The notes beneath the pieces are model-generated. The model worked only from the letters and a program-made list of their open reading frames with translations, made no database searches and had not been told where the DNA came from. A program made the position numbers and the translations under genes. From contig NZ_POAF01000001.1 in the NCBI RefSeq assembly GCF_003309065.1, forward strand, positions 682,001 to 746,000: a stretch of DNA of 64,000 nucleotides, written 5' to 3'. This document shows, one piece after another, positions 1 to 64,000 of this stretch. Position 1 is the first letter of the stretch. Each line of letters starts with the position of its first letter. Source of the DNA: Glutamicibacter soli (lineage in GTDB: Bacteria; Actinomycetota; Actinomycetes; Actinomycetales; Micrococcaceae).

Positions 1-33
1 CCGGGTGCGCTAGGAATCTTCCGCAACCACAAA

Positions 34-58
34 AAGGACCGACAGGTTGTCGGTCCTT
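34..58. terminator. Hairpin terminator at the left edge
   Basis: A perfect 10-bp stem (34-43 paired with 49-58) closes a 5-nt loop. The stem ends in A/T pairs and is flanked by A runs on the left, so it could act in both directions. It would end the leftward DUF3117 message and perhaps a rightward gene whose last codons and TAG lie at about 2-13. That gene is too short in the window to name. Confidence 0.7.
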
Positions 59-94
59 ACTTGTTTCGGCCGGCTTGCGAACCGGCGGCTCTAG

Positions 95-262
95 CTATTC
101 GGTGACATCAACCAGGCAGTTGCGCAGCTCAGTTGCTTCATCGTTGTTCAGCTCGACAACGAGGCGTCCACCGCCGTCAATAGGCAGCCGCAGGATCAGG
201 CTTCGCCCCTCCTTGGTGACTTCCATCGGACCGTCACCGGTGCGTGGCTTCATCGCAGCCAT
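95..262 (-). CDS. DUF3117 family small protein
   Basis: A 55-residue protein of the actinobacterial DUF3117 family, whose molecular function is unknown. The family core is visible: MAAMKPRTGDGP at the start, then EVTKEGR, and GGGRLVVEL in the second half. An in-frame extension upstream to 322 exists, but the internal ATG at 262 is chosen. It gives the usual family length, begins with the conserved MAAMKPRTG, and has a purine-rich GAAGGG about 9 nt upstream. It is read leftwards behind the DivIVA-like and LOG-family genes. Confidence 0.9.
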   Translation of the reverse strand: MAAMKPRTGDGPMEVTKEGRSLILRLPIDGGGRLVVELNNDEATELRNCLVDVTE

Positions 263-385
263 GTAAGCAATTCCCTTCGTCCGTGGCTGGTACGGGGCGG
301 CAAGTTCATTCGCCGTCCGCACAACCGCATGCCTGGCCCATCTTCAGGTGTAATTCATCTCTGATTAGGGGCCACTTGTCTCCTA

Positions 386-736
386 TTATTGCGAATTTCC
401 CGCCGTGTCGCTAATCACACGCCGTGACTCGATATCACGAATCACATTTTCCAGCCGGGTGATTTCCGCCGCGAGGACATCCAGGGTGTCGTCCACCTGG
501 TCGCAGCGATAGCCGCGAAGACCCAGCGAGAAGCGCACCTTGTCGACATCGTTGGCCCGCGGATGCTCGGGCAGCAGCACCGGCGGCAGCGAGGCTTCCG
601 GCTCCGCCAAACCCACGATGGGTTCGGGAACCGCTTCGAAATGACGCCCCGCATCGGCGGCCCGACGACGCCCGGAAAGCAACAGGGCGGTCCCGCCGAC
701 GACTAGCAGCGCAAGGAAAACCAGTACAAACGGCAT
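386..736 (-). CDS. DivIVA-domain small membrane protein
   Basis: A protein of about 116 residues with one N-terminal membrane segment (roughly residues 3-20, starting MPFVLVFLALLVVGG), a variable proline/glutamate-rich linker, and a C-terminal DivIVA-type motif (residues about 65-100: VRFSLGLRGYRCDQVD followed by a short coiled coil). DivIVA-like motifs recruit proteins to curved membranes at poles and septa in actinobacteria; that role is inferred. The start at 736 is preferred over an upstream in-frame codon at 778 because ACAGGAG lies about 9 nt before it and because it then begins 4 nt after the stop of the LOG-family gene, suggesting co-transcription. Confidence 0.8.
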   Translation of the reverse strand: MPFVLVFLALLVVGGTALLLSGRRRAADAGRHFEAVPEPIVGLAEPEASLPPVLLPEHPRANDVDKVRFSLGLRGYRCDQVDDTLDVLAAEITRLENVIRDIESRRVISDTAGNSQ

Positions 737-740
737 CCAG

Positions 741-1523
741 CTAGCTCCTGTCCATTGACGGGCGCCTGGATGCCGCACGCCCTGCGTTCAGCACGATCTG
801 CACCGCCTCGTCCGGATCATCGGTCACCGTGAACAGGTCGAGGTCGGTTTCCGAAATGCAGCGCTCCCTGGCCACCGTGTCCTTGAGCCACTGCACCAGG
901 CCGCCCCAGTACTCGGTGCCCAGCAGGACGATCGGGAAACTCGTGATCTTCTGCGTCTGGACCAGCGTGAGCGCCTCGAATAGTTCATCCAAGGTGCCGA
1001 AACCGCCGGGCAGGACGATGAAGCCCTGCGAGTACTTGACGAACATGGTCTTGCGCACGAAGAAGTAGCGGAAGTTGATGCCCTTGTTCACCCAAGCGTT
1101 CAGCCCGGTTTCAAAGGGCAGTTCGATTCCCAGACCGATGGAAATGCCTTCGGCGTCAGCCGAGCCCATATTCGCGGCTTCCATGGTTCCCGGACCGCCG
1201 CCGGTAATCGTGGTGACGCCGGCCTTCGCCAGCAGCTCCCCCACGCGGTAGGCCTGTTTGTAGTAAGGACTGTCGGGATCCGTGCGCGCCGAACCGAACA
1301 CGGCAACGGCAGGGCCGGTGCTGGACAGGGTGCCGAAACCGCTGACGAACTCGGACTGGATGCGCAACACGCGCCACACATCGGTATGCGTTACATCCGG
1401 TTGCGGGCTCTCAAGCAGGTAGCGGTCAAGCTGCTCTTCGGACTTCTTGCCAGGCCAGCTCGCCTCGACGTGCCTCCGTCCGCCAGCACGAGCACTCTCT
1501 TCACTCTTACGCTTATGAACCAT
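741..1523 (-). CDS. LOG-family nucleoside-5'-monophosphate phosphoribohydrolase (TIGR00730)
   Basis: A 260-residue Rossmann-fold protein of the LOG (lonely guy) family. Members cleave the N-glycosidic bond of nucleoside or cytokinin 5'-monophosphates, releasing base and ribose-5-phosphate. Two family motifs are present: a glycine-rich GGGPGTMEA at residues 108-116 and the phosphate-binding PGGFGTLDE at 172-180. The N-terminal 50 residues are charged and variable. It is the first gene of a leftward unit with the DivIVA-like protein 4 nt downstream and DUF3117 beyond. The physiological substrate in this organism cannot be read from the sequence. Confidence 0.88.
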   Translation of the reverse strand: MVHKRKSEESARAGGRRHVEASWPGKKSEEQLDRYLLESPQPDVTHTDVWRVLRIQSEFVSGFGTLSSTGPAVAVFGSARTDPDSPYYKQAYRVGELLAKAGVTTITGGGPGTMEAANMGSADAEGISIGLGIELPFETGLNAWVNKGINFRYFFVRKTMFVKYSQGFIVLPGGFGTLDELFEALTLVQTQKITSFPIVLLGTEYWGGLVQWLKDTVARERCISETDLDLFTVTDDPDEAVQIVLNAGRAASRRPSMDRS

Positions 1524-1658
1524 AGCTTCACTCTATCTGCTGCGTGTCGCGTTCCACGTCAACCTTGGGGACGGTATTTAAGAACAGTTTGATAACAACT
1601 TGGTGTGACCTGAACGAATAGTCGCGTAGGGTGCGTCACATCGAGTAATGTCGAGAAC
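1524..1658. promoter_or_regulatory. Divergent intergenic region between LOG-family gene and gluA
   Basis: This 135-bp space lies between two divergent units and must carry both promoters. It is more A+T-rich than its surroundings in the middle (about 1575-1620). I cannot assign -35/-10 boxes with confidence, and only a weak GAG-type ribosome site precedes gluA. Confidence 0.4.
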
Positions 1659-2432
1659 ATGAAAAGCGATCATCAGGCTCAAGCTTCTTCTGATGGCCCC
1701 ATTGTCCGTCTGGCTGGGGTCAATAAGCACTTCGGTGCGCTGCACGTCTTGAATGACATCAACCTGGATGTCGTGAAGGGCGAGGTTGTCGTGATCCTCG
1801 GCCCTTCGGGCTCCGGCAAGTCAACCCTGTGCCGCGCCATCAATCGTTTGGAGACGATCGACGACGGCACCATCACCATCGACGGGAAAAAGCTTCCCGA
1901 AGAAGGCAAGGCGCTGGCCCGGCTGCGGGCCGATGTCGGCATGGTGTTCCAGTCCTTCAACCTCTTCGCGCACAAGACCATCCTTGAGAACGTGACCCTC
2001 GGGCCGATCAAGGTCAAGGGCATGAAGAAATCCGCGGCGGACAAGCTGGCCATGCAGCTGCTCGAACGCGTCGGCGTCGCCAACCAGGCGGCCAAGCTGC
2101 CAGCTCAGCTCTCCGGCGGCCAGCAACAGCGTGTAGCCATCGCGCGCGCCTTGGCCATGCGGCCGAAGGTGATGCTGTTCGACGAACCGACCAGTGCGCT
2201 GGACCCGGAAATGATCAACGAGGTCCTGGACACCATGGTCTCGCTCGCCCGTGAAGGCATGACCATGCTGGTGGTGACCCACGAGATGGGTTTCGCCCGC
2301 AAGGCCGCGGACCGCGTGATTTTCATGGCAGACGGGCAGATCGTCGAACAGGCCACCCCGGAAGAATTCTTCACCAATCCCCAGAGTGCGCGAGCCAAGG
2401 ACTTCCTCGGCAAGCTCATCACCAACCACTAG
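1659..2432 (+). CDS. gluA: Glutamate ABC transporter ATP-binding protein GluA
   Basis: A 257-residue ABC ATPase that powers uptake of glutamate or a related polar amino acid. Walker [10 protein letters not shown] is at residues 48-56, the signature LSGGQQQR at 150-157, Walker B VMLFDEP at 170-176 and the switch histidine in VTHEMG near 207. It is the first gene of a four-gene unit (ATPase, lipoprotein, two permeases) with the same order as corynebacterial gluABCD. The substrate assignment to glutamate rests on that gene order and on the sequence class (polar amino-acid family), not on a binding-site analysis. Confidence 0.9.
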
Positions 2433-2461
2433 CTCTCATCACCCACTCACCAGGAGGAACA

Positions 2462-3292
2462 ATGCGGAAAAATCGTTTTGGCGCAATTGCTGCAATGGCG
2501 GCCGTCGCGGCTCTGACCCTGACCGCCTGCGGCGGCTCTGACAACGCCGGCGACGAAGGCGGCGACAAGGTTCGCATCGGCATCAAGTTCGACCAGCCGG
2601 GCCTCGGCTTCCAAGACGGCAGCTCCTACACCGGCTTCGACGTCGATGTCGCCAAGTACGTGGCCAACGAGCTGGGCTACTCGGAAGACAAGATCGAATT
2701 CGTCTCGGCCCCGTCGGCCAACCGCGAAACCCTGCTGGAGACCAACCAGGTCGACATGATCTTCGCGACCTACACCATCAACGACAAGCGCAAGGAACGC
2801 GTCGCGTTCGCCGGCCCGTACTTCATCGCCGGCCAGGACCTGCTGGTCCGCGCCGATGACAGCTCGATCACCGGCAAGGACTCGCTGAACGGCAAGAAGC
2901 TGTGCTCGGTCACCGGCTCGACCTCGGCCGAGAACGTCAAGAAGGACGTACCCGGTGTGAGCTTGGTTGAGCAGCAGGGTTACGCAGACTGCTTGGGACT
3001 GCTGGAGACCGGCAGCATCGACGCCATCACCACCGATGACATCATTCTCGCCGGCCTGGCAGCGACCTCCGCCAACAAGGGCAAGTTCAAGGTTGTCGGC
3101 AACCCATTCTCCGAGGAGCCGTACGGCGTGGGTCTGAACAAGACCAACGACAAGTGCGAGTCCATCAACACGGCGATCAAGAAGATGATCGATTCCGGCG
3201 AGTGGCAGAAGGCCTTGGACAAGAACACCGAGGGCACCGGCTACAAGGCCTCGGATCTGAACCCGCCAACCAAGTTCGAAGCCTGCAGCTAA
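2462..3292 (+). CDS. gluB: Glutamate-binding lipoprotein GluB
   Basis: A 276-residue extracellular solute-binding protein of the polar amino-acid family (SBP_bac_3). It starts with a lipoprotein signal: a basic N-terminus, a hydrophobic stretch and the lipobox LTAC with the acylated cysteine at residue 23. The mature protein shows the family pattern GFDVDVAKYVA and later DMIFATYTIN. An AGGAGG site lies just before the ATG. It follows gluA by 29 bp and is separated from gluC by a strong hairpin, which should favour higher output of the binding protein than of the permeases. Confidence 0.9.
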   Translation: MRKNRFGAIAAMAAVAALTLTACGGSDNAGDEGGDKVRIGIKFDQPGLGFQDGSSYTGFDVDVAKYVANELGYSEDKIEFVSAPSANRETLLETNQVDMIFATYTINDKRKERVAFAGPYFIAGQDLLVRADDSSITGKDSLNGKKLCSVTGSTSAENVKKDVPGVSLVEQQGYADCLGLLETGSIDAITTDDIILAGLAATSANKGKFKVVGNPFSEEPYGVGLNKTNDKCESINTAIKKMIDSGEWQKALDKNTEGTGYKASDLNPPTKFEACS

Positions 3293-3312
3293 CTTCTTAG
3301 CTAGACCCCCGA

Positions 3313-3359
3313 CCTGCGGTGCTGCACCGGACTGCGAAGCCCGGGTGCAGCACCGCAGG
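3313..3359 (+). terminator. Intercistronic hairpin between gluB and gluC
   Basis: A perfect 16-bp stem (3313-3328 with 3344-3359) encloses a 15-nt loop. No T run follows, so it looks like a partial terminator or a stabilising 3' structure that lets gluAB mRNA accumulate over gluCD, rather than a full stop. Confidence 0.7.
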
Positions 3360-3394
3360 CAACCAGCTCATCCATCTACCAAGGAGAACAAGCC

Positions 3395-4075
3395 GTGCAA
3401 GGCTATTTGAGTCTTTGGGATGAATACGGTGCGCGCATCATGGAGTCCTTCTGGGCCAACCTGCAGCTCACCTTCTGGGCGTTTATTGCCTGCGCAATCC
3501 TGGGCACGATTCTCGCAATCATGCGAATTTCGCCAATCCCCAGCCTGCGAGCATTCGGCACCGCCTATGTAAACATCTTCCGAAACACCCCGCTGACCAT
3601 CATCATGACCTTCGGCGTCCTGGTCTTGTTCGGCGTCTTCCAGCTCCAGCTGTCCGATGATTTCAATTTCAACTTCTTCCAGATCGCCATCATCGGCCTG
3701 ACCATCTACCATGCGGCGTTCTTCTGCGAAGCCATCCGCTCGGGCGTGAACACCGTTCCGCTGGGCCAGGCCGAAGCCGCCCGCGCCATCGGCTTGGGCT
3801 TCCTGCCGGCCGCGCGGCTGGTCATTCTCCCGCAGGCATTCCGCGGGGCCATCGTTCCCATGGGCAACGTGCTCATCGCATTGATCAAGAACACCACGGT
3901 CGCCCTGGCAGGCTCCGTGGCCGAGATCTCGGGCCTCATGAAGACCATGATCGAGTACCGGGCCGATCAGGGCATCCTGATCTTCCTGACCATCGCCCTC
4001 ATGTTCGTGGTCATCGTGGTGCCGATCGGCATACTGGTGACCTGGCTGTCCAAGAAGCTGGCGGTGGCACGATGA
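3395..4075 (+). CDS. gluC: Glutamate ABC transporter permease GluC
   Basis: A 226-residue integral membrane permease of the HisM/GlnP class. Several hydrophobic spans are visible, and the EAA loop that docks on the ATPase is at about residues 127-148 (EAARAIGLGF then ILPQA). The start is GTG at 3395, with AAGGAGA about 8 nt upstream. The last codons overlap gluD in an ATGA arrangement, so the two permeases are translationally coupled. Confidence 0.9.
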   Translation: MQGYLSLWDEYGARIMESFWANLQLTFWAFIACAILGTILAIMRISPIPSLRAFGTAYVNIFRNTPLTIIMTFGVLVLFGVFQLQLSDDFNFNFFQIAIIGLTIYHAAFFCEAIRSGVNTVPLGQAEAARAIGLGFLPAARLVILPQAFRGAIVPMGNVLIALIKNTTVALAGSVAEISGLMKTMIEYRADQGILIFLTIALMFVVIVVPIGILVTWLSKKLAVAR

Positions 4076-4899
4076 GCGCGGCAAAGCAGTCGGTCCTCTT
4101 CGACGCCCCGGGGCCCAAGGCCAAGCGGCGCATCCTGCTGATCAACATCCTCGGTGTGCTCGCCCTGCTGGGTTTGCTCGTCTATCTGGTCCTCGGCCTG
4201 AACTCCGCAGGACAACTGGCACCGGAGAAATGGAATGTCTTCCTCAAGGGCGGGGTCTGGAGCAACTTCATCCTGCCGGGTCTGCTCAAGACCCTGCAGG
4301 CGGCCGCGATCTCCATCGTGACCTCGTTGATCTTCGGCTTCATCTTCGGCATGGGGCGCCTGTCCCACAACAAGGTGATCGACTGGATCAGCACGATCGT
4401 CGTCGAGTTCTTCCGTGCGGTCCCGGTCCTGCTGATGATGCTGTTCCTGTGGATCATGCTCGCCCGCTCCGGCTGGGTGGAACCGCAGGATTCGCCGTTC
4501 TACGCGGTGGTCATCGGCCTGACACTGTACAACGGTTCCGTCATTGCCGAGCTGATCCGCTCGGGCGTGCATGGGCTGCCGCGGGGGCAGCGCGAGGCGG
4601 GCATCGCCATCGGCCTGACCCGCAGCCAGAGCTTGCGCCTGATCGAGATCCCGCAGGCGTTGACCGCCATGCTGCCGGCCTTGATCAGCCAGTTCATCGT
4701 GATCCTGAAGGACTCCGCGCTGGGCTACATCATCAATTTCAACGAGCTGCTGTTCAACGGCAAGCTGGTGGGTACCGGCAACTCGAACATGTTCCAGTCG
4801 CTGGTCATCGTTGCGGCGATCTTCATCATCCTGAACTTCGCCCTGTCCAAGCTGGCTTCCGTGGTGTCCTCGCGGCTCAGCTCGCGCGGCCAGCTCTGA
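4072..4899 (+). CDS. gluD: Glutamate ABC transporter permease GluD
   Basis: A 275-residue permease partner of GluC. It has a longer cytoplasmic N-terminus (about 20 residues, basic) before the first membrane span and an EAA loop at about 175-196 (EAGIAIGLTR then IEIPQA). It starts inside the stop codon of gluC (ATGA overlap). It is the last gene of the unit; a strong hairpin terminator follows 18 nt after its stop. Confidence 0.9.
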   Translation: MSAAKQSVLFDAPGPKAKRRILLINILGVLALLGLLVYLVLGLNSAGQLAPEKWNVFLKGGVWSNFILPGLLKTLQAAAISIVTSLIFGFIFGMGRLSHNKVIDWISTIVVEFFRAVPVLLMMLFLWIMLARSGWVEPQDSPFYAVVIGLTLYNGSVIAELIRSGVHGLPRGQREAGIAIGLTRSQSLRLIEIPQALTAMLPALISQFIVILKDSALGYIINFNELLFNGKLVGTGNSNMFQSLVIVAAIFIILNFALSKLASVVSSRLSSRGQL

Positions 4900-4917
4900 T
4901 TCCTCGCCGACAGCACA

Positions 4918-4963
4918 AAGACCTCGGGTCGCGTTCCCTTGCGGAACGTGACCCGAGGTCTTT
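4918..4963. terminator. Terminator between convergent gluD and dapE
   Basis: An inverted repeat pairs AAAGACCTCGGGT (4918 onwards) with ACCCGAGGTCTTT (ending 4963), with further pairing of GTTC/GAAC inside. The stem starts with A and ends with T runs, so it can work as a bidirectional rho-independent terminator for the two converging genes. Confidence 0.85.
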
Positions 4964-4974
4964 AATCTTCGCGC

Positions 4975-6060
4975 CTAGCCGAGCCAAGAGCGCAGCGAGG
5001 ACAGGCAGTCCCGGATCGCCTGCTGCGGCACGTGTTCATCGTCCGAGTGCGCCAGCAGCGCATCCCCGGGGCCGAAGTTCACCGCGGGAACGCCGAGGGC
5101 GGAGAAGCGGGCGACATCGGTCCAGCCGTACTTCGGCTTGGGCTCCTGGCCCAGGATGGAGATCAGCTCGGCGGCGATCTGTTGGTCCAGGCCCGGGCGG
5201 GCGCCGTTGGAGCCGTCGGTGCGTTCGATGTCGAAGCCGTCGAACAGCTCCAGCACCACGGCTTCGGCCTGCTCCAGGGTCTTGTCCGGGGCGAAGCGGT
5301 AGTTCACCTCCACCTCGCAGTGGTCCGGGATCACATTGCCGGCCACTCCCCCGGTGATGCGCACCGCGTTCATGCCCTCGCGGAATTCCAGGCCTTCGAC
5401 GTTGATGGTCTGCGGCTGATACTCGGCCAGCCGGCGCAGCACCTGAGAGGCATCGTGGATCGCGTTGTGCCCCATCCAGGCGCGGGCCGAATGCGCGGCG
5501 GTGCCGTGGGTGCGGATCACGAAGCGGCTGGTGCCGTTGCAGCCGCCTTCCACCGTGCCGTTGGTGGGCTCGAGCAGTATCGCAAAGTCGGCGGCCAGCA
5601 GCTGGGGGCTGTTGCGGGCCAGGCGTCCCAGGCCGGACTTGGATGCGGCGACTTCCTCGTGGTCGTAGAAGATGTAGGTGATGTCGTGCTTCGGCTCGGT
5701 GAGCTCGGCGGCCAGCGCCAGCTGCACTGCGACCCCGCCCTTCATGTCGGTGGCGCCCCGCCCGTAGAGCACCCCGTCGATCACCTGCGCCGGGACGGTG
5801 CCCCTGGCTCCGTCGGTGCGTGGCAAGGGCACGGTGTCCAGGTGGCCGGCCAACACGACGCGGCGGTCGCGGCCCAAAGTGGTGCGGGCGACGATCGAGT
5901 CCCCGTCGCGATGCACCTGGAGGTGGTCGAATTCCAGCAGCGCGGCGTGCACCTTGTCGGCCAGTTCCTGCTCGTTGCCGGAGACCGAATTGATGTTCAT
6001 GAGCTGCTCAGTCAGCACTGCAACGTCCTGCCGCAGGTCTAGGTCGTTCACGGTATTCAT
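4975..6060 (-). CDS. dapE: Succinyl-diaminopimelate desuccinylase DapE
   Basis: A 361-residue M20-family metallohydrolase that removes succinate from N-succinyl-LL-diaminopimelate in lysine and peptidoglycan precursor synthesis. Metal and catalytic residues are visible: H73 and D75 in AGHLDT, D105 in TDMKGG, and the glutamate pair E135-E136 in YDHEEV. It is divergent from dapD across 73 bp, so two succinylase-route steps share one promoter region. It ends next to the bidirectional terminator shared with gluD. Confidence 0.92.
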   Translation of the reverse strand: MNTVNDLDLRQDVAVLTEQLMNINSVSGNEQELADKVHAALLEFDHLQVHRDGDSIVARTTLGRDRRVVLAGHLDTVPLPRTDGARGTVPAQVIDGVLYGRGATDMKGGVAVQLALAAELTEPKHDITYIFYDHEEVAASKSGLGRLARNSPQLLAADFAILLEPTNGTVEGGCNGTSRFVIRTHGTAAHSARAWMGHNAIHDASQVLRRLAEYQPQTINVEGLEFREGMNAVRITGGVAGNVIPDHCEVEVNYRFAPDKTLEQAEAVVLELFDGFDIERTDGSNGARPGLDQQIAAELISILGQEPKPKYGWTDVARFSALGVPAVNFGPGDALLAHSDDEHVPQQAIRDCLSSLRSWLG

Positions 6061-6133
6061 GGTCCTACAATCATCGCTTCACTAGCTTGTCATCTAACAA
6101 CGTTACCTTTCCCATCAGCGATACGATCAGTGT

Positions 6134-7090
6134 ATGACTTCAGAACCTGTGACCTCATCCAGCGAATCCTCCGTACGATTGGCATCAGGCCACGGCCTTG
6201 CCACCATCGCCGCCGACGGCACCGTCCTGGACGTGTGGTACCCGGCACCTACGCTCGGTGAACTCGCAGCAGCAGAACAGCTCGCCGGCGAACTGGCCGC
6301 CGCCGCGGCCGACGATGCCGCCCGCGGCACCACGCAGAAGGTCGTGTCCCTGACCATCAACCTGGACGTCGCCCCGGCGGATACCGCCGATGTGTGGCTG
6401 CGCCTGCACCTGCTTTCGCACCGTTTGGTGCAGCCGAACACCATCAACCTGGACGGCATCTTCGGCCACCTGGCCAACGTGGCGTGGACCAACTTCGGCC
6501 CGTGCCAGGTCGAGAACTTCGAAATGACCCGGCTGAAGCTGCGCAGCCGCGGCAACGTCGACGTGTACGGCGTGGACAAGTTCCCACGCATGGTCGACTA
6601 CGTCATGCCATCGGGTGTGCGCATCGCCGACGCTGACCGCGTCCGCCTCGGCGCGCATCTGGCCGCGGGCACCACCGTGATGCACGAGGGCTTCGTGAAC
6701 TTCAATGCCGGAACCCTGGGCGCTTCCATGGTCGAGGGCCGCATTTCCGCCTCGGTCGTCGTGGGCGATGGCTCGGACGTGGGCGGCGGCGCGTCCATCA
6801 TGGGCACACTCTCCGGCGGCGGCAAGGAGCGCATCGTCATCGGCGAACGTGTGCTGCTCGGAGCCAATGCAGGTGTGGGTATTTCCATCGGCGACGACTC
6901 GGTGGTGGAGGCCGGCTTGTATGTCACGGCCGGCACCCGTATCGCCCTCGGCGGGAAAACCGTCAAGGCCCTGGAGCTTTCCGGCGTGCCGAATCTGCTC
7001 TTCCGCCGCAACTCGATTTCCGGAGCTGTCGAGGCCCTGCCGCGCGCGGGCCAGACTGTGGAGCTGAACGACGCGCTGCACGCCAACTAG
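6134..7090 (+). CDS. dapD: Tetrahydrodipicolinate N-succinyltransferase DapD
   Basis: A 318-residue protein of the actinobacterial DapD type (long N-terminal domain, then a left-handed beta-helix of hexapeptide repeats over roughly residues 165-280, e.g. the run around VGGGASIMG and the glycine-rich [11 protein letters not shown]). It transfers succinate from succinyl-CoA to tetrahydrodipicolinate, the step before DapC. No clear Shine-Dalgarno site precedes the ATG; a TACGAT box ends 6 nt upstream of it, which suggests a leaderless message. A terminator follows 21 nt after the stop. Confidence 0.92.
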
Positions 7091-7111
7091 GCTGGCGCTG
7101 CACCGAATATC

Positions 7112-7153
7112 GAGGCCGGAGAACCCCACCATGCGGGTTCTCCGGCCTCTTTT
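7112..7153 (+). terminator. Rho-independent terminator of dapD
   Basis: A perfect 15-bp stem (7112-7126 with 7135-7149), an 8-nt loop and a T run at 7150-7153 lie just downstream of dapD. Confidence 0.9.
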
Positions 7154-7171
7154 CTCCTGCAGCGCATTCGG

Positions 7172-7783
7172 CTAAATCGGAAAGATGATGGTGACCATGG
7201 GCTGGAGAAAACCCTGGAATGCCGTTGAGTCGCGCAGGAGCGCCGAACTGGCCAGGATCGTGGATCCTCCGGTCAGCCAGGCCCTCGGCTCCTTCAGGGG
7301 CACCTCGATCACGTTGATCTGCTTTTCCTCCGCAACCGGCGCATGCTCGATGCCCCGTTCGATCAGCAGCTGTTCAATTTCGTCCATGCGGTCCGGAATG
7401 TAGTCCTGGCTACGCCGTTCGAAGTCTTCGGCATGCTGGTGGGCGAACAACGTTGCCTGGCCGTAGTGCGGCCGGGCCAGCCGGGCTAGCTCGGGATACC
7501 CGTTGACCTCAAGCCACTCCAAGAGATTGTCAGGAACCTGGACCGGAGTTTGCGGGGAAGTATCGCGAGTTGTCAGCGAATCCCACCATGAGCTCCATTC
7601 CTGCTTGATCTGCCCATGCTCTGAATGCGAACCGGTGCGTTCCTTGACGTCCGGTTCGAGTCTGCAGTTCGGACCTACCTCGGCGGGATTCACGCCTGCC
7701 AGCTCCCGCAGATACAGGGCCATCAGCAGATGAGGATCTGTATATATGCTCAGCGACCAGTTATTACCACGACGAAAATACAT
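7172..7783 (-). CDS. Hypothetical protein
   Basis: A 203-residue acidic protein that I do not recognise. It begins with an aromatic, beta-rich stretch (MYFRRGNNWSLSIY), followed by helical, charged sequence; two central segments are rich in His and aromatic residues, and no membrane segment or known catalytic motif stands out. The start at 7783 is chosen because CAGGTGG lies about 6 nt upstream; the reading frame stays open to 7834 without another good site. It lies convergent to dapD and downstream of the citrate synthase gene but is separated from it by a terminator, so it should have its own promoter. Confidence 0.7.
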   Translation of the reverse strand: MYFRRGNNWSLSIYTDPHLLMALYLRELAGVNPAEVGPNCRLEPDVKERTGSHSEHGQIKQEWSSWWDSLTTRDTSPQTPVQVPDNLLEWLEVNGYPELARLARPHYGQATLFAHQHAEDFERRSQDYIPDRMDEIEQLLIERGIEHAPVAEEKQINVIEVPLKEPRAWLTGGSTILASSALLRDSTAFQGFLQPMVTIIFPI

Positions 7784-7861
7784 CCAAACCACCTGACATG
7801 CCGACGTGTCGAAAGCATCCCCATAACGACACAATACGCCTGATTACGGGGTTAAAACAGC

Positions 7862-7902
7862 GTTGGGCCGGGACTCCATTGCGGATGGAGTCCCGGCCCA
7901 AC
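7862..7902 (-). terminator. Terminator of the citrate synthase gene
   Basis: A perfect 18-bp stem (7862-7879 with 7885-7902) has a 5-nt loop. Read leftwards it is followed by a TTTT run, as expected for the end of gltA. Confidence 0.92.
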
Positions 7903-7928
7903 GGCTGGGTACAGGCTACCTGGCGGTC

Positions 7929-9209
7929 TTAGACACCCGGGTAGTTGCGGGCGGTTTCGCCCATGTACAGCTGGCGCGGACGGCCGATCTTGGTTTCCGG
8001 ATCGCTGATCATTTCGCGCCACTGGGCAATCCAGCCCGGCAGGCGGCCGATGGCGAACAGCACGGTGAACATCTTCTCCGGGAAGCCCATCGCGGTGTAG
8101 ATCAACCCGGTGTAGAAGTCCACGTTCGGGTAGAGCTTGCGCGAGATGAAGTAATCGTCGTTCAGTGCCTTCTCCTCAAGGCTCATCGCGATATCGAGCA
8201 GCTCGTTGTTGCCCTGCTTGGCCAGCAGGTCGTGGGCGGTCTGCTTGATGATCTTCGCGCGCGGATCGTAGTTCTTGTACACGCGGTGGCCGAAGCCCAT
8301 CAGGCGGACGCCGTCTTCCTTGTTCTTGACCTTCTCCATGAAGGTCTCAGGAGCGATGCCCTGGGCCTTGATGTCGCGCAGCATGCGCAGCACTGCCTCG
8401 TTGGCGCCGCCGTGGGCGGGGCCGGACAGGGCGTGGATGCCTGCGGACACCGAAGCGAACAGGTTGGCGTCCGAGGAGCCGACCAGGCGAACGGTGGAGG
8501 TCGAGCAGTTCTGCTCGTGGTCTGCGTGCAGGATCAGCAGCAGGTCAAGTGCCTTGACCATTTCCGGATCCAGCTCGTATGGCTCGGCGGCGGTGCCGAA
8601 GCACAGGCGCAGGAAGTTCTCGACCATGTTCATCGAGTTGTCCGGGTACAGCAGAGCCTGACCGATGGACTTCTTGTGGGCGTAGGCCGCCAGTACCGGC
8701 AGCTTGGCCAGCAGGCGCAGGGTCGAACGCTCAACCTGTTCGTTGTCCGATGGGTCCAGCGAATCCTGGTACCAGGTCGACAGGGCCGAAACGGCCGAGG
8801 ACAGCACCGGCATCGGGTGTGCATCGCGCGGGAAGCCGCCGAAGAAGCCCTTGAGCTCTTCATGCAGCAGGGTGTGGCGGCGCAGGCTGCCATCGAAGTT
8901 TGCCAGCTGCTCAGGGGTCGGCAGTTCACCGTTGATCAGCAGGTAGGAGACCTCGGTGAAGCTGGAGTGCTCTGCCAGCTGCTCGATCGGGTATCCGCGG
9001 TAACGCAGGATGCCGGCATCGCCATCGATGTAAGTAATTGCGGACTTGGTAGCCGCGGTGTTCATGAAGCCAGGGTCGTAAGTAACGTTACCGGTGGTCT
9101 TCAAAAGTGGTGCTACGTTGAATCCATTGTTGCCCTCGGTAGCCGGGATAACCGGCAGTTCGAGATTGGACCCGTTGAATTGTAGCTGTGCAGACGTCGT
9201 GTCTGTCAT
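7929..9209 (-). CDS. gltA: Citrate synthase
   Basis: A 426-residue citrate synthase of the type II family, condensing acetyl-CoA with oxaloacetate to start the TCA cycle. Active-site regions are present: the histidine segment HADHEQNCSTSTVR, the GPAHGGANEAV loop and the FGHRVYKNYDPRA segment with the catalytic His and Asp neighbourhood. The start at 9209 (MTDTTSAQL) is preferred to the upstream 9257 codon because TAGGAGA lies about 7 nt before it. It is a single-gene unit with its own strong terminator. Confidence 0.93.
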   Translation of the reverse strand: MTDTTSAQLQFNGSNLELPVIPATEGNNGFNVAPLLKTTGNVTYDPGFMNTAATKSAITYIDGDAGILRYRGYPIEQLAEHSSFTEVSYLLINGELPTPEQLANFDGSLRRHTLLHEELKGFFGGFPRDAHPMPVLSSAVSALSTWYQDSLDPSDNEQVERSTLRLLAKLPVLAAYAHKKSIGQALLYPDNSMNMVENFLRLCFGTAAEPYELDPEMVKALDLLLILHADHEQNCSTSTVRLVGSSDANLFASVSAGIHALSGPAHGGANEAVLRMLRDIKAQGIAPETFMEKVKNKEDGVRLMGFGHRVYKNYDPRAKIIKQTAHDLLAKQGNNELLDIAMSLEEKALNDDYFISRKLYPNVDFYTGLIYTAMGFPEKMFTVLFAIGRLPGWIAQWREMISDPETKIGRPRQLYMGETARNYPGV

Positions 9210-9307
9210 TGCATCTCCTAACCGGAAAGCGTGTAGTTCCGAAAGGTCAGTCGTCACCCTAGAACATACCGTGATATGTCCCCATGGCGCTAATCAGGGT
9301 GTCATGT

Positions 9308-10423
9308 TCAGCGGTTGACGGAAGAATTCAAGCGCTCAACGGCAGCGGCGATCCTCTCATCGCTGGCCGTCAGTGCGATGCGTACGTGCTGCTCGCCGGC
9401 GGTACCGTAGAAAACACCGGGACCTGCGACAATTCCCAACTCAGCCAGGCGCTGGATGGTTTCGAAGCTTGGCCGTTGCTCGGTGCACCAGAGGTACAGG
9501 CCGGCGACCGAATCATCAATCTGCAGTCCGAAGTTCCGCAGCGCCGGCGCCAGCGCTTCGCGGCGCGCCCGATAGATATCGTATTGCACCCTGACGTGCT
9601 CTTCATCGCCCAGGGCGACGACCATTGCGTGCTGGATCGGGCCCGGAACGATCATCCCGGTATGCTTGCGGCTGTTGACCAGCTCAGGCATGAGATTCGG
9701 CGCACCGGCGATGAAGGCCGCGCGGTAGCCGGCAAGATTCGACTGCTTGGACAGCGAGTACAGGGCGAACAGGTTATCGAGGTTTCCCCCATTGACGCGA
9801 GGGTCAAGGATGCTCGGCACCTGGCCGCGGACGTCGTCCCAGCCCAGTTCGGCGTAGCATTCGTCCGAGGCCACCACGGCGCCCAGCTCGCGGGCCTGCC
9901 GGACGATGTCGGCCAGGTCCTGCACATCGCGGACCTTGCCGGTCGGGTTGCCCGGGGAGTTCACCCAGATGAGCTTGACCTTGGCCAGCTGCTCGTCGGT
10001 CAGTTCAGACAGGTCGTCGGTCGCGACGGGGGTGGCGCCCACCAGCTGCGCGCCGATGTCGTAGGTCGGGTACGCGATCTTCGGACGCACCACGATGTCG
10101 CCGGCCCCGAGGCCAAGGAACAACGGCAGCCAGGCCACCATTTCCTTGGAGCCCACGGTGGGCATCACGTCGTCCAGTCCCAGCCCGGTCACGTTGCGGC
10201 GGCGGGCGAACCAGTCGACAATCGCCTGGCGGACTTCGGTGGTTCCGTGGGTCGTCGGGTAGCCGTGGGAATTCGCGGCCGAGGCCAGCGCGTCCTGGAT
10301 GATCTGCGGCGTGTCGTCGATCGGCGTGCCGATGGACAGATCCACGACCCCGCCTGGGTGTTGCGCCGCCAGCTCGCGGTATGGCGCGAGCTGGTTCCAG
10401 GGGTAATCGGGGAGCTGAAGCAT
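9308..10423 (-). CDS. dapC: Succinyldiaminopimelate transaminase DapC
   Basis: A 371-residue fold-type I PLP aminotransferase of the actinobacterial DapC class. It converts N-succinyl-2-amino-6-ketopimelate to succinyl-diaminopimelate using glutamate, between DapD and DapE. The PLP lysine is K226 in SLSKQSNLAGYR, and the substrate/cofactor motif NSPGNPTG is at about 155-162. It lies 10 bp downstream of fdxA, an arrangement common in actinobacteria that supports the DapC assignment over a generic aminotransferase. Confidence 0.9.
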   Translation of the reverse strand: MLQLPDYPWNQLAPYRELAAQHPGGVVDLSIGTPIDDTPQIIQDALASAANSHGYPTTHGTTEVRQAIVDWFARRRNVTGLGLDDVMPTVGSKEMVAWLPLFLGLGAGDIVVRPKIAYPTYDIGAQLVGATPVATDDLSELTDEQLAKVKLIWVNSPGNPTGKVRDVQDLADIVRQARELGAVVASDECYAELGWDDVRGQVPSILDPRVNGGNLDNLFALYSLSKQSNLAGYRAAFIAGAPNLMPELVNSRKHTGMIVPGPIQHAMVVALGDEEHVRVQYDIYRARREALAPALRNFGLQIDDSVAGLYLWCTEQRPSFETIQRLAELGIVAGPGVFYGTAGEQHVRIALTASDERIAAAVERLNSSVNR

Positions 10424-10433
10424 GAAGCGAAAC

Positions 10434-10757
10434 CTAGCCTTGGTTCTGTGGTGGCAAGGCGCCGATCAGCGGGTGATCGGTGCCGGTGTTTCCAATCTTA
10501 GCGGCGCCGCCCGGCGAGCCAAGCTCGTCGAAAAATTCGACGTTTGCCTTGTAATAGTCGGCCCACTCGTCCGGCACGTCGTCTTCGTAGTAGATGGCCT
10601 CCACCGGGCACACCGGCTCGCAGGCGCCGCAGTCCACGCATTCGTCCGGGTGGATGTAAAGCGAACGGTCGCCTTCGTAAATGCAATCAACCGGGCATTC
10701 TTCGACGCACGCCTTGTCTTTAACGTCGACGCACGGCTGAGCGATGATGTAAGTCAC
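10434..10757 (-). CDS. fdxA: 7Fe-type ferredoxin FdxA
   Basis: A 107-residue bacterial ferredoxin carrying [3Fe-4S] and [4Fe-4S] clusters. Cysteines sit at positions 9, 17, 21 and 25 in the first cluster region (CVEECPVDC) and at 40, 43, 46 and 50 in the second ([12 protein letters not shown]); the rest of the protein is acidic. The start is taken as GTG at 10757, giving the usual MTYIIAQPC beginning; an alternative GTG at 10781 would add eight residues and is closer to a purine run. It is the first gene of a leftward pair with dapC. Confidence 0.92.
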
Positions 10758-10968
10758 GGGAGCTGCGACCTTTCCTTGCACAAAGTGGTTTCAACAAAAG
10801 CCTGTTGGATCACAAGATGCTCATTGAATCCGGGACAAGCTCAAACTACAGTCTAGTCCTGTTGCCAAGACAACCAAGACCCCCTCGTTCACCTGTGACG
10901 TAACCGACGATTCACATTTCGGCTAGCATCGCGGTAGATGAATTCTTTTTACGGATCGTGACTTCAAA

Positions 10969-11217
10969 ATGCTGAATTTCAACGAGTTGACCACCGACGA
11001 TCGCATTGTGCTGCGCTACCGGCTCGCAACGCAGACCGATGCGGGAGAGTCGCTGACCGACGCCTTGGGAACGGTCCTGCAGGTCTCCGACACCCAGATC
11101 GTCCTGCAGACCCGCAGCGGCCCGGTCGCGGTGCGGCGTTCAGCCATCACGCACGCCAAGCGCATCCCGCCGGCTCCCGTGCGGCGCAGCCGCTCGCCCA
11201 GGACTCCCGGAGCCTAG
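10969..11217 (+). CDS. Small SH3-like domain protein (Rv0428c N-terminal type)
   Basis: An 82-residue protein whose beta-rich core (DRIVLRYRLATQ, LGTVLQVSDTQIVLQTR, GPVAVRRSAITHAKRIPP) resembles the small SH3-like domain found at the N-terminus of mycobacterial Rv0428c-type GNAT acetyltransferases. Here no acetyltransferase domain follows: the frame stops after a short basic tail rich in Arg, Pro and Ser. It is divergent from fdxA-dapC. The domain match is by eye from family knowledge; function unknown. Confidence 0.6.
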   Translation: MLNFNELTTDDRIVLRYRLATQTDAGESLTDALGTVLQVSDTQIVLQTRSGPVAVRRSAITHAKRIPPAPVRRSRSPRTPGA

Positions 11218-11319
11218 CAACCCTCCGAGCTCCGCGGTACCCTGTGATTCCAGCGGGAGCCCGGCGCAGCGCCTCCAGCTCCTTGCCGCCATCCAGGATC
11301 CGGAGGCCGAAAGCAGAGC

Positions 11320-12594
11320 ATGGCGCATATCCTCGTGGCGTCCTCGCCGTTCGCCGGACATGTCCGCCCCACCCTCGCAGTAGCCGAGGCGCTGCTCCTG
11401 CGCGGGCACCGGGTCACCGCCTATACCGGACGGCGCTACGCCCGGGACTTCGAAGCGCTGGGCTGCCGCATCCTGCCCTGGCAGGCGGCCACCGACTACG
11501 ACGAACGCAACCTCGCCGCGTCCTTTCCCCAGCTGCAATCCACCGGCCGCAGAGCGGTGTTCGCCAATCTGGAGCACGTGTTCATCGGCAATGCCCCTGG
11601 CCAGCTCGACGATCTGCGACGGGCCCACGCCGCGCGCCCCTTCGACATCCTGGTCGGCGAGCAGATGATGCTGGGCGCCGGAATGCTGGCGGAACTCCAG
11701 TCCCTGCCGTGGGCCAGCCTCTCGGTACTTCCCCTGTCGCTGCCCAGCCGGAACCTGCCGCCGTCGGGGTTGGGCTTGCAGCCGTTGCCCGGAGCCCTTG
11801 GCCATGCCAGGGATGCGCTCCTGCGCCGGGTCACCCGCCGGGTGATGCGCCCGTTGGACGCCGCCTTGGCCGAAGTGCGCAAGCAAGCCGGGCCGCCGGA
11901 GCACCAGCTGTTCGGACAGGCAGGATTCTCCACGCAGCTGACGATCGCCCATGGAGCGCCCGGCATCGAGTTCCCCCGCCCGGATCTTCCCGGGTACGTG
12001 CACTACGCGGGGCTGCTGGCCCGGCCGATAGTTCACGCCGGCCCCGAGCCGGACTGGCTGCGGGAAGTCCGGTCCTTCAAGGGGCCCGTGGTGCTGGTGA
12101 CCCAGGGGACGCTGAACACCGACCCGCAAGAGCTGCTGCAACCGGCCCTGGACGCGCTGCGGGACGAGGACCTGCTGGTGGTGGCCAGTTCGGCGGGCCG
12201 GAGCGTGCAGCGGATCCCGCCGAACGCCCGGGTCCACGAGTTCCTGCCGTTCGGTGACCTGCTGCCGCTGGCATCCTGCGCCGTCACCAACGGCGGGTGG
12301 GGCGGGGTGCTGCAGATGGCCGCCGCGGGCGTACCAATGGTGGTGGCCGGCGGCACCCTGGACAAGCCCGAGGTCGCAGCCCGCGTCGCCTGTGCTGGCC
12401 TGGGTCTCGACTTGCGCACCGGAACTCCCACGCCGCGGAAGATCCTTAGGGCGGTGCGCTCGATTCTCGCCGAACCGGGCTTCCGGACCAGGACCGCCGC
12501 CGTGGGCGACCAGCTGCACCGGCTGGGCGGGGCGCCGAAGGCCGCAGAGCTGATCGAGTCGCTCGCCCCGGGCGCATCCCCGCGGGTACCGTAG
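11320..12594 (+). CDS. GT1-family glycosyltransferase (macrolide/UGT type)
   Basis: A 424-residue GT-B-fold glycosyltransferase. The N-terminal half starts with a typical acceptor-domain signature (SSPFAGHVRPTLAVAEAL), and the C-terminal half carries the nucleotide-sugar region (VTQGTLNTDP, then FLPFGDLLPLASCAVTNGGWGG, then GVPMVVAGG). Members transfer sugars from UDP- or dTDP-sugars to small hydrophobic acceptors. No natural-product cluster surrounds it, so the acceptor is unknown. It is followed by a winged-helix regulator 77 bp downstream. Confidence 0.82.
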   Translation: MAHILVASSPFAGHVRPTLAVAEALLLRGHRVTAYTGRRYARDFEALGCRILPWQAATDYDERNLAASFPQLQSTGRRAVFANLEHVFIGNAPGQLDDLRRAHAARPFDILVGEQMMLGAGMLAELQSLPWASLSVLPLSLPSRNLPPSGLGLQPLPGALGHARDALLRRVTRRVMRPLDAALAEVRKQAGPPEHQLFGQAGFSTQLTIAHGAPGIEFPRPDLPGYVHYAGLLARPIVHAGPEPDWLREVRSFKGPVVLVTQGTLNTDPQELLQPALDALRDEDLLVVASSAGRSVQRIPPNARVHEFLPFGDLLPLASCAVTNGGWGGVLQMAAAGVPMVVAGGTLDKPEVAARVACAGLGLDLRTGTPTPRKILRAVRSILAEPGFRTRTAAVGDQLHRLGGAPKAAELIESLAPGASPRVP

Positions 12595-12671
12595 GCCGCA
12601 GGCTTGGCCCGCTGCGCGACATGTGATTTGAAACTGCCAATCACTGAGCGGTTTTCGCGTATGCTGGCATC

Positions 12672-13181
12672 ATGCCAACCGATGAGCTTGTCCAGGCCCG
12701 TGCACGCGCGCTCAGTTCACCACTGAGACTGCGGATCCTGCGCCTGTGCCTGCACGAGTCGCGTACCAACAAGGAAATCGCGGACCTCCTCGAACTGAAT
12801 CCGGCGACCTCGCTGCACCATGTGCGCACGCTGGTGAGCAACGGCTTCCTGGAAGCCGAGGAGCCGCGCAAGGGCAACCGCGGCGCCAAGGAAGTCCCCT
12901 ACCGCAGCACCAAGCTTTCCTGGGGCACCCGCATCCCGGACGCGGCCCCGCTGCTGGTGGATACGTTCCTGCAGGAAATCAACGGCCTGACCCCGCAGGA
13001 GATGCAGGTGGTCCGCGTGGGGCTGAAGCTCGGCGAGAAGTCCCAGAAGGAAATGATGGCCCGGCTGCGCGCGGTCATCGAGGACTACGCGATGCGCGAG
13101 CCAGAAGAAGACGGTGTGCCCACCTCGCTCTTCCTGGCCCATCACCTGGATCTGACGGGCAACAGCCGCACCGAGAATTAG
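12672..13181 (+). CDS. ArsR-like winged helix-turn-helix regulator
   Basis: A 169-residue DNA-binding protein. The N-terminal ~80 residues form a winged helix of the ArsR/HTH_20 type (LSSPLRLRILRLC, then TNKEIADLLELNPATSLHHVRTL, and a basic wing KGNRGAKEVPYR). The C-terminal half is helical and resembles the effector domain of this actinobacterial group. The target genes are unknown; the glycosyltransferase just upstream on the same strand and the membrane protein convergent downstream are candidates. A terminator follows 22 nt after the stop. Confidence 0.82.
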   Translation: MPTDELVQARARALSSPLRLRILRLCLHESRTNKEIADLLELNPATSLHHVRTLVSNGFLEAEEPRKGNRGAKEVPYRSTKLSWGTRIPDAAPLLVDTFLQEINGLTPQEMQVVRVGLKLGEKSQKEMMARLRAVIEDYAMREPEEDGVPTSLFLAHHLDLTGNSRTEN

Positions 13182-13203
13182 ACGCGGATTAGCCGCCAAA
13201 AAG

Positions 13204-13242
13204 AAAAATGGTGTTCCTCCCGAGGGAAGGAACACCATTTTT
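13204..13242. terminator. Bidirectional terminator
   Basis: A perfect 15-bp inverted repeat (13204-13218 with 13228-13242), with A5 and T5 at its ends and a 9-nt loop. It serves the rightward regulator gene and the leftward typA / membrane-protein unit, whose last stop codon touches it. Confidence 0.93.
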
Positions 13243-13657
13243 CTATGCCTTGCGGTTGGCTTTGCGCAGCACCCGCAGCGCGCTCATCAGGGCGATGACC
13301 GCAGGGATGACCATGCCGTACATCCACAGCAGCGACGCGAGCGTCGGGCCCGGCAGGAACTTGAAGTATCCCGCGCTGAGCAGCATCTGGTCGTTGCCGA
13401 CGTAGGAGATCACTCCCACCGTGACATAGCAGCCGATGAATGCCACCGCTCCGGCCCACATCTTGCCCGAGGCCACGACGGCCCAGTAGACCAGCAGCCC
13501 CAGCAGCAGCCAGGCCAGGCCGACACCCCAGATGATCGGGGTGTCGCCCGCGTAGAACAGCGAGGCGTGGATGCCGGTGCCGAACAAGCCGGCCGCGAGG
13601 GCGGCAACCACCGCGCGCCACAGCGCGCCGAGGCTGCCGCCAGTGGCAGGTCGCTTG

Positions 13658-13677
<20 letters not shown>
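13243..13677 (-). CDS. Four-span hypothetical membrane protein
   Basis: A 144-residue protein with a short basic N-terminus and about four hydrophobic spans (roughly residues 20-42, 48-68, 74-94 and 110-130). No family motif was recognised. Its start lies 20 nt inside the 3' end of typA, so the two are probably translationally coupled. Shorter in-frame starts are possible. Function unknown. Confidence 0.72.
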
Positions 13678-15565
<1,888 letters not shown>

Positions 15566-15719
15566 GCGTGAAGGCTCACTTCTGCTCGAGTTATGGGTCA
15601 ATGGAGTCGGGGCCAAAGTCGACCCAGCTATTTATTCTACGCTCTCATGGCAAGCCAACCGGGGAGGTGTGTCAAAACATACAGAAAAAAGCACGCAACA
15701 TCCGGGTGAACCCGCGGGT

Positions 15720-16256
15720 TCAGGCGATCGGCACCCAGAATCGCAGGTGGGCGGTTCCGTCCCCGTCAACGACTTGAGGGCGTTGCGCGTCGGGAACTCC
15801 CCCGCAGCGCAGGATGGTGGCGCGCGATCCAGCGTTGCCGGCGGCGCAGGTGATCAGCGCCCTCTGGACCCCGGCCGCGCGCAGCTCGTCCAGCCCGAAA
15901 CGGCACAGCGCCCCGGCGACTCCCTGCCGGCGCGCCTCGGGCAGCACCCCGTAGCCGAGGTGCCCGCCCAGATGCTGCAGGGAGGAGTTCAATGCGTAGC
16001 GCACCGACACCCGTCCCAGGAGCCAGCCGTCCTGGTCCACCGCGACGAACAGGGCCGAGCGGACCCAGCCCTCGGGAACGTGCTCCCCGCGCCGCCCGGC
16101 ATTCATCCGGTACACGTAGTCCGCCCAGTTTCCCTTCTCCGTCCAGGAGGGCAGGAATTCAAAGTCGTCGGCCAGCAGCGCGTGGTGCGCGTCGATGGCC
16201 TGCTGCTCGTCGGCGTCGGTGAGTTCGCGAAACGCCAGTTCGCCCAATACGTCCAT
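15720..16256 (-). CDS. GNAT acetyltransferase
   Basis: A 178-residue GNAT-fold protein. The acetyl-CoA binding region is at about residues 97-117 (GGHLGYGVLPEARRQGVAGALC, motif A type R-x-x-G-x-A), followed by the beta-6/alpha-4 segment with an Asn (CAAGNAGSR). The acceptor is unknown. It is a stand-alone leftward gene between typA and the thiamine operon, with about 36 bp to the thiF-like gene upstream of it. Confidence 0.85.
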   Translation of the reverse strand: MDVLGELAFRELTDADEQQAIDAHHALLADDFEFLPSWTEKGNWADYVYRMNAGRRGEHVPEGWVRSALFVAVDQDGWLLGRVSVRYALNSSLQHLGGHLGYGVLPEARRQGVAGALCRFGLDELRAAGVQRALITCAAGNAGSRATILRCGGVPDAQRPQVVDGDGTAHLRFWVPIA

Positions 16257-16292
16257 GGATCCAGTATCCCAGCCGGCCGCTGGCCCGCGTCG

Positions 16293-18547
<2,255 letters not shown>

Positions 18548-18551
<4 letters not shown>

Positions 18552-19744
18552 GGGTGCAGCTCCATTCGGGTCGGTGCAAGTCGTGAAGGATCGGTTCGGG
18601 ACGGTTCAGCTCGGGAAAGTCCTGCCGGGTCCGGCGCACTCCCGCCGCTGAAGCGCGCGGGGTCCACGGCCCGGGCGTGCTCTGCGTGCGGCGGCTGGCT
18701 CAGGACCAGGTCCGCGGTCAGCGAGGAGCCGAAGGGGGTGAGCAGCACCCCGTGGCGGGAATAGCCGGTGGAGAGCACCATTCCGTCATCCAGCCGCCCT
18801 ATCAGCGGCCGGTCGTCGGGGGTGCCGGGCCTGGCGCGGGCGATGACCTCGTTCAGCGAGCAGTCGACGATCCCGGGCACCAGGCGGCGGGCGTTGTCCA
18901 GCAGCTTGTGCATCTGCCCGATGTTGACCGCCTCGTTGCCGTCCTCGCGGCTGCTGGCGCCCAGCACCAGCGAGCCGTCCGCGCGCGGCACCAGGTAGAC
19001 CGGGTCGCGGCGCACGATCCCGCGCACCGTGTGCGTGAGCAGCCGCGGGCCCGCAGGGCCCTGCAGCCGGAAGATGTCCCCGTAGACCGGGCGCAGCGGA
19101 AGTTCCGGTGTCCCGGCCACGGTGCCCAGGCCCGCGGCGAGCACCACCTGGTCCGCCTCGATGATCCGGCCGCTGCCGGTACGCACCGCGTGGGTGGTCC
19201 CGGCACGCTGCAGCAGCTCGACGGCCGGTTCGCGGACCAGCTGGGCGTCCAGGTGCCCGGCCAGGATCGCCACCACGGAGCGCGGGTCGATCTGGTGGTC
19301 CCCGGCGCAGCGCACCGCGCCGGCGATGTTGCTGGCCAGCGCCGGTTCCAGCCGGCGGGCGGCGCTGGGCAGCAGGGTCTGCGCGCTGAAGCCCAGGGAC
19401 GTCTGCAGCTGCACCAGCTCGTGCAGGGCGTCGCGGTCGGCCGGTTCGGCGGCGACCACCAGGGTTGCGTTCTGCAGGTAGTCCGGGCGCCGGCCGGTGG
19501 CCTGCTCGATGCGCTGCACGAAGTCCGGGTAGGCCTGGTTGGAGGCGCCGAGCAGCTCGTGCAGGATTCCGTGGCCCCAGGTGGTTTCGGCGGCTGGGGC
19601 GAGCATGCCGGCCGCGGCGCGGCTGGCCCCCTGCCCGGGATCCGGGTCGATGACGGTGACCTCGCAGCCGCGCGAACGCAGTTCGAAGGCGGTGGACAGG
19701 CCGATGATCCCGGCCCCGATGATGGCAACGTGCAACGACGGCAC
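18548..19744 (-). CDS. thiO: Glycine oxidase ThiO
   Basis: A 398-residue FAD-dependent amine oxidase of the DAO family that oxidises glycine to the imine needed by ThiG. The FAD-binding GAGIIGLSTA is at residues 10-19; a DAO-type FAD segment (RARPGTPDDRPLIG, then STGYSRHGVLL) is near the C-terminus. The last ~50 residues are a Ser/Arg/Pro-rich tail not typical of the family and may be poorly conserved. The start is GTG at 19744, directly behind the AGGAAGGAA sequence that also forms the 3' end of the TPP riboswitch. First gene of the operon. Confidence 0.9.
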
Positions 19745-19745
19745 T

Positions 19746-19832
19746 TCCTTCCTACGGCGGCATGACCCGCATCAGGTGTAGCGGTCGGCTCGGTGCCCTC
19801 TCAGCCTGGTCGGTTCAGGCTCCCGCGGAGTT
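19746..19832 (-). promoter_or_regulatory. TPP (THI-box) riboswitch
   Basis: Read leftwards the segment contains the THI-box consensus: GGCTGAGAGGGCACC at about 19789-19803, then ACCTGATGCGGGTCATGCCGCC and GTAGGAAGG at about 19745-19775. It lies directly before thiO, and the 3' side of its closing helix contains the ribosome-binding purines. Binding of thiamine pyrophosphate is therefore expected to block translation initiation. Confidence 0.95.
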
Positions 19833-20064
19833 GAAGCGATTATAGGCATGAGCTGCACCACAAATGCCAACTCTGCGCCGCGGGCGCGTCATCTTCGCGC
19901 GCGGCGCAGCCGGTCCGGGAGTCCCGGGCGCGCCTCGTTCCAAGGTGCCGGATGGGTAAATCCTCAAAGATCCATGAGTTCGTTTGCCCGCGCCCCGGCT
20001 CGTACGGAAGCGTTGCGTGAAGGCGCCCGGAACCGGGCGGCACCGCAACCGGAAGGAGAATACA

Positions 20065-20361
20065 GTGCTGACACTGACCGATCAGGCCGATGCGATCGTG
20101 ACCTCGCTGGTCACCAACCAGACGGAGGACAACGAGGCGGGGCTCCGCATCCAGCCCGCCGACGAGACCGAAAGCCAGCAGACCGAGCGTTTCGCCGTGC
20201 GGGTCGTCGACGGCCCGCAGCCGGCGGACCAGGTGATCCAGGGCGAGGGCAGCCCCGTCTTCCTCGACGAGCTGGTCACCGACGCCCTGGATGACAAGGT
20301 GCTCGACGCGAACGTGGATGCCGAGGGAACCATCACCTTCCAGGTCCTGGCCCAGCGTTAG
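20065..20361 (+). CDS. HesB/IscA-like Fe-S biogenesis domain protein
   Basis: A 98-residue protein of the actinobacterial HesB/IscA-like group. It has the fold's sequence pattern (LTLTDQADAIV, GLRIQPADE, DQVIQGEGSPVFLDE, ALDDKVLDANVD) but no cysteines, so it cannot bind a cluster in the way classical A-type carriers do. The start is GTG at 20065, preceded by GGAAGGAGAA about 6 nt upstream; the open frame upstream is ignored. It stands alone between the thi riboswitch and a long hairpin. Confidence 0.8.
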   Translation: MLTLTDQADAIVTSLVTNQTEDNEAGLRIQPADETESQQTERFAVRVVDGPQPADQVIQGEGSPVFLDELVTDALDDKVLDANVDAEGTITFQVLAQR

Positions 20362-20411
20362 GCTTCCGCCGTCCGCGCTCGGGGCACGCTCCCCTGCGCG
20401 GCGGCGCACGC

Positions 20412-20487
20412 GCAACTGCCCGGGCAGCGCTCGTGCGGATTCGGTCTTCCCGAATCCGCCCCACGAGCCGCTGCACCGGGCAGTTGC
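20412..20487. repeat. Long imperfect hairpin between convergent genes
   Basis: A 76-nt inverted repeat: outer arms 20412-20423 and 20476-20487, then CAGC/GCTG, GCTCGTG/CACGAGC, and inner CGGATTCGG/CCGAATCCG around a 5-nt loop, with three small bulges on one side only. It lies between the HesB-like gene and osmC, which converge. It is larger than the terminators elsewhere in the window and has no T run. Confidence 0.75.
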
Positions 20488-20561
20488 ATGTTGACTATGT
20501 TGTGATGCGGCGTTGTGATGCGCCGGCTCCCTGCCGGCTTCCCGCCGCGGCCGGAGGTTCG

Positions 20562-20993
20562 CTAGTCGGCGATCTCGCTGGTGACCTTGGCCCCCAGCTC
20601 GACGGTGCGCGAGACCGTGCAGTACTTGTCGTGGGAGAGCTTCACGATGCGCTCGACCATGCCGGCGGCCTTGCGGCCCTCGTCGGTGTCCGGGAACTTC
20701 AGGTCGAAGGACATCTTGATGTCCTCCATGCGTCCGGCGCCCTCCTCGCTCAGCTTGTAGCCGCTGGCGGCCACCTCGAACTTCTCCGGCTCGCTGCGGC
20801 GCGTGGTGGCCACGTCGACGTCGATGGCCGAGCACCCGGCGATGGCCGCCAGCAGCAGCTCCACCGGGGTCAGCAGCCCTTCGCCCTGGCCGAATTCCAG
20901 GCTGGCACCGGTTTCGCCGCTGGTCGCCCGGTACCTTTTGGACTCTACTCGTTCGACTTTGACTTCACGCAGTTCACGGGTGTTTTCGCTCAT
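20562..20993 (-). CDS. OsmC family protein
   Basis: A 143-residue OsmC-like protein, a family of thiol-dependent hydroperoxide reductases. The helix with the first reactive cysteine (ELLLAAIAGCSAIDVD, Cys at about 54) and the second cysteine (LSHDKYCTVSRTVE, about 120) are both present. The frame is open to 21176, but the ATG at 20993 gives the family length and the expected first strand; it begins 4 nt after the stop of the GNAT gene, so the two are co-transcribed. Confidence 0.88.
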   Translation of the reverse strand: MSENTRELREVKVERVESKRYRATSGETGASLEFGQGEGLLTPVELLLAAIAGCSAIDVDVATTRRSEPEKFEVAASGYKLSEEGAGRMEDIKMSFDLKFPDTDEGRKAAGMVERIVKLSHDKYCTVSRTVELGAKVTSEIAD

Positions 20994-20997
20994 GGAT

Positions 20998-21462
20998 CTA
21001 TCGTGACACGTCCGGGGCCGAAAGCCGGACATGGCGCAGCTGGATCCGGGCCAGCTGGTCGGTGTGCTCGGCTTCCTTTTCGATCTGGAACCCGTGGTCG
21101 AGAAAAAACGAGAGGGTGCTCGCGTTCTGCCCATTGATCTGGATGCAGGCCGCCGGGCACAGCGCGAGGATGTCATTCAGCAGCGCGCTGCCCACGCCGT
21201 GGTGGCGGTCGTGGTGGCGTACCCACAAGAGCTCGATCTGTGTTTCGCTCCAGGCGGCGAAGCCGATGATCTCCTTGCCCAGCTGGGCGATCCGCACCGA
21301 GACGCGCTGGGAGTAGACCGCTTCGAGAGCGTTGGCAACGGCGTCCACGTCGGCGGCCGAGAGGAAGTCGCGTCCTCCCTCCACCGAGTTGCGCCAGACA
21401 TCCAGGAGTTCGGGTACTTCCTCCACGCTGGTCCAGTTGCGAAGAACGAGCCTCTCAGACAT
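20998..21462 (-). CDS. GNAT acetyltransferase
   Basis: A 154-residue GNAT protein. Its central region reads GFAAWSETQIELLWVRHHDRHHGVGSALL in family order (beta-4, then the acetyl-CoA loop with H-H-G-V-G-S-A), and the C-terminal segment has the usual Asn and FFLDHGF pattern. The acceptor is unknown. It is upstream of, and closely coupled to, osmC. Confidence 0.85.
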   Translation of the reverse strand: MSERLVLRNWTSVEEVPELLDVWRNSVEGGRDFLSAADVDAVANALEAVYSQRVSVRIAQLGKEIIGFAAWSETQIELLWVRHHDRHHGVGSALLNDILALCPAACIQINGQNASTLSFFLDHGFQIEKEAEHTDQLARIQLRHVRLSAPDVSR

Positions 21463-21606
21463 CTGAACTCCTTCCAGCCGTGGAATACTCCGCGTGTTGT
21501 CTCATGATTTTCTCCTAGTGGGATGCCACAGAGAAGCACGGATTGGTAACAAGTACCGACTCATCTGTGCCGTGAAAGCGGGCACGGGATCTCCGACTGT
21601 TACAAC

Positions 21607-22428
21607 TCACGACCCGGCAAAGGCACGCACGGCCCGGCTCCAGGCGGTAATTTCTTCTGCCGCAATATCGGGTTGGTCAAGGTGCACGTTGTGCCCCGCC
21701 GCGGGAACGACAACGATTTCGGCCGATGGATACCTCGCAGCGAGCCTGCCCGGATCGGCGAAACCGGTGACGTGGTCCTGCATCCCGCACAGCATCAGCA
21801 CCGGGCAGGCCAGCTGGGAGGTCCGCTCGACCGGCAGCTCGTCCAGGAAGTAGCGTTTGGACAGCTTGGCCAGCGAACGCAGGTTCACCGCGCGGATCCC
21901 GGGCAGCGCGTGGGTGCGGAAGCGTTGGAAGTTCTCCACCGTTTGGAGCACCGACATCTGTTGATAATGATCCGCGTCCTGCGTCGGCAGCCCGGCCAGC
22001 AGCTCGGGATCCTGCAGCAGGATTTCCCGCGGCGGCACGGTCCGCTGCGAATGCGCGGGATACACCAAGGGCGCCAGCATCGCCATGCCGACTACCTGGG
22101 GGCCGAAGCGGTCCGCCATCTCCTGGGCCAGCAGCGACCCGAGCGAGTTGCCGATCATCGCGAACGGCCGTTCCCCGCACTGCCGCCGGATCAGCTGCTC
22201 AAGCCAGTCGGCGATTTCCGGCAGGCCGCCGGCGCCGTCCAGTGCAGCGGTGCCTCCCATGCCGGGAAGGTCGACGTAGATCCGTTGGAAAACACCGGTC
22301 GCCGCCAGCACCTCGTCCAGGGCCAGGAGAATCCGGTGGTCGACCCCGTGCCCGTGAATCAGGACTAGTGGAATCCCTTGGCCCTTGGTATACGGCACGC
22401 CGGAAGCCAGGTTCTCGTTGATTTCCAA
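21607..22428 (-). CDS. Alpha/beta hydrolase
   Basis: A 273-residue alpha/beta hydrolase: oxyanion-hole region LVLIHGHGVDHR at about 21-32, nucleophile elbow GNSLGS with Ser95, an acidic residue in CGMQDHVTGF and the catalytic His in PAAGHNVHLDQ. A TTG at 22428 is taken as start because GAGGAG precedes it by about 6 nt and the upstream extension has no match to the fold. It shares the VDHR and DLPGMG motifs with the hydrolase at 30.4-31.3 kb, so the two are related. Substrate unknown. Confidence 0.82.
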   Translation of the reverse strand: MEINENLASGVPYTKGQGIPLVLIHGHGVDHRILLALDEVLAATGVFQRIYVDLPGMGGTAALDGAGGLPEIADWLEQLIRRQCGERPFAMIGNSLGSLLAQEMADRFGPQVVGMAMLAPLVYPAHSQRTVPPREILLQDPELLAGLPTQDADHYQQMSVLQTVENFQRFRTHALPGIRAVNLRSLAKLSKRYFLDELPVERTSQLACPVLMLCGMQDHVTGFADPGRLAARYPSAEIVVVPAAGHNVHLDQPDIAAEEITAWSRAVRAFAGS

Positions 22429-22807
22429 AAGTTTCTCCTCTCTCAAGGTGGTACTCACGCCCTCCTGCGGTTGCTCGCATTGCCACCCTGCTTCAGTCTT
22501 ACCCTCGTGCCGATGACCGGGTCCGCCCTTCCGAAGACGACTTCCGCGACTAACCAACATTCCCATGCGCCATGCCAAGCTGGACCAAGGTGGGCCGGTC
22601 TAGGACTCCTGTTAAGTACCGGTGCTCGGTTGTAGAGATGCGACGGTGCAACCCAACAAAACGTGAAGTTTCTGATTCCCCTGCTTAAATAGGCCACGGC
22701 CGTTACAGTTCCTGTTTAATCAGGTTTTGCAACAGCCGTTGGACCTGTGGATTCCGATCTTGTCTAGGAATCCTCACGCATTGGCATGGAGTTTGGGACC
22801 CGATCCT
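22429..22807. other. Intergenic stretch without a recognised gene
   Basis: About 380 bp between two leftward genes. It must hold the promoter of the hydrolase gene. It has a more A+T-rich centre (22600-22740) and a weak inverted repeat near 22710, but no convincing open frame or RNA gene. Confidence 0.5.
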
Positions 22808-23551
22808 CTATGCCTCGGTTCCGCCGTCAACCCGCAGTACCACTCCCGTGATGAAGGATGCTTGGTCGGACAGAAGGAATGCAACGGCATTTGCGATATC
22901 ATCGGGTTTTCCCATCTGCTTCATGGGGATCCGGGCAATTTGTGCTGCCTTGACCTCAGACGGCAGGGATGCCAGCGCCGCAGTTTCAATTGCGCCCGGT
23001 GCTACCGCGTTGACCCTGATACCAAGACTGGCAGTCTCTTTGGCGACACTGCGTGTCAACGAAACCACGCCGTGTTTCGCGGCTCCGTAAGGTGTCATGT
23101 CGGGGGTCGCACTAATTCCGGCAAGGGAGGCGATGTTTACAATTCCTCCATGTCCTTGCTGGGTGAAGTGGGCAATCTGCGACTGCATGGACAGGAAAGT
23201 ACCACGCAGGGTCACATTCACCGCGCGGTCCCATTCCGGGATGGAGATTTCCTGAACTGGTTTCGGACTCACCCCTAGTCCAGCGTTGTTCACAGCCATG
23301 TCCAGACGTCCGTAGGCGTCCAGGGCGAACGGCACCAGCTGCCCGACCTCGTCGACATCAGCGACATTCGCGTGCTTGTATGCGGCGCGTCCTCCTGCAA
23401 CCTCAATGAGCGCGACGGTTTCCCTACCAGCTTCGTCGTTCACATCTGAGACGATGACTGCAGCTCCTTCAGCGGCCAGTCGCAAGGAAATTGCGCGGCC
23501 GATCCCCGCGCCCGCTGCTGTAACGAGTGCAACCTTATTCGTGAATATCAT
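22808..23551 (-). CDS. SDR family oxidoreductase
   Basis: A 247-residue short-chain dehydrogenase. The cofactor motif [10 protein letters not shown] is at about residues 10-19, NNAG at about 87-90, the catalytic Ser in NIASLAG and the Tyr-Lys pair in YGAAKHG (about 152-156); the C-terminus closes with [12 protein letters not shown]. An Asp after the second strand (VSDVN) points to NAD(H) rather than NADP(H). The start at 23551 ([11 protein letters not shown]) is preceded by GAAGGG; the frame upstream to 23668 is unlikely to be coding. Substrate unknown. Confidence 0.87.
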
Positions 23552-24894
23552 TTTTACCCTTCGTGAGTGTTTACCGGGGAAAATACTGTTAATGGAACGA
23601 ACCGTCGACTCGGCAGTTCCAAGGACGTGGTCTCGTAGCGTGCGCATCTGCGACCGCCATGCCACCAATGCTGGAGTGTTCCTGTCCCGAGGCCGAGTGG
23701 ATCTAGCGGTAGGTGGCTTACGTGGTGCTCAGGGTTTCAAGGAAAGTCCGATGAGAGCCGAAGCACAGAGGTGCGCATCGGCACTTGTCCGAAAGAGGCC
23801 GTTTACGAACCTCGAGCCGGGACGCAGTATCCATGCTGAAATTTGCTGGTCCAGAATCGTATGCCTGACCACAGCAAGAAACAGGCTCAACGCTTGATCC
23901 AAGTTCCGGGTCGGGCATCACGACATTGGCCATGAGGGTGCCGGGAATCACGACGTCCCCTTCGTTGCCACTCCGGGAGCGCCGCCATAGGGACCAAGAT
24001 CGCTGAGGGACCGCCCGACGAAACGGCGACTTGGGCCCCGAACAAGCCGATCACGTCGTAAGGCCGCGGCATCGATCCAATGAATTCCAGGTTCATAGCG
24101 GCAAGAAACAACGGATGGATTAGACGCTGGCAGTGAAATCACCCACGGTGTCCGAGCTACAGGAGCCGTACCGCGCGAGAGCAGAGCTCCGCGCTGCATC
24201 CCAGTTAATGGCGAGCGGGGACGTTTAGCCGGCGACGGGGCCGCCTCAGTCCTGGCGGCCGAGCCCTGTCCTGAGAAGGCCATTGAATCGGCTTCATCCG
24301 TGCCTATAGTGGATGGCGCGCTGATCGTCGACAAGGAATCGATCGCAGGCTCCAGCGTTCCAAGTTGCGGTTGGCTGTTGGTAACCATGGGGTGACTGCC
24401 TTTGGATTGCTCCCGATTGACCATCCTCGCCGTAATCCAGCTCGGCGAAGGACAATACGCTTTCTTTACCACGATAGCTAACTGCTGACCGTTAGCCAGT
24501 ATCCGATATGACGATTATCCTTTCGGCTTGAATTCCGCCGCGGATTCTTTGAATCTGCTACCACTCGATGAGTGCCGGCTTGCTGTGCATTTCCTCTACG
24601 CGTCCCGTCCGAACGTGTGGACGACTGCGTGATGCGGCAAGAATCCGTAGCGCAGATTCGGCTTTCCGTTTTCCACGATTCATAGGCAACCTGCTATCTG
24701 CCGCGTTCGCCTACCGGGAAGATCGACCGCAGCGCATGCTCGTGCTTGTCGACTTCGTTCACCGCTAACCGCTCGTCGCAGCACTCGGGACGAAAAACAC
24801 CGTGGGTTTCCGCCGCAGCCGCGAACCTTCAGCCCTTCCCGCTAGCACCTGTGGGGACTGGCACGCAACGGGCCCATCAAGCAGAATGGCGATC
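23552..24894. other. 1.3-kb stretch without a convincing gene
   Basis: No open frame here has a ribosome site, a family match and sensible codon use together. The longest leftward frame (about 23948-24472) gives low-complexity Ser/Pro/Arg-rich sequence; a second leftward frame (23887-24111) has a hydrophobic run (MNLEFIGSMPRPYDVIGLFG) that could be a relic of a membrane protein. Base composition is lower in G+C than the neighbouring genes. I read it as decayed or non-coding sequence. Confidence 0.5.
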
Positions 24895-25401
24895 ATGAAC
24901 ATCAACGAGATCCTCACCGGCATGGTCCACCGCCCCATTGACGCCGCCCGCAATCTGCCGGCGCTGAGCGTCGAGCAGCTGAACGCGCATCCCGGCGGAC
25001 ACCCGAACTCGGTGGCCTGGCTGCTGTGGCACACCGGGCGCGAGGTGGACATCCAGCTGGCGGCGCTGTCCGGCAAGGAGCAGCTGTGGCACCGCTACCG
25101 CGACCGCTTCAACCTCGGCGACGCCGGCGACGGCATGGGCTACGGCCACACCCCCGCCCAGGCGCACGCCATCCGCGTGGACGACCAGGAACTGCTGCTG
25201 GAATACGTGGACGCGTCGCTGAGCGCGCTGGGCGACTACGCGGCGCACCTGGGCGCGGAGGAATTCGACGAGATCGTGGACCGCCGCTGGACCCCGGAGG
25301 TCACCCGCGGGGTGCGGCTGGTGTCCATCGTGGACGACGCCATCGTCCACGTCGGGCAGGCGGCCTATGCGGCCGGGGCGCTCAGCGCGGACGAGTCCTA
25401 G
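24895..25401 (+). CDS. DinB-like / mycothiol-transferase-fold protein
   Basis: A 168-residue DinB-superfamily four-helix protein. Likely metal-binding histidines occur at family positions: HPGGHPNSVAWLLWHTGRE near residues 33-50 and DDAIVHVGQ near 148-156. In actinobacteria such proteins are often mycothiol- or other thiol-dependent S-transferases. ATG at 24895 gives MNINEIL; an ATG three codons upstream is equally possible and neither has a strong ribosome site. Its last 4 bp overlap the convergent transporter gene. Confidence 0.78.
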   Translation: MNINEILTGMVHRPIDAARNLPALSVEQLNAHPGGHPNSVAWLLWHTGREVDIQLAALSGKEQLWHRYRDRFNLGDAGDGMGYGHTPAQAHAIRVDDQELLLEYVDASLSALGDYAAHLGAEEFDEIVDRRWTPEVTRGVRLVSIVDDAIVHVGQAAYAAGALSADES

Positions 25402-26480
25402 CGGCGCCGGCGCCCGCGGATCCAGACCAGCAGCAGGTGGCGGAGCATCGCGATGAACACCAGCGCCCAGACGATCACCGCGACCGCCAGCGCGCCGTGC
25501 CCGATCGCCTCCACCATCGGCAAGCTGTCCACGCGCCCAAGGTTCAGCGAGGCCACCGCGAACATGCCCACCGGGAACACGATGGACCACAGCGCCGGGG
25601 TGTAGCCCAGCGGCACCCGGTGCACCAGGTGGCGCCAGACCCCGGCGCCGATCAGCATCGGGATCAGCCACAGGCAGAAGCTCCAGAACACCGCCACGGT
25701 GGAGGCGATCAGCACCCGGGTCGCGTCGATCATCGGGGTGGAGTCCATCTGCACGATCTTGGTGCCGGCCACCACCGCGATCGCCATCGCGCCCATGGCC
25801 ACCCAGTAGGGCGGCTCGAACTGCTGCGGGGTGATGCCGAAGTGCACGATGCGCAGCAGCACCAGCACCGCGATCCCCGCGTACAGCGCCACGCCCACCG
25901 ACCAGGACAGCACCGCCAGCAGCCCGACGACGTCCCCGGGCACCCCGGCGGCCGGTTCGACCACGCTCAGGCCGATCGCCAGCGACTGGCTGGCCACTGC
26001 CCAGATGAACCAGGTGCCGTTGGTGCGCGCCAGGATCGGCTCGCCGTCGCGGGTCATCAGCACCTGCCAGGGCAGCACGTAGCCGAACACGAACCACAGC
26101 GCCGCGGCGAAGAGCACCAGCGGAGCGGCGACCCGCAGCAGCCCCTCGGCGGCCAGCCGCACCGCCAGCACATCGGTGCCCGCCACCACGGTGAAGTAGG
26201 CGAAGGCCGCTTCGGGGCTGCGCAGATCGTGCAGCATGGCCGTGCGGCAGGCCGCCGCCCGCCAGATGTACAGCACCCAGAGCACCGCGTAGGACGCCGC
26301 CGCGATCACCAGCAGCACCAGCGACGGCACCCGGGCCCCGACCTCGTGCAGGCCGATCGAGACGATGCCGGTGCCCATGACCAGCGCGAAGTATCCCGGG
26401 GCGAGATGCTCCAGTGCGCCGCCCGCACCCGGGGTCCGGGGCGGGTGTCTGGTCGATTCTGCCGCTGCGTCGGGGCTCAT
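25398..26480 (-). CDS. TDT-family transporter (TehA/C4-dicarboxylate type)
   Basis: A 360-residue integral membrane protein with about ten hydrophobic spans, belonging to the tellurite-resistance/dicarboxylate transporter (TDT, SLAC1-like) family. The first span carries the family signature PGYFALVMGTGIVSIG, and another conserved segment is ALWSIVFPVGMFAVASL near the C-terminal third. Members move C4-dicarboxylates, sulfite or anions; the substrate here is not determined. It ends with a cluster of Arg residues. Confidence 0.82.
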   Translation of the reverse strand: MSPDAAAESTRHPPRTPGAGGALEHLAPGYFALVMGTGIVSIGLHEVGARVPSLVLLVIAAASYAVLWVLYIWRAAACRTAMLHDLRSPEAAFAYFTVVAGTDVLAVRLAAEGLLRVAAPLVLFAAALWFVFGYVLPWQVLMTRDGEPILARTNGTWFIWAVASQSLAIGLSVVEPAAGVPGDVVGLLAVLSWSVGVALYAGIAVLVLLRIVHFGITPQQFEPPYWVAMGAMAIAVVAGTKIVQMDSTPMIDATRVLIASTVAVFWSFCLWLIPMLIGAGVWRHLVHRVPLGYTPALWSIVFPVGMFAVASLNLGRVDSLPMVEAIGHGALAVAVIVWALVFIAMLRHLLLVWIRGRRRR

Positions 26481-26617
26481 GAGCCCAGCCTACGACGCAC
26501 ACGCCCCGCGCAATAGAGCCTTTTCGCGCCCGCTAGCGCCGGTGCCGCAGCGGCGCGGCGGAGAGCTCCTCCAGCCGCCCGGATGCGTGCTGCCGGGCGA
26601 GGTGGGCGGCGCGTTCC

Positions 26618-26839
26618 TCAGCCGTCGGCAGGGTGCCGCCTTTCGACTACGACATTCCGGGCCAGCGTCTTGAAGCGCGTGCCGTCCTCCTGGCGCACCG
26701 TGAGGGTGAGCGCACCGGTCTTGCTGGTGTTCAGGTCCTCCACGGTTCCGCTTTTTCCCTTGTGGGTTCCGGCCGCGACCCGGCACCGGTCGCCGTTGCC
26801 GGGCTGCGCGTCCCCTGCAGGGTGTGCATTCTCGCTCAT
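26618..26839 (-). CDS. Small KOW-like domain protein
   Basis: A 73-residue protein with a KOW/SH3-like core: GDRCRVAAGTHKGKSGTVEDL at about 17-37 (the G-K-x-G-x-V pattern), then LTLTVRQEDGTRFKTLARNVVV. Related small domains bind nucleic acid; no function is known for this protein. The ATG at 26839 is chosen since the upstream frame to 27034 runs antisense to nothing conserved and has a poor start. A second short open frame overlaps its 3' end. Confidence 0.68.
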   Translation of the reverse strand: MSENAHPAGDAQPGNGDRCRVAAGTHKGKSGTVEDLNTSKTGALTLTVRQEDGTRFKTLARNVVVERRHPADG

Positions 26840-26903
26840 GGGTGCCAGTTTAAGCCGGGGGCGCCAACGAGGCGAGCCCCCGGCGGGCATCCGGGATGCG
26901 CTC

Positions 26904-28199
26904 CTAGCCGATCCGGGTGATCGCCGGGAACACGTAGTCCTGGTCCAGGATCCGCGGATCCGGCTCGTACATGCGCAACACCGGTCGGAAGGCGCCGGCC
27001 GGCGTCGGCAGCCAGTTGGCGCGATCCCTCGCATCGGCCGGCTCCCGGTGGGAGAGGTGGATGACCAGCGACCCGTCCGGCTCGAATTGCAGCCCTTCGG
27101 TGCGGTCGCCCAGCGAGTAGCGGTCGATGGGGTTTTCCACCAGGAAGTAGTTGGGCACGTCGTACATGGTCAGCGACCAGAAGGCGCCCACCGGCGGGGT
27201 CGGGTCCAGGTGCAGCCGGTAGCTGTGCGCACCGGTGAGCGGCTGGTCGTCCTGGTCCACGTAGGTGGCCGTGTAGGCGGCCTCGAAGGCCTGGTTGCCC
27301 CACAGCCCGCCCAACGCGGCTCCCGCGCGCTGGGCGATGCGGCGCTGCGGATCGGCGATCTTGTAGCGGTCCTCGTCCAGCGAACCGACTTCGAAGTAGT
27401 CAAGGTTGTAGTCGAAGGAATGGTAGGCCAGGTTCCAGCCGTTGACCACTGCGTTTCCGCCCCCGGAGGCCAGCAGCTCATCCAGCGCGGCACGGCCGGC
27501 GGCGAAGGCCTGCTCCAGCTGCTCCTCCCCGGCCTCGGCCAGCTGCAGGGCGCCGCGCTGCAGCTGCCCATCGCGCGGCGCCGGGGCGAACTCCCGACTC
27601 CAGGCGCGGAACTTCGCCCAGAAGTCCAGCGCCGGCGCACCGGTCTCGGGGACCGGGGGCAGCCCGGCCGGCCCCGCGGCGGCATCCAGCGGCGTAAGCG
27701 TCGTGGCATTCTGCAGCGCATGCGCTGCGGGAAGATCCGCCTCGTTGTCCACCGCCCAGCGTCCGACGATGCTGGCGACGCGCGTGGGCACCCGCACCAC
27801 CACCGCGTCGTCCGGGGCCTGGCCCTCCCAGCCCGGGGGCACCAGCAGGTAGCGCCCGGCGCCGGTTCCGGTGGCGCGGTGCCCGACATACGCGAAGTTG
27901 TCAGTCCAGGCGCTGACGAACTGCAGCACGTAGTAGCGGCCGGCGGCCTCCGGCACCTGAAGCAGGATCGGTCCGACGCCCAGGTCCAGCTGCGCCATGG
28001 AGTAGATCGTGTCGTTGTTGATGGTCACGAAGGTGTCCTCGGGACCGGCCAGCGACCGGGCGTGGCTGAAGGTGTTCCACGGCGCGGCGGGATTCTTGCC
28101 GACGCCGGTGGCCACATAGCGGGCCACCTGCTCCAGGTTGAAGACCAGCGGGAAGGCGTAAAGGTAGGAAGCGAGCAGTTCCTCACGGCGTGGGCTCAT
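26904..28199 (-). CDS. DUF1254/DUF1214 domain protein
   Basis: A 431-residue protein with both halves of the DUF1254-DUF1214 architecture. The N-terminal DUF1254 part has NTFSHARSLAGPEDTFVTINNDTIYS, and the C-terminal DUF1214 part has FWSLTMYDVPNYFLVENPIDRYSLGD and LPTPAGAFRPVLRMYEPDP. The function of the family is not established. No signal peptide is seen, unlike many members. The start at 28199 is supported by AAAGGA 8 nt upstream. Confidence 0.88.
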   Translation of the reverse strand: MSPRREELLASYLYAFPLVFNLEQVARYVATGVGKNPAAPWNTFSHARSLAGPEDTFVTINNDTIYSMAQLDLGVGPILLQVPEAAGRYYVLQFVSAWTDNFAYVGHRATGTGAGRYLLVPPGWEGQAPDDAVVVRVPTRVASIVGRWAVDNEADLPAAHALQNATTLTPLDAAAGPAGLPPVPETGAPALDFWAKFRAWSREFAPAPRDGQLQRGALQLAEAGEEQLEQAFAAGRAALDELLASGGGNAVVNGWNLAYHSFDYNLDYFEVGSLDEDRYKIADPQRRIAQRAGAALGGLWGNQAFEAAYTATYVDQDDQPLTGAHSYRLHLDPTPPVGAFWSLTMYDVPNYFLVENPIDRYSLGDRTEGLQFEPDGSLVIHLSHREPADARDRANWLPTPAGAFRPVLRMYEPDPRILDQDYVFPAITRIG

Positions 28200-28286
28200 G
28201 GGAGCGGTCCTTTCAGGCGGCGCGCCGGACCCGCGGTCCGGCATCATTGCCCCCCAGTCTGCCCCGCCGGGCACCCGGGCGCATCC

Positions 28287-29621
28287 TCAATCGTTGATGA
28301 TTGGCGGTGCTGCGCCCGGCATTGCGGCCCGGCGGCGCATGCGCGCGACCAGGTAGTCCAGCCAGGCGCCCACGTTCCTCCGGGCCTGGCCGGTATCCGG
28401 GTAGCGGCAGCGCAGGTGCACCCCGGCCTCGTCCAGGATGAACCAGAGCATCACCGAGTCGGTGCGGATCGCGGCGCTGACATACTGCGGCTCCAGCACG
28501 GTGGCCGGCAGCTGCACCGGCAGCCTGCGCAGGTCCAGCCAGGACACCGCGAACATGCCCGGCGCCTGCGGCATCCCGCCGAAGGGTTCCATCAGCGGCG
28601 CCAGCGGCCAGGAGCCCAGCGCGATGGCCTCCTTCACCGCGGCGGCGCAGGCGCGCGGGTCCGGGTCCGCGGATTCAAGCACCGAGTTGGTGATGAACCA
28701 GCCCACCGCATCGAACCAGCGCGGCTCGGTGCGGCTGTGCACCGGGAACACCGCGCGCAGCGGTTCCCCGGCCAGCGCGGCGGTGGTCTCGGTCATCATC
28801 GCCACGCTGAGCGCCAGCGTTGACACCCCGGCCGCCTTGGCCTGCGCGGAGAAGTCGGCCAGGGCCGCGGTGCCGAGCACGTCGCGCACCTCCACGCGTT
28901 CGGGCTGCGGACTCGGATCCCCCAGCGGCAGCCCGAAGCGCGGCATGGCCCCGCCGCCGGCCTCGATCAGCTGCGCCCAGCGCCGGCGCACCCCGTCCGG
29001 GGCGGGGGCCTGCCGCGCCAGGGAACGGGTGTGGTCGGTGAAATCCGGCGCCGGTTCCACCCCGGGATCCGCCCCCGCGCCGATGGCTTCCAGCGCGGCG
29101 ACCAGGTCCCGTGCGAGCACGAGCATGGACCACATGTCCACGTGGGAGTGGTCCGATCCGATTACCAGCGCCGGGCCGTCCGCGGTCTCGATCAGGCACA
29201 ACCGGTGCGCGGGCCGCTCGAAGGGCGCGCAGCTGGCATCCAGCACCCGCTGCACCGCTGCATGCATGGTTTCGCCGGGCTCCACCCGGTGCTCGATCCA
29301 CGCGCCGGGCCCGAACCGCACCTGGTGCAGCTGCGCGCCGGCGGGATCGGCGTCTCCGCCGGGCCCGGCGGTGAAGACCGTGCGCAGCGTCCCGTGCCGG
29401 GCCACGACATGCTCCCAGGCGGCCGAGAGCTCGCCGCGCGGCACGGGTCCGGGCAGCCGGAAGGACAGCGCCATCCACGAGCCGGGCCGGTCGCCTTCCC
29501 CCACGTGCCGGGCCTGGTCGAAAGACACCGGCAGCCGGTCCCCCACCGCGCCCACGTCCAGGTCGTAGCTGAGCAGCGGGCCGAACGGCAGGCGCAGATA
29601 CTGGATGTGGGTCAGTCGCAT
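28287..29621 (-). CDS. Free-standing condensation-domain (PapA-like) acyltransferase
   Basis: A 444-residue protein with the two-lobed fold of NRPS condensation domains and polyketide-associated acyltransferases. The catalytic H-x-x-x-D motif is at about residues 158-162 (SDHSHVDMWS); the second His of the classic HHxxxDG is a Ser-His variant, as in PapA proteins. A C-lobe motif region is seen around DAVGWFITNSV. No NRPS or PKS module is nearby. It would esterify or amidate a small acceptor with an acyl group; the substrate is unknown. An ATG at 29633 is an alternative start. Confidence 0.78.
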   Translation of the reverse strand: MRLTHIQYLRLPFGPLLSYDLDVGAVGDRLPVSFDQARHVGEGDRPGSWMALSFRLPGPVPRGELSAAWEHVVARHGTLRTVFTAGPGGDADPAGAQLHQVRFGPGAWIEHRVEPGETMHAAVQRVLDASCAPFERPAHRLCLIETADGPALVIGSDHSHVDMWSMLVLARDLVAALEAIGAGADPGVEPAPDFTDHTRSLARQAPAPDGVRRRWAQLIEAGGGAMPRFGLPLGDPSPQPERVEVRDVLGTAALADFSAQAKAAGVSTLALSVAMMTETTAALAGEPLRAVFPVHSRTEPRWFDAVGWFITNSVLESADPDPRACAAAVKEAIALGSWPLAPLMEPFGGMPQAPGMFAVSWLDLRRLPVQLPATVLEPQYVSAAIRTDSVMLWFILDEAGVHLRCRYPDTGQARRNVGAWLDYLVARMRRRAAMPGAAPPIIND

Positions 29622-29668
29622 ACCACGTATCATATTCGCAAAGCCACCGGAACAGAGCGGAGCCGCGG

Positions 29669-30451
29669 ATGCATGAATTCCACGTGCCGAATGCGCGGAT
29701 CGCCTGGGCGTTCAGCGACGAGGCCGGCCACCCTGTGGTGCAGCTGCACGGCCTGACCTCCAGCCGCTCCCATGACCGGCTGCTGAACCTGGATTTGGGC
29801 CGGGCCCTGTCCGGCACGCGGCTGCTGCGCTACGACGCCCGCGGCCACGGCCATTCCACCGGGCGCCCGGTGCCGGAGGACTACCTGTGGCCGGCGCTGG
29901 CCGATGACCTGCTGCGCCTGCTGGACTATTGGTTTCCCGGCGAACAGGTCCACGGGGTCGGCCCCTCCATGGGCACCGGCACCCTGCTGCATGCGGCGGT
30001 GCGCCAACCGGAGCGCTTCAGCGGATTCACGCTGATGCTCCCGCCCACGGCCTGGCAGACCCGTCCCGCGCAGGCCGAATCCTACCGGCGCACGGCCGAG
30101 GGCATCGAGGCGCTGGGGCTGCAGGAGTATTTTGCGCGCGGCCCGGAATCCCCGCGGCCGCCGGCCGCGGCGGACAACCCGCAGGTGCTCCCCCACGTGG
30201 CCGAGGAGCTGCTGCCCTCGATCTACCGCGGCGCCGCCCTGAGCGACCTGCCGTCGGCCGCGCAGCTGGCGCGGGTCGCGGTCCCGACCACGATCCTGGC
30301 CTGGACCGGCGACCCGGGACATCCGCTGTCCACCGCGCAGGCGCTGGCGGGCATCCTGCCCCATGCCGAGCTGCAGGTGGCCGCGACACCGCAACAGGTG
30401 GCGGACTGGCCCCAGCTGCTGGCGCGGGACGTCGCCCGGCGGGCCGGCTGA
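29669..30451 (+). CDS. Alpha/beta hydrolase
   Basis: A 260-residue alpha/beta hydrolase: oxyanion region VVQLHGLTSSRSHD near 23-36, RYDARGHGHS near 54-63, and the nucleophile elbow GPSMGTG with Ser100. The acid is probably in AWTGDPGHPLS. The C-terminal part lacks an obvious GH catalytic-histidine motif; the likely candidate is H in ILPHAELQVA, so activity is less certain. It is divergent from the condensation-domain gene and overlaps, in antisense, the open frame of the next hydrolase. Confidence 0.78.
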   Translation: MHEFHVPNARIAWAFSDEAGHPVVQLHGLTSSRSHDRLLNLDLGRALSGTRLLRYDARGHGHSTGRPVPEDYLWPALADDLLRLLDYWFPGEQVHGVGPSMGTGTLLHAAVRQPERFSGFTLMLPPTAWQTRPAQAESYRRTAEGIEALGLQEYFARGPESPRPPAAADNPQVLPHVAEELLPSIYRGAALSDLPSAAQLARVAVPTTILAWTGDPGHPLSTAQALAGILPHAELQVAATPQQVADWPQLLARDVARRAG

Positions 30452-31271
30452 ACGCCGGCGGTCCATGCCGCGTCGCACGGGTCCCGGACCAGCCTGCGCC
30501 GCGCCGTGTCCGGGCAAGCCAGTCAACCAGCAGCGCCCGCAGCAGCAGCGGCTGTTCATGGGGCAGGGCGTGCCCGGCCCCATCGAGAACCGCCAGCGTG
30601 GAGTTCGGAAAATCCGCGGCGGCGCGCATCGTGCCGGCGAACCCGACGGTCGAATCCTGCCGCCCGGCCACCAGCAACGTCGGCGGCTCGTAGGTGGAAG
30701 GCGCCGCAGCGACCAGCTCCCAATGCCGGCCGATCCGTTCCATGGCCTGCGCATCGGCCAGTTGCGCTCCGGGCGCCACGAAACGCTCATAGCGTTCCAG
30801 CATGCCGCGGGTGTGGAGGACGAAATACTGCGTGAAACCCCGGTCTTCGCTCTGGACCCCGGGCACCAGGACCCGGTGCTCGGGAACCTCGGCATCGCCC
30901 GGCAGCAACGGGCAGACCAGAGCCAATCCAGCGACCCGCTGCGGCGCGGCCAACGCCATCGCCCGCGCGTAGTAGGCCCCGGCGGAATGGCCGGCCAGCA
31001 GGTAGGGGGCCCCGCCGCTGGCCCGGTCCGCGAAGTCGAGCAGGACCTCCAGCACATCCTCGGCGCCCCCGATTTCCGGCCCGGCTGCGGTTCGCCCCAT
31101 CCCGGGCAGGTCAGGATAGATGCGCCGATACCCCGGCACGCCGTCGAAGGCCGGCTCGAAGCAGGCCTGCGGTTCGCGGTGGTCGACGCCGCCGCCGTGG
31201 AGAACGAGCACCGGCACCCCGGATCCGTGTTCGGCGTAGTGCACCACGGTGGTTCGCGTGGGAATGTCCAT
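30027..31271 (-). CDS. Alpha/beta hydrolase with overlong C-terminal reading frame
   Basis: The first ~265 residues form a complete alpha/beta hydrolase: VLVLHGGGVDHR at about 21-32, DLPGMG at 54-59, nucleophile AGHSAGAY with Ser96, and the catalytic His in GAGHALPHEQ. After DWLARTR the frame runs on for about 145 residues of Pro/Arg/Ala-rich sequence, antisense to the neighbouring hydrolase gene (30027-30451), with no family match. The natural end is probably near 30450-30475; loss of a stop codon or a frameshift near there would explain the overlap. It is closely related to the hydrolase at 21.6-22.4 kb. Confidence 0.7.
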   Translation of the reverse strand: MDIPTRTTVVHYAEHGSGVPVLVLHGGGVDHREPQACFEPAFDGVPGYRRIYPDLPGMGRTAAGPEIGGAEDVLEVLLDFADRASGGAPYLLAGHSAGAYYARAMALAAPQRVAGLALVCPLLPGDAEVPEHRVLVPGVQSEDRGFTQYFVLHTRGMLERYERFVAPGAQLADAQAMERIGRHWELVAAAPSTYEPPTLLVAGRQDSTVGFAGTMRAAADFPNSTLAVLDGAGHALPHEQPLLLRALLVDWLARTRRGAGWSGTRATRHGPPAFSRPAGRRPAPAAGASPPPVAVSRPPAARHGAGCPPAPARWTADVPGRRSRPGSWSGPRPAPAARPTAGRSGRRRGRSRAAAPRPRGGAPAGCPPRPAAAGIPGRAQNTPAAPAPRCPRPCAGRIRPARDGSARPWAGASA

Positions 31272-31458
31272 TGGCCCATGGTGCGCCCGCCGGGCGCCGT
31301 GGACAACGGCCGTCCGCCGTTCTTCGGCCGCCGTCCAGCCTCCGGCCTTGGGCCAGCCGGAGGGAGCTGCCCGAAGGGAGCTGCCGCGGCCGCTTGCCGA
31401 AGGGCCCGACCCGCGTGCAAAATGTGACCATCAGCCACTTCGTTCAAAGGATCAGCGC

Positions 31459-31752
31459 ATGTCGTTCCAGGCCTATTTGGACACCATCGAGAAAAAGACC
31501 GGGCTCACTCCCCGGCAGCTCGTCGAGCTCGCCGCGGCCAAGGGCCTGGACCAGCCGGGGGTGAAGGCCTGCGAGATCCTGGCGTGGCTCAAGGACGAGT
31601 ACCAGCTGGGACGGGGCCACGGGATGGCGCTGGTCTACGTCATCCAGAACGGCCCGACGATCAGCTCCAAACACGTCGGCTCGGATTCGGTGCACCGCGA
31701 CGACTCCGAGACGCTCTGGCTGGACGGCATCGCCACCAAACCGGAAGGCTGA
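31459..31752 (+). CDS. DUF4287 domain protein
   Basis: A 97-residue protein of the DUF4287 family. It has the family's first helix and turn (FQAYLDTIEKKTGLTPRQLVELA) and the second conserved segment (ILAWLKDEYQLGRGHGMALVYVI), followed by a short charged tail. Function unknown. The start at 31459 has AAAGGA about 7 nt upstream; the frame upstream is a shadow. It is convergent with the metallo-hydrolase gene. Confidence 0.85.
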   Translation: MSFQAYLDTIEKKTGLTPRQLVELAAAKGLDQPGVKACEILAWLKDEYQLGRGHGMALVYVIQNGPTISSKHVGSDSVHRDDSETLWLDGIATKPEG

Positions 31753-31776
31753 CGGCCGCGCCGCCGCCGGCCCCGG

Positions 31777-32613
31777 CTAGGAACCCGACAGCTGCCGATA
31801 CGCGTCGGCGGCGGCTTCCTTCAGGAATTCCTCCGGCCAGTAGCCGCGCAGGGCCTGGCCGAACTCGATCTCCTGCAGCGTCGCACCCGCGGCGTGCGCC
31901 TGCGACAACACCGCCGCCAATGCGCTGAATCTGCCGGCCTGGTCGACCAGGAATGCGCGGTCCACGGGAGCCCCGTGCCCGGGCACCAGCACCTCGGTGT
32001 CCTGGATGCGTTCGGCCAGAGATTCCAGCACCAGCGGCCAGCCCAAGGGATAGGATCCCGAGCCGAACATGGGCGGCCCGGATTCCTCGATGACGTCCCC
32101 CAGGAACCACACCCCGGCATCCGGAATGCGGATGGCAAGGTCGGTATCGGTATGCCCCGGGCCCAGCGGCAGCAGCTCCAGTTCGCGTCCCCCGGGACGC
32201 ACGACCTGCGCGGAGTCCACCAGCGCGGTGGGCGGGGTCAGTTCCACCTGGCTCCAGGACATCTCCGGCTCGAGGTCGGGCCGCTCGCGCACGAGGTCCA
32301 GCCGGGGCCCTTCAAACTGCTCGAAGTGCCGCGGGATCAGGTAGTGGCCGTAGATCGGGATGCCGGCCCGGGCGAAGACCTGGTTGCCGAAGGTGTGGTC
32401 GTAGTGCGCATGGGTGTTCACCACCGCCACGACCGGCTGCCCGAAGCGCCGCGCGACGTCGTGCATGATTTCCCGCGCCTCGGCGGGATCGTTGCGGGTA
32501 TCGATGATCGTCGCCCCGTGCGGCCCGAGGACCGCTCCCACCGAGACATCCAGCGGGTCGTAGCGCCGCTGGAAGACCCCGGGGCCGACCTCCCTCCAGC
32601 CACCGCCGCTCAT
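31777..32613 (-). CDS. MBL-fold metallo-hydrolase
   Basis: A 278-residue metallo-beta-lactamase-fold protein. The metal motif H-x-H-x-D-H is at 68-73 (NTHAHYDHTFGN), followed by the GPGHTDTD histidine, the FLGDVIEES aspartate and the late LVPGHGAPVD histidine, so all metal ligands are present. Substrate unknown. Its first codon overlaps the stop of the upstream GNAT fusion gene (ATGA), so the two are coupled. Confidence 0.88.
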   Translation of the reverse strand: MSGGGWREVGPGVFQRRYDPLDVSVGAVLGPHGATIIDTRNDPAEAREIMHDVARRFGQPVVAVVNTHAHYDHTFGNQVFARAGIPIYGHYLIPRHFEQFEGPRLDLVRERPDLEPEMSWSQVELTPPTALVDSAQVVRPGGRELELLPLGPGHTDTDLAIRIPDAGVWFLGDVIEESGPPMFGSGSYPLGWPLVLESLAERIQDTEVLVPGHGAPVDRAFLVDQAGRFSALAAVLSQAHAAGATLQEIEFGQALRGYWPEEFLKEAAADAYRQLSGS

Positions 32614-33455
32614 GCTTCCTCGCTGAAGGCCAGTCCGGCAAGGCCCGGCCAGGGGTCGGTGGCCAATCGGCCGTAGGTGGCCACGTCGATGCGCCGCCCG
32701 TCGATGGGGAACTTGGCCCGTTCGGTTCCCTCGCGGATGAATCCGGCGGCCCGGGCCACGCCGCCGGAAGCCGGGTTGTCCACCCTATGGCCCAGCTCCA
32801 GCCGTTCAAGCTCCAGGGCGGTCAACGCCCAGTTCGCGACGGCCGCCGCGGCCCGGCTGGTCCACCCGCGGCCGCGTGTTTCGGAAGCCATCCAGTACCA
32901 GAACCAGCCGCTGCGATTGGCCGCATCGGCGTTCACGCACACCAGGCCCACCAGCCGGTCCTGGAGAACGACGGCCCACGGATGCCGGTTCGAGTCCGGT
33001 TCCAGCAACGCCGCCACATAGCGCTCAGCTTCCCGGGGCGAGCCCACGGACCCCTGCCGTTCCATGCCCGTGCCCGGTGCGAAGGCACGCAGCACGTCCC
33101 CCGCGTCGGAGGCCCGCAGCCTCCGCAGGCTCGCCTGCGCCTCCCCCGCGGGATCCTGCCCGGCCCCGCCGCGTCCGCCGCCGGGCGCTTCTGCCTGCGG
33201 CGCCGCGGCCACCAGCACCGGCTCCCCGCCGGTCAGGTCCAGGATCGGCAGGTCCTCCCGCAGCACGTCGGCGTACATCAGCCGCAGGTCGTGGCGCAGT
33301 TCCTGCAAGGTTTCCCCGAACGGTCCCATGGCGTTGGCGGTGTACGCCGGAGGCTTGCCGGGGTCGGACTCGTACAGCTCGCGGACGTTCCAGCTGATGT
33401 TCCCCTCGCCGTCGGCATTCCGCGACGCCGCGTATCTCCACGAGTGCATGCTCAT
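32610..33455 (-). CDS. Fusion of an uncharacterised N-terminal domain with a GNAT acetyltransferase
   Basis: A 281-residue two-part protein. Residues 1 to about 75 form a small domain (SWRYAASR, ISWNVRELYES, YTANAMGPFGETLQELRHDL, ILDLTGGE) that I know as a stand-alone actinobacterial small protein pattern but cannot name. After a Gly/Ala-rich linker (about 80-107) comes a RimJ/RimL-type GNAT domain (about 108-275) with the acetyl-CoA loop region SETRGRGWTSRAAAAV and HRVDNPASGGVARAAGF. It is coupled to the downstream MBL-fold gene. Confidence 0.75.
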   Translation of the reverse strand: MSMHSWRYAASRNADGEGNISWNVRELYESDPGKPPAYTANAMGPFGETLQELRHDLRLMYADVLREDLPILDLTGGEPVLVAAAPQAEAPGGGRGGAGQDPAGEAQASLRRLRASDAGDVLRAFAPGTGMERQGSVGSPREAERYVAALLEPDSNRHPWAVVLQDRLVGLVCVNADAANRSGWFWYWMASETRGRGWTSRAAAAVANWALTALELERLELGHRVDNPASGGVARAAGFIREGTERAKFPIDGRRIDVATYGRLATDPWPGLAGLAFSEEA

Positions 33456-33548
33456 GGCCCCAGCCTACCGATGCCCCCGGCCCTTGTCTGCCGCCGCCCG
33501 GCGTGCCCTTCGGTGGCGCCACGGGAGTCGGCCGGCGAGGATGGGACC

Positions 33549-33965
33549 ATGACGATCACCTACGAATCCGGCCGGCTGCCGGCGCGCGATGAACTGCTGG
33601 CCCTGTACGACGCGGTCGGATGGACCTGCTACACGCAGGACCCGCAACGGCTCGAAGCGGCGATCGCCGCATCGCTGTCGGTGGTCGCCGCGCGCGCGGC
33701 GGGCCGCCTGGTCGGCCTGGCGCGCATCGTCGGCGACGGACTGACCATCGCCTACCTGCAGGACCTGCTGGTGGCTCCGGAGCACCAGCGCGCCGGGGTT
33801 GGCAGCGAGCTGTTCCGCCTGGCGTTCCTTCCCTACGACGAGGTCCGGCAGAAGGTCCTGATCACCGACGACGAACCGCGCCAGCTGGCCTTCTACCGGT
33901 CCATGGGCTTCAGCGAAATCCGCGACCTGGAACATCCCACCAGGGCGTTCGCCAGGTTCGGCTGA
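33549..33965 (+). CDS. GNAT acetyltransferase
   Basis: A compact 138-residue GNAT protein. The start VGWTCYTQDPQRL is typical of a small single-domain subgroup; the acetyl-CoA motif QDLLVAPEHQRAGVGSELF is at about 71-89, and FYRSMGF near 115-121 completes the fold. The frame upstream to 32787 is antisense to the fusion gene and is ignored. Divergent from the GNAT fusion. Acceptor unknown. Confidence 0.85.
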   Translation: MTITYESGRLPARDELLALYDAVGWTCYTQDPQRLEAAIAASLSVVAARAAGRLVGLARIVGDGLTIAYLQDLLVAPEHQRAGVGSELFRLAFLPYDEVRQKVLITDDEPRQLAFYRSMGFSEIRDLEHPTRAFARFG

Positions 33966-33983
33966 CCGCCGGCGGCATGGCCG

Positions 33984-34032
33984 CGACAGCATTGCGTCGA
34001 CAGCATTGCGTCGACAGCATTGCGTCGACAGC
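33984..34032 (+). repeat. 14-bp tandem repeat, three and a half copies
   Basis: The unit CGACAGCATTGCGT is repeated exactly at 33984, 33998 and 34012, with a partial fourth copy to 34032. Each junction forms GCGTCGAC, containing the palindrome GTCGAC. It lies in the 94-bp gap before the tocopherol-cyclase-like gene. Confidence 0.95.
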
Positions 34033-34059
34033 TGCGATGCGGCTGTGCTGTACTGGGCC

Positions 34060-35109
34060 ATGGGCCTGCTTCGCCGGTACCGCTCCACGGGAGCCGATCC
34101 GCTGTTCGGACATCCCCTCCGTGCGCACCACGGTGTCGCGATGGAGGGCTATTTCTGGCGCATCACCGACCCGGACACCGGGCGCGTGGTCATCGCGCTG
34201 TGCGGAGCCAACCAGGGGCCCGACGGGCCGTGGGCCACCCTGGGCCTGGCGGCCTGGCCCACCGGATTCCTGCGGACCGCCGCCGTCGACGGGGCCTGGA
34301 CCGATCCGGACCGGCTGGGCGTCCGGGCCGGCGCTGGCCTGCGGGCCTTCGATGCCACCTGTCAGCGCCTGCACCTCGATCTGGGCCCCGGCGCCGGACT
34401 CGACATGGAGATCCGCGATCCGCTGCCCTGGCCGCACCGTGCGCTGGGCGGTTCCAGCGTATTCCAGATGGTGCCGGGCCTGAACCAGTACTGGCACCCG
34501 TGGCTGCTGGGCGGCAGGGCCTGCGGCACCGCGGCTCTGGGCGATTCCGTGTGGGAGTTCGAGAATGCGCAGGTGTACGCGGAGAAGAACTGGGGGCGCG
34601 AAGGCTTCCCGGACTCCTGGTGGTGGGGCCAGGCCCAGGGCTTCGCGGATCCGCTGGCCTGCGTCGCGTTCGCCGGAGGCCTGGTCACCGCCGGGCCGCT
34701 GCGCACCGAGGTCACCGGACTGGTTGTCCGCTTGCCCGATGCCCGGGTCATCCGTCTGGGCGACCCGCTGATCAGCCCGGTGGCCACGCGCACCGGCGAC
34801 GAGCAGTGGCGGTTGTCCGGCCGCGGCTACGGTTGGCGCATCGATATCGAAGCCTCCGCCCCGCTCGATGCGGCGTTCGTGCTGCCCGTGCCGCTGCCCA
34901 GCGAGCACCGCAATGTCCCCGGAGACCTGGAGCATCTGGCCGGTGAGCTGAAAGTGACCGTGCGCCGCCATGGGCTGCTGGTCTGGGAAGGCAGCACCGC
35001 GCTGGCCGCGCTGGAACATGGCGGGCTGGCACGGGCCCGGCAGGAACTTCGCCGGCGCGGGCTGGACGATACGCTCCCCTCAGCTCCGCCTGTGCAGCGC
35101 GAGCGGTGA
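34060..35109 (+). CDS. Tocopherol-cyclase-like protein
   Basis: A 349-residue protein resembling the tocopherol cyclase family: an N-terminal MEGYFWRITDPDTGR strand pair, GGSSVFQMVPGLNQYWHPWLLGG in the middle, and the diagnostic AEKNWGREGFPDSWWWGQ near 180-197. In plants and cyanobacteria this fold closes the chromanol ring; in non-photosynthetic bacteria homologues have no established role. No other tocopherol or plastoquinone gene is nearby. The start at 34060 is uncertain: the frame is open back into the 14-bp repeats (TTG at 34006), and no good ribosome site is visible. Confidence 0.72.
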   Translation: MGLLRRYRSTGADPLFGHPLRAHHGVAMEGYFWRITDPDTGRVVIALCGANQGPDGPWATLGLAAWPTGFLRTAAVDGAWTDPDRLGVRAGAGLRAFDATCQRLHLDLGPGAGLDMEIRDPLPWPHRALGGSSVFQMVPGLNQYWHPWLLGGRACGTAALGDSVWEFENAQVYAEKNWGREGFPDSWWWGQAQGFADPLACVAFAGGLVTAGPLRTEVTGLVVRLPDARVIRLGDPLISPVATRTGDEQWRLSGRGYGWRIDIEASAPLDAAFVLPVPLPSEHRNVPGDLEHLAGELKVTVRRHGLLVWEGSTALAALEHGGLARARQELRRRGLDDTLPSAPPVQRER

Positions 35110-35229
35110 CTCCCCGCGGGCCGAGGCGCCTGTGCTCGTGACGGTGCACGGAACCCCAGCCGGGGATAGTGCGACCGGGCACCAGGTGCCGTCGTTGGAG
35201 AGCCGGCGGCGGACGGCCGGCAGCAGCCG

Positions 35230-35709
35230 GCCGGTGGCGGATCTGGCAACGCTGATCGGCGCCGACGCGCCAACTCTTCGGCAGCGCCCGCAGCCAACCC
35301 AGAATCATCCTGAGCTGAACAACGCCTGCAGCGCACAGGATCGCGACAAAGATCCAATGTGTGCCTCCGTCGGGAAAACGATCGCTGCCGACGAATCCGG
35401 CCACGCGTGCGGCTGTTGCGGCAAAGACAAGAAACCCGCTGCTGAGCATGCTGCCCCGCTTGAAGCGATGGCGGGTCAGCGGCCGTGGAAACGAGACGAG
35501 AGACCACAGCGCATACAGCCCCACCGGAATCCAGGCCATCCACAGTGCGGATCGATGCTCGGGAAGGTTCCGTCGTCGGCCATCCCGCCTCCGGCGGGGT
35601 ATTCACCGGTGACAATGCCGATCGTCAAGGCTGAAACCCCCAGAATGAGAAGTGGAAGCAGATCGAAAACGACGGCGAGAAGCACTCCTGTGGAGAGGAA
35701 CCCGGCCAA
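35230..35709 (-). pseudogene. Frameshifted small membrane protein gene
   Basis: Two leftward frames join into one plausible membrane protein. The first, from a TTG at 35709, gives two hydrophobic spans (GFLSTGVLLAVVFDLLPLLI); the second, open from about 35607, gives two more (WIPVGLYALWSLV, then WIFVAILCAAGVVQLRMIL). One single-base shift between 35540 and 35607 would fuse them. The left end cannot be fixed because no frame closes cleanly before the antisense neighbour. It may also be two small genes; family unknown. Confidence 0.45.
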
Positions 35710-35890
35710 AGGTATCCAAGATAGCGCGCGCTGGCCGCGGTTCCTGGCCGGTCTGCATCATGTCCTGCCTTCCAATCTCGATGCTGAAAACCTATCGGAC
35801 CGGCAAATCCTCGATCTGTTCTGCGGCAACACGCAAAAGATCCTGAGACGGTAATGTGCAAAGTACTAATCATCTGGAGAGGAACCAGCA

Positions 35891-36361
35891 ATGACACTGC
35901 ACCCTGGTCTGTCGGCAGTCGCCGGTCTCATCGGCACGTGGCGAGGCGAAGGGGCTGGCGAATACCCGACCATCGACCCCTTTGCGTACACCGAAGAAGT
36001 GACGTTCTCGGACGTGGGAAAGCCGTTCCTCCACTACATGCAACGCACCTGGTCCCCCGCCGGTGCGCCCATGCACACCGAAACCGGGTACCTGCGCCTT
36101 GTCGACGGATCCTCCGTGGAGTTCGTGCTGGCACAGCCCACCGGGCAGGCAGAGCTGGCCGAAGGCCCCCTCGCGGCGACGGCCGACGGATTCACCTGTG
36201 AGCTGGCATCACGAGTCTCCAACTCGGCGAGCGCCAAGCAGGTAGATGGCACCGAACGGCGGATCGAACTCGCCGGCGACGTCCTGACCACCCATTTCGC
36301 GATGGCGGCGGTTGGCGTGCCCATGACGCACCACTTGAAATCCGTGATGCACCGGGTCTGA
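35891..36361 (+). CDS. Nitrobindin / FABP-like heme-binding beta-barrel protein
   Basis: A 156-residue protein of the nitrobindin (THAP4-like, DUF1794) family: the hallmark GTWRGEG is at about 15-21, the barrel strands follow (EEVTFSDVGKPFLHYMQRTW, METGYLRL-type segment), and a C-terminal HHLKSVMHRV carries the His that ligates heme in the family. Actinobacterial members bind ferric heme and isomerise peroxynitrite. A GGAGAGGA site lies before the ATG. It stands alone. Confidence 0.85.
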   Translation: MTLHPGLSAVAGLIGTWRGEGAGEYPTIDPFAYTEEVTFSDVGKPFLHYMQRTWSPAGAPMHTETGYLRLVDGSSVEFVLAQPTGQAELAEGPLAATADGFTCELASRVSNSASAKQVDGTERRIELAGDVLTTHFAMAAVGVPMTHHLKSVMHRV

Positions 36362-36553
36362 CAGGGTCCGCCCGACTTCAGGAGCTGTTGCCGGCTCATG
36401 CTTGCGTGGCCAGGTGTCCGCTGTCCCCGGGGAATTCCGCGGGGAGGGCGGGCACTTGGTTTGCGGTGCCCCAGTGATGGCGGGATGCCGCTGCATCGGC
36501 GTCATCGCGTGGAAGCTGCCGTGGAAACCGCTGCTTCGGGCCTTCGTGAAGGC

Positions 36554-36995
36554 CTAAGCCTGCAGCACGTAGCGCAGGGTCTCCACGACCTGGCCGGTGG
36601 TCTTGCACCATCCCTGGGCGCCGGCGTCGACCTCCTTGAGCGGGTGCACGATGTCTTCATCGTGCAAGGCCACATAGGGCTTGCCCAGCGCGGCGCAATA
36701 CCCGGCGTCGAAGGCCGCGTTCCACTGCTTGTACTTGTCTCCGAAGCGCACCACCACGAAGTCGCTCTTCTCGATCAGGGTGCGGGTACGGATGGCGTTG
36801 ATCTTGGATGACTGATGGTCACGCCAGAACTAGCTGGAGGTCTCCCCCCAGGTGGTCGCCGGCGGCGTCGCTGGCCGGGTGGTCCGTGACCGGAGCGGTG
36901 AAAACGATGTCCAGGCCTGCGGCCTCGGCGCCGCGCTGGATCTCATCACGCCAATCGGTGTGGATCTCTCCCGACAGATAAACAGTGAAACTCAT
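36554..36995 (-). pseudogene. ytoQ: ytoQ pseudogene (frameshift plus nonsense codon)
   Basis: The sequence encodes the YtoQ family protein from MSFTVYLSGEIHTDWRDEIQ to GQVVETLRYVLQA, preceded by a strong AAGGAG. It is broken at two points close together: a six-C run at 36844-36849 gives a one-base shift after DAAGDHLG, and three codons further the restored frame meets TAG (36830-36832) in ETSS*FWRDHQSSKIN. The total length is one base more than a multiple of three. The product would be a nucleoside-deoxyribosyltransferase-fold protein of unknown function. Decay looks recent. Confidence 0.88.
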
Positions 36996-37145
36996 GGCCG
37001 ACGGCTCCTTCGCTGGGACAGACGGACCCGGTTGGTCCTCGAATCCCTCATCCTATGGGCCGCATTCGCTATTTCCGCTTCGGGGCCACAGCGCTCCTTA
37101 ACAATCTCAGCGGCCCGGGCGGCGGCTGCCTCGGCCGTGCGCCGG

Positions 37146-38081
37146 CTACAGTCCCGAGGCCAGCAACTGCCGCCATCGCTGCGGCATGGGCGCGTCGATG
37201 GACAGCGTGGACCCGTCGGGCTTGGGAATGGTCATTGTGGCCGCATGCAGGTAGAGCCCGTTGCCGCCCGCTGCTGCGACCTTGCGGTTGAAGGCCTTGC
37301 TCCCGTAACGGTCATCCCCCGCGATCGGGTGTCCCGAATACTGCAGGTGCACCCTGATCTGGTGCTTCCGACCCGTCAGCAACTGGACCTGGAGCAAGCT
37401 GGCGTTCCTGCCGATACGGCGCTGCACCTTCACCCGGGTCTCGGCCCGCTGGCCGGACGGCGCCACAACCACCTTGTCCTCCCGGCGTTGCAGCGGCGCA
37501 TGTATCACGGTGGCCTTGCTGTCCCAGCTGCCGGCGACGACGGCCAGGTAGTGCCGCTCAATCTCCGCTTCCCTGTCGCGCAACAAATCATGCAGGTAAC
37601 GCAGCATGCTCGGGGTCTTGGCCAGGACCAGCACCCCCGAGGTATCCCGATCCAGCCGGTGGCTCAGTTCAAGCTGCGGCAGCTCGGGGCGCAGCTGGCG
37701 GAAGGCCTCGATCACTCCGGCCGCGACGTCGGTGCCCTTGTGCACCGCTACGCCGGCTGGCTTGTCGACAACCAACAGGTCCCTGTCCTCGAACAGCACC
37801 GCATTGCCCAGGCTCTTGAGCAATGCGGTAGGAACCTGCGGCGCCCGGGCTTCTGCCGGCGCCGCGTCCAGGACCGGCATCTGGATGGTGTCTCCTTGGG
37901 CCAAGCGGTACGTCTGGTCGATCTTGCGTCCGTTGATACGCAACTTGCCGGTACGCAGCAGCTTGAACAGCTGGCCCGCGGGCACGTGCTTGAACTGGGA
38001 GCGGAGGTACTTGTCCAATCGTCGGCCAGCGTGCTCGCTGTCCACGACGATCCTCTGGTTCCCTGATCCGCGCGGTGTCAT
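37146..38081 (-). CDS. RluA-family 23S rRNA pseudouridine synthase (RluC/D type)
   Basis: A ~311-residue pseudouridine synthase. An N-terminal S4 RNA-binding domain (GRRLDKYLRSQFKHVPAGQLFKLLRTGKLRINGRK) is followed by the catalytic domain with the active-site Asp in SHRLDRDTSGVLVLAK and the downstream GRKHQIRVHL and GDDRYGS motifs. The N-terminal pattern is closest to RluC. The start is unsettled: ATG at 38081 or a TTG at 38111; no ribosome site is clear. It converges on the decayed ytoQ region. Confidence 0.87.
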   Translation of the reverse strand: MTPRGSGNQRIVVDSEHAGRRLDKYLRSQFKHVPAGQLFKLLRTGKLRINGRKIDQTYRLAQGDTIQMPVLDAAPAEARAPQVPTALLKSLGNAVLFEDRDLLVVDKPAGVAVHKGTDVAAGVIEAFRQLRPELPQLELSHRLDRDTSGVLVLAKTPSMLRYLHDLLRDREAEIERHYLAVVAGSWDSKATVIHAPLQRREDKVVVAPSGQRAETRVKVQRRIGRNASLLQVQLLTGRKHQIRVHLQYSGHPIAGDDRYGSKAFNRKVAAAGGNGLYLHAATMTIPKPDGSTLSIDAPMPQRWRQLLASGL

Positions 38082-38500
38082 GAGTTGGGGCTGCAAAGCT
38101 GTCCCAGGCAATCAATCACTCCATATGCTGGTCCCGTTGGTTCTCGGGGCTCGGCGGTGCCGTTATCGGCGGGTCATTCGCTGGCGGCATCCGAGCGGTT
38201 GCGGCCATGCAGCAAGGCTCGAAAAGGCCAACTTTCATGGTACCGCGTTCAACTACGGACATCAGAATCCTCTGGTTCTCGAAGGCCGTGCTGGGTCCGC
38301 TGAAGCTGGTGCGCCACCCCGAGGCCCCGGCGACAGTTCCCCGTGTGCGGCCAGGCCCATCCACACCGATGACCGCAGGACCACTGCGTCCCGCCCATGA
38401 CGCACCATTGGGGCTCGCCGTTGCGGTGAAGTTCACCGCTTCCGCCGTACCGCGCCGCCTGCCGTGGCCATCGCGCTCGGAGGGATAACGGCCACGGGAT
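38082..38500. other. Intergenic stretch without a recognised gene
   Basis: About 420 bp between the pseudouridine synthase start and the next leftward stop. Open frames exist on both strands but show no family match, ribosome site or consistent codon bias. The promoter of the pseudouridine synthase gene must lie here. Confidence 0.5.
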
Positions 38501-39088
38501 TCATGCTCTGGTGGCCTCGGGATGCAGCAGCGGGCAGCAAGCCAGCAGTGCTCCCCCGACCACGGAGCCCAAGCCGCCTACGGCCATGTCCGAGAGAGTG
38601 TCTTCATACGCGATATAGATCTCGTTGCTGGCGAGTTCGCGGCCTATCCATTCGATCATTTCCCAGAGGGCGCCGGCTGAAAGCCCCAGAGCGGTCACCA
38701 GCGTGACACCCATGCGCGGGGAAAATGCCGGCGAACGAGGATCGGGCAACACCTTGGCATGGGTTAACGCCAGATAGAGCATGACGGCAATTGATCCGTT
38801 GCCCAGAAAGTGCACGGCCAGATCCCACCACGCTATCCGCACATACAGGTCGAGCACGTTGCTCCACGCGGCGGCCTGCAGGATCACCACGATCGCGGCG
38901 TCGGCGATCGGCCGCATTCCAAGGAACCTCGGTGCCACGCATCCGGGCAGCGCGAAGGCCAGGATTGCCGCGTCGGTGGGTCCGTACACCACCGCCGCCA
39001 CCACGACGCCCAGTGCAGCAAGGCACCTGAGGACATCCGCGCCAACGGCCGCCGGGCCGTGGAGCCGGCGCAGGAAGTTCTCAATCAT
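38501..39088 (-). CDS. DUF2238-like membrane protein
   Basis: A 195-residue membrane protein with about five spans. The segment WWDLAVHFLGNGSIAVMLYLAL and the later WEMIEWIGRELASNEIYIAYEDTLSDMAVGGLGSVVGG fit the DUF2238 / YjdJ-like family pattern of a His in one span and paired Glu and Asp residues near the end. Function unknown. Its first codons overlap the 3' end of the endonuclease-family gene by 8 bp, so the two are co-translated. Confidence 0.75.
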   Translation of the reverse strand: MIENFLRRLHGPAAVGADVLRCLAALGVVVAAVVYGPTDAAILAFALPGCVAPRFLGMRPIADAAIVVILQAAAWSNVLDLYVRIAWWDLAVHFLGNGSIAVMLYLALTHAKVLPDPRSPAFSPRMGVTLVTALGLSAGALWEMIEWIGRELASNEIYIAYEDTLSDMAVGGLGSVVGGALLACCPLLHPEATRA

Positions 39089-39890
39089 TCCACCGCTCCT
39101 GTTCCGGCAGCCGGAGCACCGCCTGCACGGGCAGGTGGTCCGACCCCCATCCCCCGTGGTAGCGCAGGCCGTTGGCGCCTGCCGCGGTGACCAGGATCCC
39201 GGGCGAGACGAGAATCCAATCCAGCTTGCGGCCCTCGGTCCGCGGAACACGATAAGACCCCAGCGTCCCCCACGCCATGCCCAGGGAGCGCCGTGCCCTG
39301 CCTGATGCCTCGAGCAGACCGTAGGTGCGCGTCAGCTCCTGCATTTCCGCGGCATCCAGCCCCGCATTGAAATCACCGGTCACCAGGACCGGAACCGGGC
39401 TCTGCGCGACCAGCTGGCCGATGCAGTGCACGGAGCGCCGTCGCGAGCCCGGCGACAAGTGGTCCAGGTGGGTGTTGACCATCTGGACGCAATGTCCAGT
39501 GCGCCGATCCCGGAAGCTCGCCCGAACGAGTATCCGCGGCAGGAGGTTTCCCCAGGAGATCGAGCCGGGACGGTCGGGGCGCGCCGACAGGGCACGTTGT
39601 TCCCAGCACAGCAGTTCAAGGCGCTGCGCATCGAAGATGATCGGGCAGCGTTCTCCGCGCCCCCGGCGGCTCCGTCCGTAGCCCACCGACCGGTAGGCGG
39701 AGCCGAGCGCCGACAGGACGAAGTCCACCTGGGAAGGAAGGGCTTCCTGCAGGCCGAGCAGGCTCGGGCGCTCGGACTGCAGCAGGGACTTGATCCTAGG
39801 AGCCCTCACATCCCATCGATCCGCTGTCCGGCCCAGTGCATAACGGGTACGGCGCCTGATGTTCCAACTCATGACATGGATATCCGCCAC
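39081..39890 (-). CDS. Endonuclease/exonuclease/phosphatase (EEP) family protein
   Basis: A 269-residue EEP-fold metal-dependent phosphodiesterase. Family residues are visible: Asn in MSWNIRR, Glu in LLGLQEAL, NTHLDH, the GDFN motif (VTGDFNAGLDAAEM), LDWILVS and the C-terminal SDHLPV with the catalytic Asp-His. Start GTG at 39890 has GGGGAG about 6 nt upstream; the frame to 40046 runs antisense-free but lacks a site. Substrate (DNA, phospholipid or nucleotide) unknown. Confidence 0.85.
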   Translation of the reverse strand: MADIHVMSWNIRRRTRYALGRTADRWDVRAPRIKSLLQSERPSLLGLQEALPSQVDFVLSALGSAYRSVGYGRSRRGRGERCPIIFDAQRLELLCWEQRALSARPDRPGSISWGNLLPRILVRASFRDRRTGHCVQMVNTHLDHLSPGSRRRSVHCIGQLVAQSPVPVLVTGDFNAGLDAAEMQELTRTYGLLEASGRARRSLGMAWGTLGSYRVPRTEGRKLDWILVSPGILVTAAGANGLRYHGGWGSDHLPVQAVLRLPEQERWND

Positions 39891-39948
39891 ACCGATCTCC
39901 CCGGCGAATGGCCTGCTGGCAGGGCGGGGCCCGGAGCCGCGTCCGCGC

Positions 39949-40791
39949 TCAGGCGACGCGGGAACCACTGGCGTTCCTCGTGTCCCGAGGGTGATTTCCA
40001 CGGTCGACGCCGAGCAGCCTTTTCCAGCGTCGGGGCGGGAATTCATCGGGCCAATGCACTAGAACGGTTCGGAAGCCGCGGCGCAGGCGTTTTGCGAAGG
40101 CGCGGGCGTCGAAGAATGGGCGCATCGACACCCCCATCATCGACGACTTCACATAGCCGACTTTGTGGTTCGCTCCAAGATGGAAGGCAAGATCCAGATC
40201 GTCATGAAGCTCGGGATCCCGGCGATGGGCCGCAGTGCGAATCTGCGCCCAGGCTTCCCGACGCAGCCCCATATTGGATCCGAACAGCGGACGATGGCCC
40301 AAGGCAGGTGCCGTGGCCAGCACGTACACCCCCAGGTAGACCGCGGCCAAGGGAGCGCGAAGCGCCCGGGGGCCGTCGGTGAAACGCGCGGGTCCGGTCA
40401 AGGCCGCGGTGCCCGGGTTCCGGGCAAATGCGTCCACCATGTCCTCCACCCAGGTCGCCGGAGGCACGCAGTCGGCATCCAGGCGCAGGATAATCTCGCA
40501 GCGGGCATGGTCATACCCCGCTGCGCTGGCCGCGGGGATACCGGGCTCTGGACACGCCACCACTGCTGCACCGGCGTCGCGCGCCACCTGCGCGGAATCA
40601 TCGGTCGACGCGTTGTCCACGACGACGATCTCGTCGGCGGCGCGGGTCTGGGCCTTGAGTGCAGCAAGGCACCGGGCCAGCAGGGGGCCGTCGTTTTTCA
40701 CGGGAATGACTATCGAGACCGTGGACCGCCCCGCCGGTCCGGCCTGACGACCCGTGATCTCATAGTCCATATCCTGTGGCACCGTGTTCAT
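39949..40791 (-). CDS. Family 2 glycosyltransferase
   Basis: A 280-residue GT-A-fold glycosyltransferase. The N-terminal pattern VSIVIPVKNDGPLLARCLAAL and DEIVVVDNASTDDS binds the nucleotide; the metal-binding DxD is LRLDADCVPP near 110, and a late ELHDDLDLAFHLG segment contains the likely base. The C-terminus has a short hydrophobic region and a basic tail. It precedes the EEP and membrane protein genes on the same strand, which could form a loose envelope-related unit. The start at 40791 lacks a strong ribosome site. Confidence 0.82.
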   Translation of the reverse strand: MNTVPQDMDYEITGRQAGPAGRSTVSIVIPVKNDGPLLARCLAALKAQTRAADEIVVVDNASTDDSAQVARDAGAAVVACPEPGIPAASAAGYDHARCEIILRLDADCVPPATWVEDMVDAFARNPGTAALTGPARFTDGPRALRAPLAAVYLGVYVLATAPALGHRPLFGSNMGLRREAWAQIRTAAHRRDPELHDDLDLAFHLGANHKVGYVKSSMMGVSMRPFFDARAFAKRLRRGFRTVLVHWPDEFPPRRWKRLLGVDRGNHPRDTRNASGSRVA

Positions 40792-40950
40792 GGAGCCTAG
40801 GCTATCGTCTCCGCGATCCGGCGCCGCCCAAACTGGATGCCAGCAGAAAAGGCAGACTGCGGCAATCCGGCCGGAAGCCTCGCGCCGACGCGCTGCACGG
40901 AAATTCCGTCGAAACCAGGCGTAGCGACGCCGGGATACTAGGCTGAAAGC

Positions 40951-41643
40951 ATGGCAACCGTTATTCTCGTGCGGCACGGCCGCTCCACCGCAAATACCGC
41001 CGGCGTGCTGGCGGGCCGCGCCGACGGCGTCAGCCTGGACGAGGTGGGCCGAGAGCAGGCGTCGCTGGCCGGAGAACGGCTGGCCGCCGTCCCCCTGGTC
41101 GGGGTGGTCTCCAGCCCGCTGGAGCGCTGCCTGCAGACCGCCCAATTCATCATCGACCGCCAGCCCCAAGCGCCCTTCGCGCCCATGGACTCCGGCCTGG
41201 TCGAATGCGACTACGGCCAGTGGCAGGGCAAGACGCTCAAGGAGCTAGCCACCGAAGAGCTGTGGAAGGTGGTCCAGTCCCAGCCCTCCGCGGCCGCGTT
41301 CCCGGGCGGCGAATCCCTGGCGGCCATGCAGGCGCGCGCGGTGGCCGCCATCCGCCGCCGCGATGCGGCCTTCGAATCCGAGCACGGCCCCGGCGCAGTA
41401 TGGGCGGCCGTCAGCCACGGCGATATCATCAAATCGATTCTCGCCGACGCGCTGGGCACCCACCTGGACATGTTCCAGCGCCTGAACGTCGGCCCCGCGT
41501 CGGTGTCGATCGTGCATTACGGGCCGCACCGTCCCAGCGTTTATGCGATCAACACCGAGGCCGGCGATTTGTCCTGGCTGGCCAAGGCCGCCCCTGCGGG
41601 CGACGCCCCGGTCGGCGGCGGCCCTGGACACCAGGCGCCGTGA
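40951..41643 (+). CDS. Histidine phosphatase family protein (MSMEG_4193 type)
   Basis: A 230-residue phosphoglycerate-mutase-like phosphatase. The phospho-accepting histidine lies in RHGRSTANTAG at about 9-19, with the second Arg in SSPLERCLQTA, Glu in GLVECDYGQW and His in AAVSHGDIIK. It is the first gene of a three-gene actinobacterial unit with DUF3090 24 bp downstream and SCO1664. Substrate not known. Confidence 0.9.
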   Translation: MATVILVRHGRSTANTAGVLAGRADGVSLDEVGREQASLAGERLAAVPLVGVVSSPLERCLQTAQFIIDRQPQAPFAPMDSGLVECDYGQWQGKTLKELATEELWKVVQSQPSAAAFPGGESLAAMQARAVAAIRRRDAAFESEHGPGAVWAAVSHGDIIKSILADALGTHLDMFQRLNVGPASVSIVHYGPHRPSVYAINTEAGDLSWLAKAAPAGDAPVGGGPGHQAP

Positions 41644-41667
41644 ACGTCTTCGGCCTAGAATATTGAC

Positions 41668-42201
41668 ATGTCTACACGTGTTCACGAGTTTTCCTGGCCA
41701 GATCGTGTCGTGGTCGGCGTCATCGGCGATCCGGGATCGCGGGCGTTCTACCTGCAGGTGCGCGCCGCCAAGCAGCTGGTGACGCTCGCCCTGGAGAAAC
41801 AGCAATCGGCGGCGCTCGCCGAGAAAATCGACGAGGTGCTCGACCAGCTCGGCGCGGTCGAGGGCAACCCCTTCAGCGTCCCTGCCGGCACGCCCCTTGA
41901 ACTGGTCGACAACGACCCGCTCGAACCGGTCGAGGTGCAGTTCCGCATCGGCGCGATCAGCCTGGGCTGGGATGCCACCACTTCGCAGATCGTCATCGAG
42001 CTCTATCCGCTGGGCGAAGACGACGACGAAGATGTCCCGGCCGATGCCGACGAGATGCTGCTCGTGCGGGTGCCGGTGGGCACCGCGCGGGCCTTCGCCA
42101 AGCGCACCCGCGAGATCGTGGCGGCCGGGCGGCCCATGTGCCCGATGTGCGGGTACCCGATGGATCCCGAGGGGCATGTCTGCACCCCTCCGGAGGACTG
42201 A
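41668..42201 (+). CDS. DUF3090 family protein
   Basis: A 177-residue protein of the actinobacterial DUF3090 family. It begins RVHEFSWPDRVVVGVIGDPGSR and ends with two closely spaced Cys pairs (PMCPMCGYPMDPEGHVCTP) that look like a zinc knuckle, preceded by an acidic patch (GEDDDEDVPADADE). Function unknown; its fixed linkage to the phosphatase and SCO1664 genes implies a shared process. Its TGA overlaps the next ATG. Confidence 0.92.
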   Translation: MSTRVHEFSWPDRVVVGVIGDPGSRAFYLQVRAAKQLVTLALEKQQSAALAEKIDEVLDQLGAVEGNPFSVPAGTPLELVDNDPLEPVEVQFRIGAISLGWDATTSQIVIELYPLGEDDDEDVPADADEMLLVRVPVGTARAFAKRTREIVAAGRPMCPMCGYPMDPEGHVCTPPED

Positions 42202-42968
42202 TGCCGGCGCCGGACCTGATGGCCGCCGAGCTGACCCTCACCGGCCGCATCACCACGGCGTCCAATGCCACCTTTCTGGGCAGCATCGGAGCCACGGAGG
42301 TCGTCTACAAGCCGATCGCCGGCGAAAGCCCGCTCTGGGATTTTCCCGACGGGCTTCTGGCCCACCGGGAGGTCGCCGCATACCTGGTCTCCCGGGCTTT
42401 CGGCTGGGATATCGTGCCGCAGACCTGGCTGCGCGAGGGACCGCTCGGCGAGGGCATGGTGCAGCTGTGGACGGAACCGGATGCCGGGCAGAGTCCCGTG
42501 GACCTGGTCCCAGCGGACCAGGCGCCATACACCGGCTGGAAACACGTCCTCAAGGGCCAGGATGAGAACGGACGCGTCGTCGAGCTCATCCACGAGGACA
42601 CGCAGGCGCTGCGGCGCATGGCCGTGTTCGACGTGATCGTCAACAATGCCGACCGCAAGGGCAACCACATCCTCGCCATGCCCGATGGCCACCGCTACGG
42701 CGTGGACCACGGACTGACCTTCCACCGCGAGCACAAGCTGCGCACGGTGCTGTGGGGATGGCTGGGCCAAGCGCTGAACGACGACGAGCTCGAAGGCCTA
42801 GGCAAGGTCGCCGCGGGGCTGTCCGGCGAACTGGGGCGCAGCCTGGCGCAGCTGCTGACCGGCGAAGAAGTCGACGCCTTGGCCGCACGCTGCCAGCGGT
42901 TGCAGGCCACCGGGACATTCCCCGGACCCAGCGGCCAGATGCCGGCCGTCCCCTGGCCGCTGTTCTAG
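42201..42968 (+). CDS. SCO1664 family protein
   Basis: A 255-residue protein of the SCO1664 family, which resembles lipid/protein kinase-like folds. The central part has VVYKPIAGESPLWDFPDG with a candidate ATP-binding Lys, FDVIVNNADRKGNHIL with the N-x-D-R-K-x-N catalytic-loop pattern and YGVDHGLTFH with a likely metal Asp. It is coupled to DUF3090 by a one-base overlap (TGATG). In many actinobacteria mshC follows; here a convergent helicase gene does. Confidence 0.9.
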   Translation: MPAPDLMAAELTLTGRITTASNATFLGSIGATEVVYKPIAGESPLWDFPDGLLAHREVAAYLVSRAFGWDIVPQTWLREGPLGEGMVQLWTEPDAGQSPVDLVPADQAPYTGWKHVLKGQDENGRVVELIHEDTQALRRMAVFDVIVNNADRKGNHILAMPDGHRYGVDHGLTFHREHKLRTVLWGWLGQALNDDELEGLGKVAAGLSGELGRSLAQLLTGEEVDALAARCQRLQATGTFPGPSGQMPAVPWPLF

Positions 42969-43097
42969 GGACTCCGGCCCCGCGTGGTTTCCCGCTTCCG
43001 TGGGGTAAAGCCGGCAATCTCGGTGGCTTGCTCTCCCGGCGCCGGCGCGGATCAGCGCGCAGCGTGTCCGTCCGCCTCTCCGAATGCCTGCGCCGGC

Positions 43098-46000
43098 TCA
43101 GAGCTTCCCGTCGAGGTAGAGCTCCAGAAGCACTTCCTGCATTCGCGGCGCGTACTCCAGGGACTCGAAGGTGCTGCCGGTGCGGGTGTCCTGCCGCTGG
43201 ACGATTTCTGCTCCCAGCAGCTGAGCCAGCGCCGTCGGTTGCCACTCACCGGGCCTGCCGGCCAGCACCCCGGCATCACGCAGACGCTCGTTCATCCGCT
43301 GGGCCTTGAGCTGCGCGTCTTCGTCCCTCAGCTGCCCGGCACTGCGCCAGCGGTTCAGCAATGCGCTGGCAGTCAGCGTCCGGACGGGCGCCGGTTCCGC
43401 GTCGGCCACCGGCATTCGCGGCGCCGGGGCGGGCTGCACAAGCACCGGTTCCGCTCCTTCGGCCGCCGGGCCGGCCGCAGCCTCGGGAGGATCCAGCGGG
43501 ATCCTAGTCGCGTGGCGGCCCATGGTTTCGAAGGCCTGCCCGTTGTTCCAGCGGTTGGCCGCCGCGAACACCACAAACAGGTCCTTGGCCCGGGAGACCG
43601 CCACGTTGAGCAGCTCGTGGTTGGCCTCGATGAACCCGGCTTGGCCGCTGTTCTGCCCATAGGTTGCGGAGAACAAGACGATGGGCCGCTCCGCGCCCTG
43701 CAGCCGATGCGCGGTGCCCACGGCAACTTTCGAGGCAAGATCCGCCGGAAGGCCCAAGGAAACATCGGCTTGGCGGACTGCTTTCGCGATCTCCCGTTCG
43801 ATGAGCCGCGCTTGGGCGCTGAAGGGGGTTACAACGCCGATGAGCTCGCCGCCGGCTGCTTTCTTGTTCAGTGAGGAATGCCGCGGGTTGTAGATCTCGA
43901 AATAGCGGGCATAGTTCTCCACGATCCACCGGGCAATGGCCTTCGCCTCGGCCTCGTTCCGGCGGCTGGAACCGGCCGGAGAGTCGAAGGAGCCAGGCAC
44001 GTCGTGCCAGGCGAACGCCTCCTCCGCACCGTTGAGCGGGGAATTATCCGCTGGCCGGCGGGGTACCAGCAGGCCCTCGTAGAGCAGCTCGTTGCAGAAC
44101 CCGATGATCTGCGGGTGGCAGCGGAAGTGCTCGCTGAGGAACAGTCCCGGATGCCCGTCCCCGTACTGCCACTTGGAGGCGTAGCTGGCGGCCTTCATCA
44201 GGCTGGACGGGGCGGAGCAGGTCAGCCCGCGCTCCCGCAGGCCGCCCCACCAGCCGGCGGTATCGATGCCCGCCGATGCGGCGACCTCCTCGTCGCTGAG
44301 CTCATCGATGTTCCACACCGGAGAGATCTGCTTGGTATCCCCCACAATGACCGCGCGCTGGGCCAAGGCCAGGGCCGGCAGTCCCAGCGGTGTGTCGACC
44401 TGCCCCGCCTCGTCGATGATCAACAGATCGGCGCGTTCCAGGTCGAATTGATACGGTTCACCGGGCTTGATGTAGAGCTTGAAGTACTTCGGCATCTGGT
44501 AGAGCGTCATCACGAAGCACGGGGTCAAGGCCGCGGCCTGGCGCCAGTAGCGGTCCATGACGCGCCGCGTGTTCTTCTTGCGGTCCTCGGCATCCAGCAG
44601 GTCCTCGGCCAGCAGCCACTGCGCTTCGTAGTAGTGGACCGCCAACCAGAACTGGGCGTAGCGCAGGGTGAGGTCAAGCTTCTCGTCCAGTTCCTTCAGG
44701 TTCTGCGATCCCTTCACCTCGTCGATGCCCTCGATGAGGCGGCCGAAACGGGAGGATTCCACACCCGCGCACACCCGCTGGAATTCTTCCGAAGGGCCTT
44801 GGGACGCCATGACCTGCAGCAAGCGGATCCGTTCGTAGTCCAATTCCGACAGCGCGTCGTGGATCCAGTCGCACAGCCCTGCGATGTCGTTCGGTGCGCC
44901 GAAGTACTTTTGCGCGCTGAAGACGAAGTGGTCCCGCGCGCCGGCCCGGTAGACCTCGCCGCTGTAGGCGGCATAGGTCTCGCCCTTGTTGAGCTGCTCG
45001 ACCAGGTATTGCCCTTTTGCTTCCTTGAGTTTTCCCGCGGCCGGGCAGTACACGGCCAGCGAACCCAGCGTGCTCCCGGCGAGCGCCAATCCGTCCTGTT
45101 CCTGCGGCAGCCAGCGGTAGTCCAGGATTCCCGGTTTGTCTTTGGCCACCGAGGCAAAGGAATTGATGATGTTGGTGACTGCCTGGTTGTTCGTCGAAGC
45201 CCCCACGATCACCGGTGGCGCGGCCTTCTCCAGCGCGCGGCGGGTGATCATGTTGGCGACGATGGCCTGCAGCATCGTGGTCTTGCCGGTCCCGGGCGGG
45301 CCGCTGACGGCGGTGACGTCGCCGCGGCCCGAGGCGAGGAACGCGTGGACGGCGCGGCGCTGCGAATCGGTCAGCGGATTGCCGTTGTCCATCGATCCGC
45401 AGGATTCCTTGGCGCTGCGGTAGAGCCCACCGGCATCATGGATCGAGAGTTCTGAACGGCGTTCGCCCACCCACCCGGTGGCCGTGCTGTCCAGGAGCGG
45501 CGGAAGGGACTCCTGTGCTGACAGGAAATCGTAGAGGTCCAGCAGCGGCTTCACGGCGGTGAAGCGTTCGTGTTCCTGGATATAGCAGTACTCGGTGGCG
45601 ACGTCGAGTCCATCGGCTTGCCCTTTGAGGGCGAAATCTTCCGGAGTGGAGCCCGAAACCTTGGTGAACAGCGTGTCGGCCATGCCCACCGCATCGGCGA
45701 ACGACTCGGCCTGGGAAATGGCGGCGTTGGCCTCGGTGCGCAGGTAGTGCCAGACCTTCTCTTGCGGGCCCGCCATGACTTCCAGCCCGTCGCTGGTATC
45801 CGATGCCAGCCGATCCGCAGGGATCCACGGCGAGGTGCCTTGGTCGAATTGCGGCAGCAAGCGGCCATCCCGATACAGCTGGGCTGCAAGCAGCAGCAGT
45901 CCACTGTGCCCGGATTCCTTGTACTCGGTGGAGAGCAGGGAGATGGCCACTGGCAGAGGCTTGTCCTGGTCGTCTGACCCGTGCCGTCCCGAATTCCTGT

Positions 46001-46169
46001 CGTGGGCTTCGAAGAGCCTGAGCGCTTCCTCAGGTGCGATGACGCCGGTGAGCAGCTCGGCGCGAGGCACGGCGATGAAGGTGGAGGATTTCTCGAAGAC
46101 CACCGATTCCAGCTGGCCGCGCCTGAGCACTCGCGAGAAATAGTCTGCGATTGTTCGGGTATCGTGCAC
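43098..46169 (-). CDS. Large superfamily I (Upf1-like) helicase with AAA_11/AAA_12 domains
   Basis: A 1023-residue protein. About 265 residues of unassigned N-terminal sequence precede Walker A (SGPPGTGKTT at about 289-298). A long insertion separates this from Walker B (LLIIDEAGQVDTPLG, near 590), with VGDTKQISPV just after. The RecA-2 lobe holds VGTAHRLQGAERPIVLFS near 840 and NVAVSRAKDLFVVF near 880. The last ~120 residues form a separate helical domain after a Pro/Ala linker. Such proteins unwind RNA or DNA and occur in some defence systems. The start is GTG with GGGAG upstream. Confidence 0.85.
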   Translation of the reverse strand: MHDTRTIADYFSRVLRRGQLESVVFEKSSTFIAVPRAELLTGVIAPEEALRLFEAHDRNSGRHGSDDQDKPLPVAISLLSTEYKESGHSGLLLLAAQLYRDGRLLPQFDQGTSPWIPADRLASDTSDGLEVMAGPQEKVWHYLRTEANAAISQAESFADAVGMADTLFTKVSGSTPEDFALKGQADGLDVATEYCYIQEHERFTAVKPLLDLYDFLSAQESLPPLLDSTATGWVGERRSELSIHDAGGLYRSAKESCGSMDNGNPLTDSQRRAVHAFLASGRGDVTAVSGPPGTGKTTMLQAIVANMITRRALEKAAPPVIVGASTNNQAVTNIINSFASVAKDKPGILDYRWLPQEQDGLALAGSTLGSLAVYCPAAGKLKEAKGQYLVEQLNKGETYAAYSGEVYRAGARDHFVFSAQKYFGAPNDIAGLCDWIHDALSELDYERIRLLQVMASQGPSEEFQRVCAGVESSRFGRLIEGIDEVKGSQNLKELDEKLDLTLRYAQFWLAVHYYEAQWLLAEDLLDAEDRKKNTRRVMDRYWRQAAALTPCFVMTLYQMPKYFKLYIKPGEPYQFDLERADLLIIDEAGQVDTPLGLPALALAQRAVIVGDTKQISPVWNIDELSDEEVAASAGIDTAGWWGGLRERGLTCSAPSSLMKAASYASKWQYGDGHPGLFLSEHFRCHPQIIGFCNELLYEGLLVPRRPADNSPLNGAEEAFAWHDVPGSFDSPAGSSRRNEAEAKAIARWIVENYARYFEIYNPRHSSLNKKAAGGELIGVVTPFSAQARLIEREIAKAVRQADVSLGLPADLASKVAVGTAHRLQGAERPIVLFSATYGQNSGQAGFIEANHELLNVAVSRAKDLFVVFAAANRWNNGQAFETMGRHATRIPLDPPEAAAGPAAEGAEPVLVQPAPAPRMPVADAEPAPVRTLTASALLNRWRSAGQLRDEDAQLKAQRMNERLRDAGVLAGRPGEWQPTALAQLLGAEIVQRQDTRTGSTFESLEYAPRMQEVLLELYLDGKL

Positions 46170-46442
46170 TTTGGCTCCCTGCGGTTCGCGGCAAGGCCAT
46201 CCCCATCAACAGCTGGTGCGGACGAGTCGCCGTCCCCACTGCCTCACCGGACCGGCAAGCACAGCCCCCGGTTCCAGCTCCTGATGAGGCAAATAACTTC
46301 ACCTCAGCGGACTTTTTCACAGACTAGCAGTCGGCGAGTGGAATCTACCGGTCATCGGCCACGTCGATCCGCGGCATCGGTGGCTCTGTCCGCGAGGGTC
46401 GAGACGAGGCTGTCCGTGCGTTCGACGCTCTGCGGCGCGTCA

Positions 46443-46976
46443 TCAGGCCTGGCTGCGTCGTACGTCCATGCCTGATTCGGCGAGCAGCAAGCTTTCCTGG
46501 CTCTGCGGCCGGTAGTACTCTGCACGGAATGCCGTGAACTCTTTCAGGTGCGGGGAAACCAGCTCATCCATGGCATGCAGGTAGTCCGGCACGATGTCCC
46601 GTGGCAGCCGCAAGCCCATCGTCAGGTGCGGTGTCCAGCGCGCCCCCCTGCTCGCAGGATTCAGTGCGCTGATGCTGCGTGCTGCGATCTCCAACTCGTC
46701 GCTGGCCTCCAGCAGCCACGCCACGGTCTGCTTGCGTTTCGTCCCGAACACCACGGCGCCCACCCTGGTGAGCGTGGATGGAATGACCGCTGGCAGGAGC
46801 TCCGCTGCGCTGGCGACCACCTCCGGCGCCATGGCGGGGGCGAAGGTGATGGTGATGTGGGGTGTCTGCTGCTGCCGGGGAAAACCCCGCTGTTCCAGCT
46901 GCGCAAAGATTTCCCGGATCGACTGCTCTTGTGCCTCGGGAAGGCGCAACAAGATGTTCTCCGGCGACCGGCTCAT
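46443..46976 (-). CDS. 2H phosphoesterase / 2'-5' RNA ligase family protein
   Basis: A 177-residue LigT-like protein with both H-x-T motifs: PHITITF (His40) and PHLTMGL (His117). Family members hydrolyse 2',3'-cyclic phosphates or 2'-5' bonds in RNA or nucleotides. ATG at 46976 is chosen because GGGAGGAACTTG lies directly before it; another ATG nine codons upstream lacks such a site. It sits between a cysteine phosphatase and a helicase on the same strand, though gaps of 89 and 273 bp argue against a tight operon. Confidence 0.85.
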   Translation of the reverse strand: MSRSPENILLRLPEAQEQSIREIFAQLEQRGFPRQQQTPHITITFAPAMAPEVVASAAELLPAVIPSTLTRVGAVVFGTKRKQTVAWLLEASDELEIAARSISALNPASRGARWTPHLTMGLRLPRDIVPDYLHAMDELVSPHLKEFTAFRAEYYRPQSQESLLLAESGMDVRRSQA

Positions 46977-47065
46977 CAAGTTCCTCCCCTGCACAGGTGA
47001 CATGGTCTGGGTCCCAACTTACCAAGCCCGAAAGTTCTCCGGCGATCGCCGCGGTGGATTGCCGG

Positions 47066-47503
47066 TCACCCTCGCAGTGACGCAGCCACTTCCAAAACCC
47101 AGCGCTCTTGTGCAGATGTTTCAACAGCCCGGCGGTGGTATTGCTCCCGTACCCAAGCCACGGCATCCTCCGCCGGGATCCCGCTCATCACTGCCAATAC
47201 CGACAGGGCCGCCCCGGTACGGCCGAAGCCTGCGCCGCAGGCAATCTCCACCCGCTGTGTTGCAGAGCGTTCGCGGGCCTCGTGCAGGGCCGCCACCACC
47301 TCATCGGTGGAATCGGGCAGCCGGAAATCCCGCCAGCGCACCCAGCGGTGCTCGATTGCTCCCGCCGGGGGTCGACGACCGGTGAGGTATACGCCGAAGT
47401 CCGCGGCAGGCGCCGGTCGCCGCAACGAGCGCAGCCCGCGCCCCCTGATCTGCCGTCCATCGGGGAATTCGACGATTCCCCGGCCCGGTTCCCACTGTGC
47501 CAT
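47066..47503 (-). CDS. Protein-tyrosine-phosphatase-fold cysteine phosphatase
   Basis: A 145-residue dual-specificity-type phosphatase. The catalytic loop C-x5-R is ACGAGFGRTGA with Cys89 and Arg95, and a candidate general acid lies in FRLPDSTDE (Asp about 64). It is short for the family and lacks a separate N-terminal regulatory part. Substrate unknown: protein, inositol phosphate or RNA 5' phosphate are all possible for this fold. Confidence 0.8.
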   Translation of the reverse strand: MAQWEPGRGIVEFPDGRQIRGRGLRSLRRPAPAADFGVYLTGRRPPAGAIEHRWVRWRDFRLPDSTDEVVAALHEARERSATQRVEIACGAGFGRTGAALSVLAVMSGIPAEDAVAWVREQYHRRAVETSAQERWVLEVAASLRG

Positions 47504-48055
47504 TTATCCGCCTCCCGCTTCTTCGTGCAGCGCCAAGAAGCCCAGCTCCCGCGCCTATTCATCATGGCTCAACAGTGGCCTGCCCCTGCGTCGAGCACAA
47601 GCACCCGCCAATCACTGGGCGCCATCGGTGCAGCGCCCTTGCCCACCACCCGGGCAAAAGGCTAGCGTGGCCAGTAAGGCATCACCCGGTCACGCCGACC
47701 GCCACGAGGACGGTAGTCTCCTTGTGGACGGGCAGCCACGCGATTCTTTCGGGCCTGCATTCGTGAAAACCTGCAGGCCCAGAATGTCGCAGCTGACGCA
47801 GGCCAACTTCCATCATCTATCGGCTCTCCGACGACGTGTTCCGCGAATTAGCCGCTACTGGGGCCTTCGATCAACGCCGACCCGTCTTGACAACGAACTC
47901 ACGGAAGCATGCGTACAGCCGGAATAAGCATCGTACTTGTGGAACAAAACCGAGGTTGCGATCGATAATCGGCCAGATGTTAAGAAACAGCCCCAGATCT
48001 GCGAATACCCCGGATTCCAAAAAGGAAACCGGGGCATTCACAGTGTTCAGGAATC
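47504..48055. other. Non-coding stretch left of the island
   Basis: About 550 bp without a convincing gene on either strand. Base composition drops towards 47850-48040. No terminator, tRNA or integrase remnant could be identified. Confidence 0.5.
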
Positions 48056-48077
48056 AGACGTTGAAGCGGAACTCCAC
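48056..48077. repeat. Distal 22-bp copy of the ychF 3' end (putative att site)
   Basis: This 22-bp sequence is identical to the last coding bases of ychF at 51148-51169. Read leftwards it encodes VEFRFNV and then TGA. No other ychF sequence surrounds it. Confidence 0.93.
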
Positions 48078-48108
48078 CACATTCCGGCACGTAGCAACGT
48101 CTCACCGA

Positions 48109-48627
48109 TCACCACGAGCGGCCGGCTGAATCATCCTTCTTCCGGTATTTATCCAGCAGTTCCGCCGGAAGGTGACAGGAATCCTCGGGACAACGTGCGA
48201 GCCGGTCCTGGTGTTCCTCGGCGCTTCGCACATAGTTGGCCAGCGGCAGCACCTCAACGGCGATTCGGCGAGCGTCGTCTCTCGCAGCAATGAAAACTCG
48301 GGCTTGATCGAGATGGGCCTGCTTGTTGGAGTAAACACCAGTGCGACACTTCGGACCGAGGTCCGACCCCTGCTGGTTGACACTGTAGGGATCGATGATC
48401 TCGAAGAGGTAGGCCATCAGCTGCCCGACACCCATAACCGACGGATCAAATCATGTGCGCACGCATTCTGCGTACCCGTCGTAGTCGCTGTCGATACACT
48501 CGCTGGTTCCGTTGGCCCTTCCGGTCTCGGTGAACGTCACCCCGGGCAGTGTCGCGATGAAGGCTTGCACGCCCCAGAGGCAGCCGCCTGCCAAATAAAT
48601 CTCTTCAACTACTTGCTCGGCTTCCAT
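48109..48627 (-). pseudogene. msrA: msrA pseudogene (peptide methionine sulfoxide reductase A)
   Basis: From ATG 48627 the frame reads like the short-form MsrA, including the active-site AGGCLWGVQAF, FEIIDPYSVNQQGSDLG, and EVLPLANYVRSAEEHQDRLARCP. An in-frame TGA at 48451-48453 (VRT*FDPS) interrupts it, and the segment before the stop is several residues shorter than the family. The frame continues to 48109. MsrA would repair oxidised methionine; this copy cannot make a full product unless the stop is read through. Confidence 0.85.
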
Positions 48628-48882
48628 GTACCGATACTACTGCTACCTGCGCGGCGATCGTTCTGAGGGGAAAGGAACAACCCGAATACAACGGCTGTCC
48701 CGAGTCCAGGAGAGGTTGCCACGGGCTACCCGATACACGCAACAGCAGATACGGCCCGCTTGAGCTGCCCCCTACGCATCTCTAGACTTCCGTCCGAAGC
48801 CGGAGTTGCCACGCCGTTTCGTTTGCGCCGAACTTGGCCTCAGATTTAACTCGGCCGCTTCGCCAGCAATGGGGTCGAGGTT

Positions 48883-49263
48883 TTACTGGGTCGCGATCCA
48901 CCAAATGGCGCCCGAAGGGTCCATCACCCCGCCGCGCAGGTCGTCGTCCTGGTTCTTGCGGGCAGGCGCTTGGACGACGGTCGCTCCCGCATCGATTGCC
49001 CGCGCAAAGGCGGATTCGGCGTCCCTCACATACAAATGCACATGTGCAGGAGCCGAGTCTGTCTCGGTCGCACCGCCACCAATCATCACAACGCTGTCAT
49101 CAATCCTGACCTCGGCATGCATCAACGACCCGTCAGGGCGGTCAAAACGGCGCAGCAGGATCCCGTCAAAGGCAGCCTCAAGGAACGCGATTACTTCTTC
49201 CGCATTGCAGCAGATCAAATAGGGGCTAACCGACGGGTACGCAACAGGCTTCCATTCGTGCAT
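48883..49263 (-). CDS. VOC-superfamily (glyoxalase-fold) protein
   Basis: A 126-residue protein of the PhnB-like VOC group: YPSVSPYLICCNAEEVIAFLEAAF at the start, then RFDRPDGSLMHAEVRIDDSVVMIGG, and a C-terminal DDDLRGGVMDPSGAIWWIATQ. The conserved His/Glu positions (MHAEV, AHVHLYV) may bind metal. It has no obvious resistance-gene features. Function unknown. It is one of two intact-looking genes in the island. Confidence 0.82.
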   Translation of the reverse strand: MHEWKPVAYPSVSPYLICCNAEEVIAFLEAAFDGILLRRFDRPDGSLMHAEVRIDDSVVMIGGGATETDSAPAHVHLYVRDAESAFARAIDAGATVVQAPARKNQDDDLRGGVMDPSGAIWWIATQ

Positions 49264-49698
49264 GCCGTCAGGCTATGCCAAAAACTCAGCGATGTCAGCC
49301 CCGATGGCCCGATTCATGCTGCGACCGAGGCCTACATCGGCATCGTCTTCATGGCCGGCATCTTCCTGGAACGATCTCGGCACATGGCTCGTGCGTGACC
49401 ATCGACTTTGTAGGAGACCTCGTCTCCGATTGGTGGCATACATGCGTACCAGGCGCGGGATGCACCGCACCAGCAAAGACTAGGTGCTGGCTCAGAAGCA
49501 CGAGCGTTTCGTCTCGCTGTGCTCGTTCAACGATCGAGCAGTTTCACACGCTAAACCGGAACCCCACCGAGTACCGGTACTTAGAACCAACAACGACGTC
49601 GCCCTAGTTGGAACCTTCAGAAATCTGCAGGTCCGGAGCACTACACTCTCACCACCGGTGAACTAGATGCCCGTCAGACACATATACGGCAAAGCCGC
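49264..49698. other. Island stretch without a recognised gene
   Basis: About 435 bp between the VOC gene and the higA remnant. Short frames exist on both strands, but none has a family match; several stop codons interrupt each frame. I regard it as decayed sequence. Confidence 0.5.
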
Positions 49699-50023
49699 TC
49701 ACGCGCCCTTCAACGGAGTGATTGAAGCGATCTGTTCCCCCACGAAACCCTCGGCACAATCAAGTTCATAGTGGCTCTGCAAATAGATTCAAAACTCCGC
49801 CGATGTGCCGAAGTACTACTCCAGCCGCAGTTCGGTATTCGCGGTCATGCCCCGCTTGCCGTGCACGATCTAGTTGATCCGCCAAGGGGACGCCGATGAA
49901 CACGGCGAGCTTGTTCTGAGTGATCCCGAGTTCTTCGATGAAGTCCGCCATGAGATCCTCACCCGGGTGGATTGGGCGATCAGCTCGACCTCGGTGGTAG
50001 TCGGTGAGTTCGACATCTTCCAT
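49699..50023 (-). pseudogene. higA: higA-type antitoxin pseudogene
   Basis: The first half reads RGRADRPIHPGEDL and ELGITQNKLAVFIGVP, the standard HigA helix-turn-helix start. One extra base after GVP shifts the frame; the downstream frame then gives RIN*IVHGKRGMTANTELRLE*YFGTSAEF*IYLQSHYELD, i.e. the rest of HigA with three nonsense codons. The opening residues EDVELTDYH resemble the C-terminal end of HigB toxins, so the toxin gene was probably just upstream, but no intact higB is present in the 250 bp above. Confidence 0.82.
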
Positions 50024-50281
50024 TCCTCCATTTCTTCAGACCAGGCATAGCCACCACCGCGTGATCACGCGAACGCAGTACTTCCTGCGACGATTACCGT
50101 CCAAAACCCACCAGCGGGTTCCCCGCCACACGATCCGGTCAACACGATTGATTTAATGCTCGACAATAAACACACACCGATCGGCCGATAGACCATACAA
50201 TCGAATCGGAGGCCGATCGGGTGCCCCTAATGCGGTGAATCGAAATTTCCACCACGTTACTCCAGATAACAACCTTTCAGG

Positions 50282-51118
50282 CTAATGCGCTAAAGGCTGA
50301 CGATTCACGCGCTCTTCATTAGCCAATCGCAGTTGCAGGGCCACGAGTTCGATGATTTCCAAGGGGTTGTTTGTTGCACCCTGACCGTGGTGCTCGAGAA
50401 CCTCGGCGACGTGTTCCGGTTTCTTAGAACTCGAATACACGAGTACCCGAGTCTTGTCGCCCCATGAACGCAACCCATCGAGGAGTTCATACCCCGCGCG
50501 TCTGCTATCAGGTCGCCCCATATCAGTCACGATGACATCGAAGTCGTTATCGGCTATGAGTCGATATGCGTCGTCGGTCGTCGTTACACACACTGATCGA
50601 ATTCCGACCTCTGACAAGGCTGCACGCTCCCACACGACCGACTCGGGTTCATCATCCACCCACAACACCAGTCCAGAACCAGCTTCACGTAGTTCACTGT
50701 AGAGCCGGGGTATCTTCGTTGGCAGGTTGGATGGGTACTCTTGTGCGCGTGACTTGTATGCTTCCCCGAGTACCTCGATCAAGCGAGCAACCCCTTGATT
50801 CGCGCCAGCCGCGCTTGCCGCCGCATCCTCGCTCGTGCTCTCTATGCGCCCCCACAACTTGAGATATCGGCTCTCTTGCAGAGTTCCTTGCTCTTCCTGA
50901 AGCGCAAAGATGCGTAGAGACACGTACAGCGCGAGGAAAGTAATCGCAAGTGCGAAGCACGCCAGGGGGTTCACCCCGGCATAGAACCAATCCTGCAGAA
51001 CGAGAGACACGACAGTACCGACAAAGCACACACACGACGCGCCAAATGCAAGGGCACGGCCACAATTCCCGAGCAGGACCCGAGCAGATGCGCTGGCGAG
51101 TGATGCACCCTCTTCCAC
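50282..51118 (-). CDS. Membrane-anchored receiver (REC) domain protein
   Basis: A 278-residue protein with two N-terminal membrane spans (about 22-42 and 50-72), a helical linker of about 75 residues, and a C-terminal response-regulator receiver domain (about 149-265). Receiver residues are complete: the acidic pair D155-D156 (LWVDDEPES), phospho-acceptor D199 (VIVTDMG), Ser in VLVYSSS and Lys232/233. There is no DNA-binding or enzymatic output domain and no kinase gene nearby. Start is GTG 51118 with AAAGGGG upstream, only 27 bp after the ychF stop, so ychF transcripts may run into it. Confidence 0.75.
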   Translation of the reverse strand: MEEGASLASASARVLLGNCGRALAFGASCVCFVGTVVSLVLQDWFYAGVNPLACFALAITFLALYVSLRIFALQEEQGTLQESRYLKLWGRIESTSEDAAASAAGANQGVARLIEVLGEAYKSRAQEYPSNLPTKIPRLYSELREAGSGLVLWVDDEPESVVWERAALSEVGIRSVCVTTTDDAYRLIADNDFDVIVTDMGRPDSRRAGYELLDGLRSWGDKTRVLVYSSSKKPEHVAEVLEHHGQGATNNPLEIIELVALQLRLANEERVNRQPLAH

Positions 51119-51145
51119 TGTGCCCCTTTGATTGTCGAAACGCGA

Positions 51146-52231
51146 TTAGACGTTGAAGCGGAACTCCACGACGTCGCCGTCCTGCATGATGTAATCCTTG
51201 CCTTCGATGCGCGCCTTGCCGGCGGCCTTCGCATTGGCTACCGACCCGGCGGCGACCAGGTCGTCGAAGCCGATGACCTCGGCCTTGATGAAGCCGCGCT
51301 GGAAGTCGGTGTGGATCACGCCGGCCGCCTCAGGCGCGGTGGCGCCCTTGCGGACGGTCCACGCGCGGGTTTCCTTCGGACCGGCGGTCAGGTAGGTCTG
51401 CAGGCCCAGGGTGTCGAAGCCGACGCGGGCCAGCTTGCCCAGACCGGACTCGACGATGCCGGCGTCTTCCATCATTTCTTCAGCTTCGTCTTCTTCCAGT
51501 TCGGCCAACTCGGCCTCGAACTGGGCGTCCAGGAAGATCGCCTCGGCCGGAGCCACGAGCGCGGAGAGCTTTTCCTGCATCTCGGTGTCGGCCAGACCTG
51601 CCTCATCGGTGTTGAACACGTAGATGAACGGCTTGGTGGTCATCAGCTGCATCGGCGCGAGCTCGACGAGGTCCACGCCGTCGGTCTTGCTGGCCGAGTA
51701 GAGGGTGCGGCCCTCTTCCAGGATCTTCTGCGCTGCCAGCACTGCGTCCAGGAAGGACTTCTCGATCTTCTTGCTGCGCAGCTCCTTCTCAAGGCGCGGC
51801 AGCTGGTTCTCGATGGTCTGCAGGTCGGCCAGGATCAGCTCGGTGGCGATGGTCTCGATGTCCGAAGCCGGGTCCACCTTGCCGTTCACGTGGATCACGT
51901 CGTCGTTCACGAACGCGCGGGTGACCTGGCAGATCGCGTCGGCCTCGCGGATGGTGGCGAGGAACTTGTTGCCCAGGCCTTCGCCTTCCGAGGCGCCTTT
52001 CACGATGCCGGCGATGTCCACGAAGGACACGGTGGCCGGCAGGATGCGCTCCGAGTTGAAGATCCCGGAGAGGACCTTCAGGCGCGAGTCAGGCAGCGGC
52101 ACGACACCCACGTTGGGTTCGATGGTCGCGAACGGGTAGTTGGCTGCCAGCACCTGGGCACGGGTCAGCGCGTTGAACATGGTGGACTTGCCGACGTTGG
52201 GCAGTCCGACGATTCCGATAGTAAGAGCCAC
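51146..52231 (-). CDS. ychF: Redox-regulated ATPase/GTPase YchF
   Basis: A 361-residue Obg-family P-loop NTPase that binds ribosomes and prefers ATP. The P-loop GLPNVGKST is at residues 9-17; ANYPFATIEPNVG (switch I), DIAGIVKGASEGEGLGN (switch II) and FNTDEAG follow, then the coiled coil and a C-terminal TGS domain ending DVVEFRFNV. The start is GTG at 52231; the sequence before it is pyrimidine-rich and lacks a Shine-Dalgarno site. Its extreme 3' end is duplicated 3.1 kb away. Confidence 0.95.
   Translation of the reverse strand: MALTIGIVGLPNVGKSTMFNALTRAQVLAANYPFATIEPNVGVVPLPDSRLKVLSGIFNSERILPATVSFVDIAGIVKGASEGEGLGNKFLATIREADAICQVTRAFVNDDVIHVNGKVDPASDIETIATELILADLQTIENQLPRLEKELRSKKIEKSFLDAVLAAQKILEEGRTLYSASKTDGVDLVELAPMQLMTTKPFIYVFNTDEAGLADTEMQEKLSALVAPAEAIFLDAQFEAELAELEEDEAEEMMEDAGIVESGLGKLARVGFDTLGLQTYLTAGPKETRAWTVRKGATAPEAAGVIHTDFQRGFIKAEVIGFDDLVAAGSVANAKAAGKARIEGKDYIMQDGDVVEFRFNV
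51148..51169. repeat. Proximal 22-bp repeat: 3' end of ychF (putative att site)
   Basis: These are the last coding bases of ychF plus the first base of its stop codon; the same 22 bp recur at 48056-48077. The base following differs (TAA here, TGA in the distal copy). Confidence 0.93.
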
Positions 52232-52300
52232 GGGAGGAAATTCTACCTTTTACTAGTATTGTGCGCCCAGTTCTGTGCGGGCGCGTGAAATTTGCGGGGG

Positions 52301-53398
52301 CTAGCGGGACTCGGGACGGTGGCCGCGCCCGCCCAGGGCGCGCTCCTCGTCGCCGGATTCCTTCAGCTTGCTGCGGATCTCCTTGGGCAGCGAGAAGATG
52401 ATGTCCTCTTCAGCCGTGGTGACCTCGGCGACGTCGTTGAAGCCGTACTCGGCCAGCAGCGAGACGACCTCACGCACCAGCACCTCGGGCACCGAGGCGC
52501 CGGAGGTGACGCCCACGGTGGAGACGCCTTCGAACCAGGTCTCGTCGACCTCGTTGGCGAAGTCCACGCGGTAGGCGGCCTTGGCGCCGTGATCCAGTGC
52601 GACCTCGACCAGGCGCACCGAGTTGGAGGAGTTCGCCGAACCCACGACGATCACCAGGTCCGCCTGCGGGGCGATGTTCTTGATGGCCGCCTGGCGGTTG
52701 GTGGTCGCGTAGCAGATGTCGTCGCTGGGCGGATCCTGCAGGTTCGGGAAGCGCTTGCGCAGACGGCGCACGATCTCCATGGTCTCGTCCACGCTCAGGG
52801 TGGTCTGCGAGAGCCAGATCAGCTTGTCAGGGTCCTTGACCTGGACGGTGTCGGCTTCCTCCGGGTTGTTCACGATGGTCGTGACCTCGGGGGCCTCGCC
52901 GTAGGTGCCTTCGACCTCCTCATGGCCTTCGTGGCCGATGAGCAGGATCTCGTAGTCGTTCTTGGCGAAGCGCACTGCCTCGCGGTGCACCTTGGTCACC
53001 AGCGGGCAGGTGGCGTCGATGGTCTGCAGGCCGCGCTCCGCGGCCGACTGCACCACTGCCGGGGAGACGCCGTGGGCGGAGAACACCACCAGCGCGCCCT
53101 CAGGCACCTCGTCGTTCTCCTCCACGAAGATCGCCCCGCGGGATTCCAGCTCGGAGACCACGTGGACGTTGTGCACGATCTGCTTGCGCACGTATACCGG
53201 CGGGCCGTAGTGCTCCAGCGCCTTCTCCACCGCCACCACCGCGCGGTCCACGCCGGCGCAGTATCCGCGCGGAGCGGCCAGCAGCACCTTGCGCTCGGTC
53301 ACCAGCGGGGACGCCGCCAGGATCTCCTGGGGAGAACGGCGGGTGCGCGGAATACGGGGAACCGGCAGGGATACCGGGACAGAAGTGGAAGTAGCCAT
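52301..53398 (-). CDS. ispH: 4-hydroxy-3-methylbut-2-enyl diphosphate reductase IspH
   Basis: A 365-residue Fe-S enzyme for the last step of the MEP isoprenoid pathway, forming IPP and DMAPP. The three cluster cysteines are C47 ([11 protein letters not shown]), C131 (DATCPLV) and C229 ([10 protein letters not shown]); the catalytic Glu and His segments HGVSP and [11 protein letters not shown] are present. The first ~33 residues are a non-conserved Pro/Arg-rich extension, and the C-terminus is charged. It is divergent from xseA, as in many actinobacteria. Confidence 0.95.
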
Positions 53399-53605
53399 GC
53401 CTCTAGTCTACGAAGTCGGCGCAAGTTAGCGCATGCTCATATGAGCCGAACCACCCTGCCGGGGCTGTGAGTTCCGCCTCTGCCTGCGATACTGCGGTGT
53501 CTGCGCGGCCGCCGGCCGGGGCAAATCCGCGCAGATGTCGGGCCGGTGGTGTAGCGTCGAATGCGCGCCACAGGTGCGCCACACCGCAAAAGGAGCCGTG
53601 AGCAG

Positions 53606-54880
53606 ATGCAGTCATCGCCGCCAGCCGGCGCGCCGACCGGCGTGCCCGCCACCGCTGCGCAGACGAGCCCGGAAAACCCGTGGCCGCTGCGGGTGCTGTC
53701 GGAAAAGCTGAAGATCCACATCGAGAATTCCCCCTACACCTGGGTGGAGGGGCAGCTGCTGGAGGCGAACGTGCGCAACGGCCACGCCTACCTGACGCTG
53801 CGCGACGTCGACGTGGACAATTCGTTCTCCGTGACCGTCTGGTCCTCGGTGATGCGCAAGCTGGAAACCACGCCGACCGTGGGCTCGCGCGTGGTCGCCC
53901 GGGTCAAGCCCAGCCTGTACACCAAGACCGGCCGGTTGTCGCTGAACGCCACCGACCTGCGCCCCGTGGGCCTGGGCGAGCTGCTGGTGCGCCTTGAACG
54001 GCTGCGCCAGGCGCTGGGCGCCGAAGGACTGTTCGACCCGTCCCGCAAGCGCCGACTGCCGGTGCTGCCCGGACGCATCGGGCTGATCACCGGGCGCGAC
54101 TCGGACGCTGAAAAGGACGTGGTGCGCAACGCGACGCTGCGCTGGCCTGCCGTGCAGTTCTCCGTTATCAACACCGCGGTGCAGGGCGTGGACGCGGTCC
54201 CGCAGGTCATCGCCGCGCTGCAGAAGCTGGATACGGACCCGCAGATCGACGTCATCGTGATCGCCCGAGGCGGCGGCGCGCTGGAGGACCTGCTGCCGTT
54301 CTCCAACGAGGACCTGGTCCGCGCGGTGGCAGCCGCCTCCACCCCGGTGGTCTCCGCGATCGGCCACGAGGCCGACCGCCCGATCCTGGACGACGTCGCC
54401 GACCTGCGCGCCTCCACTCCCACGGATGCAGCCAAGCGCATCGTGCCGGATCTGAACGAGGAATTCGCCGGGCTCGACGCCGCCCGCCAGCGCCTTGAGC
54501 GGTCCATCGATTCAATGCTGCAGCGCGAGGCCCAGCTGGTCTCCTCGCTGCGCGCCCGCCCGGTGCTGGCCAGCCCGCAGGTCATGGTCGAATCGCGCGC
54601 CGAGGACCTGCAGCGCTGGGTGCAGCGCTCCACCGCGCTGATCGGCCACCGCGTGCAGCGCGCCCAGGACGAGGTCGCCCACCTGCGCGCCCAGGTCCGG
54701 GCCCTGTCCCCGCAGCAGACCCTTGACCGGGGCTATTCGGTCACCCAGACGGCCGACGGCAGCGTGCTGCGCGATGCCTCGACCGCCAACCCGCAGGACC
54801 TGCTGCGCATCAGGGTCGCCGCAGGCCAGCTCACCGCCACCGTCCAGGATATCTTCCCCGCCGCCGAGGCGGCCCACTAG
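53606..54880 (+). CDS. xseA: Exodeoxyribonuclease VII large subunit XseA
   Basis: A 424-residue large subunit of exonuclease VII. The N-terminal OB fold ([23 protein letters not shown]) binds single-stranded DNA; the catalytic region contains [39 protein letters not shown] and [28 protein letters not shown] long coiled coil follows. ATG 53606 is used, with AAGGAG about 10 nt upstream. It is followed 16 bp later by xseB. Confidence 0.94.
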
Positions 54881-54896
54881 TTTGGAGCACCATCAC

Positions 54897-55127
54897 ATGA
54901 ACGAGCAGATCCCGACCGACATCGCCGCGCTATCCTACGAGAAGGCCCGCGACGAGCTGATCGCCGTGGTCAACCAGCTGGAGACCGGTGGCGCGCCGCT
55001 GGAGGCCTCGCTGGCCCTGTGGGAGCGCGGCGAAGCGCTGGCGGCCCACTGCGAGAACTGGCTCAACGGCGTCTCGCAGCGCCTGGAGGCAGCCCGCGCC
55101 CGCCATCTGGAGAACACCGAGGACTAG
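54897..55127 (+). CDS. xseB: Exodeoxyribonuclease VII small subunit XseB
   Basis: A 76-residue helical small subunit that packs on the XseA coiled coil. It has the family pattern [48 protein letters not shown] lies before the ATG. It is coupled with xseA in one rightward operon. Confidence 0.93.
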
Positions 55128-55259
55128 TTCGGCGCACGCCGGGCTCGGACGCTTCGAACCGGGCAAGTCATCAGCGAAAGCACACGGCCTGCGCACCATG
55201 CGACGCCGTCCAGCTGTTCCACGTTGGCGGTGGGATATCTTGGGTGGGTGCAATTCACA

Positions 55260-55679
55260 ATGCTTGAGGCCTACGCGGCTTCCGTGTCGGCGCCCATCGC
55301 GGTAATTCCCGAAGCGCAGAACAGCGACTACGAGTCCGGCCTCGCCCAGATCGACGGCGAAGCATGGCATATTCGTACGGCGCGCAACACTCCGACAAAG
55401 GCTGGCGCTTTCGTCGCATTCTGGCGGCGGGCCGTTGACGGGACGACCGAACCATTCCGCGACGACGACACGGCCGCAGGCCTGCTCGTCTTCGTGGAGC
55501 AGCAGGGGCGACGCGGCGTATTCCGGTTCACCGGTGCGCATCTGTCCGAACTGAAAATCACCTCGGGCAGATGGCCAGGCAAACGCGGGTTCCGGGTCTA
55601 TCCAAGCTGGTGCAAGAACTTGAACGGCCAGGCGACAGCCGCGCAGCGGGCCCAGGCCTGCGCGTTCCACGAATTCTGA
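55260..55679 (+). CDS. MepB-like protein
   Basis: A ~139-residue protein with the MepB (PF08877) pattern: EAQNSDYESGLAQ, RTARNTPTKAGAFVAFWRR, then RRGVFRFTGAHLSELKITS and GKRGFRVYPSW. MepB is encoded beside the MepA efflux pump in Staphylococcus but has no known activity. Here it stands alone after xseAB. The start could be ATG 55260 or GTG 55248; neither has a clear ribosome site. Confidence 0.78.
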   Translation: MLEAYAASVSAPIAVIPEAQNSDYESGLAQIDGEAWHIRTARNTPTKAGAFVAFWRRAVDGTTEPFRDDDTAAGLLVFVEQQGRRGVFRFTGAHLSELKITSGRWPGKRGFRVYPSWCKNLNGQATAAQRAQACAFHEF

Positions 55680-55737
55680 GCCCGGGCACCGCAAGCTGTG
55701 CAGGCCGAGCTCTGGGGAGCGCCATGGGAAAGCCGGA

Positions 55738-56601
55738 TCAGCGTGTCGCGTCCAGCCGGGCCTTTTCCGCGGCGACGTCGAACTTCGCCGGCGGCCACTG
55801 CGGGTCGATGCGCCGCAGCACCTGCAGCAGCAGCTCGGCCACGCACAGTCGCGCGCGCCACTTCTGGTCGGCAGGGATGACGAACCACGGGGCGGCGGTG
55901 CTGTCGGTGCGGTTGATCGCCACCTGGTAGGCCTGCTGGTAGTCGTCCCAGCGCAGCCGGTCCTCCACGTCGCCGACCGCATATTTCCAGAACTTGTCCG
56001 GGCGTTCAAGCCGCTCCGAGAGCCGCTGGTACTGCTCGTCGCGGCTGATGTGCAGCATCACCTTGATCGGGTGGATGCTCAGCTCCCCCAGCCGCTTCTC
56101 GAACGCGGTGATCTTCGCATAGCGCTTCTCCACCTGCTCGGCCGTGCTCAGCTGCTGCACCCGGTGGATCAGCACGTCCTCGTAGTGCGAGCGGTCGAAA
56201 ACGCCGATGATGCCCCGGCGCGGCAACCGCTTCTCCACGCGCCACAAGAAGTCGTGCGCCAATTCCTCCGGGGTCGGGGTCTTGAACGCGAAATGGTCGA
56301 CGCCCTGCGGGTCCAGCAGGCCCACCACATGGCGCACGATCCCGCCCTTGCCGGAAGTGTCCATTCCCTGCAGGATCAGCAGCACCGAGTCCTCGGACTC
56401 CTGCTGCAGCGCGGAGGCGAACAGCCGTTCCTGCAGCGAAGACAGCTCCTCGCCCAGCTCCTTCATCCGCTGCGCGGCTTCCTTCTTGTCCTGCGGGGCA
56501 TCCGCCGGCCACCAGTCCGGGTCTCCGGTCGCTCGTTGGGACAAATCCAGGCCGGGTTCGACGCGCAGCGCGCTGATCAAGTTCTCCGGGTAGGCCATCA
56601 T
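55738..56601 (-). CDS. PPK2-family polyphosphate kinase
   Basis: A 287-residue class PPK2 phosphotransferase that uses polyphosphate to phosphorylate nucleotides, probably NMP or NDP (class I/III cannot be separated by eye). The Walker A GMDTSGKGG is at about 79-87, Walker B GVFDRSHYEDVL near 133-144, and the lid with basic residues (RVEKRLPRRG, ERLERPDKFWKY) is present. AGGAGG lies just upstream of the ATG at 56601. Confidence 0.9.
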   Translation of the reverse strand: MMAYPENLISALRVEPGLDLSQRATGDPDWWPADAPQDKKEAAQRMKELGEELSSLQERLFASALQQESEDSVLLILQGMDTSGKGGIVRHVVGLLDPQGVDHFAFKTPTPEELAHDFLWRVEKRLPRRGIIGVFDRSHYEDVLIHRVQQLSTAEQVEKRYAKITAFEKRLGELSIHPIKVMLHISRDEQYQRLSERLERPDKFWKYAVGDVEDRLRWDDYQQAYQVAINRTDSTAAPWFVIPADQKWRARLCVAELLLQVLRRIDPQWPPAKFDVAAEKARLDATR

Positions 56602-56748
56602 TGAGCACCTCCTAGATTTCATGTCATTCACGAATTTCTAAATTTGAGCCAACATTACTTGCAATCCTCTTCGGGCAGGAGGCGATTCACCTAATTGCAA
56701 TACGGTGTGTCTCCGCGGCATTCCGAGCTCATACCACCTCGTCCAGAG

Positions 56749-58551
56749 CTAAATGATGTCGCTTAGACTCGGTTCGTCACCGCTGCAAACCGCCCGCATG
56801 AAATTTTCGATGGCCACGGCCCGGCACTCCAAGAAACGGTCGAAGTCGTGCCTAACTGCCGCGAAAAGTTCTTCGCTCGACCCGAATTCATACGGTCCAG
56901 CGTCTTTTAAAGCCTGATACGGGACAAGGTGTGTTCGCAAGCGCCGTTCGATGTCCTGCTCGTTGGGTGCACGTTGTGCTCGCTCTTCCAGGTACTTGAT
57001 GGGGGCGCTACGGCCTATGGTGCGATTAGTTTTCCAGGTAATCAACGCGCAATTGAGCGCCAGCATCGATTCGATGCGGGCATCCTTCAGGAGCTTGTCC
57101 GGAAAAATATGGTGGTACTCGCGGGACGAGATGTTCTCATCGTTCAGCTTGGTATCATCGGCGAAATCTCTAGCGCCAAAATATGTAGACGCCGCAAGAA
57201 TCGCCCTAGAGAGAGAACGTTTCGCCTTTGGCCATCCAGCACTCTTGAGATCTTTGCGGCTCGGCAAGGAGTACCATTCATCATCAAGAATTGGCACGGC
57301 CGACGATGAGCTTACCTCATCCATAACATCCTTGAGTGCCCTGTAGTCAACGAATGCACGGGTCGCAGCTGCCGAATCGTATCGGCTGGTGAAGAATGAA
57401 CGCCAGAGATATTGGCGCATCAACTTGTCGACTGCAGCTCGCTCGTCGCCGTTTTCGGGTTCATTCGCTATCAATGCTGCAACAACAGGAATTGGGATAG
57501 CGGTAGGAAGCCTCTCGCCGTCAAGAATGCGAAGCGACTTAACGAGTTGGATCGACCGGACAAGTCCGCGGGACATGACATCCCAGTTCTCAACGAACAC
57601 TTCGTGATTCATCTCGAAGAAGCCTCGCTGGCCTGGAATCTTGTTCTGGAGAAGCGCCGACGTTTGAAGGACTGCACTTTCCATGTTGAAGTATTTCTTC
57701 AAGTATGGATGCCGGCGCTCAAGCTCGTCTTCCATCTCTTTCAGACGCCTGCCCGTTATGCTTTCTAGCTCTGCTACGAATATGTCATGAGCCTTAAGCG
57801 GTTTGGCGTTGGTGTTCATCTTGACGAATACATCAAGTGCAGTCGATTTGCTGGTTTGTGCAGGAAGTGACAGGTAAGGGAGATTGAAGTGCTTGAGAGT
57901 TTCGCGTTTCTCTGAAATTAGGGATTTGGCCCGGCTTCGGTATTCGCTCGCCCTCATGAATGCAGCTTTGAATTCAGCCAGCTCCACTATGTCGGCACCA
58001 GGTTCGAGTACTTTGGTGGCTTCGCTCAGCCAATCGTCTAATCTGTCGAAAGTAGGATCGAGAAGTCGAACTGGGACCATTCCCCGGCTCAGGCATTCCG
58101 ACGGCGAATCAACCCACATCGGGAATTTCGTGCCAGAGGCATTGGTCCATCGGGCTACCTTGCGAACGGCAACATCATGGTCGTCGTTGCCAGGGTTTTG
58201 GTCGAGAACTGGGAAATGAACGAAGTATGTAATTTGTGGATCGTTGTCACGAAGCGCGCGATATAGAGCTGTCAGCCGCTGCTGTCCATCCAACAGGTGC
58301 TCGGTGACTTGTTCGCTTGTTTCTGGAGCAGATTCCAGGGACCGGGAGATGAACTGTTCCTTGTCTCCCACATTGAGGACCAGCGCAATTCCGAGCGGCA
58401 AGTCATCAATGATGGTGTCGAGCAAGGATACAACTCGATTTGAATCCCAAGCGACTCCCCGCTGAAAGCTCGGCAATCGCAGTTGACCGGAATCGACGCG
58501 GGCCAACCAGTCTTGAACTTTGCGATTCTGTGCTTCGCTTCCGGTCCCCAT
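56749..58551 (-). CDS. DUF262-HNH (GmrSD-type) putative defence nuclease
   Basis: A 600-residue protein with an N-terminal DUF262 domain (LPSFQRGVAW at 26-35 and the nucleotide-binding LLDGQQRLTAL at 86-96) and a C-terminal DUF1524 HNH nuclease (EYHHIFPDKLL with HH at 480-481, Asn in KTNRTIG). This matches single-chain GmrSD-type enzymes that cut modified phage DNA using nucleotides. The region is visibly richer in A+T than both neighbours. The start at 58551 has CAGGTGG 6 nt upstream; the frame extends to 58716 into alaA. No partner methylase is nearby. Confidence 0.85.
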   Translation of the reverse strand: MGTGSEAQNRKVQDWLARVDSGQLRLPSFQRGVAWDSNRVVSLLDTIIDDLPLGIALVLNVGDKEQFISRSLESAPETSEQVTEHLLDGQQRLTALYRALRDNDPQITYFVHFPVLDQNPGNDDHDVAVRKVARWTNASGTKFPMWVDSPSECLSRGMVPVRLLDPTFDRLDDWLSEATKVLEPGADIVELAEFKAAFMRASEYRSRAKSLISEKRETLKHFNLPYLSLPAQTSKSTALDVFVKMNTNAKPLKAHDIFVAELESITGRRLKEMEDELERRHPYLKKYFNMESAVLQTSALLQNKIPGQRGFFEMNHEVFVENWDVMSRGLVRSIQLVKSLRILDGERLPTAIPIPVVAALIANEPENGDERAAVDKLMRQYLWRSFFTSRYDSAAATRAFVDYRALKDVMDEVSSSSAVPILDDEWYSLPSRKDLKSAGWPKAKRSLSRAILAASTYFGARDFADDTKLNDENISSREYHHIFPDKLLKDARIESMLALNCALITWKTNRTIGRSAPIKYLEERAQRAPNEQDIERRLRTHLVPYQALKDAGPYEFGSSEELFAAVRHDFDRFLECRAVAIENFMRAVCSGDEPSLSDII

Positions 58552-58612
58552 GCCATACCACCTGTTCAAACACCATCTGAAAACCATTTGAGTGCCAGCA
58601 TAAGCAAAACGC

Positions 58613-58644
58613 CGGTGCAGGCCAATGATTTTTGGCTTGCACCG
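58613..58644 (-). terminator. Terminator of the aminotransferase gene
   Basis: An inverted repeat pairs CGGTGCAGGCCA (58613 onwards) with TGGCTTGCACCG (ending 58644), one mismatch. Read leftwards it follows the aminotransferase stop and is followed by a TTTT run. Confidence 0.8.
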
Positions 58645-58663
58645 ACGTGTTGTCGAGAGATAG

Positions 58664-59884
58664 TTATGCGCGGGCGCGCCAGTCCTCAAGGAAAGTACCG
58701 ATGCGGCCGACCGCATCAGTCAGGTCGCGCACGTTCGGAAGCGTGACCAGGCGGAAGTGGTCAGGGCGCACCCAGTTGAACGCGGTGCCCTGGGAGATCA
58801 GGATCTTCTGCGCCTTGAGCAGCTCCAGGGCGAACTTCTCGTCGTCGTGGATCGGGTAGACCTCGGGATCCAGCTTTGGGAACATGTACAGCGCGCCCTT
58901 GGCCTTCTGCACGCTCACGCCGGGGATGGCGGTGAGCAGGTTGTAGGCCGCGTCGCGCTGCTCCAGCAGGCGGCCGCCGGGCAGGATCAGGTCGTTGATC
59001 GACTGGTAGCCGCCCAGCGCGGTCTGGATTGCATGCTGCGCCGGCACATTGGCGCACAGGCGCATGTTGGTCAGCAGGTTGATGCCCTCGATGTAGTCCG
59101 CTGCCAGGTGGCGCGGACCGGAAATGGCCATCCAGCCGGCGCGGAAGCCGCAGACCCGGTAGGCCTTGGACAGCCCGGAGAAGGTGATGACCAGCACGTC
59201 GTCGGCCAGGCCGGCGGTGTTGATGTGCTCGGCGTCGTCGTAGAGGATCTTCTCGTAGATCTCGTCGGAGAAGACGATCAGATCGTGCTTGCGGGCCAGT
59301 TCCAGGATCCCCTCCAGGGTCTCCTTCGGGTAGACGGCGCCGGTGGGGTTGTTCGGGTTGATGATCACGATGCCCTTGGTGCGGTCGGTGATCTTCGCTT
59401 CCATGTCCTCCAGGTCCGGAAGCCAGCCCTCCTCCTCCACGTTGAGGTAGTGCACCGGGGTGCCGCCGGCCAGCGAGACCGAGGCGGTCCACAACGGGTA
59501 GTCGGGAGCCGGGATCAGCACCTCGTCGCCGTTGTTAAGCAGCGCGTTCAGGCTCAGGGTGATCAGCTCGGAGACGCCGTTGCCCAGGTAGATGTCGTCC
59601 ACGCCGATGGTCTGGATGCCGCGGGTCTGGTAGTACTGCGAGACCGCGGTCCGGGCGGAGAGGATGCCGCGCGAGTCGGAGTAGCCCTGGGCGTTGGGCA
59701 GGTTGCGAATCATGTCGACGAGCACCGCGTCGGGCGCCTCGAAGCCGAACGGCGCGGGATTGCCGATGTTCAGCTTCAGGATGCGGTGGCCCTCGGCCTC
59801 CATGCGGGTGGCGTGCTCCAGCAGCGGCCCGCGGATGTCGTAGAGGACGTTGTGCAGTTTCGTCGATTGTTTGAATTCGGCCAT
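58664..59884 (-). CDS. alaA: Alanine transaminase-type PLP aminotransferase (AlaA/AlaT)
   Basis: A 406-residue fold-type I aminotransferase that by sequence class transfers the amino group between glutamate and pyruvate. Key segments: KLNIGNPAPFGF at the start, NPNNPTGAVYP, SDEIYEKILYDD, the PLP lysine in SGLSKAYRVCGFRAGW and the C-terminal FRLVTLPN with the carboxylate-binding Arg. Its downstream neighbour is the foreign-looking nuclease gene, from which it is insulated by a terminator. Confidence 0.88.
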   Translation of the reverse strand: MAEFKQSTKLHNVLYDIRGPLLEHATRMEAEGHRILKLNIGNPAPFGFEAPDAVLVDMIRNLPNAQGYSDSRGILSARTAVSQYYQTRGIQTIGVDDIYLGNGVSELITLSLNALLNNGDEVLIPAPDYPLWTASVSLAGGTPVHYLNVEEEGWLPDLEDMEAKITDRTKGIVIINPNNPTGAVYPKETLEGILELARKHDLIVFSDEIYEKILYDDAEHINTAGLADDVLVITFSGLSKAYRVCGFRAGWMAISGPRHLAADYIEGINLLTNMRLCANVPAQHAIQTALGGYQSINDLILPGGRLLEQRDAAYNLLTAIPGVSVQKAKGALYMFPKLDPEVYPIHDDEKFALELLKAQKILISQGTAFNWVRPDHFRLVTLPNVRDLTDAVGRIGTFLEDWRARA

Positions 59885-59938
59885 GGGTACACTTTCTCAC
59901 GTCAGGCGCGCGCGGCGCGCCTTGTTACTCAACCGTTG

Positions 59939-59965
59939 CACCCGGCCGGGATCATCGGCCGGGTG
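59939..59965. terminator. Hairpin between lipoprotein and aminotransferase genes
   Basis: A 10-bp perfect stem, CACCCGGCCG with CGGCCGGGTG, around a 7-nt loop, 9 nt after the lipoprotein gene's stop. No T run is present, so termination strength is uncertain. Confidence 0.6.
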
Positions 59966-59973
59966 ACGGGCTG

Positions 59974-60891
59974 CTAGTTGTCGATGATCCAGCGCCAGCG
60001 CTGCGCGGCGTCGTCGGGCGCTATCGCATCGGGGCCGGAGACCATCCGGTTCAGGCCGACCAGGGCCTGCTGGTTCACTTGGCGGGTGACCTGGTTCAGA
60101 CCGTCGACCGCGTCCTGGTCCACCGCCTCGCCGGCCAGCGCCAGGTAGGGTGCGGCGTCGAAGAGCTTGGCGCTGCCGTCGACCATGGTGAACGCCTCGT
60201 CCCCGATCACCGCGTCGTGCTGCTGCAGCACCACCACGCGGGACACCGCGGCGCGCAGCTCGTCGTGCAAGGTGGCGGCGTCGACGGTGCGGAACACCGG
60301 CTTGGCGCAACCTGCATCTTCCAGCGCGTTCTCCAGCCCGGCGGTGGGCGCCGCGGCGGAGATGAAGGTCAGCTCGCTGCAGGCGGCGGCCAGCGAAGCC
60401 ACCGAGGTGACGGAGTATTCGGTCGCCTCCGCGCCGGAAAGCACCATCACCGCTCCTGCATCGCCCTGTGTCAGCGGCAACGCGGTGAATCCCAGCTCGG
60501 CGTCGTTGAGCAGCCCCACGAGCTTCTTGGCCTCGTCGCCGGCCAGCAGCTGGTCCTCGCCGCGCGGGTCCTGCTCCGCCGGGAGCAGCCCGATAGCCTC
60601 AGGGGCGGTGTCGATCGCGATGTCCGCTGCACCCTCGGCCAGTTGGCGGTAGGGATCTTGCGAGGGCTTGGTGAAACTGATGGTGTAGCCCAGCTGCTCC
60701 AGCGCGTCGCCGTAGACGTGGGCCAGCGCCTGCCCGGTGGGATCCTCGGTCGGCGCGATGCGCAGCGTGACATCGCGGCTGGGCTCGGTTCCAGCATCCT
60801 GCGGAGGGGTGGTGCAGCCGGCCAGCGGCAGGGCCAGGGCGCAGGCGGCCAGGGCCAGCGTGCGGGCGGGGGTGGCGTGTGGGAACTTCAT
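59974..60891 (-). CDS. Solute-binding lipoprotein (glycine betaine/OpuAC-like)
   Basis: A 305-residue exported lipoprotein: signal peptide with lipobox LAGC (Cys at about 26), then a periplasmic-binding fold of the OpuAC/ProX type (VTLRIAPTEDPTGQALAHVYGDALEQLGY and AEGAADIAIDTAPEAIGLL near the start, a second lobe with ELTFISAAAPTAGLENAL). No permease or ATPase gene is nearby, so either it serves a transporter encoded elsewhere or has another role. Ligand unknown. Confidence 0.8.
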   Translation of the reverse strand: MKFPHATPARTLALAACALALPLAGCTTPPQDAGTEPSRDVTLRIAPTEDPTGQALAHVYGDALEQLGYTISFTKPSQDPYRQLAEGAADIAIDTAPEAIGLLPAEQDPRGEDQLLAGDEAKKLVGLLNDAELGFTALPLTQGDAGAVMVLSGAEATEYSVTSVASLAAACSELTFISAAAPTAGLENALEDAGCAKPVFRTVDAATLHDELRAAVSRVVVLQQHDAVIGDEAFTMVDGSAKLFDAAPYLALAGEAVDQDAVDGLNQVTRQVNQQALVGLNRMVSGPDAIAPDDAAQRWRWIIDN

Positions 60892-60924
60892 GTCCCTACC
60901 GATTTTAGGCCAGCACGGCCCGGA

Positions 60925-61404
60925 TCAGCGGTTGCGCGCGCCGGGATCGGTCATCCGCAGCATCACATCCACCCTTTCGATCCTGTTCAGCTGGCGAATT
61001 TCCTCGCGGGTGAACCAGCCGGCCTGGCTGGTGGAGCCGTTCTGCTCGGCGCGCAGCTCCCCGCCGGCCAGCTGCGCGGTGTAGGTGACCGCGACGGTCT
61101 GCATGGGGTGGCCCTCCCCCGAGTAGCGCTTGGCACCGGGGATGATGCCGGTGGTGACGTCCAGCAGCGCCAGGGTGTCGACGTGGTAGCCGGTTTCCTC
61201 GAAGACCTCGCGGATCACGCCGTCCGACGTCTGCTCGCCCAGGTCGATGCCGCCGCCGGGCAGCGTCCAGCGCGGGATGAAGCGCGGATCGCGGTGGCGC
61301 ATGTCCCACAAGGTCAGCAGCACCTTTCCGTCGTTCTCCACCAGCGCGTAGGCGGCCAATCGGGTGTCGTACAGTTCTCCGGTCTGCTCGGATGCTCGTG
61401 TCAT
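60925..61404 (-). CDS. Nudix hydrolase
   Basis: A 159-residue Nudix protein. The Nudix box GGIDLGEQTSDGVIREVFEETGY is complete (G-x5-E-x7-R-E-x2-E-E-x-G), preceded by RWTLPGG. ATG 61404 is chosen; the frame upstream lacks a site and begins in the divergent promoter region. Substrate unknown. It is co-directional with the lipoprotein gene 33 bp downstream. Confidence 0.87.
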   Translation of the reverse strand: MTRASEQTGELYDTRLAAYALVENDGKVLLTLWDMRHRDPRFIPRWTLPGGGIDLGEQTSDGVIREVFEETGYHVDTLALLDVTTGIIPGAKRYSGEGHPMQTVAVTYTAQLAGGELRAEQNGSTSQAGWFTREEIRQLNRIERVDVMLRMTDPGARNR

Positions 61405-61529
61405 GACACTAATATATCCGCCGGTGCCGGACGTTCCGGACAGCTGAGCCGCGGCCCGGCGGAGGCACGGCACGCACCTGGCTCATCGAAGCAGTGCTCG
61501 ATTGAGCCCAAGTATGGTGAAATATTCTT

Positions 61530-62036
61530 ATGTCATCGCAATCAGAGCAGACCCACGGTACCGATCTCGACGAGATTGATCGAATCATCATCGACGAGCT
61601 GGTCGCCAATGCGCGCATCTCCAATGCGACGCTGGCCCAGCGCGCGGGCATCGCCCCGTCAACGGCGCTGCTGCGCACCCGCTCGCTGGTGGAGCGCGGC
61701 ATCCTGACCGGCTACCACGCCGAGGTCTCGCTGCGCAGCGTGGGCCGCACCGTGCAGGCGCTGATCTCCGTGAAGCTGCGGGTGCACGATCGCGAGAAGA
61801 TCGACACCTTCGTCGACCGCATCCCGCAGCTGCCAGAGGTGCTGTCCATGTTCCATGTTTCCGGCGGCACCGACTACCTGCTGCATATTGCCGTCAGCTC
61901 CACCGAGGCGCTGCGCGACTGGGTGCTGGACAACCTGGCCACCGACGAGTCCGTGGGGCACACCGAGACCACGCTGGTCTTCGCACACCACATGGGCCAC
62001 CGCGGCCCGCTGCCCTCCGAGGACGCGAACCTCTAG
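61530..62036 (+). CDS. Lrp/AsnC-family transcriptional regulator
   Basis: A 168-residue feast/famine regulator. N-terminal helix-turn-helix: LDEIDRIIIDELVANARISNATLAQRAG then TALLRTRSLVERGILTGY. The C-terminal RAM domain has VQALISVKLR, VLSMFHVSGGTDYLLHIAV and SVGHTETTLVF. It is divergent from the Nudix-lipoprotein pair and likely senses an amino acid; its targets are unknown, though the neighbouring alaA and itself are candidates. Confidence 0.9.
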   Translation: MSSQSEQTHGTDLDEIDRIIIDELVANARISNATLAQRAGIAPSTALLRTRSLVERGILTGYHAEVSLRSVGRTVQALISVKLRVHDREKIDTFVDRIPQLPEVLSMFHVSGGTDYLLHIAVSSTEALRDWVLDNLATDESVGHTETTLVFAHHMGHRGPLPSEDANL

Positions 62037-62080
62037 GACCGGCGGCCCCGGGGCTTGCGGCGCGAAGACCCCGAAACGGC

Positions 62081-62116
62081 AAAAAACCTGCGATCCACAC
62101 GGATCGCAGGTTTTTT
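62081..62116. terminator. Bidirectional terminator
   Basis: A perfect 16-bp inverted repeat (62081-62096 with 62101-62116) with a 4-nt loop, A6 on the left and T6 on the right, between the converging regulator and membrane protein genes. Confidence 0.95.
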
Positions 62117-62132
62117 GCTGGTCTCTGGTGCG

Positions 62133-62993
62133 CTAGGCGCGGCGGCGCTGCATGACGGCGTCCAGGTTCAGTCGGGCCTTGGAGGCTGCCGACTTGTCCT
62201 GGGCCGGCGCCTCGGTGCGCGGGGCGGCGGTTTCGGTGCCGGTGGCCTCGACCGCTGGCTTCACTGCAGCGGCAGGGGCCTGGGTTGCGGCGTCCTTCGC
62301 GGCAGGAGCCAGCTTGGCCGGAACGCTGGCCACGGCGGCCTGGTCCTCGGCGGAGACTTCCGAGGCGATCCGCTTGGCGTCCTCGGAGGCCTTGAGGCTG
62401 ATCTGCTTGCTCGGGCGCAGCGGCTCGGAGACCGGCAACGGTTCCGGGCGCACACGCGCGGCGATCTCGCGCTGGGTGGCTTCGCGCACCTGGACATAGG
62501 TCGGGCGCGGCACGTTGGTCGGCTCCCAGGTATCCGGCTGCTTCACGCCGCCGAAACCGTGGGCGACACGCAGCGCCTCGGCGCGCAACTCGTCGGCGGT
62601 GATGGCCGGGGCGCGGCGGGAGGAACCGGGGCGGGCGTCGAAGACCTCGTCGTCGGTGTCCTGCTTGCGGACCAGCACCTGGTTGGCGCCGTCCTCCATG
62701 GCGGGCGTCTGCATCGCGCGCTGGCGGGTGGCTTCTAAGGTGGCCAGCAGCTTGCGGTTGCGGTCGCGCACGGCGAGCATGCGCAGCGAGGCGAAGGAGC
62801 CCAGTCCGACCAGGAAGAAGATGCCGACCCAGCCGAAGGTCAGCGCGGTGAACGGTGCGAGCACCAGTCCGACCAGGGTGGCCACGACGGCCAGCAAACC
62901 CAGCAAGGCAAGAGACAACCGGCCGTAGCGCACGCGAATCCTAAATTCAGAGACAGCCTTCGCCTGCGAAGCGCTCTGTGACGTGCCGGCCAT
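62133..62993 (-). CDS. Hypothetical two-span membrane protein with long charged tail
   Basis: A 286-residue protein: a short N-terminus, two hydrophobic spans (about 26-46 and 50-70), then about 210 residues of cytoplasmic or surface sequence that turns Ala/Glu/Pro-rich after residue 195. A conserved-looking segment TWEPTNVPRPTYVQ lies in the middle. This layout is common in Micrococcaceae next to the rimJ-like gene; no function is known. The start is well placed at 62993. Confidence 0.78.
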   Translation of the reverse strand: MAGTSQSASQAKAVSEFRIRVRYGRLSLALLGLLAVVATLVGLVLAPFTALTFGWVGIFFLVGLGSFASLRMLAVRDRNRKLLATLEATRQRAMQTPAMEDGANQVLVRKQDTDDEVFDARPGSSRRAPAITADELRAEALRVAHGFGGVKQPDTWEPTNVPRPTYVQVREATQREIAARVRPEPLPVSEPLRPSKQISLKASEDAKRIASEVSAEDQAAVASVPAKLAPAAKDAATQAPAAAVKPAVEATGTETAAPRTEAPAQDKSAASKARLNLDAVMQRRRA

Positions 62994-63176
62994 GTGGTTC
63001 CTCCATCACCGATAGGTTCGGTCAAATCCTGCGGGAAACCGGATACGGCTTCTCGACTCAACACTATGCAACCGATGAACCGGTCACCCGCACTTGCGTA
63101 GGCGTGTTGCAAAGTTTTCGTGCACGATGTGCCACCTCAGAAGCACATTTGCGGATTCCGCCTGGAATTGGCGGAT

Positions 63177-63794
63177 TTATTCGTAGATGCGTTCGATCAT
63201 GGGTGTTGCCAGCTCCTCGCGGTTCAGGGCGAAGGTGCGGTGGTCGCGCCACTGCCCGTCGATGTGCAGGTAGCCGCGGCGCAGGCCCTCGTCGCGGAAC
63301 TTCAGCTTGTCCACCACCCGCAGGCTCGCGGCGTTTTCCGGGCGGATGTTGATTTCCAGCCGGTGCAGGCCCAGCGCGCCGAAGCAGTGGTCGATGACCA
63401 GCGCGCAGGCCTCCGGCATCAGTCCGAACCCCGCATGGGACTGGTCGATCCAGTAGCCGATGGACGCGGTGCGCGCGGCGCCCCACTGCACCCCGCTGAC
63501 CGATACCTGGCCGATGATCGGCGGGTTCGCGCTGTGCAGCTGCGGCAGCGTGAGCACCCAGGCGTAGCCGGTGCCCTCCCGGGCGGCGTTGTGCTTCAGC
63601 CCGATCATCTCGCGGTAGGTCATCGCCTCGGGCGGGCCGGAGGGGTTGGTCGGGTCCCACGGCTTGAGCCATTTCGCGTTCGCATGGCGCAGCGCGGACC
63701 ACTCGGCGGCGTCGGACAGCTTCAGCTGGCGCAGCGCCAAACGCTGCGACACCAGATCCGGGACCGCGGCCTTGCCGCGCCAAAAGCCTTTCAT
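63177..63794 (-). CDS. RimJ-type ribosomal-protein N-acetyltransferase (GNAT)
   Basis: A 205-residue RimJ/RimL-class GNAT: LVSQRLALRQLKLSDAAEW at the start, ASIGYWIDQSHAGFGLMPEACALV for the acetyl-CoA loop, and NIRPENAASLRVVDKLKF near the end. The ATG at 63794 is chosen; the frame extends to 63905 across the divergent promoter. It is divergent from the 5-formyltetrahydrofolate cyclo-ligase gene. It may acetylate the alpha-amine of a ribosomal protein or another small acceptor. Confidence 0.85.
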   Translation of the reverse strand: MKGFWRGKAAVPDLVSQRLALRQLKLSDAAEWSALRHANAKWLKPWDPTNPSGPPEAMTYREMIGLKHNAAREGTGYAWVLTLPQLHSANPPIIGQVSVSGVQWGAARTASIGYWIDQSHAGFGLMPEACALVIDHCFGALGLHRLEINIRPENAASLRVVDKLKFRDEGLRRGYLHIDGQWRDHRTFALNREELATPMIERIYE

Positions 63795-63886
63795 GCCTTT
63801 ATGGTATCCGCCGCGCGGCCCCGGCGGCGGCCGCCGTGTGTCACACGGAGTCCGGCGCGGGCCGCGCAGTGAGTACAGTTGGTGCC

Positions 63887-64000
63887 ATGGATGCACAGAG
63901 CTCACCCTCCGCCGTTCCGGCCGATTCCGCCGCCGCGCCCGCAGGCGCCTTCGCCGAGTCGAAAAAGGCCCTGCGCGCGCAGATCCGCGCGGCGCGGCGC
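63887..64000 (+). CDS. 5-formyltetrahydrofolate cyclo-ligase (N-terminal part, runs off the window)
   Basis: The first 38 codons are present. After an Ala/Ser/Pro-rich leader comes ESKKALRAQIRAARR, the K-x2-LR-x3-R pattern that opens 5-formyltetrahydrofolate cyclo-ligases. The assignment rests on this motif and on the divergent rimJ-like neighbour, a usual actinobacterial arrangement. The catalytic part lies outside the window. Confidence 0.65.
   Translation, partial: MDAQSSPSAVPADSAAAPAGAFAESKKALRAQIRAARR

Follow-up and report, generated by a model that had tools for sequence, protein, structure and literature searches.

The 3' end of ychF as a probable integration site for arrays of small gene modules linked to large serine recombinases

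Introduction

Why should a genome carry a second, exact copy of the last codons of a conserved gene at some distance beyond the gene itself? We address this question for a 64,000-nucleotide stretch of the Glutamicibacter soli genome (the window), in which the 22 bp at the end of ychF (51148-51169) recur at 48056-48077. An earlier note on this DNA had read the duplication as the trace of a site-specific recombinase acting at the 3' end of ychF, perhaps an undescribed integration site, and had taken the interval for one small decayed island. Our analysis makes it quite probable that the ychF 3' end serves a clade of large serine recombinases (LSRs) as its attachment site (attB), into which packets of foreign genes were inserted successively, and that the array in the window has since decayed. 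From the arrangement of sites and genes, an LSR is likely to be the enzyme, and the crossover point proposed below is likewise the likely one.

Results

We reproduced the exact 22-bp match. The target gene is intact (51146-52231, 361 aa; this and all features below lie on the minus strand), and a 24-base pattern covering most of the repeat has just two matches in the complete 3.84-Mb genome, both at this locus; its reversed control has none in that genome. Comparison with other genomes indicates that the repeat is the visible right half of a longer, putative recombination site of 48 bp, made up of a 26-bp left arm absent from ychF, a central GT, and the ychF 3' end; the right half reads GT GGAGTTCCGCTTCAACGTCT. 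We scored the window with a profile trained on 28 such sites from other genomes. The distal, attR-like site at 48056-48103 (non-ychF left arm 48078-48103, GT 48076-48077, ychF-end right half 48056-48075) scores 70.7 bits, and the proximal, attB-like site at 51148-51195 (ychF-coding left arm 51170-51195, GT 51168-51169, right half 51148-51167) scores 35.9 bits. In 60 simulated 64-kb windows the maxima were 2.8 bits for the full site and 22.2 bits for the left arm. With both genomic copies of the pattern at this locus and 70.7 bits against a simulated maximum of 2.8, we reject a chance repeat.

Between these two sites lies a decayed third one at 49546-49593 (GT at 49566-49567; about 25-27.7 bits), and possibly a strongly decayed fourth at 50231-50278. 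The latter is suggestive only, since its left arm (22.2 bits) equals the simulated maximum, and its full score of 5.1 bits exceeds the simulated 2.8 but falls below the 8-bit cut-off of our genus scan. The interior would therefore hold two or three modules rather than one, so that the decay described earlier stands while the single island becomes an array of several modules. If the site at 50252 is real, module 1 (50253-51169, 917 bp) has one gene, encoding a 278-aa protein with a response-regulator receiver domain (50282-51118, PF00072), and module 2 (49568-50252, 685 bp) has the remnant of what we take to be a HigA-like HTH antitoxin gene (49766-50023), named from similarity to relatives. 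That open reading frame matches relatives at 80-83% identity only over about residues 16-46, with one more weak stretch at residues 49-85 (43%, G006); a Pfam scan of it gave no match, and its relative in G007 carries PF01381. Module 3 (48078-49567, 1490 bp) contains a glyoxalase-family gene (48883-49263, PF00903 and PF18029) and an msrA pseudogene with one in-frame TGA (48109-48627). The two decayed genes reported earlier are thus confirmed, as is the lack of an integrase, since none of the genome's recombinase matches falls in this interior; nor does the window hold an LSR in or beside the element. Taken together, the window contains an array that has decayed and lacks a recombinase, and in it one or two additional decayed sites. 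Farther along, the wider variable region between ychF and a conserved SCO1664-type gene includes an MkoC-like helicase gene (43098-46169).

Past the distal copy, a stretch at 48008-48034 can be folded by eye into a hairpin, which we read as a displaced ychF terminator resembling the hairpins after other ychF ends; a terminator scan did not flag it. Contrary to what had been stated, the surroundings of the distal copy do contain other ychF sequence: a degenerate ychF fragment (47690-47809; 71% identity, E 4e-10) sits 247 bp beyond it. Its counterpart in the sister species, which matched as G. protophormiae, extends further and has a 3' end that itself resembles that of ychF. Similarity between the two species ends at the ychF stop codon and returns at the distal copy, with different cargo between, so that the closest relative has a breakpoint at each copy, as the integration reading anticipated.

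The same 48-bp site occurs across the genus. Scanning 18 genus genomes, which like the other related genomes counted here are not independent, we found 58 matches in 15 of them, every one downstream of ychF and on its strand, with no match upstream of ychF or on the opposite strand in the stretches scanned. Modules bounded by site copies are present or absent and reordered (A-B-C, A-C, D-A-B), and they change partners at or near the GT. Hybrid sites are present, and the dinucleotide is placed by the point at which similarity switches. G010 and G012 share a 3073-bp module at 99.8% identity, followed by different DNA in each, with the flanking ychF 90% identical. Smaller modules of 0.55-0.7 kb, several of them one-gene, stand in arrays, and larger ones of 1.1-3.1 kb recur in varied orders. 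Pfam matched 14 of 20 module open reading frames (one below the family cut-off), and an 828-aa protein of module D matched nothing in PADLOC or Pfam.

Empty and occupied sites can be compared directly. G002 and G011 share with G012 a right flank of 874 and 876 nt (98%), and G009 shares one of 877 nt (98.5%) with G007; in each pair the flank directly follows ychF in one genome and the distal copy in the other. The earlier note had named strains with an empty site as supportive, and in G013 and G015 the ychF end is unaltered and the distal site absent. It had also named strains with other cargo and an integrase between two copies; different cargo is present in other genomes, and in G003 and G006 the gene of a serine recombinase stands between the end of ychF and a distal copy. 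Empty sites, paired flanks, other-cargo genomes and the breakpoints of the relative all support integration at the ychF 3' end, with the further corrections that a serine recombinase is the linked enzyme and that the repeat represents no more than the site's right half. Across 16 genomes of the family we counted 45 matches to the right half. Of these, 31 are preceded by a left arm like that of Glutamicibacter, with 4-12 mismatches in 24 positions against 13-21 for the reversed control, and eight of the other 14 are ychF itself.

Of 23 close homologues of the LSR in the family, 20 are found no more than 40 kb downstream of ychF, two of these 20 being remnants (G057, G208), while none of 18 weaker homologues is. 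The three exceptions are an LSR away from ychF (G149) and two on another contig (G252, G182). Outside the family all three homologues are linked, and in each case the tail of ychF is altered and a distal copy of the ychF end follows after 10-13 kb. The elements of G003 and G006 have a protein with Resolvase N-terminal and Recombinase domains in or beside them. With at most five candidates per genome scored, the window genome has no close homologue of the clade, and six array genomes (G002, G007, G010, G011, G012, G014) have no LSR homologue at E<=1e-20, so that the enzyme must act in trans there or was lost. Phage and plasmid collections gave 60 and one related records, respectively, all below 60% identity, and these collections thus point to no carrier phage; among the 12 listed of the 60 phage records the best come from Microbacterium phages, at 41% over 69% of the length, and from Mycobacterium phage Kumao, at 32% over 98%.

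Could these patterns arise in some other way? The repeats might have spread by homologous recombination or transformation between arrays sharing ychF-end and terminator sequence, with no site-specific enzyme active now. The six array genomes without a cognate LSR and some right flanks common over about 220 bp (G014 and G002, 95.9%) speak for this. Against it, junctions switch at or near the GT between cargo dissimilar on one side, the common sequence frequently measures no more than about 22-48 bp, the 58 sites all share one orientation, and LSRs are linked to ychF; we judge it unlikely. Attachment cores of known LSRs are usually shorter than 22 bp, which counts against our own reading and would suit a tyrosine recombinase or an integron-type system, as would the integron-like one-gene cassettes. 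The genus stretches examined, however, have two LSRs (G003, G006) and no PF00589 match, and G000, G010 and G014 have only two PF00589 matches each, presumably XerC and XerD, so that we disfavour this origin as very improbable.

The degenerate fragment beyond the distal copy invites a further reading, in which the 22 bp are the last trace of a full ychF duplicate made by chance or by a transposon. But in G. protophormiae the fragment has a 3' end distinct from the distal copy, and that copy bears the arm common to the 28 training sites; the sister-species breakpoints and this profile match refute the reading, to which we give almost no credence. The fragment, whose G057 counterpart is about 450 bp long, also counts against our preferred model, since a crossover at the GT does not explain it.

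Discussion

How might an LSR build such arrays? In the model we favour, the enzyme would pair the attP of a circular element with the ychF attB, cut at the central GT and exchange the right halves. After insertion of a full LSR element, the right half of attP would encode a new C-terminal tail for ychF, whereas small recombinase-less modules would bring last codons of their own that resemble those of ychF, in many cases with a hairpin, recognised by eye, behind them. As such modules would restore ychF and regenerate attB, arrays could grow one module at a time beside the gene. A broader and more tentative proposal, which may well prove too strong, is that this is a serine-recombinase counterpart of the integron across Micrococcaceae, in which cassettes repair ychF and regenerate attB, LSR elements feed the array in trans, and such elements extend to at least two further actinomycete families. 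With attB regenerated at every insertion, growth would have no limit, and LSR elements would end the cycle through the attP-encoded tail.

Integron arrays share with these arrays one-gene modules in a single orientation at a fixed site, and cargo such as acetyltransferases, Nudix and glyoxalase proteins and toxin-antitoxin parts. They differ in the IntI tyrosine recombinase beside the array; no tyrosine integrase stands in the present arrays, and the site-linked recombinase is serine-type. Work on the staphylococcal and Enterococcus cassette chromosomes (SCC and ECC; PMC6222049) describes serine recombinases acting at the 3' end of a conserved gene, att repeats of about 50 nt and variable cargo including restriction-modification systems; tandem ECCs with several ccr sets were not seen there. 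Our arrays are set apart from SCC, defined by a Ccr recombinase and insertion at rlmH, by their target gene ychF, by occurring in actinobacteria, by what appears to be one LSR in place of the CcrAB pair, and by arrays of short recombinase-less modules. CIMEs, according to PMC5704250, likewise keep attL and attR, have no recombinase and accumulate as tandem elements at a single target gene, as our att-bounded elements do. Those described arise by ICE or IME decay with later insertion at attR; here 0.55-0.7 kb modules are arrayed and 1.1-3.1 kb ones recur in varied orders. Pneumococcal prophages also integrate adjoining ychF, but according to PMC6375853 and PMC8637289 their attB is intergenic, upstream of the gene, 14 or 26 bp long and of another sequence, in Streptococcus.

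A catalogue of LSRs and target genes (PMC10083194) includes LSRs aimed at one gene, and its main text contains neither "YchF" nor "GTPase". Our literature search, which covered freely readable main texts, found no earlier description of a ychF 3' integration site or of similar arrays. SCC-like accretion is already known as a kind; the ychF 3' target and the one-gene LSR-type cassettes appear new. If the model is true, defence and accessory genes of environmental actinobacteria have a widespread chromosomal hotspot at this locus, many LSRs gain a predictable attB that makes them useful as integration tools, and the movement of one-gene cassettes by a serine enzyme becomes testable.

For the attP side of the model, we compared the reverse-complemented right arm of 38 ychF genes with the consensus of the distal left arm. 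In 22 of them 13-21 of 25 positions agree, and in the remaining 16 the figure is 7-11, against 1-9 in the reversed control; we read those 22 genes as probably ending in an attP half-site. Looking automatically for a partner arm that forms an inverted repeat, we found one in two of 20 genomes (G003, G006), and we no longer suppose that every element carries a strict palindrome. In G094 the partner arm was recognised by eye, while in G188, G146, G212 and G238 it differs at 11-14 of 26 positions, where the reversed control differs at 12-13; G052 fares no better. Viral contigs scanned for the palindromic attP core gave no match, and G001 has an altered tail with neither an LSR nearby nor a distal site. 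The tails suggest that a very widely conserved GTPase tolerates C-termini written by mobile elements.

Results

The exact 22-bp match that the earlier note had described at the end of ychF (51146..52231, minus strand) is borne out: 48056-48077 is identical to 51148-51169, the window holds no third copy, and a 24-base pattern covering most of the repeat occurs in the whole genome at these two places only. With all copies aligned at its first two bases, the repeat proves to be only the right half of a site: the distal copies continue leftward into a common arm (consensus cagaggttggtacgtgccggaacgcg) without counterpart in ychF; in the window the full distal site spans 48056-48103. A profile trained on 28 distal sites from other genomes, excluding G. 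soli and its sister species Glutamicibacter protophormiae, ranks 48077 first in the window (70.7 bits), followed by 51169 (35.9), 49567 (27.7) and 50252 (5.1), the next score being -7.0; across 60 simulated windows the top score was 2.8 bits. As a site, 50252 is suggestive only.

Scanning the fetched stretches of 18 genus genomes with a leave-one-out profile at an 8-bit cut, we found 58 sites, partly dependent because modules are common to several genomes, in 15 of the 18. All are on the ychF strand, downstream of the gene, with none upstream or on the opposite strand in these stretches; three genomes (G001, G013 and G015) have no site at this cut. Across whole genomes, 35 of the 37 repeat matches with at most 3 mismatches fall within about 41 kb of ychF. 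The remaining two, both in Arthrobacter sp. MYb213, form a pair away from ychF (locus L013, C1:432954 and 434393, 1.4 kb apart). One of them has, on visual inspection, a complete left arm, and we read the pair as a module at a secondary site.

Dividing the arrays from site to site gave 41 modules, 547 to 38,373 bp long, some of which would split further under the finer 8-bit scan; large serine recombinases (LSRs) lie inside the two largest. Module A (1501 bp, 98-99%) stands first in G. ardleyensis and Arthrobacter sp. MYb214 and second in MYb213; B second in G. ardleyensis and third in MYb213 (97%); C third in G. ardleyensis and second in MYb214; and D (3073 bp, 99.8%) first in both Arthrobacter sp. 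MYb229 and MYb213. A longer form of B, 87% similar, is second in G007 and first in G. protophormiae, the two being 98.7% alike. The resulting orders are A-B-C in G. ardleyensis, A-C in MYb214 and D-A-B in MYb213, and in junction sequences partners switch at or near the GT between the arms: the MYb214 A-C junction matches the left side of A (93/100 bases) and the right flank of C (100/100). Empty/occupied pairs were also found. Between G. protophormiae and the window, similarity stops two bases past the ychF stop codon and restarts about 20 bases before the distal-site GT, with no blastn match between these breakpoints (cargo 1.7 kb vs 3.09 kb). Comparison of these genomes shows that modules at ychF are gained and lost with precision. 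At the start of module B (L003, G. ardleyensis +1477; L012, MYb213 +4550) the tail, translated by eye, is VEFRFSN-stop rather than VEFRFNV-stop.

Pfam matched 14 of the 20 module ORFs scanned (GNAT, TetR, NUDIX, HXXEE, MsrA, DUF2268, MerR-TipAS, alpha/beta hydrolase, M23, HTH and a weak glyoxalase). The window carries a receiver-domain protein, a HigA-like remnant, a glyoxalase and a broken msrA; in G. ardleyensis msrA on its own forms a 677-bp module.

In two genomes, G003 and G006, PF07508 and PF00239 matches lie downstream of ychF, with an altered end of that gene on one side and a distal copy on the other. The G003 element also has Hma-type genes, and that of G006 type IIG restriction genes. 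At E<=1e-50 the G003 enzyme has homologues in 23 of 295 Micrococcaceae genomes, and 20 of these homologues, two of them remnants, lie at most 40 kb downstream of ychF. G252 and G182 have the LSR on another contig than ychF, the LSR lying within 0.5 kb of a contig end and ychF within 9 kb of one; in G149 the close homologue is elsewhere, away from ychF. None of 18 weaker homologues from genomes where the position of ychF is known lies near it (close vs weaker, Fisher P 7e-9, relatedness ignored). Three of 394 genomes in a class-wide sample pass the same threshold, all outside the family; in all three the LSR is at most 12 kb downstream of ychF, whose tail is altered, and a distal ychF-end copy follows at 9.7, 12.6 and 10.6 kb.

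Allowing 2 mismatches, a 20-mer taken from the repeat is present in 241 of 290 family genomes, about 89 of which, by hand count, have at least two matches, not every set being clustered. Our left-arm survey covered stretches from 16 of these genomes, picked mostly for extra matches: at 31 of 45 right halves the left arm differs from the Glutamicibacter consensus at 4-12 of 24 positions (13-21 at all 45 in the reversed control). The other 14 comprise the ychF end itself in eight cases and six exceptions, two of them owing to a register shift.

Discussion

We propose that the LSR carries out module gain and loss, with GT as the presumed crossover point, and that small modules may move in trans. 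It follows from their sequence that small modules would regenerate attB, the proposed target at the ychF 3' end, because their right halves re-encode that end.

LSR-linked genomes, except G057, have a ychF without the FNV ending; past the EFR codons the altered frames enter sequences such as TCACGGAATAACCTCTG, mirroring the distal left arm. We read these tails as the putative translated right half of attP, the proposed site on the incoming element. For G094, with a distal site 23 kb off, the two arms of the predicted attP agree at 20 of 25 positions, counted by eye; an automated partner-arm test succeeded in 2 of 20 genomes. G001 has an altered tail with neither LSR nor distal site nearby.

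The last Arg codon is AGA or AGG in seven of 38 ychF genes (G007, G014, G016, G057, G192, G245 and G252); outside that position, such codons number five across all 38 genes together. These tails appear to have undergone synonymous recoding; such a change would weaken attB and keep the protein, possibly as protection against further integration.

As far as literature searches show, the only published ychF integration site is that of pneumococcus, upstream of the gene. For comparison, the ychF-end arrays may be set beside SCC/ECC, CIMEs and integrons.

Long, displaced pieces of the ychF 3' end occur in the window (120 bp, 47690-47809), in G. protophormiae (287 bp; L009) and in G057 (about 450 bp; L100), and crossover at GT does not explain them. 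Between the array and a conserved SCO1664-type gene, the window (43098-47503) has genes for an MkoC-like helicase, a LigT phosphoesterase and a tyrosine phosphatase. In 12 of the 18 genus genomes the stretch extends as far as the SCO1664-type gene, and of these only the window and G. protophormiae were found to have this set there. At 33984-34030 the window has a short tandem repeat whose period is 14 bp.
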